NCBI GenBank assembly: GCA_022539475.1 | Contig: VCMS01000029.1 | Location: forward strand, 1-64,000 | Source of the DNA: Gracilaria domingensis | Taxonomy: Eukaryota > Rhodophyta > Florideophyceae > Gracilariales > Gracilariaceae | Length of the DNA stretch: 64,000 bases | Reading direction: 5' to 3' | Shown: piece by piece, positions 1 to 64,000 of the stretch | Layout of the letters: each line of letters starts with the position of its first letter | Position numbering within the stretch: the stretch's first letter is position 1 | Position numbers and translations under genes: made by a program | Notes under the pieces: model-generated | Databases searched by the model: none | What the model saw: the letters and a program-made list of their open reading frames with translations, nothing else | What the model was told of the DNA's origin: nothing

Positions 1-660
1 GATGTAGAGCGGCGATTTGTTAACTGGTCACCCGGAAAATCAGCATCGGAATACGTGGCCAGAGAAGGGTTGGTTTCGTTGCATTTTTTGCTGCGAGGAT
101 AGTATAGTCCATGGTTGCTAGGTGTTTCAAATATCTCGCTACTGATTTCGGATGTATCCAGTGTCTGGCAGTGGAGTTGTTCAGTGTTAGAGCTAGCTTA
201 CCTGTGACGAACGCGATGTCAGGTGGAGTACAATCTGCTGACCAACGTAAGCAACCAACGACCTGACAGTATTTTGCTTTAGATTGTGGAAGAATTTTGT
301 CGTCACTGGTTGGTGGATGGTAGCCTACACCTGATTTGAGTAATGTTTTCTTTCAATTAGCGTTCTGTAAAGTCCGAATGTCCAAAATCTAACGAATTGT
401 TTTGGTCTGAGAGATCGACACTGACACATCTTGATGATTCGTTATGTTCCATCCCAGATATTGTGTTGGTGTGCCTAGCCTTTTGATGTCATACTTGTCT
501 TTCAATTGCGCGAACAGAGTTTTAATAAGGCGTTTGTAGGTGCCTGTAACTATAAATTCGTCAATATGTAAACATATTATTGTGTATGAGTCAGGAATTT
601 TGCGTTTGAGGAGCAAAGCAGGATCGTTCTCTGACTATGTCTAGCCGAGCTGCTTTAAAT
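1..660 (-). mobile_element. Ty1/copia pol fossil (RT end and RNase H)
   Basis: The minus strand reads as the C-terminal part of a Ty1/copia polyprotein. The reverse transcriptase stretch at about 389-616 contains the box LHIDEFIVTG, a form of the YVDD catalytic motif, followed by LGTPTQYLGWNI, typical of the palm/connection region. Reading on to position 1 gives a copia-type RNase H connection (a C-L-R-W-S-A-D-C-T-P-P-D-I-A-F-V pattern, then a V-A-R-Y-L-K-H-L pattern). The element runs off the window edge, so its 3' end and LTR are not seen. It is broken several times and looks old. The family call is firm and the boundaries are not. Confidence 0.8.
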
Positions 661-1049
661 ATTTCCAGGCTTTGGCGAGGAATATATCGTCTGTGTTCTG
701 CAAAGTGGAATATAGTCTGTTCGCTTTGGAAACTAAGCTAGTTTTTGGGCTATTTGGGGCGCGCGAGGGGGTGGCAGAGGCTGGCACTCAAAAAATTAAG
801 AAATTTTGGAATATTGAATTCCATCTCGCGCAGTTTAATTCTTGGGTCTCCTAGTTTTTGTAGAGGTTCTACTTCGCCGCACCACCCCATCCACTCTTTT
901 CCGCGACCCTCTCTCAAATCTGCGCTCGTGCTAGTTTGCGTTTCCATTTTCTCCCAAGTGGCGATGCAAGTCGCAACTCATCTCATGTCAACCACCCTGC
1001 TATTCATTCTCATCCATCATGGCTCCCCACCTTAGAATTCTAGAAGCAA
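661..1049. other. Intergenic, no gene recognised
   Basis: Short open frames exist on both strands, but none resembles a known protein and codon use looks random. No repeat shared with the rest of the window was noticed. Confidence 0.5.
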
Positions 1050-1555
1050 ATTTATTTACTTTGCGCTCTTTGCCGCGAGAAGAGCCCCGCCGACTGCACC
1101 TATCACTCGCTGTCGCCTACCGATTTCGTCGTGCGTCCCGCCGCTTCCAGGTACAGCCCGACCATGTACTCACGGCACATCGCCGGTGCCATCTTCGCGC
1201 CCTCCGCCTCCCGCGCGTTGGACGCCACAACCATTGGCAGCGCGCTCATCACACCCCAGAACAGTTTCATCCTCTCGCCAAACTAGCCCTGTTGGAGATG
1301 ATGCCTTTCGTGTCGGTACTGTTCCCGCAGCAGCGTCAGGCTCGGCTTCATTGCCACCAACTCGCAGTTGCTCCATCGCGCGATGTACGCAGTCATCACT
1401 CCCGTGTCGGTTACCCCGTAAACATCCGCACGGCATCCACCACAGAAGCTTGGGAACGCTTCCTTCATCTTCCCGAATGATACAGATCCACTTTCGTCCT
1501 TTATTTCAGTCCTAACCTCTTCGAATGCACCTGCTGCCACGATTTCGGAGGACAC
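1050..1555 (-). pseudogene. Unrecognised coding remnant downstream of LCB2
   Basis: A 90-residue open frame (1555 to 1283) begins MSSEIVAAGAFEEVRTEIKD and contains GKMKEAFPSFCGGCRADVYG. Protein-like sequence seems to continue in another frame towards 1050 (FGERMKLFWGVMSALP is readable). The composition, with amphipathic helices and few low-complexity runs, looks like real coding sequence. I do not recognise the family. It follows the LCB2 relic in the same orientation with no clear gap, so it could be a diverged C-terminal part of that gene. However, it lacks the small-domain motifs expected there, so I list it separately. Confidence 0.3.
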
Positions 1556-2385
1556 GATGCCGACGCATAGAGAGAAGCTGGAGAAAGCGCGAAAATACGT
1601 TCAGTTAGAGCAGATTCGGAAGAGAAGTAACCTCCAACGGTCCTGAACGATTTAGTGAAGGTACGTATCATAATATCAATACTATGCGTATCTACACTAT
1701 CATAGTGATGATGCCCCGAAACACCTCGTTTGGTCGGTCCAAGGGCGCCAATGGAATGCGCCTCATCCACGTATAAGCAGGCATCATTCTTATTTTTGAC
1801 TGCGACAACCTGGCAAAGATTGCACATCTGACCTTCCACTGAGTACATACTCTCGACAACCGTCATGATTCGTTTCCACAGAGGGCTCTTGTCAGGGTAT
1901 CCCGTAGCAATGCCAACAAGAATATTACTTTCCTACGATTCTGCCAAATTATGTTCAAACACGCGAATCCTGGCGCCGAATGAGCGACCGTCGACCATGA
2001 CAGACGCGTCATTCATCAGGCCGGAGATGGCGAGATCGCCCCTACCCACAATAGCTGGGATGATCTGCCAGTTGGTGGTAAGGACGGTGCCAACCACGAT
2101 GGCATCTTTCTTACCAAAATCTTTGGCGACCGTGCGCTCCAGCTTGCGTACAAGCTCAGAGCGCCCCGTAGACACAGACACATTGCACGAAGCGACACCA
2201 CACTGATCTAAGACATCGGTGACGTACGAGTGAACACTTTCAAGAACCTCAGCATACCCCAGGTAATTGCACCTGCCCAAGTTACGAAACCTCGTAACCC
2301 TGGCAGTAGGGTCCGGAGACATGGAAGAATGCTCGGCCGCGGGAGTGACATCGGCCTGAATGGGCGTGTACGCTGGATGAACCAA
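1556..2385 (-). pseudogene. LCB2: Serine palmitoyltransferase subunit 2 (LCB2) relic
   Basis: LCB2 is the PLP-dependent subunit of serine palmitoyltransferase, which joins serine and palmitoyl-CoA at the ER in the first step of sphingolipid synthesis. The minus strand shows the fold in order: RCNYLGYAEVL (family NYLGFA), TGRSELVRKLE (G-T-x-x-H-x-x-LE), ISGLMNDASVMVDG (SDELNHAS), ESMYSVEGQMCNL, LYVDEAHSIGALG with the PLP-contacting Asp, and TFTKSF with the Schiff-base lysine. All lie in one frame, interrupted by one TAG at 1935-1933. The glycines flanking the lysine motif are both Arg (IRTFTKSFRTVGGY against family GTFTKSFGAAGGY), and the His of the LNHAS motif is Asp. About 830 bp covers only the central domain. 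The N-terminal 150 or so residues and the C-terminal domain are missing. This is a dead fragment; the family call is secure. Confidence 0.85.
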
Positions 2386-2699
2386 CCAACCAACGGGGCA
2401 TCATGCGCGCTCCTTAGCTCTCTTCAAGACTTCGCCCATATGAACATCAATTTCGGGCTATAAATGGCCGATTAGTGGCCGTAATTATTTCCAAAATAGA
2501 TTTAATTGGCCGTATAATGGGCGTGTACAGTACAGTGGCCATTTGGATGCCTTGCCGTATTGTATTCTATGGATCGTTATTGGTACAAAATGTAGCAGCA
2601 GAGATAATGATGACGAAATATGGTCTCCATTGGACCCAGATCATACGACGCAATTATGATTTGGACCAGTTCCACGTCATTTATTTCTATTCGCTACTC

Positions 2700-5600
2700 T
2701 TCTCAGCTCACGTCCTGGCGCGCCTGCTACCGGCGCTGGTCACAACGCTCTCTACGCCGTCCGCTGCCGCGTGCGGTGGGTGCCTGCACCAAAGGCGCGC
2801 CGCTCCTCCGCGACGCGCTGCGCGCCATCGGCTACACCGCGCTGTTCTACCTAGCGCTGCGCATCCCGTCGCTGCTACTGGCCGACCCCACAGCCGCCCC
2901 GCGCTTCTCCTCCAGCGCGAGCGCGCTGGCGCCCCCGCCGCCCGTGCGCACCGCCGCCGAGTAGGCGCTCGTCACGCCTGTCGCTTTTCGTGTCGCTGAG
3001 CACGGGCGACTCGTCGCCATTTCGCGCCGCCGCGCTGGGCGCGCTCATGCCCGCCATGCTCGACGCGCGCCCGCTGTGAGAGCCGGCGTGCGCCACCGCC
3101 GTACACTGGGCTGAAGACATCTTCTCCTTAGCTGACACGCACGCGCGCCTTATCGAAGTCCTCGCCGCCTCCAACGCCAGCCCACGCGTCATGCAACTCG
3201 CCGCTGCCGGGATGCGCCGGCGCAAACTCGCGCGCCACGCCGCGCTAGCGCGCGGGAGCCACCCCCGCCGCTTGCGCCCATTATCGCAGTGTACGGAGCG
3301 CATTGCGAGCGCCACTAGCCGCGTAGCTGCTCCGTGCGGCATATCTGCTGTTTGCGCTGGCGCTGCCTAGTGCAGCAGCTCGCGCCGGCACGCCGGTTGC
3401 AGCTGCTGCCCGCCGCCAATCTGCACGTGCTGTTGCGCGCCGACGCGGACGCGTTGCACGCGCTGTGAGCCGCGCTGAGCACCGCGCAGCAGTGGCTGTT
3501 GCAGCCGCGCTGGCGGTGGTGCTGCTGGCTTCGAACGCGCCCCCGCTGGGCGAGCAGGTGGCACGCGCGCTAACGGCATGAGCTGCAAGACTTGTTCTCG
3601 CTCATTGCCCCCCAGTCTGCCTTGGGAGATGTATTTGTGCGCTTCTCGTCGCCGTCTGCTGCGACGCGCTCTCCAATATCGTATACTTCCCCCAAGGGTC
3701 AGCAAGATATTGTTGGAAACCTCGTCCGGTCTCTGACCGCCGGCGAGCGGGCTGCGGTGATCGTCCCGGGCAATCAAGGAGTGTTTCTCGAGTTCAGCGG
3801 CGTGGAAGTGGAATCAAACACGGCTGACGCGCGCTCTGGTACCAACGAGGAGCTCTGTAGTCCGGCTCAAGACATGGGTCAACCTGGAACAGTCGCAAGC
3901 GCGCAGCACTGGCAGTTCCCTCTTGAATAATGATCATCATTGATATGATATCGCCGCCGAACAGCTTCGACTGCACGTGAAGAGTCTTTTGCTGCGCTTG
4001 TATGTGTACTGCCATCACCCGATATAGAGCGTTCGCATTGCTATGCGCTCAATTATATCGCGGTGGTCAAGGCTTCTGGTCACGGCTCAGTGGCCGAGGC
4101 GATCAAGGCGAACTTGCTTGCAGTGACGGACCACTGCATCAAGTCAATCGTTTCCCGGCAATGGCGTTCGCGAGAAGCGGGGTGCGCCGCGCTTCGCGAC
4201 GTTCTTGCCTCCCGCACATGGGAGGAGGTGAAGGACTCTTTAAAGGATTTCTGGTACTACACACTGAGGGCTATGGATGATATGAAGGAAAGTGTGCGAA
4301 AGAGTGCTCAAGGCACTGGAAGGGCACTCTCGGAACTTTCGATATATCTACGTAATCCAAACTATTTGGGTGAAGAGGAATCGGCTCAAGCCGTTGACGT
4401 TGTACTGTCTGTGCTTATGACGTCCTTCACACACAGCGCCGAGGAGGTGAGAGCGCTCGTGTCAAAGACTCTGTCCGAGATCACACGACATGGAGGAACG
4501 GCCTTGCGGTCGTCTGTGCCGGATTTGATCGCGAATCTGTTGGACGTTGCGACAGAGCTCGAGCCGCAAATCTTAAACTACGCGGAGTATCATGTAGCCT
4601 CACCGGAGGAGCTGCAAAACGCTCTGGTCTCTGCAGCGAGTATGTCCTCGTCCTCTTTGATCGAGTCGCTTGAAAGGCTCATAGGGCAAGTTGACGAGAC
4701 AATCGCGGCGGAGGTGGTTCCGAATCTGGCACGATTGGCTCACGTAGGAGTGGGAATTCCTACGCGTGCAGCGACGGCAAGGTTGATGTCGAGCGTTCTG
4801 CAATCCAGAGCAGTGGTCATGGAACCATATGCTGCAAAGCTGCAGTTTTCAGCTGCAAGCGCTGCGGGCATGGAGCGCAATGCAATGCTTCGAAAGGCAT
4901 GGTGCAAGGCCGCTGGCAGAGGTTCAAAGTTGTGCCGCGTCGATGAAGTTGCAAAGTATTGCAAACAAAATTAGCAAGAAGGCCACATCGGAGTATCCTC
5001 GGGATCGCGCGCTTGCCTCGTCTCTCGCTGCTGGGTTGTGTCGGATGGCGCCCGATACGACCCAGCAGCACGCAAGCTCTATACGGCCCTTCGCATACAT
5101 GGGGCGCCCTGAAACAGACGACGACGCAGAAGATGACAGCAAGAACTGGAAAGACGCCTGGAATAAAGGTGCGCCAAGTACTCAGGCCGGGCTTCGTTTG
5201 TACGCAAAGGCGATTGTTGAAGTATGTGAGCAACGGCTATCTACTTCTGCTCAGTACCGCGTGAAAAGGAACGCCGCAGCCACGCTAGGGGACCTCACGA
5301 ACGCTTCAAATGACATTGTCGATGTACAGTACATGTCGCGAAGCGCAAAAACGTTGTTAGCGGTGCTTCCAGGTCATATTTGGAAAGGACAGCATGTTGC
5401 AATTGAGGCCATTGGGTCTTTGGCAGATTTCTGTTCAAGCGCATCTTTGTGGGAGTCGTGCGGAGAGAGCGTAGCTGTTGTGCAGCCTGTGCTGTCCGAA
5501 TTTGATCGAGGGAAGAAGGATTATCGAATTGCAGCAATTGATGCGGCGAGGAAGGTGCTGGTTAACACCCGAGAAACCGTTTGCATGTACGAGAAAGTCA

Positions 5601-6166
5601 GGGACCACTTGCCAGAGCTCGTGTCTCCAAACTCGTCGGATGTAAACGCTAGCGTACCAAATGTGTCACAGATGGTGTGGGAAACTGGGTCTGATGCAGA
5701 TGCTGTTGATGCTTGGAACAAAGCGCGAAAGTCGCAAAAGCTATTGTGCAAAGCAGCGATTCAGTGCCTGCAATCTTCAATCACAGGGGTGGCGGGCGTT
5801 GAGAAGCTAGAAGAACACGTACTTAATTTGCTGTGTGTGTTTGAAGAACTGATGCACAACGATTGGGACATTCGACTAACTGTACTTCAAGCCATTGAGA
5901 AGTTGTCCGAACGTTTCTACAAACATGAACTGCAATTTAGAAACTGCCTGGAGCGCACTGAGGCATTGATTAAACGATAAGTAAACCTCAGCAAAAACGG
6001 CATTCACGAACCCAAGTATAAAGTGCTAAGAAATAGTGGGTTAACAATTCTTGATCACTTGGTCAACGTTTCCAAGGATTCTACGGCAATGAAGGGTGTG
6101 ATTGTAGAAGACACGCTAATTGCGATCCAGAGGTCTCGGAACGAAGATTGCGTTGGCATTTCGTGA
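2700..6166 (+). pseudogene. ECM29: Proteasome adaptor ECM29 (KIAA0368-like), decayed
   Basis: ECM29 is a long HEAT-repeat protein that clamps the 26S proteasome core to its regulatory particle. The best part, 4063-4974, reads REAGCAALRDVLASRTWEEV, then DDMKESVRKSAQGTGRALSE, VRALVSKTLSEITRHGG and LEPQILNYAEYH, matching the ECM29 C-terminal half in order. The frame changes near 4905-4920, and the match goes on to 5980 (ALASSLAAGLCRMAPDTTQQ, YRVKRNAAATLGDLT). After a TAA at 5978-5980 the same frame gives a plausible C-terminus ending at TGA 6164-6166. Upstream, 3592-3930 matches the central region (GQQDIVGNLVRSLTAGERAA, NEELCSPAQDMGQP), and about 3955-4050 reads LRLHVKSLLLRLYVY. The very GC-rich 2700-3590 stretch gives only scattered alanine-rich HEAT-like pieces in several frames. 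No intact start is visible. Confidence 0.85.
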
Positions 6167-6640
6167 TCATAGTTTAGGCTGGGGCTTTTGAGGTTGAAAA
6201 GTAGAGCTTAGGCAGTTAGGCAAAGAGGTTCGGCTAATCTGTGTGTTTACGTATCTACCTGGTGACCGTCCAACGACTATGAATAACTCAATCGCGTGCC
6301 ACTCACTTGGAAGCGCGGTCCCTTTTAGCTCATTCTAGGTAATCCAAGTAAGCTTTGAACGCAACTGAAGCTAGTTGTAATCGCCTTTACATGCGTGCGG
6401 TGTACGCGTCGGTAGTTACTCGTTAGGGGATGCTGTGCTTGAGACCTTGGGTGAGCACCAGACGCATGTGTTCCATCTGTTCATGCCGAATGAAAGCGCG
6501 TTAACTCTGCATCATCACCCGCGGTGCATGTGTATAAAAGAAGAACAGAAAGCTAATGGTCTGAACTCGGAACCGGCGACCACATTCTGATGACGACGAT
6601 AGAGTGCATCAGTGACGGCTTTTCAGGATAATCTTGTTTC
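6167..6640. other. Intergenic between two convergent relics
   Basis: No coding signal or repeat was recognised here. The stretch lies between the ends of ECM29 (+) and the lectin (-), so it would have been a shared 3' region. Confidence 0.5.
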
Positions 6641-6649
6641 CCTCGAGGT

Positions 6650-8540
6650 GCCAATGATGTCGCCCAAAGGCTGGCAGTAAGATTTTCTCGTGGTGTTAGA
6701 CCATTCGATGCACTTTCCGCACGGCCAACGACATCTTATTGACATGGTATACGCCAACTCTCAAAAGCGCTTGAATGAGTACGAACATGATAAGGGTACC
6801 ACTTCCGCCAGGAGACTGCTCGGTGATGCTCTCGTGATGATCCACCAACTCCTCGTTCAGATCATCATGCGAATCAGAAATGTTATGCGTCTTCTACTTA
6901 AGCGCACGCCGCGAGTTATGAAGGCCTTGCAACTGGCTAGAAAACCTGCCCGAAGCACGCGACAAGTCGCCTGCAGTAGCCTTAAGAGGTTTCAAAACGG
7001 CCACCAACTGCCACATGTCGCCCTTTTGTTTCTCCATCTCGCGAATGAGTTGCGCAATGATTTGGCGCACACCCTCCAGTCAAAGCTTTCTTTCTTGCGC
7101 ATTCTCGTCGCCGAGGCCCTTGAAAATGGACGTCATAGAGTTGTACACCTCGTACACCTGCAGGTCTGAAGAGCCTGAGATCGACGAGGTGGCGTCCTCT
7201 CTGCGGTGCATGCGCGCGGTAGGGTTCAGATCGGTGCGATGCGGAGGCGGAGCAGGGGCGGTGCTGTCATTGCTACACCACTGGAGCTACCATTGAAAGC
7301 CGGCGGCACGTAGCCGCGCGAATTATCGCTCTGCTGCTGTTGTTGATGCTGTTTCCGCTGTTGTTGCTGTCACAGACCACGGTGGTCGGTCCGTAGTTCC
7401 GGAAGCAGAACCGGCGCCATACTGCTGCGAATAGTAGTCGGATCGATAAGTGTGGGCAACCTGAGCGGATTCATGAATGAAGACGGCGTCGTGGACCTCA
7501 TGATTGGCAAAGAATGGCCGGTCTCAGCAGGGAGTGCGAGGAAGCCACCACCAGAGAATGGCAGCTGCACACCCCAAACCTTGAAGCACGTATGCCAGCG
7601 TTGTGGGGCGCGTGGGTTCATAGCGACGCCCACGTGAAGATTGCCACCGAGCAGCTGGACTTACACGCGAATCGGGTGGTTCATCTCAAGCGAGCAGCCC
7701 TCGAAAAGCTCGGTATCCGCGCCATCGGTGTCAGGCTTCCATTGCTTGGTTCCGTCCGACACATAAACGTACATATGGGCCACATTTCGCGTTCGAGAGT
7801 TGGAAAAGGTGTCGATAATGATGCCAAGCCCCACAAATGTATGCGCAATACCCATGGCATAGCCTAACCTCGGGCGGTCCCACAAAAAGAAGAAGTCCAT
7901 ACCATTGGCAGGGTCATGCAAATCGCGCACGGTATCCAACTCCACGTCGAAGTAGCCGTTGACGTTTTGCGTATCGGTGGCAATGTCGTTGTAGAACAGC
8001 GCTTAATTTGACTGGCTCGCCGACATGAGGAGGACCACGTCGCGACCGGTGCGGCTGCGCGTGATCATGGTCGTGCCCAGCTGAAACCCGTCGGAGACGG
8101 GGTCACCGGCGGCGATGGGCCTCGTTCGGGTGCCGAAAGGAGAGGTCCGGGCCTCCCGCGCCCAGGTAGAGAAACTGGAATAGCTGCGGGTTTTGCTGCT
8201 GTCACTACAGCAGCGACGGCAACGCGAGGGCTCTGGCAGCCAGCAGTAGCAGCACGCAAATCGGCGCGAGACGCGGCGTCGACGACGACTCACGGCGGGA
8301 TGGCGGCGACGGTGAACGAGTGGCGCGCGCGAAAGTTCGAGAGGCTGGAAGCGGGGTCCGTGAGCGAACGGAGGGCGTGGTTTACGGGCGGTATGGCAGG
8401 GTGCCAGTGATGACGGGCAACGGCAGCGATCCCCACGCGGAAGTGCACGCGGGGGTGGAGCGCGAAGGAGCCTAGCGCAATTGTACTGCACGTACAGCGC
8501 GCATAAAATGACTGAAGCGCGCAACATGCGCACATTGGAA
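6650..8540 (-). pseudogene. L-type lectin (ERGIC-53/EMP47-like) relic
   Basis: L-type lectins of this kind are ER-Golgi cargo receptors that bind high-mannose glycoproteins through a calcium site. On the minus strand, 7945-7661 reads VELDTVRDLHDPANGMDFFF, then GLGIIIDTFSNSRTRN (family GLGVFFDT-N, holding the calcium Asp) and DGTKQWKPDTDGADTELFEG. The end of the carbohydrate domain follows at 7630-7450 in another frame (WHTCFKVWGVQLPF, GGGFLALPAETG). A coiled-coil stalk (IREMEKQKGDMWQLVAVLKP) is readable at 7100-6950. Towards 8535, PAIPPVNHALRSLTDPASSL may be the start of the lectin domain after a signal peptide. At least three frame changes and several stops are needed to follow it, so it is a pseudogene. 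The family call rests on the calcium-loop region. Confidence 0.7.
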
Positions 8541-8740
8541 GGCGTCGCGCGCCACGTCACATCGACGACGCACAGCTCTGCGGCGCGAGACAGCCGCGCG
8601 CGGAGTGCGCCGCGCACGGGAATGCGCGCCCTCGCGCGCGTCAGCGAGGCGCTTCAGCTCGAACAGCATGCGCTACGTTTTGGCTGGCGTTGCGTGCGGT
8701 GTGTGTTTTAGAAGGTCTGTGGACGCTACCAGAATGAGGC

Positions 8741-9055
8741 GAAAACGTGCCCGCGGGTGGATGGGGTCGGTCGTGTTAGGGTAGGTACCCTAACACGACC
8801 GGACCCCCCCGCCCGCGGGCATAAAATCGTACATTTTTCAAAAAATCGGCCAAAACGTGCCCGCGGGCGGGGGGGTCCGGTCGTGTTAGGGTACCTACCC
8901 TAACACGACCGACCCCCCCCGCCCGCAGGCATAAAAAAGCACATTTTTTAGAAAACCGGCCAAAACGTGCCCGCGGACGGGGGGGTCCGGTTGTGTTAGG
9001 GTAGCCACCCTAACCCAACCGACCCCCCCCACGCCCACGCGCACGTTCTGGCCAT
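8741..9055. repeat. 110-bp tandem repeat with TTAGGG/CCCTAA palindromes
   Basis: Three copies start at 8741, 8851 and 8961, giving an exact 110-bp period. Each holds AAAACGTGCCCGCGG, a run of G, the palindrome GTGTTAGGGTA..TACCCTAACAC, a run of C, then GCATAAAA and an A/T tract. The palindrome arms contain the hexamers TTAGGG and CCCTAA facing each other. Between units the palindrome centre changes (GG, CC) while the arms stay complementary. The third unit is truncated and more diverged. No coding function is evident. The G runs could form quadruplexes and the palindrome could extrude. Confidence 0.9.
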
Positions 9056-10149
9056 ATTTTGGCACCATGCAGAGACCTCCCAAAACACCTTCCTCCACAC
9101 CTCCCGCACTCATTACGGTGCACCTGCCCGCCAACACGTGAACGCTGCTGGCCACGTGGATTGGCGGGAGGTAAAAGAGCTGTATATACAACGCCGGCTA
9201 TACATCAATGAGAGTATATCTCGAGTATTATAAGCTCTTAAAAAGCACAATTCGAGAGCGCAGTGATTACTCGCATAAGTCTAAATCCACTACAACCACC
9301 TGTTCACAGACAAATTTTTAAACCGTTTTGCAGCGTTTCCAAACCTCCCAAAACACAGTTTGATGCATTACTCACAGTTTTTTGGTTGCAAGCACAATAT
9401 ACATTCATTAGACAAGACTCAACTAGTTTTCGTATCCAAATGATGCTCATCTAGTAAAAAAAACTCACGACCATGTGTTTGCTACAAGTTGTGTACTTAT
9501 TGACAAACTACACTATTTACACTGCTCAGAGCAGCACGGTGACGAACTACGAAAGCGCCTCAACACTTTCACGCACGAAAGTGGTAATGCGCCGGGATGA
9601 GCTGCAGATAAACAGAGTGATGACAGTAGGTAGCTACTTAAAATACTCGCCACTCTTGTTTTCGGTGAAGATACAAATTCACCGATGATGTAGATGAGGT
9701 AATATCGTCTAGCATGAGCCCATCGGCTCTGGCTTTTTACGCTAATATCGAAATTTAATTGGTTCGTTCTGACGGGCTGGTAAACAGCAAAGAAGGCCTT
9801 CAACGATCATAGAATCCCTGAATTATAGTGGTAGTGGATTTCTCTGCGGAACACTAAAAGAACCAAATGGAGTTTTGATCAGCTAACTACTACATGATCC
9901 TCACAGGTTTAGAGAACGGGGGCTGTAGCAGCTCCTATATGCTAAATTCATTCAGTATAAAAATCTATGGAAGAAAAACGCAACCAGAGTGGTAGTTGAA
10001 AGCAAAACATATGGTAGTTATGAAAACCCTTCAGCCCGGCATGCTTGGGCTTGTAGCACATGACAATAGTTCCAATATTGAACTCCTATCGCTTCGCCTC
10101 TCGGTAACAAGGCCTGTCAGCAACAATACAAGAGAAGATATAAATCGAC
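9056..10149. other. No gene recognised; possible promoter-like stretch
   Basis: A TATA-rich stretch, GCTGTATATACAACG at about 9178-9194, followed by TATAAGCTCTTAAAAAG near 9230, looks like a promoter or LTR U3 edge just beyond the tandem repeat. Nothing coding was recognised downstream to 10150. Confidence 0.35.
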
Positions 10150-12363
10150 GTGTTGTGGAGATACCGTAAAATGCTGCCAAAGGTGTTAGTTCTTCTTCTG
10201 TTAAGAGCCGTTATAAAACTTCAGAGTTCCACTTCCAGAGCTATGAATTGCTGCCGACTACGTTGTCGAGCAGCATTTGGAGGCTTCAATCTGCCACCGA
10301 AGAGACGAAATAGAGCTTTCATTACATCATGGTTCACTAATGCACCTATAATTATTCCAAGCAACGTCCGAGTACTGAGAGAAAATTTTTCTGATTGGGG
10401 CCGTGTCCTGCGCTCCCCATCAGATTTCAAAGAATTCCATCATGAAAGGAAAATATGTCAATGTCTTTGTATGCTTTGGCCTCCATCATTCAAAGGAGAT
10501 CTGCCTTGGTGAAGGTTCCATTCAGTAACCTGCCTTTCTTCGTCGTGGACAAATCTAAAGGCAAACTTCTGACAGAAAAGTTGCATTGCATGGAAGATAG
10601 ATTTGCGTTTGTAAAGTTCTGGATTTGAGTACGTATCGTTCGAAATGAACGTGACTCGGATCATCCGCTCTAAGCACTGCAATAGAAACATGATGATTCT
10701 ATTGCAGTGCTTAGGGTCTCTGACTACAGTCTCTCGATTTCTGGAATATTAATCAGTTTCAATATGCCGAGATGCAAGTTGCGTAACTGTTCGAAGCGAG
10801 CTCTCCTTGTTTCAAACAGACTGCATAGAAATAACCCCTGGATGAATCTTACGGTCAAGGCGATTTTGATGGACGAGAGAATGAGAGATATGGAATTGGA
10901 ACGCATGAAAATATCCGACTTGGATCTCGTCTCCCTTGTACGACGTAAGTTTCTTTCTCCTTCGCCCTTCTTTGCATATTCGAGAATAACTGAGTATGTC
11001 TTTCTGACGCTTTTAGTGTGGTTTTGGGAGAGTCCAGTGAATGACGTAAGAACATTACCGCCTAAAGATGAGGGAGGGGCTTTGCATCTATGACAAGGGC
11101 TTTCCGTTTGGCTCCTATGAAGAGTAGACAGAATGTCCTTAGCCTCAGAATATCCGCACAAAAACTTGCTGAGGATGGCACACTCGATATACTGCGTCTT
11201 CGCCGATGAACTGAAAACCTTTCTGCATTAGATGTATAATTTGCTACAGGACTTGACGAAGAGATTCTTGAAGGATGTGCATCCTGGAATCGCGTAGAGA
11301 CTTGCTAGAAACGAATGGCATTGCGTCTGCTTCAGATGCGAAAACCTGTACCAGTGTTGTAGGAAAGTATGCCACTACTGTGAGGTCATCACGGATGCGC
11401 TTACGGCGTAGCTCGTCGGAGAAGTTGAGAAATATGAGGTGAAGAGTACAGGCGGTAACCGATGTTTGCTTTAGAGTTGTTGAAGACTTATCGGTGTATA
11501 CATGCAGAATACCTACGAAAGATTCACTGTAACTTATTTCTTGGGAGTACCACACTATTCTACTGTCCAAAGAGCGCATGACCATTTCCTTAAGTTCCGA
11601 GGTGGCGTCTCTTGCGAGAGAGCCGGACATGGGGTGAGATTTTTTCGTGGAGTGGGTCTGAGGTATAGGGTGGAAGAATGTGTTTTCGTTGTTAGCCAAC
11701 TGGAGCTGTTTCACAAGTGTCTGAACGGGGGTCTCTCGTGTAGAGGGTGGCGCTGAACTTACATCCTTCTGGCGAGACAGTTCTTCGATTGAAACCGTCT
11801 TTTGAGGCGTATCGTTCGAAAATGGCGTTCTTCAATTCTGTACAGCGCTTGGAACTTGTTATGGTCTCGTTGAATCGCTTTTGCGAGAATCGCGGGTCCC
11901 GAAGTAGCCCAATTAGCTCGTCTGCTTCACGATGACCAAGGTTGGAAGCTACTGAAGCCAGACAAACCGTGAGATAATCCATATGCAAATCACCGAGGGC
12001 CTCCTCAGAAGGCACTGAGCGTGGACTGCTTCCGTGTTCTGGCTCTAATGCCGCGGGACCCGGGGAAGGAGAAACACAATGCGAAGTGTCCGGAATGAGA
12101 GGGGCGCACGGAGTGGGGTCAACGCTGTCCTCGGACACTGGAGGCTCGGGAAGGCGACAAGGGGCAGTGACCGTTTCGGAAGATGCGGGCGCGGGCGCGG
12201 AAAGCTTGAGACGCTTGCTTCTCCGAATGGGCCGCCTATTTTCATCTTCCAGCGCGGCTTTCAGACGAAACGGGCAACGGTTAACATGCTGTTGAAGAGA
12301 TAGCACTCCTCGGCGAGTAACGAACGGGCACCCACGCTTCTTATGTGTACAGTAGTAGATCAT
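10150..12363 (-). mobile_element. DNA transposon relic, tentatively Plavaka/CACTA-like
   Basis: The longest frame (12363-11692, 223 residues) starts MIYYCTHKKRGCPF and continues to HVNRCPF, a C-x(6)-C...H-x(3)-C zinc-finger-like module. Next come a basic linker (RRPIRRSKRLKLS) and a helical region with LIGLLRDPRFSQKRFN. The next piece (11714-11244) contains FVGILHVYTDKSSTTLKQTS followed by a hydrophobic strand and DELRRKR. A third (11161-10724) contains SPCHRCKAPPSSLG and then a basic helix. A zinc finger, then an aspartate-bearing strand, then a C-H-x-C motif is the order I associate with Plavaka-type transposases (CACTA relatives). I cannot confirm this without a search. At least three frames are needed, so it is inactive. 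A hairpin at 10670-10714 interrupts the 3' part. Confidence 0.45.
10670..10714. repeat. Perfect hairpin, 18-bp arms, 9-base loop
   Basis: Arm 10670-10687 (CTAAGCACTGCAATAGAA) is exactly complementary to 10697-10714, with ACATGATGA between them. It lies inside the transposon relic and resembles no terminal repeat seen elsewhere in the window. Confidence 0.95.
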
Positions 12364-12693
12364 GGGAAGAAGAAATGAAGGAGAAACGACGACAAAGACG
12401 GCAAAAGAAGGTCATTGGAGGGGAGAAGGAGGTCAGGCGACAGTCAAGATCGACGTCAAGCTGAGAATGGAGAATATAATTTGAGTTTAAATCACGTGCT
12501 TTCGTTCAAAAAGGAACGTAGGTACACGTCGACCTCAATAGAAGGGTGTACTTCTCGTATTATCTACCACTGGTTATAAACCTGAGGTTTCGCAACGTTG
12601 TACGCTGTACACCTGTCCAATCTCGCACAGAAAAATAAATCTCTTCCCTCCGCTGCCGCCGCCGCGCCTCCGCCGTCCGACCTATCGTTACCG
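12364..12693. other. No gene recognised; GCC-rich tract
   Basis: Intergenic sequence ending in a CCGCCGCCGCG-like tract at about 12650-12680. The minus strand would read a short Gly/Ala-rich peptide, which I treat as low-complexity sequence and not as a gene. Confidence 0.4.
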
Positions 12694-12772
12694 TCGTGAT
12701 CCGTGCCATCCACATCCTCGCGTTCTACTCCGCCGGAGTAGAACGCGAGGATGTGGATGGCACGGATCACGA
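12694..12772. repeat. Perfect hairpin, 39-bp arms, 1-base loop
   Basis: Positions 12694-12732 are exactly complementary to 12734-12772, around a single C at 12733. The arm begins TCGTGATCCGTGCCATCCAC. This is the longest palindrome in the window, with no mismatch. A DNA palindrome this tight either arose very recently or is an assembly or fold-back product. Confidence 0.95.
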
Positions 12773-13039
12773 GCGGCGCTCCGTCGTACCTTTCTCCGCC
12801 CTCGCACTCGCTACGAAGTAGAGTGCGTGGAAGAGAATGAGGTACGCTTCATGTCCGCCTAATGGACGCCTCCATAAAGCGGACATCATCCGTATCTCAC
12901 GGATGTATTCCGTGCAGTCTTTCCGTGCAATCTTTTTGTACGTGCTTCCATATCCTTCTACGTATCTTTGTTCTAAACTAACCAATCCTCACCACGTCTC
13001 TTCGCGCTCAGCGACATGTACACGGCAGAAAATAAGCTT
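12773..13039. other. No gene recognised; short inverted repeats
   Basis: The stretch includes the inverted pair CATGTCCGC / GCGGACATC (about 12850-12886) and the short palindrome ATCCGTATCTCACGGAT (12888-12904). No coding signal was recognised. Confidence 0.4.
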
Positions 13040-13905
13040 TGGGTTACTTTCGCGAGTTACTAGGTCCCTCGACTTCTCTAGCGCATCGTTTCTGTTTTGC
13101 TTTATCAATGGTACGTTCCATCGCATTTCAAATGTATCCAACGGAGCATTGACTAACTTGATCTTGAAAGAGGAAATGGAATTGGTCGTTTACCTGCCTC
13201 ACTGTTCGGGATAGGCGATTCTGGTACTTGGTTGGGACATAGGCTGCATTCTCGTTTATCGCATCTTGCGGTATGTTTACTGCATGGGCATTCTTGGTGT
13301 CGTTGCTTGTGAGTTCTCGCTTCGACACCTTTCGCGTTTTACGATGAATGGATTGCTGGTAATCTAACCGATCCCTTTTCTTCTTCTTCTTCCTTTTGCG
13401 ATTTACTAGGTCCGTCGACTTTTCTAGCGCAACGTTTCTGTTTTGCACTATCAATGGTACGTTCCATCGCATTTCAAATGTATCCAATGAAGCATTGACT
13501 AACTTATGGATACTTTCTGCTTACGTATACAGGTAAATGACTTTTGATGCGGACGTTGCTCACGAGTTGCAGGTGCACGTTTTTAGGGGGAATTGCGGTA
13601 TGTTTGCTGCATGGGCATTCTTGGTGTCGTTGCTCGGGAGTTCTCGCTTCGACACGTTTCGCGTTTTACGATGAATGGGTTGCTGGTAATCTAACCGATC
13701 CCTTTCCTTCTTCTTCTTCCTATTGCGGCTTACTAGGTCCCTCGAATTTTCTAGCGCAACGTTTCTGTTTTAGTTTATCAATGGTACGTTCCATCGCATT
13801 TCAAATGTATCCAACGGAGCATTGACTAACTTATGGATATTTTCTGCTTGCGCATACAGGTAAATGACTTTTGATGCGTACGTAGCTCACGAGTTACAGG
13901 TGCAG
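13040..13905. repeat. Tandem repeat of about 327 bp (two copies plus a partial)
   Basis: Two near-identical units start at 13267 (GCGGTATGTTTACTGCATGG) and 13595 (GCGGTATGTTTGCTGCATGG), a spacing of about 327 bp. A partial upstream copy around 13050-13165 shares the block TTACTAGGTCC...CAATGGTACGTTCCATCGCA. Each full unit contains a TTCTTCTTC pyrimidine tract and CATACAGGTAAATGAC or TATACAGGTAAATGAC, which looks like abutted splice sites (AG then GTAAAT). No long conserved open frame runs through the units, so I regard it as a non-coding tandem duplication. Confidence 0.85.
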
Positions 13906-13957
13906 GTTCCTCAAGTAGGGAACCATGCATCTGGGCATGGTTCCCTACATGAGGAAC
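13906..13957. repeat. Near-perfect hairpin, 23-bp arms, 6-base loop
   Basis: Arm 13906-13928 starts GTTCCTCAAGTAGGG. It pairs with 13935-13957 with one mismatch, around the loop ATCTGG. It sits at the downstream edge of the tandem repeat. Confidence 0.95.
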
Positions 13958-13958
13958 G

Positions 13959-13991
13959 GAGAGGATGAGGCGCTTCGCGCCTCATCCTCTC
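13959..13991. repeat. Perfect hairpin, 15-bp arms, 3-base loop
   Basis: GAGAGGATGAGGCGC (13959-13973), loop TTC, then its exact complement 13977-13991. It follows the previous hairpin after one base, making a double-hairpin cluster of unrelated sequences. Confidence 0.95.
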
Positions 13992-14555
13992 GGAGTGCGT
14001 ATGTGTTCTACCGATACCGCAATTTGGTGCAGGTGCCCTCTGCGGCATCTACCGCAGATTGCGTTTACACCCGCTTCATCATGGGGAAATGGTACATGCA
14101 ATATAGCGAAGTAGTGGTTAGCAAAAGCGGTCGATAGAAAAATAGATACGAATAAAACGGTATGATTTCATAATAGACATCATCTGTACTAGCAGCAGTA
14201 TTCCATGCGTTGCAGGGTATCATTCCGCAGAAGGTATCGTGTAATGTGCACCTTAATGGAAACTGAACCTAGACTTCGCGAAATACCGTTCAGGTAGCCC
14301 TCGACTAAAGAACTAGCACGAGTGGAAAACCCACCAGTATTTACTGCACAGCGATTCTGGACGACCCAAGCAATTATCTTCAAATTTTGAAATAATTGAT
14401 CTCGATATTTTTTCAAAAAATTTACTGGACGACCCTTGCCACTTTCTGGACGACCCTCGCCAAAAACTAGCATCTGCAAGAGACAGACGATGGCCCTCTG
14501 GAAGTGTGCCGTATAATCTGAGCATTAAATGACCTCCCTTCTGGGCGTCTTTGTA
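13992..14555. other. Unrecognised; possible coding remnants
   Basis: A plus-strand frame (13925-14137) and overlapping minus-strand frames (14525-14189) are open. The minus frame has a repeated GRP-GKGRP pattern derived from a GGACGACC..GGACGACC duplication near 14430-14452. None matches a family I know. The stretch separates the hairpin cluster from the copia fossil. Confidence 0.3.
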
Positions 14556-14559
14556 TGAG

Positions 14560-16300
14560 CCACTGAACTAAGAATGTTTTCTTGCATATACCGGGGTCCT
14601 GTGTGCATATTCTTCATGAGTGAAGGCTGTCGTTGTGTGAAAGTGTTCTTGGACGAGCTTGTGTTGTACCTTCAGGGCTAAAGGCAGTCTGACCGTAGCT
14701 TTGTGTGACAGGTGTGCTGACGTATTATTGGGGTCGTAGTCTTGGTGAGGGGCCATGCGGTCGCCCATAACTGAACATCTCGCTTTGTGTCCGATGACAT
14801 CCCCTTCGCTGTTGCGCTTATATCGATAGGTCATGGTCAATAGAATTAGCCGTTTGGGGAGTTTGGATTTTGGTAGCCATTTTATGGCTCCTAGTGCGTC
14901 GAATTTGGACAGTTCTTCGTTGCGCGCATTTTCCCACTTTACTGCATCAGGGTAGTGCTGCCTCTGTTTTCTGTGGATTGGTGGTTAGGTATTCTTGGCG
15001 TTTTTCCTTGGTATGGGATGTGGTCGGTATGATTTGAAAGCCTGTGAATGTCCCGAGACTGGGTCGAGCTCCCAGTCGTAAGGATCAGGTTGCTGGCGGG
15101 GACCTTCCGGTATTGCCCGTTACCTATTGACATGACCATTATCGTTTGGGGGTTGAATCCAAATATTTAGCCGCATCGTGTGCCTCTGCTGTAAAGCTTG
15201 TTTTGTTTGGCTGGATCTACTGGTTGTAGCGCATATCCGAGTCGGCCAACTGCAGAAAGGTGCGTTGGTGTCGCCGGAGATCCCAGCAGGGTGTGATACT
15301 GCGTTTTGCAAATAGCTGTGTGTGGTTTGAGGTTGTATATGTACGCAACGTGTCTGACAGAATCCTCCCAGTGTTCATTTAGAAGTTCGCTGTGTATGAG
15401 ATTCGCACGAGCCGCTGACAATATTGGCTGGTTTATTCGTTCGGTAATGGCGTTTTGCTGTGACGGGTGCGGTGTTGAAGTTATATGCATGGTTCCTTGC
15501 ATCCGAAGTTTTTGTTGAATACCTTTGCTGAGATATTCCCTAGCGTTTTCTGACGGGAAGATGACCGGGTAGTGTCCGGTGAGGTTATAAAAGAGTTTTG
15601 ATACGAAATTGTACGCTAGTTCACGCCTGTCCGGACTGAAGTGGAGATATAAAAAGAGCGGCTGTCCAGATCGATGAAGGTGGTGAAGAATCTGTTTTTG
15701 AGCGTAGAAAGTTGGGGAATAGGCCCACATACATCGGACGTTATGGCTAGAACTCGCATACAGTAGTTGAATGTCTTTCTATGAGGAGATTTTTTGATTC
15801 TTCCTTGTTTGCAGCCAGTACAAGATAGTGTGGCGTTGCCTCTCTTCTGTATAGTGGCGTCCGAGATGATATTGCGTGCGACTACGTTAACAAGTCGCTT
15901 TGGTGTCGTGCGGTTGAAAACCAGATGCCAACTATGTAGAGCGTCTTTTGATACTGAACAAACAGGGTTTTCGTTGCTGCCGGAGTCTCGAGGTTTGATG
16001 AACGCCACGGGCGTGGGGCGGTATATTTGTTTTCGTTTTTTTTGTGATGCGTGGTTTTTGGGGGCTTTCCTCCTTTAATTTGTGGAATTGGTGGTGGAAA
16101 TGTCGTGGGTTTGGTATGAAAGGGTATTGATAAGAATGTCTGAGACGTAGCTGATATCGGTTTCGCGCTGGACATTCTTCTGGAATGGAGAGTGTAGCAA
16201 CTGTTGTCTCATAAAGCCGTTCCAAGCAGTTTAATTGGAATGGTCTTGCTAAATATGTACGCATGTGTGTGTAAAGACCACAGGTCCGTATGTTTTCGCA
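14560..16300 (-). mobile_element. Ty1/copia pol fossil (integrase to RT start)
   Basis: On the minus strand the order is pre-integrase region (HSWHLVFNRTTPKRLVNVVA and CTGCKQGRIKKSPH, 15950-15780), then the integrase core (VCGPIPQLSTLKNRFFTTFI; FPSENAREYLSKGIQ; then SQQNAITERINQPILS, where the catalytic Glu region lies). The family-typical end HTAICKTQYHTLLGSP follows, and then the beginning of the reverse transcriptase (MTYRYKRNSEGDVIGHKARC at 14840-14780). This is the classic copia order INT-RT. Only weak gag/protease-like residues are visible between 16300 and 16700. It is clearly broken, with several interruptions, and the rest of RT/RNase H is absent here. Confidence 0.85.
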
Positions 16301-16559
16301 AAAAAGTTGGACGATATCAGGTTTCCTTGGCCATCCTTATTAATTAAGGTGGGGATGCGAAGCTTGGCTCCTTTATTGGTCATTATTGTCAGTGTCACCT
16401 TCTTCTTTGTCTGGAGTAGAAGAGGGGACGCAATGGTGGTAATGATGGAAGATTGTAGGTTTAGGTATTGGGCGTAGAGATGAATACAATGGATGGGTTA
16501 GCAGCCGAATGTGGTGCAACGCATTCGCTGTATATAATCGCTTTCGCGGTTCAGTCGAT

Positions 16560-17340
16560 GGTACCCGAAATGCAGAGTAGGTACAGCACAGTTGAAGAAT
16601 ATGGCACAGCATTGCTGCTTCTTTTACACGTGTGGCAAGGTTGATTATGATGGTTGGCAAAGCCTTGCTGGCAATTTAGATATTTCTTTAGATATTTTTG
16701 CACCTATTGTACAGAGCGTACTGCAGTATATAGTAGCTCGGCCTTCGGCCCTCGCCACCAAGTAGAATCCAAAACCAGGGGGACGAACTAAGCGTTAACC
16801 TTCGTTCTGGGCTCTAAGCTACACCGCCTTCGTGTGCTTCTCCACCTCTTCGAGGGTTAGACGCTTCGTGTACGGTTAGTCTAACCTCCTTGTTCACCAG
16901 GAGGGTCACCGACTTTATCTTGATTATTTCTGTTTATTGCTGCACACTTGTCGTGGATTCGCAACATTTTATAAGGCTCCGTTTTGCCTTTCTGGGCACT
17001 CGCGGCTTACCCCCTTTTCCCTTTTCCTCAGTTTGTTCCTTTCTCCTTCCCCACTTTCGTGGTTCACTTTTGCACCCTTTTCTTCGGTTCATTGCCCACT
17101 CTTTCGTGGTTCTTGGAATTCCGAAACGTCGTCGTCGTCTTTACCACTTTTGTGGATTGGTTCCCTTCATCGGAGGGCTACACACAAACTTACGTGGACT
17201 TGTAGCCGACCTCTTGGTTCTCTTGCACTCTCACACGTATATCGTGACGGTTTATACTGGTTTACGCCCGGCTCGCGGATCTACTCGTGAGGGGCTCTAC
17301 TGCTGTCTCCATCTCATATAGGGAAGGCTCCGAAAACCTT
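16560..17340. mobile_element. LTR-like region of the copia fossil or a neighbour
   Basis: A non-coding stretch with TATA-like sequence (GCAGTATATAGTAGC near 16722-16736) and a block ending AGGAGGGTCACCG. The same AGGAGGGTCACCG motif occurs in the LTR-sized insertion at 47409-48303 in a similar setting, which suggests related promoter/leader sequences. It lies where the 5' LTR of the minus-strand copia element would be expected. Exact ends and target duplications were not found, so the call is tentative. Confidence 0.4.
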
Positions 17341-17960
17341 TCGTGTCTTCTTTTGTTGTCCGGTCTTGCACTTCACCGAGTTAAAAGTGTACGTACAGTC
17401 TGTATGACTGTGAGGTGGCTGCACTTTTTCAAAGGCCTGCAGTGCCTGTAACACTTTTTTGAAAATATCATCAGTGTGCGTAGCAGCTTCGCTCGCACTA
17501 GAATGTCCTCGACCACGAGGACGCTTGGCGATTTGGATTACGTCGAGTTTTTTGTTAATGTCTTCTACAGCATTCCGTATACCTTCCCCGCGCGGGCATC
17601 GTTGAACGGATTTTGGTTCAGTGACCCAGAGACGGTTAATAACCACTGCAACATAAAAGAGTATTTACTCAATCATTAGCTCCACGAGCCAGGACATCAC
17701 ATCCACGGTTTGAGAACCACCGCTCTACTACTTTTCTGACCAGCATCAAATCTTCTCTTCGACCGTCACCCCTGCATTTCCGTCCCGAGCAGGGCTAATT
17801 TTAACGCCGGACTCTTTATCTAACAACTTCCACCTGCTCCACCGCGGCTCTTCCATGCACCTCTGATCTCCCACAGACTCCTTCCGCTTTACTTTGTGAG
17901 ACAACAGCCAATCGGCATCAACGCTATACATCTTCATCAGGATATAAGCGCCCTCCTCGA
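17341..17960. other. Unrecognised stretch before the pogo element
   Basis: A 110-residue minus-strand frame (17646-17314) encodes a lysine-rich helical peptide (NAVEDINKKLDVIQIAKRPR) that I cannot assign. It could be the far C-terminus of the pogo-type transposase or an unrelated remnant. Confidence 0.3.
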
Positions 17961-17964
17961 GCTC

Positions 17965-19980
17965 CTAATCGTCTTCCTTCGATATGAAATTCCTCTCAGA
18001 GAGTCCAAAACGCTCTGCCAAAGACCGCTCCTTACCCTCTTCAAACGCATTCACAGACTCAACGGCATCCTTCTTCTCACTCTCGCCCTCTTCGAGCGTA
18101 CCAAATTGCACAGCAACGACACCAGTGGCTTTCACTGTTTTGAAGTGAGTGGCTTTGCGTCGCGTTTCCTTTCTCTCCGACTGCTTTTCTTGCGTTCTTC
18201 CTCTGAAGCCCCACGTTTTTGAGCAGTTGCAGCGCGCTTGCGCTCGCATTCATGGCACTTCTGTTGGCGTTCTTCTTCTGGCTGAAGCTTTTGTTTCTGC
18301 GGCACGACTTTGCGTTCTTTCCTCTTCTTCTTGGCCTCAACCTGCTTTGCCTCTCGTTCTGCTGCTTTCACTTCCCTTCTCTTCTGCTGGTCTTCTTCTT
18401 CTTTCGCTGCCTCTTCCTCAGCAGCCTCTCGTTTTGCAATCAACTCTCCATGGGTAAGATACACAGCAGGAGCGCCTCTCGCAAGTCTTGTGCGATCCAC
18501 GCTAACCACAACGTTCTCCCACATCTTTGTTTTCGTTTGCGTTCGCTGCATGACGATATCCTCCACCCTCAGTGACCCACTCAGGACGAGACTTTTCACA
18601 TCGTGAATCTTTGCGGATGCACTTCCATTTCTGCAAACTATATTCATTATATTGTTCCACTCATTGGCGTCGGCCCGTCTCTGCGATCGACGAAGCCGTT
18701 CGTCATTGGCCTCTGTCTTACTATTCCACATCGGTTTTTAAGCCAATTGAGAAATGGAAATCCATCGGCCACATTCTCACAGCGTCAAACGCCTTCCTGA
18801 AAACCGTGGGTGTCAGAGCCCGGAATCCAGCAACCCCGAGTTTGAACTTGATTCCAAGCTCACCGATGTCGACGAATGCCGTTTTCGTCAAATGTTCGTA
18901 TGTGCGCTATACCGTTTGGCTGTAGACACTGTTAATAGTCTGATCACAGGCCTGTAAAAAGTAAAACGTGTTAACGGGACTTTGGACGACCTGAATATTG
19001 TTGGCTTTCGCTTTCTTCAACCAAGCCCAGCCGTTGCGCGATTTTTGCCCGTCCAACGTTAACAATATTTTCTTGTTCCCAACGTACTTTGGCGCGTCGG
19101 TGCGAATGGGGTCTATGGCCAGGTGAATAATATCTTTCGTTATCGACCCATTATCGGTTTTGACTTCAAAGCTTTCTTCAGGATACTATCTGTTCACTGC
19201 AAGCCAATTGAGAGTGCCGGTTTCGTCCTTAAAGATCTCGTCAGAAAGAGGTTCGAACCATCGATTCACTGTGTTCTTCCCCGCGAACACGAAAAACGGT
19301 GAAAGTTTGTGTTCTGAGGCCGATGCAATAACAGCCACTGTAAGATGTTTTCCACTGTTCTCTGCTTTCAGACGATAGCCGCAAGGCCTCGACGAATTCT
19401 TTTTTAGTTGGACTGTCATTGATCGAGACCTCTGTTTCGTCCATGTTCCAGATATAATCAGGGTCGTCAAGAATTCGCGCATTTTCTTTCTCAAAGTGCT
19501 TGAGCGCATTCATAAATTTGTCCACATGGTCTGGGTGTTCAGCAGCCAGTTTCGCCGTCTCTTTGTTCTCCAGCTTCCGAAAGGTCAAATCGCGGTGTCG
19601 GGCTCTGAAACTGCGGACTCAGTAACCTGTTAGGTACCCATCTGGAAATCCATCGTGACCATCGTTCGCAAGTTCAGCGGCGATCGCTTTAAGGTTTCTT
19701 TCGAGACGGGAAAGCCACGATTGGCAACTTCCTCAAGTCTGCGAACGATTGCGCGCTCTTCATGGTAGCTAAGAACCGCACGAAGGCCGCAAGTCAGCTC
19801 GTAGACACTGTCGTCGTAAGGAATGTTCTTCTCTGCGCACTCCTTTATGGACGACTTGATGCTCGCAACAGTTCCAATGGAAAGGTTAGTGGCTCGAGAA
19901 ATGCGTCGAATGCTCACTTTGTTCTTCAACAGATCAATCGGTCTCTGCCGCTGAATGCGTACAGTTTGTTCAAACATATC
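17965..19980 (-). mobile_element. pogo-type (Tc1/mariner, DDE_1) transposon
   Basis: The minus strand carries a DDE_1 transposase of the pogo/CENP-B/jerky group. From 19977 an N-terminal helix-turn-helix region reads VSIRRISRATNLSIGTVASI. At about 19455 the first catalytic block reads DYIWNMDETEVSI (family NMDETG). Then come LTVAVIASASEHKLSPFFVF, the second block ILLTLDGQKSRNGWAW (about 19055-19010) and a late NTFYFLQACDQTINS block matching LPPNTTHLLQPLDQ. The frame changes several times, so it is inactive. Downstream (18450-18130) is an unusually long Lys/Glu/Arg-rich tail (AAEEEAAKEEEDQQKRREVK) likely to form a coiled coil. TA target duplications and terminal repeats were not identified. 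Confidence 0.85.
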
Positions 19981-20579
19981 TCATTTCTTTAGGTTTTGAG
20001 TCTGACGTCGCATAGAAAACGTGACCATTGTTTGATCTGGTTCAAAGCGCACATTGTGTTACTTGCTTTGTGCGCAAGCGGAGCTTAAAGTAGTGTCAGA
20101 GTCTCCATTGTAGTTTGGCGCGCTTTAAGTCTGAATTGTTCCGTAAATAACATAGATCGATCATCAATATGACGAGGATGGCTCTGGCATACAACTCTGC
20201 CGTTTGAAAGTGTCCCGGTTTTAGCAACAAGTGAACTCTTACACTCTAAGCAATGCGTGAAGACCGTCTGGGTTCTGTTGGCGTACAATAGAGCGGGGCT
20301 ATTGTAGGCTACGAGACCAGTCTCTTTTCGATATTGTTGGTGTTCACCATTGGCCTTTGTTCAACATTGCCTGCGCGGGGAAGGTATTTCGGTTGTTGAA
20401 AGTGCCTAAGCGGCCGCGATCTTATGTTCGTTGGAAACGTCGATCGCCGCCGCCTCGAATGTCTGTGAATTGTGTGTCTGTGTGTCTCTTAAAAGTAGAA
20501 TGGTTGGGCTGAATGATGATATTTTTATATTTTTACAATCGGTTCTGGGTGTCTGCAATGTTCGTTGGTGGGGAATCTA
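19981..20579. other. No gene recognised
   Basis: Open frames are short and unrelated to known proteins. The stretch separates the pogo element from the left terminal repeat of the large MULE-like element. Confidence 0.4.
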
Positions 20580-21298
20580 GGCCCTAGAAGAATCTACACA
20601 CTGTAGATGATGTAGAAAAAAGTGGCCAGGTCCTCCGTGTTTATGACACAAACTTGGGTGGATCCTCCACTTCGCCACTAACGCTTTCAAAGCGCTTGTA
20701 GCCAATAAAAATCCTCCACTTGCCCAGGGAAACACTTTGATATCCGCTTGATATTCCTTAGATATGCTTTGGATATCCGAGTGATTTCTCGGATATCCAT
20801 CTGATTTTCGAAGTTGGATATACGGCTGATGTAAATTAGATACACAACAATGCTCACAATATCCATACCAATGATATTCGTCTGATTTCTGGATGTCCGA
20901 ATGATGTCTGAGCAGTTCCAAGAGAAGCAACTTTGGTTTTCGAAATCATTCGTCATATCTACTGTTATATCTTTCACAGTAGTTGATGCATGTCTCAAGG
21001 GCATCAAAAGAGTATCATTTCGTACATCATCTGTTATATCTACTGGATGTCACAGGGATATCATGGATATACGTAAGATATCCAGATGATATCCAAAAGA
21101 CATCCGGATTTCAAATCTACGGGGTATCATCCGAGCATCTGTATACTTCTCTGGGTTGGTTCTACATAGCTGCTTCGTCTGATATCACTCCGTCCATTGG
21201 CCAGACGCCTCTCAGCGGCATGACTAAAGCCCTAAAGCGCCCAGCAGGGTTTTGACGTCAGCTGCGCCGCGCCAGCGGCGCAGCTGATGTCACAAACG
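20580..21298. repeat. Left terminal inverted repeat of the MULE-like element
   Basis: The outer part (20580-20711) and inner part (21140-21298) together match the reverse complement of 36280-36562. They are separated by about 430 bp rich in GATATCC motifs, absent from the right repeat and therefore inserted later. The inner part contains a hairpin with 18-bp arms (21253-21270 and 21275-21292, loop GCCA, one mismatch) including TGACGTCA and CAGCTG. Confidence 0.85.
20712..21139. mobile_element. GATATCC-rich MITE-like insertion (copy A)
   Basis: Made of degenerate GGATATCC/GATGATATCC units with many TGATATC and CATCTGA variants. It lies inside the left MULE repeat, where the right repeat shows the empty state. 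A possible family end CCCAGGGAAACACTTTGATA starts at 20725. It resembles copies B (22391-22843) and C (51535-51949) in composition and start motif. No target duplication was found for this copy. Confidence 0.6.
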
Positions 21299-21299
21299 C

Positions 21300-22390
21300 A
21301 AAGAAGTCACTGCGGATGACTTCAACACAATTTGAAATACAAATATGTCGGCGCTTTTGCATCATTAAGCCGCATCTGTCGGTCTCCGCCTGTTTTATGT
21401 CTGATTCGTCTATCTCCTCAGCACTAAATCTCGCATCTGCTGAACATTTTTCTCATGCCAGGGCTTCTCTGCTTTCGAGAAGTAGGTTTTGAGCTCGCGT
21501 TCACTTCAAAGCAGTATGTGATTCCTGATGGGTCGGAGTAGTTCTGCAGCAGTGACAGGCTGCTTGCGCTCTGAGTCCGGCGCCCATTCTTGCTCCAAAT
21601 GATCTAGAGCATCTCCTGTCTTTTTATTATTCCACGTCCAGGCTATGGACACATTGAGACAGTGCTCTTTCTTCTCTTTTTCCAGGTGAAGCCAGCGCCG
21701 TCCCTTCGGCGCGGGCTGCATTGAAGAAGCAGCACTTCTCTTTCTCTGGCGATGTGCGCAATAATTCACTGCGCGAATAAAGCAACGATTCACTTCATTG
21801 GACATGGGAATTTGCAGAGCAGGAAAAGTCTGCTACTGCACTTATGTTAAGCGTCGAAAAATAAGACTAAACCATACGCTCAGATTGTTTGCGTATACGC
21901 ATCTAAACCAGTATCTCCGAGAACAGACCCAGCTATCACGTTGAGAACTTTTGGACCCTGTTTGACGGGAGGCGAGACATTTTTGGACTCTGAATCAATG
22001 TGCTCCTGTTCTGCACGCTTTAGCCTGGTTACATGCTGATCAAAAGCTACTGTATTTACAGCACCGCCGGTCTCCCTGCCGTCCTTTGCAACTCTTCTAT
22101 ACAAGCAGCATTTGCAAGAGCGCTTTCATTCCGTGATGCAAAGGAGTACTTGAGGCATTTAGGGGCACGTCTGCCAAAGGCGCACCAAAAAGCATCTTTT
22201 ATATGCGGTCATTGACCGTGAGTATGGCCCGTATTGCGTAGGCATGTATCAAAGCGCACCGTTCTAGCCTTCAATCCTTTTTTACTGTTTTTTGTTTGTC
22301 TCAGAACTTGGATTGCAATGGCACACATTATCATATATACGTCAAATAATTTACCAGGCGCTTTTATCGTTTATCGCACTACTACAATTA
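21300..22390 (-). other. Unassigned MULE-internal stretch with small frames
   Basis: Two minus-strand frames are open: 21805-21506 (MSNEVNRCFIRAVNYCAHRQ..., basic and Trp/Glu-rich) and 22104-21880. Neither resembles a family I know. They could be remnants of a further cargo gene or of the transposon leader region. Confidence 0.3.
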
Positions 22391-22843
22391 CCCAGAGAGA
22401 TCAATTGATGTCCGGATGATATCCCCAAGATAACCCATATGAGAATTACGTACCCTTAAGATGTTCATTTGATCTCCTTAAGATGTCCATATGATATACG
22501 TAAATGATGCTCAGATGATGCATGAAGTGTACCCAAAGAATAACCGCCTGATATGCATATGACGTACGAAGAGATGTCCATTAGATTTTTTTATGTCAAA
22601 ATGATGCACTGTGGACTTCCGGACATCCATGGGACATATCTTCGTGCATCATATGAATATCTTTGGAATAGTTTTTTATATCCAAAGGACATGTAAAGAG
22701 CATCAATTAGGCGCATCCAAAGAAGTACCACGGCATATCATTCGGATATCCTGGATGCGAAGAAGATATCCGACTGATATCTCACAGATATCCCAAAATT
22801 TCATCTGATGGACATCCATTGCGCATCACTTTATCTCACAGGG
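22391..22843. mobile_element. GATATCC-rich MITE-like element (copy B)
   Basis: Begins CCCAGAGAGATCAATTGATG and ends with the inverted counterpart of CCCTGTGAGATAAAGTGATG, giving terminal repeats CCC(A/T)G(A/T)GAGAT-A--GATG. The interior is built of degenerate GGATGATATCC / GGACATCC / GATATCC units on both strands, so it could fold extensively. It is non-coding. No clear target duplication was found. Confidence 0.65.
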
Positions 22844-22869
22844 CTAGCTGGTATTGTTCCGATATTAAG

Positions 22870-25724
22870 TGTCAGGATGATGAAAAATTTGTAGTGCTCG
22901 CATGAGCGCTTGAATTCGAGTCGAAGCCAAGAATGGTTGGGTTTGAATACAACCTGGAACAATCTGACTTCGATCTTGTCGAGGATTGGTTCGAGAAATT
23001 GTGGGAGTGATCAATCCAGCAGTTTTCGCACTTGGTTCAGCGCCTTCCGCTGCACGTCTACGACGTTTGGAAGGTTTGCGGCGTTCATCAAAAGATCTTC
23101 TGCGTTTTCTCGAGGATTTGCCTACACCAGAGTTTAGGTTGTTGACTTCTTTTTGGGTCCTCTAGGATAAAGGGAGAAGATACTGCACGCTGGGCGTGTC
23201 AGCGAAGGACTGATCTGGTCTGCTCGGGTACCTCTCCGAGTTGAGCTGCTGGAGCCCATTCCTCAAGTAATCCTTCAAACTTTGGAGAGCCATCTGTCCG
23301 TATGATTCTGCCACGCGGTGCATCTGGTTGCATAGCGCTTTGCAGTCGGAGTGCGCAGTATACGACGAGATCTCACTGTGTCCTTTCCTTTGTATCTCCA
23401 TCTCAAACACTGCACGGCTCTGTCCCTCATTCTCAGAAACGTTTTGTAGAGTTGTATGAGGTTCTAGATGATCCTTTGCGTTTCTTTGCTTGCATTCTTC
23501 GCCGGTATTCGGCACAATGTTCATTAAGGCCGAACCCATTCTGGCCCTGAGGTTAAGAATTGCGGAAACAGGCCATTTCTTAGGATCTCTGTACCAGTAA
23601 GGATGCCAGAGATCCTCGATCCAAAATCGAGTTGTGATTGCACTTTGCACCTGGGGTCTTCGACGGCACACATCGCTGAATGTGCCAAAGAGACGGGTTA
23701 GATGTGCGCATGGAAATCCAAAGGCTGTCGTATCTCCACATGTGCACCGTCCATTAACGGCTTTCAATTGTCGGTCTGAATTGGACATATAATTTGTCGA
23801 TGAAAGATATAAGATGTAATTCTCGGGGTTTTTGGGCTTCTGATTATACGACTTTCTAATGGTGAACACTGCTATTAACTTCTCTCACGTTATGTCCAGA
23901 TTCTCTTTGTCAATATGGAAATAAAAGGCGCATCTCTGGCAGGGACGATCGTCGCGTCGAAAACATGAAAATATGCAGAAAATCGAACGCTGAGGCCGAA
24001 GAACTTGTAAAGGGAATACGGCGTGTACGAATGAAATATTCTCGTGGAAGTATCCATTGTGAGCGGAAGTCCACACGTCAGAAGTTTGTTTCGCAGTGTT
24101 GTTACACTTATGGACGCCTTTTGAACCAGTTCTTGGAACCTTTCAGTGAGTGATTTCATTTCGTGTGGAACTTCGGAGAAAGGAATCTCATTTGACGGGA
24201 TGGAACTACGATATCGCTTATGTGACTTCTCTGAGTATCCACTGCCTTGAAAAAGAAACCGGCGGGGTAGATTGATATCCTTATAACACCGCACAAGCAC
24301 CTCTGGATTTTCGTGATATAAGAATCTATACCACCGCCGAATTGTTGCATTAAAGTTCGAGAAGAAACGCTGCTCCAGAGTAGCTCTTCGAGAATGAAAT
24401 AGTTCGACGGAGACACTTTGTCTCACTTTGTGCAACGCATCACCCATTTCTTGCGGCTAACTCCCTCTGTGTATTGACTTGCATCACCTCTCTGTGTTGG
24501 CAATTTGATTTTTGTTTAGATGCCAGTCATCTAAGGTTACAGAGGACAAGGGGAAAACTTCACGTAAAGCTCCAATGAGTGCGGTACACTGATCAAAGGC
24601 AAAAAGACTTAGAGAAACTTTCACCCAATCCTTGAAGCGTTTGAGATAGCACACGAAGCTTTCCGTCGTCTCTTTTACGATGTACTCCATGAAAAACGGT
24701 GCATAGGTCACCACTGTTTTCTCTGACATTCACCGTTATTAAATGAAGATTGAAAAGGTTGGCCACCGATGTACAGTCCACCGACACCTCAGGGATGATC
24801 TCAAACATCTCATAATCCAGTCTTCATTGCTCTAAAGACCATGCGACATAATGTACTTCGCTTTGAGCTCCCCTAGTGCAGTAGATTTTATTTCCCTGGT
24901 TGAACCAGGGAAATAAAATCTACTGCACTACGGGAGCAGAAGTTCTGCGATTGGAGTTGTATCAAACTTCCATACAGACGAAGACATTCCTTTTCTTTCA
25001 GATATCGTGTATCGGATGCATACTTTAACCTCTACCGGAAAAGATTTTTGTCGATCTTCACGCCGAACTTATCTTCAATGAGCGTGAGTACTCTGTTTTA
25101 CCGAAGATGCAATTCATCGCGTAGGTTCTCGACCTCTCTCATCATATCCGGAATGATTATCGTTTGCAAGGAGGATGGACTTGATGCATGATTGTGCGAG
25201 GCTCGTGAGAAGTTGGGGGAAAAAGAATACTTGTGAGAACCAGTACTCGACACCTCAATTCGTCGCAGCCTAAATACGTAGGGACATTTGTACTGCTCAT
25301 TGGCTGACAAGGAGCAATGAAGGTATCCACGAAGTAAAACATTTTGTCTATCATATTTCGTGTACTTTGAGTCTCTCGTGTAAAGTTTGAACCCAAATAT
25401 TTCGGCAGTGACTTGCAGTTGTTGCAGTATCTCAAATGAGTCAAGAACGTTAACTTGATCTAAGTACGCAATAAATCCCTGTCTTACCCACTCTTCATCA
25501 CTGTAGATCTCCAGTAAAGCAGAACTACGTGAATCTTCTTCATCACTCATAGAAATACGTTGCCTCTCTATTATCTGGGGTCCTTCGAGAAGGCCCTGGG
25601 GCAGTTTTGCTTCCATTTTCACTGCTATTGCAGCGTTTAGTTGACGTGCAACACCCGATTGCGCCACTGGCACTCCAGAATCTTTTCTCGCTCCTGACTC
25701 CGCGGCTAGTAGTCCATGTTCCAT
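22870..25724 (-). pseudogene. Mutator-like (MULE) transposase, decayed
   Basis: Read on the minus strand. 25724-25098 holds an acidic N-terminus and a FAR1/GCM-like zinc-binding region (KLYTRDSKYTKYDRQNVLLR, then LHCSLSANEQYKCPYVFRLR). 24808-24490 holds the DDE core start (VSVDCTSVANLFNLHLITVN, family D-x-T-Y-x-x-N) and FAFDQCTALIGALREVFP then DDWHLNKN, the second catalytic Asp and the C/D-x-W-H-x-x-K-N motif. 24447-23890 is helical linker with YRFLYHENPEVLV. 23869-23162 ends in a SWIM zinc finger, GRCTCGDTTAFGFPCAH. A basic tail (KSSRKRRRSFDERRKPSKRR) runs to about 22875. The parts are in family order but need at least four frame changes, so it is inactive. A hairpin at 24867-24937 lies between the N-terminal domain and the core. 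Confidence 0.85.
24867..24937. repeat. Near-perfect hairpin, 35-bp arms, 1-base loop
   Basis: 24867-24901 pairs with 24903-24937 around a single G, with one mismatch. The arm contains TAGTGCAGTAGATTTTATTT. It interrupts the MULE transposase between the zinc-binding and catalytic regions. It resembles the 39-bp hairpin at 12694-12772 in architecture but not in sequence. Confidence 0.95.
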
Positions 25725-25739
25725 TAGCTCTTTCCCCTG

Positions 25740-27190
25740 CCTCGGTTCATCAGTGACAGTCGTTAGTACTGCGTGCGCTAAACTGTCGCCACGTCTCCGT
25801 TCCAGCTGCTTACCCTACAAGAAAATTTGTGATTTTTGGAACGCAGACTGAGTGCATTTTTACATTTCGCAGTGCTTGGAATTAGGCAATTGAGAAAGTT
25901 ATTTTATTTCAAAAGTTCGAGGCCAATATGAGTACAGTTTGACTCCGCAACACTCCACTTGCCCTCAGCGCGTCTTCACAGTAGCTTCCAAACGGACACC
26001 TCTAACATACCAGAAACGACGGTCTTCACGATCTTCTTCCGAATGCACTCACTTCGCCGTGCAATTCGTCCCCCTAGCAGCCACTGCGCTTCCTCCGAAT
26101 GCACTCACTTTGCGGTTCAAGATGCCCTTCCATCAATCACCACTACTCCTCTTCCCTCCAGCACCTCAGCGCGCTTTCTGTTTCAAACTTTTCTGCGCGT
26201 TGCATCACCCACGCCACTACAGCACTCACGCCGCTACGTGCGCTCTGCCGCACCGTTAACTACATGTTGCAGAAGCTTTTGCATGCCCCGAACCTTGCCG
26301 CACAACCTTCAAAAATCAAGGACTAAGGTCCGATTCTCTCATTGCTCGCGTTTAGCGCCGCCATGTGCTCATCAATGTTTTCGTTAACTATGATTCCCTC
26401 ATTTGCATACCATGGCCTTTCTTCCCTTTATGAAGTGATCTAACTGCACTTCAGGTTCCATTACGATCGCTTTCTTTCGAACACATTTCATTTCCATTCT
26501 TTTAGTCGAAAAAACATAAAGGTAACCTCTCCAATGCCAGTTTCATGTCCATCACTGTTCACGCGGCAGATCTCGACCATACTACCTCGTCTTTGCTTTT
26601 CTTGCATGTTCATCAATTGGTGAAGGGCTTTCTGAGCTACAAGAGCTTCTCTTGCCTCAATTAGGCTCCCCATTCATCCTCTTTTTCTTCACTGATCTTC
26701 TTCTTGTCTTCTTTCTGCTTCTTTGGCTTCTTCCCTTACTTCCACGAGCATAGCTGCTGCTTTGTTCGCGTGAGATGCGGTGTGTGAAGCCACTTCTTCT
26801 GCAGGCACATTACCTTTCCTTTCATTCTTGCCCTATGTCTCAATCCCGTGACGTTCTTTCTCCTTCTCGTGGTCAAAGAGCGCTACATCTCTCAGCACAT
26901 TGCCTTCTTGATCCACAGAACCACCAAATGTACCAGCACTCGCCTGCAATTGGCTACCATAAACCGATGTCACATGTGCCGTACCTATGCCCCACGAACC
27001 ACTCCAAGTGCTCCCTCTTCAGCTCCTCCACCTGCTTGCATCACTTTGAAACATAGACATTTGCCTCCATTCAGCTCACCAAACGTCAATACTCGCGCCA
27101 CTGGCAGCTTCGCGATGGCGCACAGCTTCCTAACGGCGGCGTCGACCTATCGCGGCTCACGTGGCGGAAGTGGCGCCGAAACGGAAGCGG
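25740..27190. other. Unassigned stretch inside the MULE-like element
   Basis: C/T-rich on the plus strand, with two copies of GAATGCACTCACTT (about 26041-26054 and 26097-26110). The minus strand has scattered protein-like runs (GRSQRSRKKTRRRSVKKKR near 26700, and a 61-residue frame at 26673-26488) suggesting a further decayed cargo gene rich in Lys/Arg. I could not name it. Confidence 0.3.
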
Positions 27191-28020
27191 GCGTCAGCTG
27201 CAGCGTAACATGCTGCCAGTCAGGGTACGAAAGCAGCGCATTGTAAAGCATTGTAGCAGCAGCATGCCGCGTGCGCGCCTGTGGGGGATGCAGGGGCTCC
27301 TTTTGGCGTCCACCAGTAGTTGCAGTGCCTCCGTGGGGTTGCTCGACGAGCCATGCAGTGCGATGCGCGCGGGTGAGCAGTCCAAAATCTGCCTATGCGG
27401 GCGTTCAAAAATCTGCATGAACGGGACAACCACGGCAGCAACAGAGGTGGCGGTGCCAGGGGCCGGTTCCCAAGGTGATGGAGCCCGCCCGCGGAGAATG
27501 GACACGATATTTATGGCACCGAGAGCAAAACGCGCAGTGCATGGAATCCTGTAGAGTTTAGAGGAGCGCAATGCGCGCGCGAGCGATCGAAACACTGCAT
27601 GACCGAAACGACTGCGGCCGCGTTGGTGACAGCGGGGCGAGTGGCCGAATCCCAAGGCGACGGTGGCAGCGCGCGGCAGATGCGCCCTATAGTTATGGCA
27701 GCGAGAGCAGCCCGCCGCGCGCATGGAAGCGTTGAGTGAGTGAAGGGCCACGCGCGATGAAGCTCGCTGGCACGTTGCCCGTACATGCGTGAGCGCACGC
27801 GCAATCCTGCCGCCGCCGCGCTTCCAGAGGCACGCGTGGCACACGTGCGTCAACTCACTCGTGGGGCCCCGCTCGCTATGCGCAGGCACACGCGAGGCGC
27901 CGCAGTACACCGCCCCGCCATTGAAAGCCTGCGCCGCACGCAAAATCGTCTTCTCCTTCTCATTTGCCTGCCACTGCGGCTGCTGTCGTTTTGCTCGCCT
28001 CTTCTTGCCTCTCCAGTTCA
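27191..28020. other. GC-rich flank of the aldolase piece
   Basis: Long frames on both strands come from GC-rich composition and do not resemble any protein. Two diverged direct copies of a segment, about 180 bp apart (around 27413-27545 and 27594-27725, sharing CTGCATGA-CG, AAGG-GA and ATGGCA-CGAGAGCA), indicate an old tandem duplication. The position suggests promoter/leader sequence captured with the aldolase N-terminus. Confidence 0.4.
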
Positions 28021-28022
28021 AC

Positions 28023-28505
28023 ATGTCTGTCTTCTTGGTCCACGCCATCGCGCTGCCGGCCGCGGCGTCGTTGCCGTCCGCACACTCAGCGCTGGCCGTG
28101 AGCACGTTCGCGCCGCGAGCCGCTGCGTCGAGAGCACGCGCGTGGCCCCGTCATCGCCGCTGCGCCGAGAGCGCACCGCGCGGCACTCCCGCTGCCGCTC
28201 CGCATAAAGTTTGACCAGGCGTTTTCGAGACCGAGAACCCGTACACCGCGGAGCTCAAGCAGAACGCGGACTACATTGTGTTGCGCTGCTCGGGAATTCT
28301 TTTCAACGACGAGTCCAACTCGACCACTGGCAAGCCTCCACCAGCAAGCCTCGTACCACCATTGTCCTGGAGAACACCGAGCAGAAACACAACCGTTGGC
28401 GCGAACCGCTGTACACAGCCGTCATTGGAGAGTACATCGCGGCCGCCGTCATGTTTGGTGAAACCCTGAATCAAAACGCGCACGACGGCACTCCATTTCT
28501 GCCAA
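28023..28505 (+). pseudogene. Class I fructose-bisphosphate aldolase, N-terminal piece
   Basis: Class I aldolase cleaves fructose-1,6-bisphosphate in glycolysis and the Calvin cycle. From 28240 the plus strand reads ENPYTAELKQNADYIVLR, GILFNDESNSTTGK (family GILAADES-TGK), then LENTEQKHNRWREPLYTA, IGEYIAAAVMFGETL and AHDGTPF, the first 100 or so residues of the enzyme across two frames. In front of it, 28023-28210 opens with MSVFLVHAIALPAAASLPSA and is Ala/Ser/Arg-rich, like a transit peptide. The catalytic lysine and barrel C-terminus are missing. At about 28505 the sequence changes directly into ArgJ, so this is a fused fragment. Confidence 0.75.
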
Positions 28506-29721
28506 TACAGGCCGCTTGTTACACCATCGGCTTCAAACCATCAGGACTGCCAGATCTCGCACTTATTGCGTCTGAATAATATGCCCTATTTCCCGCTGCA
28601 GCACTCTTCACCAAGAACATTGTGTGAGCTGCCCCCTTCGAAATCTCTGAACAAAGTACGAAAAAGAGCAACGAAAACATCGACGCCGTTGTGTTCAACT
28701 CTGGACAGGCCAACGCTGGCACCGGAACCAACGGACATCAATACAGATTGGATACGATCCAGCTTTGAGCCGAGAGCCTGAGATATCTACCGGAAAATCT
28801 GTTTATCTGCTCCACGGGTGTCATTGAAAAACGATTTGATATAGAGAAGATGACAAAAGCGTGGCCGCTCGTCGTATCATCTGCAAAAACTACCTTGAAA
28901 GCAGGATAAGATGCTGCCAAGGCCATCATGACGACCAATTTGAAAATGAAGCAAGTTGCGTGCCAGGACACAATATCAGGCAAGATTGTTGCTGTGGGCG
29001 GAATGTGCAAGGGCTCTGGAATGATTCATCCAGAAAAGGCCACTATGCTCGCCGTAATCACCTGCAATGCGTCCGTCGAACAGACATTGTGGAACCAGAT
29101 AATCAAACAGGGCATGGATAAGTCTTTCAACGCCATAACCGTCGACGGAGATTCTTCAACGAACGACGTCGTATGTGGCTTACGCAGTGGAGCCTCAGGA
29201 GTCAATATTTCTCAAGGTGGCCCGGAAGCACAGTCATTGCAGTCGCTGTTGAATCAAACTTGCATTTACCTGGCCAAGTGCATTCCGAGAGATGAAGAAG
29301 GATACACAGTTCTAATCGAAGTAAAATTAAAGGGCGCAGCAATTGATGAGGATGGTACGCAAATTGCGAGGACGGTTACATGCTTCAGCCTGCTGAAGTC
29401 GGCTGTGTTTGGACATGATACTAAATGGGGACGATGGCGGCCGCTCCGGGTTAGGCGAATGAACCCTTTAATGTTTCAAAGCTGAAGAGTAGTCTCGGCG
29501 ACCATCTCCTTATGTGCAACGGAAACCCTTTGCCGTTTGAAGCAGGTGCAGCCAGTCAGGATATGAGGAAAAGAAGCAAAAGCCGGTGAAGAGCATTATC
29601 TAAGCGAGAAAGACACAGTTGTAATTGGCGTCGAAGTTTGGAATGGTTCAGGTGAAAATGTTGCTTGGGGCTGTGATCTATCATAAAAATACGTTGAGAT
29701 CAATGCAGATTACACAACATG
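28505..29721 (+). pseudogene. argJ: ArgJ glutamate N-acetyltransferase relic, fused to aldolase
   Basis: ArgJ (ornithine/glutamate acetyltransferase) recycles acetyl groups in arginine synthesis. It starts GFKPSGLPDLALIASE (family GFKASG-DLALI-S), then ALFTKNIVC, VVFNSGQANAGTG and LFICSTGVIEKRFDIEKM. The longest frame (28928-29485) carries AVGGMCKGSGMIHPEKATML, keeping the Thr that is the autocleavage nucleophile, and FNAITVDGDSSTNDVVCGL. C-terminal blocks GDHLLMCNGNPLPFE and ENVAWGCDLS...INADYTT are readable to about 29720. Almost the whole length is present, but several stops and frame changes lie before 28928 and after 29400. It begins exactly where the aldolase homology ends, with no linker. 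Confidence 0.85.
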
Positions 29722-29959
29722 ATTTCGTGTTCATCGTGACAAAGTTTCCATATGTGATCGGAAGCTAGAGACTTTATGTTAATGCCGGAAAGAGTGGCCA
29801 AGTTCATATGCAGCGCTCGTTAATCAGGTAGTATGTTAACACGGAAGGAAATGTTCGGGATGAATCCATCTTCCTATGTAAAATATGCATCCGTTATCTA
29901 CAAAGTACTCTGCACGTAATTTCAACTCTCTTTCTCTGAGGATGCCATCCCAGCAAGGA
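29722..29959. other. Spacer between ArgJ and MOT1 relics
   Basis: Short A/T-rich non-coding stretch between the convergent 3' ends of the ArgJ (+) and MOT1 (-) relics. Confidence 0.4.
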
Positions 29960-32900
29960 AATTGTCCATGTTTTACCCGTCTTCGTATTGTTTCTCTTCC
30001 CACAAATCCCCCAAACCAGCCAAGGCAGCTTTTATACCTTTTTCTGTACCGATGTTAGTGTCTACTGATGAATTATTTGCACCGGAGACCTCCGCGTTGT
30101 CTACCTTTAACATGTCGAATAGATCATCAGTATTCCTGCTTTGAAAGTTGGAGTGGTCTCGATTTGCAACAGTATTCGCAATATGAATGTTGAATTTTTG
30201 AATACTCATGATCTTCTCCTCCAGCGTTCCTAGGGTGATGCGCCTGTAGACATTAACAGTACGCTTTTGAACCAGTCCATGAGCTCTCTTAATCGCCTGT
30301 AGGTTCTTTGTCGGATTCCAATCGTGCTCTAGGAATATTACAGTATCGGCTCCGGTAAGAGTGAAACCAAGACCGCCCACATGAGTTGTAAGTAACAGTC
30401 AATCCACTGTAGAATCAGCGTTGAACCTAGTGACAATGCCTTGACGTTTCGTTGTTTCCACAGATCCGTCAAGCTTCATGTAGGTGACATTTGGCATATG
30501 CACAGAGAAAAGGTCCTTCTCTACGATGTCCAACATCTGTTTGAGCTGAGCAAATATGAGCACGAGATGGCCCCCAGAGTCTTTTACCGACATATCGGGA
30601 AGGCCAATACCACACTCATGTAAATTATTTCTTAGTCCGATCAGCTTTGAACGGATTCAATATCGTCAACTAATTGTCCTCGAGTCTTAAGAGCATGTTG
30701 AACTGAAGCATATTCAGGGTGGCTGGGTGACAGCACAAGTTTCGGATGACTGCACAAACGCCGAAGAGATGAGAGCGCCTGGAATACATGGCTCTTCGTT
30801 GCCTTACCCAATTTCCTTCTGGCCGGATAGGGATTTCATTTCGGTGCCACCTGATACCTCGGACGCAAAGTCTTCGTATAATCTCAACTGGATTGCTGTC
30901 ATATTGCAGTAATAATCTTTCATGATCTTGGGTGGAAGCTTCGCTATTATATCGTTCTTTAGACGTCGCAACACGAACGGCAAAACCTGTCTGTGAAGTG
31001 CTTCAGTCGCGGCCATACTTCTCTCTTGATCGGCTTCACTGCCTTCCCCCTCTCTAGGTGCCATAATTGGTTCGGCGTGGGTCTCTTTAAAGCTCTTTTC
31101 ATCACCAAAGGAACCTGGCATGAGAAAGTCAAACATTGCCCACAGTTCGCTAACAGAGTTCTGAATAGGTGTGCCGGTTAAGATTAGTCTATGATTCGAA
31201 GATAACCTTCGAACAGCCCTGGGAGCCTTTGTTTTCGCGTTCTTGATAACATGGCGTTCATCCAGAACAACGTAGTTCCACCGTACGTTCTCAGAAAAGC
31301 GGAGATCGTTGCCAAGAATATCATTGCGAGTTACGACAAGAGCTGACTCGTGAAGACTAATGTGAATTCTCATTCGCGCACGAGCCTTCGGAAGACCGGC
31401 GTAGTGTACAACACCTCGCAAGACATGACCGAAAAACCTGTCTGTTTCTTAAACCCAATGGGCAACAATTGTACTAGGACATAAAACCAGTGCTGGGAGA
31501 TGATGATTGTTCTTCTTGTTCGTCACATAGTCCCCTGTCATGATACAGAGATTCATCAACGTCTTCCTCAATCCCATGTCATCACAAAGAGCACCGTGCA
31601 ATCCGTATTTGTTCAGAAACGCAAGCCAATCGAGACATTCATGATGATACTTTCGTAGCTGAATGTCATCACCAATTGAAAGAGGCAAATTGTGGTTCGA
31701 ACGTTGTTCGTTTCCAAGAAGCTGACCAAGAAAACCGCGGGCTTCCTCCCTTTCTCGACTCATAGACTCGATCATTGTGGGATCATCTGGCGCACCCCCT
31801 TCTAAAGGTATCAACCGAACCAGGGTTCCGAAAACCCATGCCGCTTACTCACGTGCATCTTCATATTTGGCGAACATTCTAGTCATCATAGGCACGATAA
31901 GAAACGCAGCGTATGGAATTACTTTCGTACCTAGAGGAATAACTGCAGCGCGTAGGGAACTTGCGGTTCCACGACGGGCAAGACGTTCAGCATCCTTATC
32001 CATTTGAAAACCAGCGATCAAAGGCACTACGTCTGTTATAACTCTCTGCATTTCTTTGCCTGAAATCGAAATGAAAACGTCAGCAAAGCAAAGTGGACCA
32101 AAATCGGTACTGCACAGATTCTGATGATCCGAGTAACTAGTTTGATGATATTAAAATGAAGCTGTGCGCTTATATTCATGATAAGCGCGCATAAGATCTG
32201 CATTGCCTCCGTCACACTGTCACTTGCACTAGGTGGCACACAAAATGAATGATTTATTGGACTTCAAAGTGATGATAGAGAGGGGAACATCGTTCCATCA
32301 AACTCAGCACAGAGTGCACGAAGAAAAAAAATGCACCGCGATGAGGAAGTGCTCTCTGCAGCAATCTACCTCTTTCTAAGGACTTTAAGAATGCCGCGAC
32401 CTTCTCTTTGCTATTCTCATGTTCCGTGTTTGGGTACTTCACTAAATTCTTAATCATGATCACAACTGGCTTCATCAAGTCGCAGAAAGTCATACGGAAA
32501 GCCAGCCGTGCAATAGCCTCGGCCGCATGTACCTGAACGTCGATTAGAGTTCGTACGCACGGCAGCCATCAATAACTTGATGTACGGTCCATCCTTCGGA
32601 GGAAGCGCTACACTGATGTTCACTACGATCGCAGCCACTGTATAGGCAGAAGTAGAAACTATGAGGTCAGATTCACGATTGGCAAGATATGTTATCGACT
32701 GACGTAATCGCTCTCTCAACCGGATATTGATTCCATTCTGCGCTTCTGCATTCCTGAACTTTGCAAGTCTTTGAAAATAGACTTTCAAATTTCATCTGAT
32801 TGATATGGCTCATATCTTTCAAGACATCCCTTGCAACGTTGGCGGCCTGAGCAATGTTCGACTGTGCAACAAAATGTTTACCCTCTTGATAGAACTTCCC

Positions 32901-33035
32901 GGCTGCGAAAATGAGATTAGCGTACGGTTGAGAGCGCTGATGTGCTGTTAGTCTTCCACCTGCACCCGATGTACAAGTTCGGAGACACGAGGTCGCTGCT
33001 GGGGCGTGTGCATGTCGTTTTCGTAGATGGGGCAC
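29960..33035 (-). pseudogene. MOT1: MOT1/BTAF1 SNF2 ATPase, C-terminal half, decayed
   Basis: MOT1 is a Swi2/Snf2 ATPase that strips TATA-binding protein from DNA. On the minus strand, late HEAT repeats (ALPPKDGPYIKLLMAAVR near 32600; RRGTASSLRAAVIPLGTKVI near 31950) lead into the ATPase: FLNKYGLHGALCDDMGLRKT (motif I; family GLGKT), PALVLCPSTIVAHWV (Ia), LDERHVIKN (II; family DEGHVIKN), ILTGTPIQNSVSELWAMFDF (III). Then come [20 protein letters not shown] (V) and [12 protein letters not shown] (VI; family MDRAHRIGQKK), and the MOT1-specific end [18 protein letters not shown]. The P-loop Gly, the DEGH Gly and the arginine-finger motif are all changed, and at least four breaks separate the blocks. 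The N-terminal HEAT half and TBP latch are missing. Confidence 0.85.
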
Positions 33036-33700
33036 ACTTCAAACAGCCTGCAATTGGTATTGACGATATAGATAACGATAGTCATGCCCGGGTTTCTCAC
33101 ATATAGCGTTTGCTACTGCCGCGAGCACGGGCGGCAGCGCGGTTCCAATGACGTGAATGGCAAGATGGTATCAGCGGTGGAAATCAGTGCAACGTTTTTG
33201 ACCGCGAAGAACTATGGAGTCGAAATTACTTCTAGACGGCAAACGGAGTGCAGAAGGAGCGCGACCGGGGGCCGACTTCAAACTGACATTTTGCGTGATT
33301 CTAGATGCAGCGTTTGCGCTCGAACATCTTGCACTCCCATCGAGTACAGAATTCATTGCATCTGTGCATCATCAAACCCATGAAATTAGGCGCTGCTCTC
33401 ATTTTGGGCTCCCACTGCAATCCATTTGCCCTAAAGTTTTCTAATTGCCATCCAACTACATTCAGAATTTTGAAAAAAATTCTTGTAGGGTTAGATGCTT
33501 CTGCTTCGCCTCTAGATTCTGTTCTCACTGATTGAAAAAATTCATTCTCGACTTGCCCTCCCTTGTTAGCAAGACCTCCCTTCAACGGCCCGTTCGATGT
33601 ATTCTGTGGTTCACAGATAAGGATTATAGTCATTTGTCAGAAGATGTATTATGATTCTTATACTTCATTCTTATTGAGTGCGAATGTAGAGCAAGCGAAA
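33036..33700. other. Unassigned stretch
   Basis: A 110-residue minus-strand frame (33633-33301) is open but not recognised. The plus strand has overlapping frames. It may be leader of the MOT1 piece or spacer within the MULE-like element. Confidence 0.3.
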
Positions 33701-33710
33701 CTTGCTGAAT

Positions 33711-34480
33711 TCAGTAACAGAAAGAACGTTGGAATATCACCGTCCGAATGGTGATATTCCAACGTTCTTTCTCTTGCTGTGTGTTAGTTATGTCCACTAA
33801 TGAGCTGCTTTGCAAGGCGGGGACTAGAGTAACAGAATCTGTGCCTTCATTGGATTCTGATTCTGCTCTTTCATCTTTTTCATCCTTAATATGTATTACG
33901 TGCACACCGGATGCTATACGTCTCTCTCCCTTCGTAGGAGTACGTTCTTTATCTCTTTTTTCTCTATTACTCTGGCAAAAAGATGGAAGCCAATCGTCCA
34001 CTTTCTGCGGATGATATGGGACATGATCCATAAATTCATCATCATCTGAGTTGACAGCCGCATTCTTCACTGCCACAGAGATGAAATGAATGAACAGGAA
34101 CCTAAACCCGGTTGGGCAGTTTCTTCTAAAAGCAGACCTCACATCCTCTCAGCGCTTCGCATTCTTCCCACGGCTCTGCACACTCAGTTGCCGATTATTA
34201 TGAGCAAAAGAACCCGATACAATCCAGCTTTTTTCGTTTCTCTGTACTTTTGCCATGAATGCAGCTCTACAGCCACAACTGGGAGGCTTTTTCTTGTGCA
34301 AGACACATCTGAGTATCACATTCAAGCGATATGATTTTGATTGCGTAACATGTTTCACAAATGGGCGCCATATTCGTAGCCTTCTACTTCACATAAGTCA
34401 TAAATATAACCGGGTAAGTCGTGGACATCCAGACCCTCCCCTCTTTTTAGAGCATCATGCTTCTGAGCACTAGTACCCGT
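33711..34480 (-). pseudogene. FAR1/MULE-type zinc-finger-like remnant next to Ulp1 gene
   Basis: The upper part (about 34420-34149) reads EGYEYGAHL, then KHVTQSKSYRLNVILRCVLH and SCGCRAAFMAKVQRNEKSWI, which has the layout of the FAR1/WRKY-GCM1 N-terminal domain: helix, C-x(n)-C-x-C, then strand with a Trp and a later histidine. The lower frame (34142-33711) is acidic with Ser/Asp/Glu-rich stretches and has no recognised domain. It lies just downstream of the Ulp1 protease gene and in the same orientation, so it may be part of that second MULE gene or a third small one. The assignment is tentative. Confidence 0.4.
33719..33772. repeat. Perfect hairpin, 23-bp arms, 8-base loop
   Basis: 33719-33741 (AGAAAGAACGTTGGAATATC...) is exactly complementary to 33750-33772 around GTCCGAAT. 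It lies at the 3' edge of the minus-strand frame 34142-33711. Confidence 0.95.
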
Positions 34481-34696
34481 TTCCTTCCTCCCATTGCTTC
34501 TCATTTTCAGAATATCTTTCTCTGCGTTCCTTATATGATAGCACTCTGTCTTATCATGGACTTAATTCTCTGTTGCCAAAATGTTCTTCGCACTCCGCTC
34601 AGGAGTAACACAATCAGGCTTTCCATTTCGTTTCATACAGAAGCCTGCTTCCAATCTATCCTGTTGAGCGCTGGGAATGATCTGTTCGGACTGCGT

Positions 34697-36104
34697 TCAA
34701 GTGCTGCTCTCTTTTGGACTGGGACCTGCTTTTTCTGTTGTTGAGGAATTAGCTTTCTTCGATTCCTGTACCATTTCTGATTCTGGGAAAAGTTCAAATT
34801 CATCTCCCATGGACACTGTACGGAACTTCCATGTCCGACAATCTCGATCGGCATAGCTCTTACGATTTGAATGCAAAGCATCACGGCCCAAACTTCCTTT
34901 CTTCGATCCCCCACGTTGCACTTGGTTCTGCAAATTCTTTGCTGAACTCTTGTTGTTATTATCTTTCGTACTCTTTCCACAGCTTTTCATGTCTTCTAGT
35001 GAGGCTTTTGGACTTGTCCTCGCATCATTAGTGCTTTGATCCCGTGCAGTGTAGATACGTTCCCGTCGGTCCATGTGCTCAAGGTCGACTACGTAGTCAT
35101 CAGTCAATAGAATACGGTGGCTTATGGCCATGACCGTAGAAAAATGAGCTTGGATACAGAACCATCGAAATCTCTCCATTAGCTTGGGAGAATGGCCTGC
35201 ACAAAAGCGGACCTTCGGAAGATGATCTTTAGTACGCCCAAACAGAGCCATTGTAGAGAGAATGTAAGCTCCACAATTATGCGAGTCGGTCTGCTTAACA
35301 TACCGCAACACGTCTAACATGTAGTTCTCTGTCGCATAGTCCCATGTAATCTGCGTTTCAAGGGCGAACTCGATCATAATTGCTACCAAAGTCCTACACT
35401 TTTCAGGACAATCCCAACCCAGACTATCCCCCCAATGAATGTGCCATGTTGTTTGTTCAATGCGTTTTGCAAATAAAACTCCCCAATGAACTCCTTTGAC
35501 ATTGATTGGTACAAATACCTCAGTACTATCTCCGGGTGCTAGGTAGACGTTTGTCTGTAAATCTTTTCTTGTAGTTTTGAAGAAGCGCAACGTGTTCTGC
35601 ACGACATTGATTATCAAATACATCAGTGTGGTATCCAATTCGACATCCAGAGTCAACAGGAACGTACACTACCGCACACATAGGTTCCATATTGCGAATA
35701 ACAGCACCAAGTAGAGTATTACAGAACCATGCCCGTTTCTCACTAGATGACACCAGATTTGTTCCAATGATTAGGTGATAACACAAACGTCGAAGCTCAC
35801 TGAAACTTCCAGAAGCTCTCCGCTCAAATGTAATTCTAGTGCGCTTCAGGACATTCACTAGAAAAGAAGAAATATGACACACTGTTTTCTTGATACGTTT
35901 GACCTCATTATCCGTAAGATCTCGAAAAGAAGGATCTTCGGATGGATCAAAGTCGTCTGTACGCTTAACGGAGCATAGGTTTTCGTCATATTCGTCTCCC
36001 CATTCTTCATTTCGGGGATCAAGAAAATTGAATATATCATGGTCTTGCAGGTCATCTGGCGGATAGCGTACCGTAGGGTCTGCCGGATTTCGAAATGTCA
36101 ACAT
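34697..36104 (-). pseudogene. Ulp1/C48-type cysteine protease of the MULE-like element
   Basis: Ulp1 proteases process SUMO-like modifiers; MULEs carrying one are known (Kaonashi type). The minus strand has two overlapping frames (36104-35526 and 35656-34697). The second contains NVYLAPGDSTEVFVPINVKG, VHWGVLF (catalytic His), HWGDSLGWDCPE (catalytic Asp), and QTDSHNCGAYILSTMALFG (oxyanion Gln and nucleophile Cys). All four catalytic positions are kept in one frame. The first frame gives an N-terminal acidic region and a helical domain (VKRIKKTVCHISSFLVNVLK). One frame change near 35600 joins them; otherwise this is the best preserved gene of the composite. The C-terminal tail is Lys/Ser-rich (QVQRGGSKKGSLGRDALHSN). 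Confidence 0.8.
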
Positions 36105-36279
36105 GAGTTTTCGTAGATTGAGAACATCCGCGTTTTAGAATACCTTGATAAGAGCGTTTGATAGAATTGAAGCAACGAATGCGTGGATGTTAATGAAGAG
36201 AACAAAACAAAGTTGATGCTCATTGTAACGATTTATGCAACGCTAAGGAGGTTTGGAGGTTATGTGCGGTGACATAGCC

Positions 36280-36562
36280 GAGGTGATGACATCAGCTGCG
36301 TTGCTGGGGTGGCGCAGTTGACGTCACAACCATGCCGAGCGCTTTTGGGCGTTGGTCACGCCACTGAGGGGCGTCTGACCAATGGACGGAGTGAAATCAG
36401 AGGAACCAGCTAAATAGAACCAAGTAGAGAGTGTTTATTGGCTACAAGCGCTTTGAAAGCGTTAGTGGCGAAGTGGAGGATCCACCCAAATTTGTTTCAT
36501 AAACAGGGAGGATCTGGGCCGTTTTTTCTACATCAGCTACAGTGCGTAGATTCTCCTAGGCC
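36280..36562. repeat. Right terminal inverted repeat of the MULE-like element
   Basis: Uninterrupted copy of the terminal repeat, inverted relative to the left one. It shows the original state of the left repeat before its GATATCC-rich insertion: GCCAATAAACACTCTCTAC is continuous here when read on the minus strand. The internal palindromic segment (GATGACATCAGCTGCG...CGCAGTTGACGTCAC) is kept in weaker form. Confidence 0.85.
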
Positions 36563-37201
36563 TAGAAATCTATCACGATGTGCATAGGGCGTTGGCGAAG
36601 ACGTCCTTCATGCATTAGTTCTTGCAGAATGTATTTGATGGTGATTCTCTCATCCTGTATTCCCGGTGCTTGTGAAAAAAGTTGTTTTTGTCGCTAAGTG
36701 TTTTACTATATTCTACGCAATCAAACCTGTTCTTCTCCGATTGGTGGCTTGAATTGTCAAACTGAAGGAATCCTTGCTGGTTTTTGCGTCTATTACTGTT
36801 TTTAGGCTCTAAACAATTTTTGCCGATGACTCCTGGAATATCGTCGTGTTCGTCAACAAACTTTAAAGGGGGAGGGTTGGTGTTGTTCTTGGCTGTGCCA
36901 ACCGAGGAACACACGTCCCTTGAGTGTTCAAGAGGACTGGCTGAGAGGAAATTGCGCTAGCTTTCTGACTCAGGTCAGCAGCTTTAACAATTTACTGTCT
37001 GCGTCAAAACAAATCATATCGAAGAAGAATGGAGACTGTTGTGCGTCCATCATCCGTAGGTTAAATACAAATATGCTGCGTAGACGTATCGTTACCGGTC
37101 TTGCACAAGCTAATCGATATCACTAACACTCAGTGTTTTTCTGTTCGTCTACGTGGCGAATGATCCATTGCTGGACTGGAATGTTGCAATATCCGGTATC
37201 C
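36563..37201. other. Flank of the MULE-like element, no gene recognised
   Basis: A 99-residue minus-strand frame (36914-36615) with Asn/Lys-rich content and a short plus-strand frame (36920-37126) are open, but neither is recognisable. Confidence 0.35.
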
Positions 37202-37442
37202 TAGCAAACCCATTGTCATTGAATCTTCATGCGGCGGTAGATGAAACTGATGCCTTTCAATATAATGTAAGGGCACTTTCGAAGAATTTAATTTTTTCAA
37301 AAAATCACACTCATGGAAATGTCAGTGAAAAAAAACTTACTTATTTTTCAATGACGTTGGTCATATTACCTTACTGCACCATTCATCTTGTCTGCGAGCA
37401 TACTGAAAACCCTTTTACTCTTCTCTTAACGAGTTTTGCCTG
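37202..37442. mobile_element. 241-bp hAT-like MITE (copy 1)
   Basis: Starts TAGCAAACCCATTGTCATTG and ends with the inverted form of CAGGCAAAACTCGTTAAG, giving short imperfect terminal repeats of the hAT kind ((C/T)AG-GCAAAAC). Flanked by CGGTATCC (37194-37201) and GGGTATCC (37443-37450), a duplication of 8 bp with one mismatch, the size used by hAT elements. Non-coding. A second copy lies at 41908-42150. Confidence 0.8.
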
Positions 37443-37499
37443 GGGTATCCAGTAATTCTTCAAGGCGTCGACAGGGCGTCTACTTTGTGAGTCCGTCCG

Positions 37500-39060
37500 A
37501 ATGGATATCCGTACCTAGTATACAGCCTATATTGCTGATCTTCATACTGTGATTTCGGTCACAGGGCTGCTTCGATGTCCAACATTAAGCGCTTCTCCGT
37601 GGTGGTAGTGCTTTTGACGATAGATTTGAAAACGGAATCACTGTCCGTTAGCATCACCAATGGAATATTCTGCATTGGCATAGTTTGTAGCTCCCGCTTC
37701 AGCAGATACGCATAATCGAAAGCGTCACAAAATGAGTAAAGCTCTGCTCCCATGGTTGATCGTACGCAGCGACGACTTTCGTAGCTGCTTTAGTGAATAA
37801 CATTATATAGACCGCTGTCACCGACAATACATACCAAATATCCCAGTTGTGAGTGGAAAGATGGCGTGTTACAAAAAGAGCTATCGGTTTAAACCCGAAT
37901 GTGGAGCTTTTCTTTGTTAAGACGGTGTTGCAGCAGACCTCTGTGAGCTGTGGCGCGCACTCGACCGATCAGGTCATTCAGAGTCTTGATAGCCGTTAGA
38001 TTGAATTGTGATTCGGTTACTTGCGCAAGTAGGTTCTCTGGAGCAGAAATGTAGGGTCTGGTATTCGTCAAGAAAGCCAGTTCTTGGGGCTTGGATCTAA
38101 ATTCGGAGTACGTAGCCCCGTGTCTCAAAAGGTTGATGTTCTTGGCGACGGGGGTCTGATGGAGTTTATAGCCGTTTACAACTTTTTTCACTTCGATTCC
38201 AGCGAATTTGAAATTCTCGTACTCCCTATCCTTTGAGACTTGAATCGTGTTTCTGTAAGACGTGATTCATCTTCGAATGCTTTGCACCCTGTACTGATAG
38301 TGTCGTCCACGTACGCTTCCGTAATTCGAACCAGCTTAGAGTTAACCGTCTTAAAGAAAAACGAGAGGTCACTGGCGGTGGGGTTCATGGAAAGGTCGTG
38401 CCGCAGATGTCGGGTGAAGGTTGAGTTCCTGTAGTCTCCGGAATCGCTCAATCCGTACAGAGGCTTTAATAATTTGAGTATGTGGTTTTCCGAGAGACGA
38501 AACTCTCAGGTTGGTTTCACATATATCTCTCTCATGAGTCTGTCTGCAGATTGCAGATATGCTTGGGAGATGTCCTGCGACCATAAAGAAAACACGAATA
38601 AAGCAGCGAGTGCGACCAGGACATGTATAGACTATTGTTTGAGAGTTGTACCGGAATGCACCAAAATATCTTTCTCGATGTCAATGTGTCCCTGCGCAAT
38701 GAATCTGGCTTTATAAACCTCCTTTCTAGTGTCCTCGTTCTTTATCGAAAGCGCGAAACGATCACCAAGGATGTTGTGGGATATGTTGGGGTCCAGTTCT
38801 TCGCGGCACGTAATTTCGTACACTCCACGTTTTGCAAGGCCGACGAGCTCATGCCCTTTGGCATCGTCGAATAGCTGCGATGTTCCACGTGGGTCAGAAA
38901 GATGCAGTATTCCTGTGAAGTATACTGTAGGAAGAGGGTTATGTGCTCCGTGGTCCACACAGCCTCCTTCAAATTTTGAAGTAGTGTAAAGTCGTGGTCC
39001 CTCAAAATGAATACATTGAGTTAAGACCTCTTTAACAATTGATGCTGCAAACACTGGATT
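37500..39060 (-). mobile_element. Copia-like pol fossil (RT and RNase H)
   Basis: In minus-strand order: 39054-38632 carries the RT start with EVYKARFIAQGHIDIEKDIL, typical of Ty1/copia RTs. Next, 38584-38188 covers the palm, with ITEAYVDDTISTG as the catalytic box, and 38191-37559 gives the connection and RNase H region (TAIKTLNDLIGRVRATAHRG; MGAELYSFCDAFDYAYLLKR). Gag, protease and integrase are not visible on the right, where an LTR of another element begins at 39207. Broken several times; probably old. Confidence 0.75.
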
Positions 39061-39206
39061 AGCTGTAACATTTGGATAACGAAGGCCTCCAATTTGGCGA
39101 GCTGGAGCGTTTTTCTGTTGATAACTGTGGCCTTTGAGTGTGAGAAAGGGGGCGTCAGGGGGTTTCTAAGGCCTGTTGTCGGAGATCGAACTTCCAGATC
39201 GGTCTC

Positions 39207-40099
39207 TGTAGAGCAATCCCAGGAAGGGAAAAGCCAACGAGGCAGTTCGAATCCTCGCTCCCAAGAGAGGTTCGCACAGCGACAGCGCATCCCGTATCCT
39301 CTGGTGTGGGTGTAAATCCACGAGGACTTCAGAGTATACCACAAGGTTGAGAAAGAGTGACCGAACAGGAAACAGGGCCAGAAGAGGCGGACACAGTAGA
39401 GTAGTTCGTAGGCGGCCAATGACGGTATCTGTAGCCGAATGAAGACATCCAAAGGTGGAGCAACCAAACAAAAATAGGCGGTAATGAACCAAACCAATGG
39501 TAAAACAAAAGAAGGAACAGAAACGAACCCCAGTACTGGGGCACAGAGATAGTACAGCTCGGTAAACAAATACATGTGCACTCCACGAGTCACAAGAAAA
39601 CAAAAGAAAAACAAGACCAATGATGATATGCACTGCGTACACTCTCCTGGTTGGAGCGGGGGGGTAGCTAGACCGTGCTGCGGTACCTCGCTCCGCGAGG
39701 ATTTGGAGTCGTCGCGCATGCGAAATAGTTAGAGCCGCACACCGGGGTACCTTTACTAAATTGGTGATGGCGGTGACCCATCACCTAAGTAGTAGAATTA
39801 GCGGCCCTGTAGAGGGTTATCAAAAATATCTAAATTATAGATTAATCTAAGCACCTCATGTGCACCTCCCGTCCTGGGCAGTCCTGAAAGTGTCAGACCA
39901 AAACCCACAGGGTATTTCCAAAAATTATGAAAAGATTCACTCCAGCCAAACAACCAAATAGTTGTACACATGTACACATCCCGGGTTCGGATCCACGTCA
40001 TCGCACCACTCATAACCTCGAGTTCTCCATCGATGGGCGTCTCAATAAGTTATGATTGTCATTACCGAAACGGTATCTCTGAGGAGGGTTTGGTCTACA
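39207..40099 (-). repeat. Gypsy LTR, left copy (3' LTR if paired)
   Basis: Runs from TGTAGAGCAATCCC to TTTGGTCTACA and matches 59089-59980 over its full length with scattered differences (roughly nine in ten bases by eye). It contains GTTCGAATCC and GGTTCGGATCC segments resembling tRNA B-boxes. Confidence 0.85.
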
Positions 40100-40177
40100 C
40101 ATCGCCCTTCTCAAGAGGAAACCACCCTGGATGACGACGAGTTCCGTGACGGACACCAGTATAAATATCCGACCGCG

Positions 40178-42250
40178 ATGGCGGATTTTGAACGCTCGGC
40201 TTCCATAGATCCACACTCGGATATCACACCAGTCTCTCCAGACCTCTCGAACGCGAGTGTACCTGTACCCTTTCTAGTTTATCCCCCGAAATCTCTTATG
40301 TCGGAAAGCAATTCTAACCAACAGATTCCTCCGTCTTTCGGACACCAGACTCCGTCCACTGCCTGACCTTCCCAGAATACTGGGACTTTCCTTGGTGCGG
40401 GGCCTTCAAATCCCCTCATGGGTCAGATTCATACTGGTTTCCGTTCGGTTCCTCTGCCTCCAACAGTACCTTTTAGTCAAGCCCTAGACGTGGGCGCGGG
40501 GAACCCATCCGATCCTATGCCGACCGTGCCGGCCATTCCAACTTGGATTCCGCGTAGCGTACTTGTCAACCGTGATCTCTTGCAGGACCCCCGATTGTAT
40601 TCCCGGGCACGTTGGTTTTATACCCTAGCGGTAAATGACGCCGCATTGTTGGATTCCTATGCAGAAAATGGTGTACTTCCTGATGACCTTCCAGTTGCGG
40701 TTGCCCAGTAGTGGGATTGGCGCGTGCGCGTAGCGATACCTCTTGGTCATCTCCGTGTGAGATATGGTCAGACTCGTGATGACGCGTGAAGTAAAATGGC
40801 GAGAATCGCATACCAACGCTTTGTCCATACCCCCGGTAATACCCTTATCCCACCCGAGTACGGGTTTGATGTTGCCATCTTCCGAATTCGCGGAGAATAA
40901 TCTTACGGTGCCAACTTGGCTGCCCTTGCGAGGACTATCCAACAGTTTGATGGATTAGCGCGACCGGTTGTCCGTGAGGAACTATTGTGCTGGGACCGAC
41001 CGTTGCTCCGTGCCGAGTTCCGGTATATGCGAAGTAAGTCGCGAGGCGATTACTTGCACGACCGCGTCCGTTTTGAGTGCAAAGCTCGTTCCGAATTCGG
41101 ATTCTTGGTTCTTTACCAGAACGTAGAAGCTCGAGCGATCGCAGCGCGATTCCTTCATGGACGTTATCCAGCCCTGTCCGATTGGTGGGGTATGGTGGAA
41201 GTTCCTCGTGGATGTCTCGCAGAGTTGCCTCCGTGCTTGACCTACCTAGGTTCGAAGCTCTTGGCCAACCGACATAGCGGTTACTGGTCCGTGTTCGTTA
41301 CCGAATGGATTGCCCGTGGGGCCGTGTTCTTCCTATAAGAAGCGCATGACCAATGCCGTATTTGATATCTTCCGATGGCACTACGGAACAATCTTCGTAA
41401 GCCCGACCTCCGAGTTCCCCTTGGGTGTGAGTTCAACTTGGAAGAGCTCAGGTATCTGGTCGATGTCATTGACAGCGTGTATTGGTACACCGTGCCTTAT
41501 AACCAGCGTGATCGTGGCGAGCCTAGGGTCTTCGACCGTTCCCCAGGATGCAGGAGTTACCGAGCCGGTGATTTCGTCTACTAAGATCCCTACGAGAGAG
41601 TGTTGTGTTCGCCTGCTCAGGCTGCGGCCATTCGAGACCCACAACGTATCATTGCTCATGGACACCCGAAAGGATATGTCGATGCTGACGAGTTCGCACC
41701 GCCGGCCGACTTCGACGTTCCTATGATGGACCACGACGCAGTGGACGTTAACCAAGATGGTGGAATGGGCGCTCCGGGTGCGGACTTTGGCTATAACGCA
41801 GCTTCGGGCAATCCCGTGGTGGCAGACCCAGAACCGGTAACCATCCGCCAGTTCTTGACCTCAAAGGGTGTGAACATTCCTGGGAACGTTTCCACGACGG
41901 AAGACCCTAGCAAAACCCATTGTCATTGAATCATCATGCGGCGGTAGATGAAACTGATGCCGTTCAATAAATTGTAAGGGCACTTTCGAGGAATTTAAAA
42001 TTTTCAAAACATCAAACTCATGGGAATGTCAGTGAAATAAAAACTTACTTATTTTTCAATGAAGTTGGTCATATTACCTTACTGCACCATTTATCTTGTC
42101 TGCGAGCATACGGAAAACCCTTTTACTCTTCTCTTAACGAGTTTTGTCTGGGAGAGTTACGCGCATTCGCGGCGCAGTACTTCCGATCATGAGGAACTTC
42201 CTTTGTGGGATGCTCGAGAACGCTTGGCGTTGACCAACTACATGACCTGA
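40178..42250 (+). mobile_element. Opposite-strand coding region inside the gypsy element
   Basis: A long protein-like stretch on the plus strand, opposite to gag-pol. Readable blocks include MADFERSASIDPHSDITPVS, TWIPRSVLVNRDLLQDPRLY, LAALARTIQQFDGLARPVVR, HGRYPALSDWWGMVEVPRG and EELRYLVDVIDSVYWYTVPY. The end is SRRSTSDHEELPLWDARERL, followed by LALTNYMT. The protein would be several hundred residues, Pro/Ser-rich at its start and globular later. I do not recognise it; it could be a diverged gag of another element or an extra antisense gene such as some gypsy lineages carry. It is broken several times and holds a MITE (41908-42150) near its end. Confidence 0.5.
41908..42150. mobile_element. 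243-bp hAT-like MITE (copy 2)
   Basis: Near-identical to 37202-37442 (TAGCAAAACCCATTGTCATT to GAGTTTTGTCTG). It interrupts the end of the opposite-strand coding region. The flanks (GAAGACCC and GGAGAGTT) do not form a clear duplication. Confidence 0.75.
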
Positions 42251-43028
42251 ATGATAGGTAGACGAAATAAACAAACCAACAACTAATGGTAAACTTCTGA
42301 TAAGTCTTCTTTGCTTCTTCTTCATAGATATTCTTCTTCTTGTTCTTCTTCCTTGAATCTTCACAATGACCGTTATCGGTAAATCTCCTCTTCGACCGCT
42401 TATCGGTAACCTTCATGACCATAATTGATAAACCATTCCATGGTAACTATCCTTCAACTTCATTCGCAAGTTCTTCTTTTTCTTCCCTTCATAGAGCAAC
42501 TTCTTCAAGTTCTTCTTTTTCTCCTTTTCGAGCAACGAGAGTTCTGTTCGCGGGCTACGCGCGTCATCGCTACAGTGGCGTCACTCAGTTTGTGCTTCGC
42601 TGATGTTCGGCGGTAGTGGTGTACCGGGGCGTCGGTGATAGGTAACGATGAACGACCTAGGCAAATGTCTCACAGGTTTTTGGGTGTCTTCCGATGACGG
42701 AAATCCATCTCATAGGACGGGATAAAGCCACTCTCCATTTGAAGCTTGTTCGTAATTCACAAGTTTCTCTACAACGTACAGACTTGGATACACTGCTTGG
42801 TCGGTGGTTGAATTCACCATGCTATCTCCTGACGGAGTTCCAAAGATGATGCGGGTATAAGAGTTCAGCCGTGACGGCGTATTGACTCCTTCAACAACCA
42901 GTAGTGGTTCCACAAGTAAGCGCCGATGTGTCGATTCAACCGTCGTGTTTTTCGGTAATCACAAGTGGTAACTAGCTGAAGAAGTCTTTTGTGAAACAGA
43001 GCGACGAGCTGATCGTCACAAGCCAAAT

Positions 43029-45467
43029 GTGTACGGTTCCACTTCTAAAACTTCTTATTGCGAATTTACGGTACCAGAAGCTGCACAAATCGGCCGAAAG
43101 CTCTCATTAAATAGCGTCGAACAAGCAGAAAACGAAATTAAATGGATGTCCAGGAAAAAAGAAATGGAACCAACCGTCAAAAGCGAGTTTTCTTGCTCCT
43201 AAAATATATGCACTCCATTCCGGAGTTACAAGTGCAAAGAAATACCACATCGCCGCCCGGTCCACGTACTCGGGACCTTTTGAGGCACCATATGCACCAA
43301 AAAGCATCTCTTCGCTGAAATGGATGTTAGTCACCCTCTCTGCGATATCGAATCGCTCCAAGCTACAGATCTCGCCACTGCTAACCAGTAAAGATACTCA
43401 AAACCACGAGACTTAAATGGATCCGACGAAGAGGGACGGCTCCAAGCTGCTCAGGGCTATGTTAGCGAGGATGACTCTCACCCTACATCCGTATTAGATC
43501 GCTTGCCACAGCAGCAGAAGCAGTACGCAGATGCGCACTTCCGGTCTTTCATGGATCGTTGTCGATGTTCAACGCGCTGCGGCTTTGAAGGCGATCGCCA
43601 TCTCTCTTATTCGTTCTCATTAATGAGCGAAACCGAACGAACTCACGCAGTTCGTTGCATTCTTTTAGCACTATCCGCACCACCGGACGCAGCTAACGAG
43701 CAAATGGTCACGCCCGCCTCGTACTCGCAGTCTCGAAAACGCTCACGCAATGCGGCCAAAAAATCTGGAAGAGTTTTCACAAGGTAAGCAATTCGCGGTA
43801 TCTCGTTATGTAGCAATGCCTTCGCTGCGATATTTCAGATGCACCCAAAGACCGTGAGTGACTACAGCAGCGATTTTTTGGTGCACAAAACGTATGAGAA
43901 CAGAAGAAGAAGAGGTTCGCTTTCTGTCCAGTCTCTCATTGCTCTTTATTTTCTTCAAAGATACTCAGATGTAAACGCGATGGATTGTCCCACAGGAAGG
44001 GGCTCTACGGAGGATATGCCTCTAATGTCGCTACCGAGCGCTACAACAATTGCAGCAGTATATGACGGCTACCAACAAGAATGGAAAGCGGTGATGGATG
44101 CGCATTTCGAAGCGACTACATGTTCTCAAAGCAAACCCCAATGTCCTTTAACCCAGAACGCCTTCCGAAAAGTATGGCATGAGCATATGCCAACCTTAAG
44201 GATAATGATATCGGGTAGCGATTTTTGTGATACATGTACGACTCTGCAGAATGAAGCTAACCTTGTTTCGAACATAACGACCCGGAGAGCATTGCTCGAG
44301 GCTAGAACGAAGCATAGAGCAGAGGCGGCGCACGAATTTAAAAATTATAAGACCATCCAAGCAGACGCCCACGGTCAGGAGAGCCCTCTCCACATCGTAT
44401 TTGATTTTGCCGAGAAGATTCTTTTGCCACACTTAATTCGGCAGCCAGGCCAATTTCATTTTGTTACACGGCTGAAGTTTGCCTTTTTCGGCAGTCATGT
44501 GAGCCATACTGGAATCACGGATATCTACGGGCTTCCCGAAGGCCATTGGCCACGCCATAAGACTGCGAGTAAGGTATGCTCTATGATATGAGATACGATA
44601 AAGGTTTACAACGAACTCAGGGATTCAGTTCGAAGCATTCGACTTCACGCTGACAACGGCAGCGGACAGAACAAAAATCGATGTGTTCTTTTTTATCTTC
44701 TATGGAGAGTGATTATGGGATATGAAAATTCTATTGTACTGCAGTTTCTGGTTGCTGGTCACATGAAAATCGTCTGTGACGGTTCGTTTGGATTGGTGAA
44801 GAGGCGTTTGAAGCAGCGAAATGTTTTTTCTCCATCCGACATGATGAAGGCGACTGATAGTAGTTCTTCTATGAATCACGTCGTTTGCGGGAGTATTATT
44901 GACTGGATTAACTGGAAGGACGTTTTGTGTGGTTTCTTTAATGTTCCGAGTTCTTTTCGGATTACAAAGTACCATGTATTCGAGTTTCCTGTAGACGATC
45001 CTGGGTTGGTCACTGTAGAAGCGTTCTCGAACAGTTGCCAGGGGTCAAAAGTTAAGCTGTTGAAGAGAGGAACTACGCTTGAAGCTTTCCGAACTGCTTC
45101 GTCGCAGTCCAGCTTGCGCAATTTCAAATGCATTCCTGCAAAACTGAAAGACGTACCGTCGCCTCAGGAGAGGAATAGAGAGAGTTATCTCGTTAAGAAT
45201 ATACTGGATCGCTACTATCCGCACAACGCGTAGCTTCGCTCTTCTTATTTCGATAGCGGAGCTAATTGGATCGAAGGGCCTTAACTTGTTTTGGGCATAT
45301 CTCCGCAACGCTTGTGCCAATTTGAGTGGTCTAAAGTTTCTCTTGTTGCGTTAGACATGGTTTAGGGAAGTCGTTCCGAGGCCCACATCGGTCCAGGAAC
45401 AGTATTTTGCGTCTTTCTCCAGTTCTGCGTATTCCCAGTAAGGAGTAATAAAAGTGGAACGACACAC
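43029..45467 (+). mobile_element. 2.44-kb DNA transposon, unusual DDE type (Sola-like?)
   Basis: Ends are inverted repeats: left GTGTACGGTTCCACTTCTA, right (read inward on the other strand) GTGTGTCGTTCCACTTTTA, 15 of 19 matching. It is flanked by AAAT on both sides (43025-43028 and 45468-45471). The second copy of repeat R has the uninterrupted site with a single AAAT (51125-51128), which proves the insertion and fixes both ends. One gene fills the middle (43503-45233). A 4-bp duplication fits Sola- or Ginger-like superfamilies among others; the protein argues for Sola-like, but this is inference. Confidence 0.9.
43503..45233 (+). CDS. Putative transposase with DNGSGQNKN motif (two in-frame stops)
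   Basis: One reading frame of 577 codons, interrupted only by TAA at 43785-43787 and TGA at 44589-44591. In order: a Cys/Arg-containing N-terminus (FMDRCRCSTRCGFEGDRHLS), a basic stretch (SQSRKRSRNAAKKSGR), a helical domain (SLSVQSLIALYFLQRYSDVN), a C-x(2)-C knuckle SDFCDTC near residue 240, and a strand IVFDFAEKILLPHL near 300 with a candidate first Asp. LHADNGSGQNKNRCVLF near 380 holds the second Asp. VAGHMKIVCDGSFGLVKRRL follows, then a C-terminal region with SQSSLRNFKCIPAKL. The HADN-SGQNKN / GH-K...D--FGL-KR pattern belongs to a widespread, poorly studied group of eukaryotic proteins that I take to be RNase H-fold transposases. A GT...AG pair at 43784-43838 would remove the first stop but shift the frame. 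Confidence 0.75.
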
Positions 45468-45975
45468 AAATTTCATACGAATTGGACAACGTAGTGCGAA
45501 GTTATCGCATTTCGAACACGAGTATCCCTGTCGATATCACGGGAGTTGACCGTTCTGACGGTAGAGCTCGACGGTTACGCACCGTGTTGCCTACAAGTGC
45601 AAAGCATTTCCATTGGTTGGAACACCACACACGTGGCTCTTTGCAAATGATTCCTATTGTGGGAACAACTGCCAAGTGGCCATGTGCACTTCCAAACGTT
45701 TCTGCTGTGCCACACCATCTAATTGGTTTGTCCATCTGCCACGTGGAAGTGTGCAACCCATTTTCATTGGTAGTGCACTCAATGTACATCGGACATGATT
45801 TCTGACACGTGTGTGTGTGCAAACGAATCCCATTGGTTGGGCAACACACCAAGTGTCCTCGTGCCACGCATCTCATGGGGGTGGGCAACGGCGGCATCGT
45901 AATGCATCAAAAATATGCCGAATTGGCCGATTTTCATTGCGCAATGCGCTTGTTCCAAACGGACAAGACCGTTCA

Positions 45976-46930
45976 GGATTCTGTTGGTACTGGAGTAATG
46001 ATAGACCAGGAGCCCCTGCAACTTGAAAGTTTCAGAGGAGTTGCCAGGGGTTGAACGTTATTAATTGGCGTCGGTCTTGTGGGATCGATGGTGGTGATCA
46101 ACTGCGCAGTCGTGCATGGGGGTGAACCGTTGACGCTATTTGTTCGGGGTTTCAACCAATTGTGTTATTCTGTAGAGGTCTTACGATATACACGGGCGAT
46201 TTTGAACGTTGGTAATGGAAGCGCACGACTTTCGACTACCAGCTCGTTGCAAGATTCGGATAGTTAGTAAAAAGAATCCACGTTCTGTGATGGCACAAAG
46301 AATAGCCGAAAAGCGAGAACAAGAGCATGTAAGCGTCCGAACGATTACTAATTCTAGCCAGGGTGGATATTGGGGGTGTCTACGATGATGGATAGATCTA
46401 CGGCTACTATTTAAAGCTGCTATCATGAACCAAAGAAGTAAAGATAAAACGAAGTATGTAAAACCTTTTAACGAACATGTAATCATCTGTGGTGTTCGTC
46501 AAATGCCGAAAAAATTTGATTAGTTGAGGGCATTAGCATACCACTAGACCGTCATCACAGCGTAAGAAATCAGTGTGGAGCACGGATTGGATTCAAGCAC
46601 ATTGTACGAACTTTGCTAGCATGGGCGGTACTGACAAGGATGCAGAGTCGACGTTTAGTCTTCTAATGAGAACACCAGACAACACATTGCTGCCATTTCA
46701 ACACTCATTTGCGAAACGCTCGCAAGAGAGAAAAGTCTTTTGCTCAAGCTAGTGGAAAGAGCTAGGCTCGTGTGGCTGCCTCCCTACCTTCTCCCCAAAC
46801 TAGAAAAGCATCAAATGCCTTCAGAGACAGAGGATGGCTACTGCTTTTTGATACCCTTAACACCATTGCACGTTACAAGATTAAGCTGTATATGATAACG
46901 AATTTGTTTTACTGTTAAACTTAATGAAAT
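45976..46930. other. Between repeat R and the hAT gene, no clear gene
   Basis: Possible 3' flank of the hAT element. Around 46560-46710 the plus strand reads SVWSTDWIQAH...MGGTDKDAESTFSLL, faintly like the N-terminus of a Harbinger-type transposase, but too short to call. hAT terminal repeats were not located. Confidence 0.3.
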
Positions 46931-46933
46931 ATT

Positions 46934-49870
46934 TCAACGATCTATGGATCGGAGATACAGCATATCCTCCACCAGACTGCTTTTCAGTTTTGAACGATCA
47001 GCTGTAACCATTCTATTAACAGCGCTAAAATTACGTTCACTGCTTGAGGAAGACACCGGTGTGGCAAATATTTGTAGAGCAACCTTTGTCAAGTCAGGAT
47101 ACACCGCCTCTTGCACTATCCAGAACCTTATCAGCCTAACGCCATGATCTTCTTCCTTATTCATTGTCTTCAACTGATGCAGCGTAGATACAAGAAACCT
47201 CCGTCCCATGTAATTCTCAAATGAATCCACATCACTTTCACCATCATCCGCAATATCAAACATGTCCGAGAAACAAAACTTGTCCGATCCCAGATCACAT
47301 GGTCTGGTTGAATCTTTCACAATACAAAACTCATTGTTCGTATTTGTTGAATCATAATTCCGTAGCAATCTCTTGACTAAATACTTCCCTTGCTCTAGTA
47401 GAGAGTTCTGTAGAGCAAAACGTGCTCGCCCGATACACGGGGATGGTTTTCATAAATCCCTGATACGAATGATTCCGGGTACTCGAAATGTATGAGTATT
47501 GGCCCACGGATGAGATGTTTTCGGCAGTATTGAGGTACGGTACCCTGAGGGGTCGGCCATGACGTGGCGCAGATGAGTATTGGTCGCGTGTACGCGTGTG
47601 TAGGAATGGGTGTGTTCACACATGTTTTGTTATGATTGTCGGATATTTTACTGGCCGCTGCCGCAGGTTGTCACGTGCACCACGTGTATGGACCTGCTTA
47701 GGTGTGCATTAGATTATTTAATTTAGTTTAACTAATTTATCGGTTACGATATAAGAGGTGACCTCCCGGTCACCTCCTCCTTCAGTAAAGGTTAACCGAG
47801 TTCGGCTCTGAACTACGTTCGCCTGCGCGAAGTGCACAACTCCCTCAGGAGGGTCACCGCGTACGATATGAATTAGATTCATCCCTCGGGATCATTCAGG
47901 CACTACTGACCAACACAGCTGTTGCCTTCGGGCTTTTTTCCGTCTTCGGATCATTGTTTTACTTGTCTTTTCTTGCAGATTACTGCTTACCTGTGTCAGG
48001 TGGTCTTTCCGTCTCTGTACAGAGTTACTGCCGCGTGGGCTCAATACACAACCCCCGTCTCCCGTCGCCGGGTATGTTGGCGCTTGTCGCACGCCCCGTC
48101 GAGGGTTCCTCTTTTGTTTTTCCTTTCTTTTCCCCCTTCTACCTAGGGCTTACACCGCTCTACGTTACCTTTCCTTCCGACTATTCCGTCACTTTTCGCC
48201 GCACTCCTGGATCAGAGCCGCTCACCCCTCAACCTCCGTAGGTATATCCCGTACCATGGGCGGTCTTACACTTGCACTATCCGTGTTCGGAGGGCTCACC
48301 ACTGAGTTCACCTCGTCTAGAGGGCAAGGACTCGAACGCCTTGAGAGACGATCCCATCGCTGGGGGTTTGCTCTACAATTTTTTCTACATGTATCTTTCA
48401 CGAAACCCAACCACTGCATTCTCGGATGCAACAAACTGCCCGCAATCCACAAACTATACACTTCAATTTTCCACAAAAGCGGTAGTATTCTGCTTCCAAA
48501 CTGCTGACATACAATATGGGGAACTTGATAATTTGCACCTTGGGCCATCCCGACTGCAATTTGTTTCAGCTGCTTTTCTAGCCTTTCGAGCATTGGAAGA
48601 ATCAAATGCATTGTAGGGGTTTTCTGCGCTTCAAGCTGCGTCTGAATATGGCAAACAGGGCAAAAACATTCTAGAATAGCCTCAAGAGCGGGATACGTGG
48701 CCTCTCTTTCTGCGTTCAATTCTGTAGTAAGAGAATCGAATGCTACCTTCGCCGCGTCAGAATCTTTAGAAGATATAATAGAAGCCCCTCTTCTCCGTGA
48801 TTTAAGAAACCTTTCAACCGCACTTACTGTTGTTCCAAACCTTGTTTCTACCTCCTGCATTAATGCGTACCCGTCCAGAAGAATTTGATTCCAGTTCCCT
48901 TGCTTAAAAATGCGTACGATAATCTTGACATTTGCCAAGTTTCTGGCAATGACAGTGTTCTTTGACGTCTCTTCTTGAATCGCATGCTTCATAACTGTAT
49001 TAAGTTGATGAGATATGCACCCCACCCACTTTTCGGTGTACAGCACACGTTGACTGGAGGATGAAGCTCCTACGATACACGGCATCGTGGAGGCGCAATC
49101 AGTGACAAATGTGAAGTTCTTCGTAAATTCATCTAGCTCTTTCCCAATTCTCATCAAAAGAGCAGTGTCAAAAGCTGATCGTAGCACAGCAGCGAATTCA
49201 GCACCTTTATGCTCGATCAGAAAAATATTCTTCGAAACAAGCTCAACGTCCCGGTTCTTTGTCAATAAATGTGGGGGTCCGAGTTTGAAGTAGTGAACAT
49301 TGAAATCATAATATTATGTTCCATTGATTTCATTCTTGAGACCATCACTTGTTACTCCTCCACCAAGAGCTAGTACATGTTTCGATTCATGTACACGATA
49401 TTTCTCTCTAGACTTCTTTTCAATTGTTTGAATGCTTTCCCTAACAGAATTATGAGACGGCAATATGTCTTCAATATCTAATCTTGCGGTTGTGGGAACC
49501 GAACGTCCTGCGTCAACAAAAGCCTTAGCAAATTCTCCCATACCAGGGCTTTTGTACGCAAATGACAGCGGCAGCAATCCTTTGCACACTGCAAGAGCAG
49601 CTGCAGATATTACTGCTTTCTTCCATGTTCAGCTTACCTTAACCACAGTTTCGCGGACTATGTTTTCAGAGTTCTTGTGAAGCTTTGTATGACTTTTCAA
49701 TACACTAGTCCTTTGTTCAGGACCAAATTTCTTAACTGCAGAATGCAATGAACATTGATCTCTGATTGGGAAAGAACAAACCAACCAACCTGCGTCTTTG
49801 CGAGAGCTGATATGACAAAGTACAGCGTAGTTGTGGTAGTGTTGAGATCGCATTTTGCCAGCCAAAGAAA
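46934..49870 (-). mobile_element. hAT transposon, transposase split by a 0.9-kb insertion
   Basis: Minus strand. 49865-49629 is a BED-like zinc-finger region (HISSRKDAGWLVCSFPIRDQ). 49589-49314 reads MGEFAKAFVDAGRSVPTTAR and LDIEDILPSHNSVRESI, typical of the hAT N-terminal part. 49265-48310 is the catalytic core with FVTDCASTMPCIVGASSSSQ (DDE region), YTEKWVGCISHQLNTVMKHA and YSLWIAGSLLHPRMQWLG. 47402-46934 is the C-terminal dimerisation domain with LQIFATPVSSSSSERNFSAV. A sequence of 895 bp lies between core and C-terminus; taking out one 6-bp duplication leaves the two coding parts in the same frame. At least two other frame changes separate the N-terminal pieces. Terminal repeats not found. 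Confidence 0.85.
47409..48303. mobile_element. LTR-sized insertion (solo LTR?) in the hAT gene
   Basis: Starts TGTAGAGCAAAACGTGCTCG and is bordered by GAGTTC on both sides (47403-47408 and 48304-48309). Its length (895 bp) and first bases TGTAGAGCAA match the gypsy LTR of this window (TGTAGAGCAATCCC, 893 bp), though the interior differs. It contains a TATA-like GATATAAGAGG (about 47748-47758), the palindrome AGGTGACC-TC-CGGTCACCT and AGGAGGGTCACCG, the last shared with 16.9 kb. No coding. The outer end does not read CA, so the solo-LTR label is an inference. Confidence 0.65.
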
Positions 49871-50398
49871 TGTGTTTCCATTGAATGAGGTCGTAGTTTG
49901 TCCTTTCGCCTGCTAAAAGCTGGCGGACTACTTCTACCGCAGCGTATTTGTTGTTAATCCGAAGAAGTGATCGTTTCGGACCAGAAGCTGATGCGCTTTT
50001 CGTTTTGATATTCTTGTGGTTTCCATAAAATATGGTAGAGTTAGGCGGTAGCCGTCGGTGAGAAAAATAGGAATCCGGCGGATGCCGATGGTGAGGATGT
50101 ACTAGTTATCAGCGAAAACTTGAAAGGGTTTTGATTGTGGATTTTGATGGTACTAATCCGCGAACGGATTCTTTCTGATGGATCGAATTCAGTGATCCGC
50201 TGGTATCAGCAAACGACAAAAGGGGTTGTTGTTCACAGTTCTATTTGACGCCGGATATACCACTAAATAGTGTACAATGCGTTCGGAACTAATTGGAAAT
50301 GTATTTCAACTTTTAATTACAGAGTTTTGGTTTCGCTGTTACAGGCTTCAAACGTGACGGGCATGTTCGAACGGCTAGCCGTCCAGATACAACGCTAC
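49871..50398. other. 5' flank of the hAT element, no gene recognised
   Basis: Contains a loose duplication GGTAGCCGTCGGTGAG / GGATGCCGATGGTGAG (50046-50094). No coding signal; hAT 5' end expected here but not found. Confidence 0.35.
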
Positions 50399-52050
50399 TT
50401 CTGATAAGTCTTCGTTTGATTCTTCTTCGTAGATCTTCTTCTTCTTGTTCTTCGCTGAATCTTCATGATGACCGTTATCGGTAAATCTTCTCTTCAACCG
50501 TTTATCGGTAATCTTCATGACCATAATTGGTAAACCATTCTATGGTAACTATCCCTCAACTTCATTCGCAAGTTCTTCTTTTTCTTCTCTGCATAGAGCA
50601 ACTTCTTCAAGTTCTTCTTCTTCTCCTTCTCGAGCAACGAGAGCTTCCTTTACGGGCTAGGCGTTATCGCTACACTAGCGTCACCCAGTTTGGGCTTCGC
50701 CGATGTTGGTCGGTAGTGGTGTACCGCTGCGTCGGTGATAGTGAACAATGAAAGACCTGGGCAGGTGTCTCAAAGGTTCGTGGGTGTCTTCCGATGACGG
50801 AAATCCATACCATGGCACGGGATAAAGCCACTCTCCATTTGGAGCTTGTTTGTAACTCACAAGTTTCTCTACAACGCACACACGTGGATACACTACTTGG
50901 TCGGTCGTTGACTTAACCATACTGTTTCCTGACGGAGTTCTCAAGATGATACGGGTAAAAGGGTCCAGCAGTGACGGAGTATTGACTCCTTCCACAACCA
51001 GTAGTGGTTCCACAATTAAGCGTCGATGTGTCGATTCAACCGTCGTGTTGTTCGGTAATAACAAGTGAAAATTAGCCGAACAAGTATTTCGTGAAAGAAG
51101 ACGACGAGCTGATCGTCACAAGCCAAATTTAATACGAATTGGACAACGTATTGCGAAGTTATCGCATTTCGAACACGAGTATCCCTGTCGATATCACGGG
51201 AGTTGACCGTTCTGACGGTAGAGCTCGACGGTTACGCACCGTGTTGCCTACAAGTGCAAAGCATTTCCATTGGTTGGAACACCACACACGTGGCTCTTTG
51301 TAAATGATTCCTATTGTGGGAACAACTGCCAAGTGGCCATGTGCACTTCCAAACGTTTCTGCTGTGCAACACCATCTAATTGGTTTGTCCATCTGCCACG
51401 TGGAAGTGTGCAACCCATTTTCATTGGTAGTGCACTCAATGTACATCGGACATGATTTCTGACACGTGTGTGTGTGCAAACGAATCCCATTGGTTGGGCA
51501 ACACACCAAGTGTCCTTGTGCCACACCGCTCGTTCCCAGTGGGAATCTGAGATATAGAATTGGTATTGGTTGGATATCTCCACACGAAGTACCTACAATA
51601 TAGGCATGACAAAGAACTGATATGGAGAGGATTCAGTTATGGAACATGTTCGAGAGTGTTCAGTATCCCTGTGATATAAATGTGGTATAGCTGTGACAGT
51701 CTGACGTTCCGGTTTCCTACAGGTTCGATATGAACTTAATATATTTCGAAATCTTCGGTTTCAAAACTAGTTCGAAAATGTTTGAGAACTTTACCTGTAT
51801 TATATCAGGACCTTGCGTGAGACTCATGCAAATATGGTCTCGAAAAGAGCATTATATCAGAATCATATCAGAACTGCATTCCATCCTTAACTAATCTGCG
51901 GGATTTATATGAAACTTATATCTAAACCATATCTCAAATTTCCACTTGGCGTTGCGGTGGCTAACGGCGGCACCGTAATGCATCAAAAAATGCCAAAAAC
52001 TGGCCGATTTCCATTGCGCAATGCGCCTTTTCCAAACGAAGAAGACCGTT
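50399..52050 (-). repeat. Repeat R, copy 2 (holds a MITE; empty transposon site)
   Basis: Second copy of R. It has the uninterrupted site (AGCCAAATTTAATACG, 51121-51136) where copy 1 carries the 2.44-kb transposon. It is itself interrupted at 51535-51949 by a MITE that copy 1 lacks. Open minus-strand frames 51064-50681 (127 residues) and 51524-51159 (121 residues) are conserved between copies at protein level. Degenerate 45-65 bp units with CATTGGTTGG and CACGTG-like motifs occupy 51255-51515. Confidence 0.8.
51535..51949. mobile_element. GATATC-rich MITE, 415 bp (copy C)
   Basis: Ends are inverted repeats CCCAGTGGGAATCTGAGATA and CCAAGTGGAAATTTGAGATA. Flanked by CGTT on both sides (51531-51534 and 51950-51953). 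Copy 1 of repeat R aligns without a gap across the site once the insertion and one CGTT are removed, so the ends are exact. Non-coding, rich in ATATC/GATAT motifs like copies A and B in the MULE-like element. Confidence 0.85.
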
Positions 52051-52429
52051 GAACAAGTGTCGGTTGAGAAGCCTTTGATAGGTACTGTAATCGTCGCCCA
52101 AGCGGAAGAACAAGCCGTGTCGCAATTCCTGACGCTGAAGCGTAGTGAGCGAGTGGGCACATGCTCTGCGCGTGTGCTGAGTCTCCCACGAGGGTGTGCT
52201 CCGTAGCATTATTCATGACCTGAACAAGGTAGAATTCGGTGAAGTCATCGCGGCAAGCGACAAGCCGGGGTCTGCGGACACAGTCTTCGTAGTCGACGAA
52301 CGATTCCTAACGGAAGTAACCAATTGGTTCTGAGGATTTACACGCTGTGGCAACTCATCGCCGCGAGATGCGGAGCTCGGAATCGAGGACGAAACAACGT
52401 CATGCGTCTCTTCCCTCTTCTCAGGCTAA
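52051..52429 (-). other. 3' tail region of the gypsy gag-pol
   Basis: No domain recognised. The minus-strand frame is partly open, with Ser/Thr-rich content, between the integrase tail and repeat R. Confidence 0.35.
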
Positions 52430-55400
52430 GATACCGATGCGGTAACAATCTCGGGTGGTGGAAGTACACGGGCGTGTGGATCCACAGGATTCTCTAACAG
52501 AGTAGATGAAGAATTAGCTGACTGCTGTAGGAAATCAGTCAAGCCTCGATCTAGATGTGGAACTGTAGCGGGCCGTGGCGGCGAGGTAACTTCAGTTTCA
52601 ATTGAATCACCCTGTGGAGGTACAGTGACAGTTTCCACTGTAGAATTGGGAGTAACAGTGACGCGATCGCGTGACAGCCATTCATGAAGGCCATTGATAT
52701 CCAGTACGACAGTGTCCGTTCAGGTGTAAATTAGCTTATAAGGTCCCTCAGCAATAGGAGAGAGTTTAGGCTTTGGTTCCTTTTCAGGTTTGTGATATTC
52801 CTTACGGACAAAAACAAGGTCGCCAGGATTAAGAACCGGTGGTAACGGCGTACGAATTCGCTTGTCAAAGTTAGCATTGTAGGCCGCTTGAGCTTTAGCC
52901 ATAGCTTTCCGAGCGACCGGAACAATCTTTTCTAACCAGGCCTTCCAAGTATCCCGATATAACCGGTGTGAAGGGAACGTGCCCAACTTGGGTTGAGACT
53001 CGATAGCGATCGGAGGCGGTATCCTCGATAGTACGAGCTCAAATGGGGAAAAACTGGTAACAAGGGGGACCTGTGTGTTGTAGGCATACGTAATAGTGTT
53101 TGTGAAAAAGTCATAATTCTTAGGGTGATCCGATACATAGGATCTTAATGCGTTAAGCATCGTACGGTTGAACCGTTCAACTTGACCGTTTCCTTGGAGA
53201 TGATAAGTAGTGGTAAACAGATTCCTGACATCAAGGATACGGCAGACGTCTTGAAGGGATTTCGAAGCGAATTGTCCTCCATTGTCGGATAGAACCTGAA
53301 CAGATGGGCGGTAAACAAAAATCCAATTCTGAACGAACGCTTGCGCTATCGTCGTTGCAGTGATTGTCCTTGAAGGAACTGTACGAACCAATTTAGAGAA
53401 CCTGTTGGTAATAACCAAAAGAAAACGATGACCGAGAGTGGTACGAAGTAGCGATCCGAGAATGTCAATCGCCACGAACTCTAGTGCAGTCCTTGCAGAA
53501 AAAAGCGTGAGCTTCTTCGAGTATTTCCGGAGACGGACATTGTTCTTCGTGAATTCCATACAACCACGGCGAACTGCGTAGCAGTCTACTGCAATTGCGG
53601 GCCAATAGAAATCTCTGCATAGAGTCAAATACAACTTCCTTCCACCAGGATGAGCACCCAGTTTCACATAATGTGACAGATGTAAACCTCTCTGTTGTAG
53701 AGTATGAGGTACCACGATCTGTGGATGTTCCTTATTAGCGAAACGAACCAAATAACCTTGGTCATTCATAGCGAACGGGATCCCAAAAAGCCCATGGAGG
53801 CGAGAGCGTATCTGCGTACAGAACGGATCGGACATCTGCTCTCTGATCATCTCCTCAGGAGTAGTACGAGCAAAAGAACCGGACGGGGGTTCCGTGGATT
53901 CGGTAACGAATAAATCGCCACATACGGCATCATCTATCCTCTCGATCAAACCATCCTTGGTCATAACCATAAAACACGGTATCTCTAAGCCTTCCGTGGC
54001 GGACGTATAAGCGTTAGTCCCTATACGAGAAAGGGCATCTCCTTGGCAGTTCAGGAAACCTTTCTTATAGTGAACTTCGAAGTCGAATTCCGCTAAACAG
54101 AGACGCCAGCGTATTAACCTGCCAGAGGGTTCCGATATTCCGAGGAGCCAACGGAGAGCCGAATGGTCGGTATGCGCCACGAAGTGAGTACCCATTAATT
54201 AGCGTCGCAGTATGTTCAAGACCCAGACGACCGTTAAACATTCCTTCTCAGATACTGAGTAGTTCTCCTCATGAACATTCAGTGTCCTTGAACAATAGCC
54301 GACGAGTCTACGAGTTCCGTCTTACAAGGTTTGGAACAAAGCGCAACCAACTTGGTAGGCACTAGCGTCTGTGTCAACTGAATATGGCAAACCAGGAATT
54401 GGTAAAGCCAAAACTGGTGGTGACGTTACAGCGTCCACAAGGGACTGAAATGCGGAAGCTTCCGCTTCCCTGAAGGGTTCCAGCTCAACTGGCCTGCCCT
54501 TCTTCAAAAGCTTGTTAAGAGGAGCCGAGATCTCAGCAAAATTAGGAACGAATCTACGATACACGTTACAAAGTCGGAGAAAAGAACGGATTTCAGTTTG
54601 ATTCGTCAGATGCTTGGCTTCCTTCAAGGACTTCACACGAACTTCCTCAATCGAAAGCTTTCTGGGACGGATCGTATTTGCCAAGATCCTGAACGGAATC
54701 GGTGAGAAACTCGCACTTCATCAACTTCAGAGTTATTCCGGCGTCGTCGAGAACCCGCATGATTTCTCGCACATGAGACAAATGATCATCCATGTTGTTT
54801 GAAAAGATGATGATGTCATCAAGGTATACCAAACAGGTCTTCCATTTGTATGGAGCCAGTAGAATGTCCAACGCTCTTTAGAACGTAGCGGGTGCGTTTT
54901 TGAGCCCAAAAGACATTCGTTTGAAACGATACAAGTCTTGGTGGCACACGAAATCGGTTTTGTCACGGTCTTCCTTGCGGATAGGAAATTTCCAATATCC
55001 CCGATTGGCGTCGAGGGCCGTGAAAACCTGAGCACTCCCGAGTGAGTCAATGCATTTGTCTATTCGTGGAATCAGATAAACTTCCTTAACTGTGACCGAA
55101 TTGAGGCGACGATAATCAATACAGAATCGCCACGATCCGTCCTTCTTAGGAGCGAGTACTGCCGCTGATGCCCACGGGGATTGGGCCGGTTCGAGGACTC
55201 CAGCCTTTAGCATCTTCTCAACTTGAGCTTCGTCTTCTTCCTTAGACCTAGAGCCAGCCCTATAAGGGTGTTGCGCTATCGGCAGAGTGTTCGGAAGCAG
55301 ATCAATTCTGTGCTCAGTAATCGAGATCTTCCCTAGGAAACCGTCCCACAACGAGGTAAGTTCCCTCAACATATCACGCAATTTCTCACGATGAGTATCT

Positions 55401-58400
55401 CTTACATGTTCCAGATTCAAGTCTTCCAATTTCTTAACAGGATCCTTCTGTTTTTGTCTAGGGGAACTAGCCTTTGCCTCAGGCTGTAATGATGCGTTCG
55501 GCGTACCGACATCCGAAACGGTTGCAATTATCTCCTCTTCCTCCTTCTCAGGTTGTTGTACGCCGGGAACATCGGCGAGGGTAACCTTCGTAGGTACTAA
55601 AGTGGCTGGATGCGGCATTACTGAACCAATAACCTGGTGTTTGGTTAACCATTGAGGTTTAGGCCCCAAAGTGGCTATCAAAAGCTTGAATGGCTTCTGA
55701 GGTTCAATATGAACAACTCCATTAGCGAGAGCAAGGCGACGAGAATCATACGATGATTATATAAGTTGCATGACACGTAAAACATGCTGGTCCGAGCTCA
55801 CAGTGACCCAAGTCTTGGATTCTGCAGGAATCGAAATTGAACGGGCGCACCGTAAAAGAGTAGAACTTCTATCCATATTTCGATTATCCTGTGCAGCAGG
55901 GAGAGGAACTTGACACTTGAAAGCTTGCCGGAGCAGCTTCCGAACAATTGGTATGGTTGAACCATCTTCCATCTCCACACATTTGGAACGCGGACGAATC
56001 GCTTCGACAAACCTTTCGCAAAAGTCGCAGCCCAAAATAACCGGAGCAGCTAACGATTCGCATACGAGAAATTCAAATTGGACTGTACATTGGCAGAGCC
56101 GAACCATCAGGTCAACGAAGCCTTCTGTCCGTAACGGCTTATTGTTTGCATCGGCAATATCCAGCGATGGACCTTGACGAATAAACGGCCGTAACGAGGC
56201 AAGTAACAACGATTTAACCAAAAGGTTAGAACCAGCTCCTGTATCTAGAACAGATAACTGTCGAACCATAAACTGATTAGAGAAGCCAAGGTCAGCGTAA
56301 ACCTTGTAGTTACGCTTGGCCATGACCATAACCCGATCCGGGACACGACGATTTCTGTACCTCACCCACGGTCGACGCAGGACACCAAAGTGTCTCGAGT
56401 TAACGTTGGAATGAGCCGAGTTCCTAGTAAGGACCTTGACTGGAGAGCGAGGCGATGACGCCTCGGGCGCCAGACTCCTCGACTCTGTCGGCGCCCCTCC
56501 TTTCGGGGAGATTCCCAAAATTAGTTTTTCGAAGGCGAATCCACCAAAGCGGTTTTGCCTCCGTGTGAAGACTAAAGGACCTCAGAGGTTTGAGCTCCTT
56601 GAGATACCGGCGCCTGGTTGGAGCCCGATGCAACGGTATTAGGCAAGAACAGCGAACGGATCTGTTTGTAAGACAAACTCGGAACGCGCGCACGTTCTTC
56701 TTCCCTAAGGGACTCATAAGCTTCGATAATCTTCGACATATCTTTCAGATTGAACTGAAAGCGGGTCGAAACATGACCACGATGGTAGCAAACATGGCAG
56801 ATAAGCGTTGACCTATCGAAGGGTGGACGGGTATCCGTACGGTTCCCCATCCGATGTTGCGGAGTAGTGTTATCCCGCCAACCGGGTTTACTGCAACGTG
56901 TGGTGTTGTTGGCGTACCGGACCTTCGGTGGTACAACCTGTGTTCCTACGTACAGAACTGGGTCTTCTTCAGAAGAAATTAAAGTTGACGGAAACTCCGT
57001 ACTAAGCAAGGGCTGTCTGCCCTGGTTTTGAGCCAAATGAACATTATCCACACCTGGGTTTTCCGTAGAATGTTGGACTAACCAGAGTGATGGAGAGTTC
57101 TCCGCGTGAAGTACCCTAGAAAACCGATGCTTTGGGTGTTGGCGAGCTCGTAAGGCATCTCCCTCTGCCTAGGCGAACTGAACCAGTTCTAAGTAGGTTG
57201 CCTTCCTGTCAGATTTCCGATACCGGGACACAAGTGTCCTGATGGCAGGATCTAAACCATCGCAAAACAAAGCGCATCGCTCATGGTGAGAACACACATA
57301 TCCACAACGATGGAAAGCCTTTTTGAGGCCAGTCGAATAAAGCGTTTCCGTTTCTCCAGATTTCTGTTTTGTATCACGTAAAGCCAAGATGGCAGACTGG
57401 ATCGCAGTAGCCGTGGCGTACGACCTCAGAAGGTATTGAGCAGCTTCCGGCAAACAAATTACACCTCCCTTCCTGGTAATCATTTGGGTGGGATATGGAC
57501 TATCTGTGCGTCACAAAAGGGTTCAAGTGTCTGCTATGTGGCTGTTATGGGCGAAAAACTGATGTATGCTGTACGTGTATCGTATCTTTGCCGTGCCCAT
57601 GGTGGGTTTATGGATGGTATTCGCACACAACAGGCAGAGTGCAAATCTCAAAAAATTACGTTTCTTTATTCCGTTACGTCTGCCATCATCCGTCATGCAC
57701 CAGGCACTCATACGGCACATATGCGACGCAGATACTACTTATATACGACATTGTGCCAAACATGGCACAGAGTAGGCACCTGACCCTCCATATCAGACAT
57801 GGAGCGTACATACACCACCTAAATGTTCCCCTGGGCCCTCCGAGGCACGAGAAACTCCCATGACGGAGCGAAACTAATCTTCAGCCATTCCTTTAAGGAA
57901 ATACAGTAGTGCCACGAAAGCCTGGGCTTCACTCATCATGAGTATGTCGGCTTCCGATACGAAACGGGGGAGAAAGTCCAGTACCAAAATTGGGTTTTCA
58001 CCACTGAAACAGTGTTCCTTCAGCGTGAGGTCCATCCTCTCGATACAGTCCTTCACACGATCTGTCCCACGGAGAGTACGATCAAGGGACGCATCATCTA
58101 AGCGATAATATCGATACGATAACAGTTTCCGAAACAGGATTTTAGATGGCTTCAACTCTTTGAGTCAAATGTGCTTCCTACCCTTCTCGCGGGTCATGAT
58201 GGTGCTGTGCACAGCATAAGTAACCTTAGACCGTGTCGGTCGTTCGCGGCGGTCACGATATCCATCATTGCACGAGTCAGATGACGAAGTAGTAGAACTG
58301 TCCGAGTCGGAGTCAGAACGAAGCAAACGGTCTTCATACGTAGTTGGTCGGTCCTTTCGGAACTTCTTTGAAGAATGATGGATTGAAACCCGAGGGCGGG

Positions 58401-58905
58401 CATCTTCCCTTGCTTGGGAAGCGATGAACTCTTCATCTGCCCGGAAGGTGGCCTCGATTGTATCGATGTGAGTCTGGGCTCGCTCCATCATACTCTGGAG
58501 AGTCTCGAAACGAGTTTCGATGTTCGATACGAATATGGTTGGGGCCCCGAAACCTTCCAACATGGAATTAATATCCTTACACATGGTACGTAGTTCTGCA
58601 CTAACATCCGGAACTTGGGCTTCCTCGACACGAGCTCGGAGAGTCTGAATATCCTGCAGATGATCGGTATTCGATATACGGAGAATCTGCACATGGGTCT
58701 CCAACTCTTCAACCTCCTGTACGAGAGAACCCAACTGGGTAGATATCACAGCCAACCCACCAGCCTGGGTAGCCGGGATATCCGGGGTCTGTTTCACTTG
58801 GGGCGATGCCGGCCTTTCCTTAGTAGGATTCCGTGACACCTGCTTCGACGCGCGAGCGGCGGAGCAGTTCGAACCTTCACGGAATCTTTCTGAAGGGCCA
58901 GCCAT
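52430..58905 (-). mobile_element. Ty3/gypsy gag-pol fossil
   Basis: Minus strand, family order. Gag at 58905-57169: coiled-coil N-terminus (LGSLVQEVEELETHVQILRI), then a capsid region (LYSTGLKKAFHRCGYVCSHH). A C-x(2)-C...G-H knuckle (CHVCYHRGHVS) follows near 56815. Protease VLDTGAGSNLLVKS lies near 56250. RT at 55680-54650 has WRFCIDYRRLNSVT, TALDANRGYWKFPI and the catalytic CLVYLDDIIIFSN. RNase H at 54650-54000 has FVAHTDHSALRWLL. Integrase at 53700-52720 has FVAIDILGSL, VLSDNGGQFAS and GNGQVERFNRTM. A Ser/Thr/Pro-rich tail runs to about 52430. A non-coding block of about 370 bp (57485-57870) with inverted motifs in gag may be a MITE. No chromodomain seen. The integrase part is long and clean, so the element is fairly young, but there are several breaks. 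Confidence 0.9.
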
Positions 58906-59088
58906 ATTATCCAGACATGGTCTGACTGATTACTTCAGTACAAGCAATGAACAAAGGCAAAAAAAATAGCAACAAAGGCAACAAAGATATCCAAAATGGA
59001 CAACAAGAAACCAATCGAAAAGATCAACAACAATTAACACCAACTGTGGTTAACCCATTCTGAAGCTTCTAGGTCGGGAGACCAATTT

Positions 59089-59980
59089 GTGGAGCAATCC
59101 CACGAAAGGAAAAGCCCCCAAGGCAGTTCGAATCCTCGGTCTCAAGAGAGGTTCGCACAGCGACAGCGCACCCCGTATCTTCTGGTGTAGGTGTAAATCC
59201 ACGAGGACTTCAGGCTATACCACAAGGTTGAGAAAGAATGCCCAAACGGGAAAAATGGCCAGAAGAGGCGGAGACAGTAGTGTAGATCGTAGGTGGCCAA
59301 TGACGGTATCTGTAGCCAAATGAAGACATCCAAAGGTGGAGCAACCAAACAGAAATAGGCGGTAATGAACCAAACCAATGGTAAAACAAAAGAAAGAACT
59401 GAAACGAACTCAAGTACTGTGGCACAGAGATAGTACAGCTCGGTAAACAAATAATTGTGCACTCCACGAGTCACAAGAGAGCAAAAGAAAAACAAGACCA
59501 ATAATGATATGCACTGCGTACAATCTCTTGGTTGGAGCCGGGGGGTAACTAGACCGTGCTGCGGTACCTCGCTCCGCGATGAGTTGGAGTCGTCGTGCAT
59601 GCGAAACAGTTAGAGCCGCACACCGGGGTACCTTTACTAGATTGGTGATGGCGGTGACCCATCACCTAAGTAGTAGAATTAGCGGCCCTGTAGAGGGTTA
59701 TCAAAAATATCTAAATAATAGATTAATCTGAGCACCTCATGTGCACCTCCCGTCCCGGGCAGTTCTGACAGTGTCAGACCAAAACCCACAGGGTATTTCT
59801 AAAACTTATGAAAAGATTCACTGCAGCTAAACAACCAAATAGTAATGCACATGTACACATTCCGGGTTCGGATCCACGTCATCGCACCACTCATAACCTT
59901 GAGTTCTCCATCGATGGGCGTCTCAATAAGTTATGATTGTCATTACCGAAACGGTATATCTGACAAGGGTTTGCTCTACA
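59089..59980 (-). repeat. Gypsy LTR, right copy (5' LTR if paired)
   Basis: Runs from TGTGGAGCAATCCC to TTTGCTCTACA. Partner of 39207-40099. The minus-strand sequence beyond its end, ATT spacer excluded, is TGGTCTCCCGACCTA, a good primer-binding-site shape, 166 bp before the gag start at 58905. Confidence 0.85.
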
Positions 59981-61309
59981 GGGGCAACCAGAGATTCGTG
60001 GGGTTGCTTTTGGGAGTCGGATGTTTGGTTTGAAATGTGGGCCATGTCACTGTTTTTAAACAGCAATAGCTCTGTAAGCTGGTCTACTACGTCGTTCGCA
60101 TCAATATCCAGCTCGACCAGATTAGCATTTGCGGTTGCGATTGTTTGCACCACTCTTTGGCCAACTGCTTGGTTTCGCGGATATGGGCTTCATCACGAGG
60201 TTTAGGGCAGCAGAATAGACGGCAGTTTTTCTGCCGACAGTTTCAGCATACCTTTAGTATGACAGGAATTTCAATGACAGCCGTGGAAAAGCGAGGTAGA
60301 TGATTTGTTTGGTAATTTCGTGTTTCGTAAGGTGATGATCTATAGGTCGATCGGCTTGATGGCCTCCTTGCGTAACGACCTTGGGCAGCAAAAATACGCT
60401 GTTGTCTTCTCCGCCATCACCATGTGCGGCGAATGCTGTAGGTAACGAAGGCCGATAGGTTACGTCATCACTTGTTCCATCTAAAGACGGCTGTTACTCT
60501 CGAGATCTACACTGTCCTGCGACAAATTGGCGATTGTTTCGTTCTTAGCTGAGGAGTTCGGAAGCTAAGAGAATTTGAACCAAGGGTACTAAAAAATCAA
60601 CCAAAAGGCTTTGATTCTGAAAAACGCGCAACGGCATTTTTTTTGGCTTGAATTTGAACCAAAATTCGAGCTAAACCAATTTTCTGAACCAATCGGGCCC
60701 AGTTGGCTCTGAAAATTGGTTTGGTTCTGTGCCCAAATCTGGGTCTACAGACGCGGTAGAAGAGACTGCCAGGGCTGATTCTTGTTCATTTATCCTACAA
60801 GAGGGGCCTTAACAGCGCCTTCCGTCGGACGACATCAGGTTTAGAACGCATTCCTCTGCACGCTCGGGAGAACTGCCGCTGTCTGAGTGTGTTTACTGAA
60901 AATATGCATAATGTACGCAGTTGGCAATTTCCGCCCAGGCAGATCCTCACAAGAACGACAAAAGAGGCTAAAACTAGTTTTGCTATGCACGCTTGTCAGC
61001 TGTGTTTTGATGATTAGTAAGGCGGTATTGTTGCTGCAGCACAGATACTTTTCTAGTGTTAAAGCATTTATCAAATGCAAAAGTTAGAAGGCGTGATTTC
61101 GTCACTACTAAGATAGAGGTCCAAGCAAGCACTTTTCGGAACTTTGATGTCGTCACAATGGTTCTACCGGTGCGGATAATGGGAAACCAAAAACGACTTC
61201 ATTTGAGTCGTGTTTTAATAGATTGGATCGCCCAATCAAATCTCTACACGTTGGCACTGTTTGATACCCTTGGTGGGAATCCTCTAAGGATCTTTGTGTG
61301 AGATACTTG
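59981..61309. other. Unassigned; weak coding signal and one imperfect hairpin
   Basis: The minus strand at 60153-59981 reads ANANLVELDIDANDVVDQLT then ELLLFKNSDMAHI, and scattered protein-like runs reach about 60560, as if a host gene had decayed here; I cannot name it. At 60668-60725 CTAAACCAATTTTC pairs with GAAAATTGGTTTG around a loop containing GGGCCC. The rest (60780-61309) shows nothing recognisable. Confidence 0.35.
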
Positions 61310-61803
61310 ACAGTAATTTAAGATAAGATGTTTTGCGCCCATGAAATGCGTTGCACTGCATTACGTAAGAAATTGCGCTCTCGTCTGTCTGCCCTAAAGG
61401 TTATTGTCTTGGTGAGCCATTGGAGCCAAACGATTCATTTATTTGACCAAAAGATTTAAGGCCTCCCGAGGGTTAGCAATGTCTTTCATGAAGTCCGTTA
61501 GATGAAGGTCTTCCGGCTTCGCTGACATACTGTATCTTTGCAGTCTGCTTCTGAAGCATAACGCTCGGTGAAGGTTACTACGATCGAGCCCCAATGAAGA
61601 ATCTTTCCCTTGAATTCCTCTTTGAAGAAATGTAGAGCATCACCGGCGAGAGAAAAGTGCAAGTATTGTATTCTAGCGTCTCCGTTGATTTTCTGCAGGT
61701 TTCAGACATCCATGAAAGAAGAAACGTGGTCACTGTGGACGTCATTTTTGTAACGGAATGACGCGGGTGGTGACAAACCCAACGGAAGTGCCAGGGGGTA
61801 CCA
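61310..61803 (-). mobile_element. Retroelement gag fossil with primer-binding-like site
   Basis: Minus-strand runs such as DARIQYLHFSLAGDALHFFK and ILHWGSIVVTFTERYASE have the spacing of a retrotransposon capsid domain (W-x(n)-F-x-x-R-Y). Immediately upstream, TGGTACCCCCTGGC (61803-61790) could be the primer-binding site, placing an LTR to its right. Broken; other parts of this element are not visible to the left. Confidence 0.5.
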
Positions 61804-61856
61804 GCCAAATTAATGGCAATGTGCAGATGTGCACAATAAAATAAACAACAAATAAA

Positions 61857-62035
61857 AACGGCTAAAGCCCACGCCAACTCCAGACGAGGGCTCGAAATAA
61901 TTCGGCTAAAATCTGCGTCAAACTCCAGACACAGATTCGAAACCAAACGGCTAAAGCTCGTGCCAAACTTCAGACACAGCTCGACTTCACTCGGCAAAAG
62001 TCCGTGTCAAACTTCAGACACGAACTCGAAATAAT
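61857..62035. repeat. Tandem repeat, units about 50 bp
   Basis: Three to four units of the form CGGCTAAA-CT-GTGCCAAACTTCAGACAC-GCTCGA. The units differ at several positions each. No coding meaning seen. Confidence 0.8.
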
Positions 62036-62698
62036 AAAAAGAAATAATGGGAGCCAATCCCCAGATGTAGGCGAAGGATAAGAAAAAAAGGAAAAAAAGG
62101 AAAGGCCAGAACCACCAAGTGGCCAAGAGGGGGGTGGATAACAATTTAGGGAAGCCCACCACACTAAAGGAGAGAAGAAAGGAAAAGTTGAGGGGAAGGT
62201 TGACCAGCAGGTGTTGCTGTTTATGTGGGGGTGTGGTGGGTGGTGGGTGGTTGGAGAGGACCGAAGAAGGGTCAACTCGAATGCCACCATGCTTATATAG
62301 ACGATTGCTACCCTCGATTCTAGCTTTTCTTTGAGGGTAGCAAATCGTAGAAACCATTTCTACGCATTTCTAATTTCTACTCTATCGCAAGATTAATTCT
62401 CAACATTTTGTCGCCTTACTATTGCCTTACTAGTTCGTCCTCTGGCGTTTCTAGCCAATCAAAGCCTTCCGACGAGCTGTTTAGAAGGTTCCATACAATT
62501 TCTTCACGTCGCGAGCCCCGAGATATTTTCCCCAGATCGATCCCAAGAGAATCTGAGAGAAAAATAATTTCTTCGTCCAATAAGGATTCCTTTCGAAGTG
62601 TTCTAGACGCATCAGACATTTCTACGCAACACTCCCGTTATTTCTACATATTGCTTGCTTTGCATTGCTCCGTCTTCACCAGTTGCATTGTCCGTTCT

Positions 62699-62833
62699 GC
62701 TTACCGTGCTTACTGTTGCTGAGAGTGCTTACCGTGCTTACCGTTGCTGAGAGTGATTACCGTGCTTACCGTTGCTGAGAGTGTTTACCGTTGCTGAGAG
62801 TGCTTAACGTGCTTACCGATGCTGAGAGTGCTT
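62699..62833. repeat. Minisatellite of GCTTACCGT and TTGCTGAGAGT blocks
   Basis: About five copies of TTGCTGAGAGTG separated by one or two GCTTACCG blocks, period about 28 bp with variation. Lies in the putative LTR just upstream of a TATA-like motif, so it may modulate its promoter. Confidence 0.85.
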
Positions 62834-63074
62834 AGTCTCGTGTCTGCACTCGAGGTTGCACGGTGACGTGCGTGACGTTTCGTCACTCTCGGTAGAACTT
62901 GGTTGCACTTGTATATTAAAGCGATATCTCAGAACAATCTCGCAGTCACTTCGGCCAGCGCCAACTCTTCTCAACCTTCGTCATGTCTTCGTCGTTGCAT
63001 TCGTGGCCTAGAGGCCCGTCTGCTTGAATAAACGCTTTCACGTTCTTTACACTGCTTCACACACTCCCCCACTC

Positions 63075-64000
63075 AGCGGTCGTCTCGCCTGGGCGACCGA
63101 TGAATCTTCTTACATCGTAGTTTCCAAAGCTTCATTCCGAAAAACCTCTTCAGCAGTGTACTGGAATGGGTATGGGGGCTCTGGGTAGTCCGGGTCCGGC
63201 TCAAAGTCGACGATGAACTCCTCGCTGACCAATGAGCCTGATATAGTCCACCCCTTGCTCTTCATTCGTGGCTGCTGGCGGTAGATGACCATACTCCCCA
63301 ACAACGTAGTGATAGAGAAGGAAGATGGTCCTATCGGCGCCAAGCCTCACCATCTGGGGGTGTAGCCTACGTGCCAATCGTCCAAGCATCTCATGAGAAC
63401 GTCGTGTGATATACTGGCCATAAACGTGGTGTACACTAAGGGCACAAGTGGAAACAATTCCAAATAATCCTGTTCACCTCCCAGTCTTCACAGTCCAACG
63501 GAGAGAGCCAGTCACGCAGGGTGATTCCACCAGCTTCCACTTCCAAGTAATTCACTTCGTGATTGTAGACTTCATAGTCCACCACGATCGGCATGGCGAG
63601 AGCACCCTGAGCGTCATTAGCCTCGATCCTCAGGTTATCCGGTCGCTCATGGTAAAGCCTGAGCCTTCTTGCGTGAATACCTCTTCTGGACATGCGGCGG
63701 TGCGGGGAGATCAAATAGTAACGCGGGTGACTAGCGCGTATGATGCAACAAGGGCCATAGAACTTAGAAACAAATGGTCGCCACTTGATCGACGGATTCA
63801 TAGCTTCACCACGCATGACAAGTACCTGATCTCCAAATGCGAACCGGTGTCCATAACGTTCGTCATTGCGTCGAACGGCCTGTCTATCGACCCGAGTGGC
63901 TCTTCCTATGGTAGCTGCTTCCACTTCTGTGAGACGATTCGCGTCTGTGGCATCGGGGATCAGAGGAGGAAAGTCCGTACGGTACATACGAGGACGGGTC
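63075..64000 (-). mobile_element. Ty3/gypsy integrase C-terminus fossil
   Basis: The minus-strand frame 63987-63436 reads RHDERYGHRF-like sequence (VRRNDERYGHRFAFGDQVLV), then WRPFVSKFYGPCCIIRASHP, then RYYLISPHRRMSRRGIHARR and LRLYHERPD. This is the GPY/F-like module and tail of a gypsy integrase (K-F-x-GP...Y-L...H-x-x-RLR-Y). The catalytic core lies beyond the window edge. A second open stretch (63389-63110) is the polyprotein tail. It belongs to a different family copy than 52430-58905. Confidence 0.75.

Follow-up and report, generated by a model that had tools for sequence, protein, structure and literature searches.

A broken DNA transposon with a putative DUF7869 transposase gene in the red alga Gracilaria domingensis

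The Sola superfamily of DNA transposons and its group Sola2 were reportedly described by Bao et al. in 2009. According to the portion of PMC10741241 considered here, Sola transposons encode a DDD transposase, generate 4-bp duplications, are mostly 2-9 kb long and have a host range that includes bacteria and metazoans. Dictyostelid Sola2 elements have been published as well, and the section used here of the paper describing them reports for two amoebozoans ends of 12-13 bp and 21 bp and AWWT duplications given as “ATAT, AAAT, ATTT” (PMC3627910).

The element described here spans positions 43029-45467 (2439 bp) of the window, i.e. the whole stretch of 64,000 nucleotides from G. domingensis that was analysed. 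It starts with GTGT and finishes with ACAC, its left terminus reading GTGTACGG from 43029 and its right terminus CGACACAC up to 45467. The original prediction had proposed a complete DNA transposon with 19-bp terminal inverted repeats, an AAAT duplication at both ends and an empty site about 8 kb away in the other copy of a repeat R. The ends, the AAAT on both sides and the uninterrupted site were all found, the inverted ends being imperfect with 15 of the first 19 and 27 of all 36 positions identical. The element interrupts one copy of repeat R, while the second copy, located by alignment, carries the uninterrupted counterpart of the insertion site with a single AAAT at a distance of 8.1 kb. 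The joined flanks with one AAAT match positions 51009-51249 of the window at 93% over 241 bases without gaps. The features are as follows.

42293..43028, no strand: repeat R, interrupted, left part (about 88% identity to the second R copy, 50397-51524)
43025..43028, no strand: left target-site duplication AAAT, from the sequence
43029..43064, plus strand: left terminal inverted repeat, 36 bp, imperfect, starting with GTGT (27/36 and 15/19 against the right end)
43311..45275, plus strand: putative DUF7869 transposase gene remnant in one frame (tblastn of L021; PF25273 matches to pieces)
44226..44237, plus strand: CxxC knuckle CDTC (both cysteines invariant in alignments A1, A2 and A4)
44403..44405, plus strand: first catalytic-type aspartate, in FDFAEK (invariant in A1 and A4, at least 90% in A2; on the first strand of the predicted core in two homologues)
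44652..44654, plus strand: second catalytic-type aspartate, in HADN (invariant in A1, A2 and A4)
44778..44780, plus strand: third catalytic-type aspartate, in CDGSFG (invariant in A4, at least 90% in A1 and A2; close to the helix start in both models)
45432..45467, minus strand: right terminal inverted repeat, 36 bp, imperfect, from the comparison of both ends
45468..45471, no strand: right target-site duplication AAAT, from the sequence
45468..45867, no strand: repeat R, interrupted, right part (98.75% identity to 51125-51524)
51125..51128, no strand: empty site, single AAAT in the second R copy, from the flank comparison

The gene remnant aligns in one frame with residues 46-704 of the protein of copy L021, located elsewhere in the genome, at 59% identity (tblastn). 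This aligned stretch contains four in-frame stops (43389, 43785, 44589 and 45231), so that the window element is a real, complete but broken DNA transposon and a dead copy. The single frame had been predicted with only two stops, which holds for positions 43503-45233, where two of them lie, and not for the whole region of homology. The predicted motifs CDTC (a C-x(2)-C knuckle), FDFAEK and HADNGSGQNKN were all recovered from the protein of the window copy, which has G in place of the HADNC cysteine that is invariant in the homologue alignments. Judging from profile matches, the gene of the element belongs to the Pfam family DUF7869 (PF25273): the frame of relative L002 scores 57.9 bits, that of L021 65.5 and that of the bacterial relative L079 57.5 against a curated cut-off of 26. 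The 174-aa piece from the window alone scores 22.9, under the cut-off, and the window match reaches 47.6 when the stop is read through.

Other features were detected elsewhere in the window. A broken Gypsy-like retrotransposon lies on the minus strand at 52720-55681, in which the integrase zinc-binding, RNase H and reverse transcriptase domains exceed their cut-offs and the integrase core stays under its own. Ulp1 protease genes are frequent cargo of large DNA transposons, and a frame at 34697-35656 has a weak match to such a protease (Peptidase_C48), just above the cut-off. The frame at 4063-4974, which matches the HEAT repeats of the proteasome adapter ECM29, was the only host-type gene among six frames tested; it is overlapped by a second long frame at 4829-5980.

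When the 77.9-Mb assembly (680 contigs) was searched with the DNA of the window element, 18 matches resulted; besides the window, these comprise two relatives of nearly full length (91% and 88%) and 15 shorter fragments. A protein search with the unaltered 364-aa frame from one of the nearly full-length relatives as query then yielded 68 matching pieces, and 30 loci were fetched. Based on an end-motif scan, the measured ends and a partner search, both ends are present in 13 of these 30 loci, namely L019 (also found as L002), L020 (the window copy, also found as L001), L021-L027, L030, L032, L033 and L043. The two-ended elements measure 2422-2498 bp and have imperfect 36-bp ends. In 11 of them the ends were chosen among the motif-scan hits while the flanking sequence was visible; in L025 and L030 similarity to the first end identified the partner end, and the duplication then agreed.

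The original prediction had called for a tally of 4-bp duplications in other copies, and an exact one was found in all 13 two-ended copies. Those of the 11 motif-scan copies are AAAT, ATAT, ATAT, AAAT, ATAT, ATAT, ATAT, ACAT, ATAT, AATT and ATTT, and those of L025 and L030 are ATGT and ATTT. Thus 11 of the 13 conform to AWWT, a pattern making up 1.9% of the 4-mers in the window, and the remaining two are ACAT and ATGT. By chance, two 4-mers separated by 2440 bases were identical in 0.385% of 20,000 placements drawn at random from the window.

Gene copies lacking these ends had been named as a finding that would speak against the prediction; 13 of the 30 loci are two-ended, and 17 are not two-ended within the fetched DNA. 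One end was present in four loci representing three copies (L003, found as L037 and L047; L034; L041), whose best partner candidates agree at only 18, 21 and 18 of 36 positions, respectively, and have no duplication. In the other 13 loci no acceptable end by this motif was detected within the fetched DNA. We tentatively read the 17 loci as truncated, diverged or cut-off copies. One right end of about 320 bp with the same flanks was observed on four different contigs (L006, C489:51579; L007, C386:34166; L008, C181:161834; L013, C644:4130), as would be expected if a single insertion had been copied by segmental duplication or had entered the assembly repeatedly.

Several copies carry signs of recent movement. 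Between L021 and L022, 11 of 2440 positions are different, and between L023 and L024 the number is 26 of 2440; within each pair the two copies have different flanks, and the duplications of L021 and L022 are not the same. The open frames comprise 728 aa in L021 and L022 and 700 aa in L023 and L024. The flanks of 11 two-ended copies are mutually unrelated, except for one 71-bp match at 73%.

For 11 copies, the two flanks were joined and used to query the genome; each search scored up to 40 places, so that all counts are lower bounds. Four of the 11 insertion sites have at least 12 uninterrupted counterparts: at least 40 at 96-98% for L022 (best 40 of 534 candidates), at least 22 at 78-93%, some with small gaps, for the window copy and at least 12 at 79-89% for L021 (best 40 of 53 candidates for three sites), and at least 14 at 87-95% for L043 (best 40 of 118 candidates for seven sites). 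For the third site of the 53-candidate search, that of L002, no counterpart was detected among the best 40. Among the best 40 of the 118 candidates, the site of L027 has one counterpart extending 60 bases beyond the junction, and the sites of L023, L024 and L032 have none, the L023 and L024 queries having been shortened. Counterparts of the L033 site (one) and the L026 site (13) from the same search were not counted, as they extend only 30 and 19 bases beyond the junction.

The end pattern occurs 31 times in the genome, compared to two occurrences of a reversed control, and 23 of the 31 have a protein match no more than 3.5 kb away, whereas stretches this close to a match amount to about 0.5% of the genome. 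The other eight end-like sequences have no DUF7869 match nearby (C144:201565, C313:10970, C326:64462, C436:23922, C633:5255, C26:294991, C71:134792 and C476:16880) and are candidates for non-autonomous derivatives or solo ends.

The best organism-named protein matches were three proteins of the red alga Gracilariopsis chorda (49-55% identity). A scan of a prokaryote collection revealed 33 stretches with the pattern, one of which encodes a relative: L079 of Desulfobacterales bacterium HSG2 (JAUCGI010000018.1), an intact 659-aa DUF7869 gene flanked by inverted ends at 4090 and 6428. In the 5.6-Mb HSG2 genome the end pattern occurs four times (control: 0), twice around the L079 gene and twice elsewhere; all four ends start with GGGG and are directly preceded by ATAT or AAAT. 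The two orphan ends elsewhere share the start of the L079 ends and have AWWT flanks. As the 4-mers flanking the L079 element, ATAT and ATTT, differ by one mismatch, its target-site duplication is only a candidate. The sequence ACGT was rejected as duplication, being palindromic and lying inside longer ends common to two other places in the HSG2 genome. A GAF frame beside L079 extends 7 bases into the element and then stops, and joining the flanks adds no length to it; hence no gene is shown to be broken by the insertion. Profile searches with three neighbouring frames gave bacterial-type signalling domains for two (GAF; response regulator with ParA-like ATPase) and no match for the third. Among 297 genomes of the phylum of HSG2, the DUF7869 family was detected in none besides HSG2 itself, and 36 pattern stretches in viral contigs encoded no relative.

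The structure prediction proposed as a check yielded an RNase H core in the models of both homologues, with the three conserved aspartates placed on it; a fold devoid of this core, which would have spoken against a transposase, appeared in neither. The fold was assigned because of the VIA re-alignment and the order of structural elements, and the best 50 structural matches listed for each model are all DDE transposases or retroviral integrases. The DUF7869 protein is thereby predicted to be an RNase H-fold DDD enzyme, with a spacing of D-x82..85-D-x41-D and the CxxC knuckle N-terminal to the core. Foldseek searches of the models against PDB and BFVD returned nothing at E<=0.001. A sequence search of solved structures gave unconvincing best matches to a phospholipase and a capsid fusion (E 0.18 with one protein, 0.028 with A1). 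Among the NCBIfam profiles the sole match was ahpD for P0005, far under its cut-off, and the PHROGs profiles gave no match. The integrase core rve (PF00665), which a member of the Gypsy-integrase-like Ginger group would be expected to match, was not matched at E<=1 in L002, L021, L035, P0005 or P0090, while the same profile library detects rve elsewhere in the window. The names KDZ, hAT, MULE and Academ were absent among the Pfam matches at E<=1, a library that may lack profiles for some of them.

With respect to classification, the element probably belongs to Sola, group Sola2, a likeness drawn from published descriptions and not from transposase sequences. The original prediction of a poorly described DDE type without an established mobile-element label thus seems too strong, since the features fit those given in the consulted parts of PMC3627910 (Sola2) and PMC10741241 (Sola). 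That the DUF7869 elements constitute an independent superfamily outside Sola1-3 and share the 4-bp AT-rich duplication by convergence appears unlikely, and slightly more doubtful still is an ancient superfamily distinct from Sola, with members in algae, in animals and in one bacterium or more, whose AWWT choice would be conserved between the elements of the source genome and the bacterium. A separate origin would agree with the comparison to Sola having been made by description only. The parts of PMC10294476, PMC10045372 and PMC4455052 considered here contain no Sola2 sequence or motif. The word DUF7869 was not found in a literature search, and a search for GQNKN gave unrelated papers only. 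A separate origin would also agree with the lack of any dictyostelid, amoebozoan or Sola name among the matches listed by a length-steered single-sequence search (10 matches) and a profile search (68 matches), few of which are named. However, this absence is weak evidence, because only the 7,988 candidates with the most words in common were scored by the profile search and the majority of matches are unnamed; moreover, the AWWT duplications, the DDD triad, the 2.4-kb size, the short imperfect ends and the occurrence in bacteria and eukaryotes match Sola2 and Sola as described in those same parts of PMC3627910 and PMC10741241.

Whichever superfamily applies, the element is very probably a DDD transposon, with the DUF7869 protein as its transposase. 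Passenger genes occur in some transposons, and chimeric Sola2-Fanzor elements have been published (PMC3627910, in part), so the DUF7869 gene might be cargo between ends moved by another transposase. This seems very improbable, however, considering that the gene is the only frame of the listed sizes (at least 150 or 250 aa) in L021, L023 and L032, three intact two-ended copies inspected in this respect, that its association with the ends recurs in subfamilies about 50% identical in DNA and in a bacterium (L079), and that its homologues have a predicted DDE fold. A coincidence of ends and duplication by chance or as an artefact of repeat R, conceivable for the window copy alone with its imperfect repeat and low-complexity AAAT, is ruled out for practical purposes by the further copies, given the exact duplications in every two-ended copy at 0.385% expected per pair and the unrelated flanks.

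The predicted link between a DUF7869-type gene, the ends and the 4-bp duplication recurs in all two-ended copies, and near-identical open-frame copies lie in unrelated flanks; that DUF7869 proteins mobilise DNA is thus well supported by independent copies. In the proposed mechanism the single gene of the element would have encoded a DUF7869 protein acting as transposase, which would bind the ends of about 36 bp and excise the element by cut-and-paste rather than copying. The excised element would then be joined to AWWT targets, which are AT-rich, at positions staggered by 4 bp, and repair of the stagger would leave the 4-bp duplications. The CxxC knuckle may have a role as well.

Among the protein search matches, animal and red algal DUF7869 proteins bear the names uncharacterised or hypothetical. 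Since the domain is tied to ends, duplications and empty sites, these proteins are probably transposases or transposase-derived, which would correct their annotations. Activity could be assayed with the nearly identical open-frame copies L021, L022, L023 and L024. Membership in Sola2 would connect a Pfam domain with a named superfamily; otherwise the superfamily would be new.

In comparison with known systems, the intact relatives score over the family cut-off of PF25273, whose description gives no function and no mobile-element label. The Mos1 mariner transposase and retroviral integrases have an RNase H catalytic core bearing three carboxylates, and the DUF7869 models place theirs in equal order on such a core, although sequence identity over the aligned parts is only 7-14%. 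The triad spacing of Mos1 is DD34D and differs from that of the DUF7869 proteins. Mariner elements furthermore generate TA duplications, as stated in the consulted part of PMC10741241, in contrast to the 4-bp AWWT duplications of this family. The ends of about 36 bp, imperfect and starting with GTG(T/G) (GGGG in the bacterial relative), differ from the 12-13 and 21 bp published for amoebozoan Sola2 elements. Sola2 is nevertheless the likeliest assignment, because each testable published feature fits: the 4-bp duplication, its AT-rich AWWT sequence including ATAT, AAAT and ATTT, a DDD triad, here three aspartates invariant in A4 on predicted RNase H cores and presumably catalytic, the 2-9 kb size with terminal inverted repeats, and a host range including bacteria and eukaryotes.
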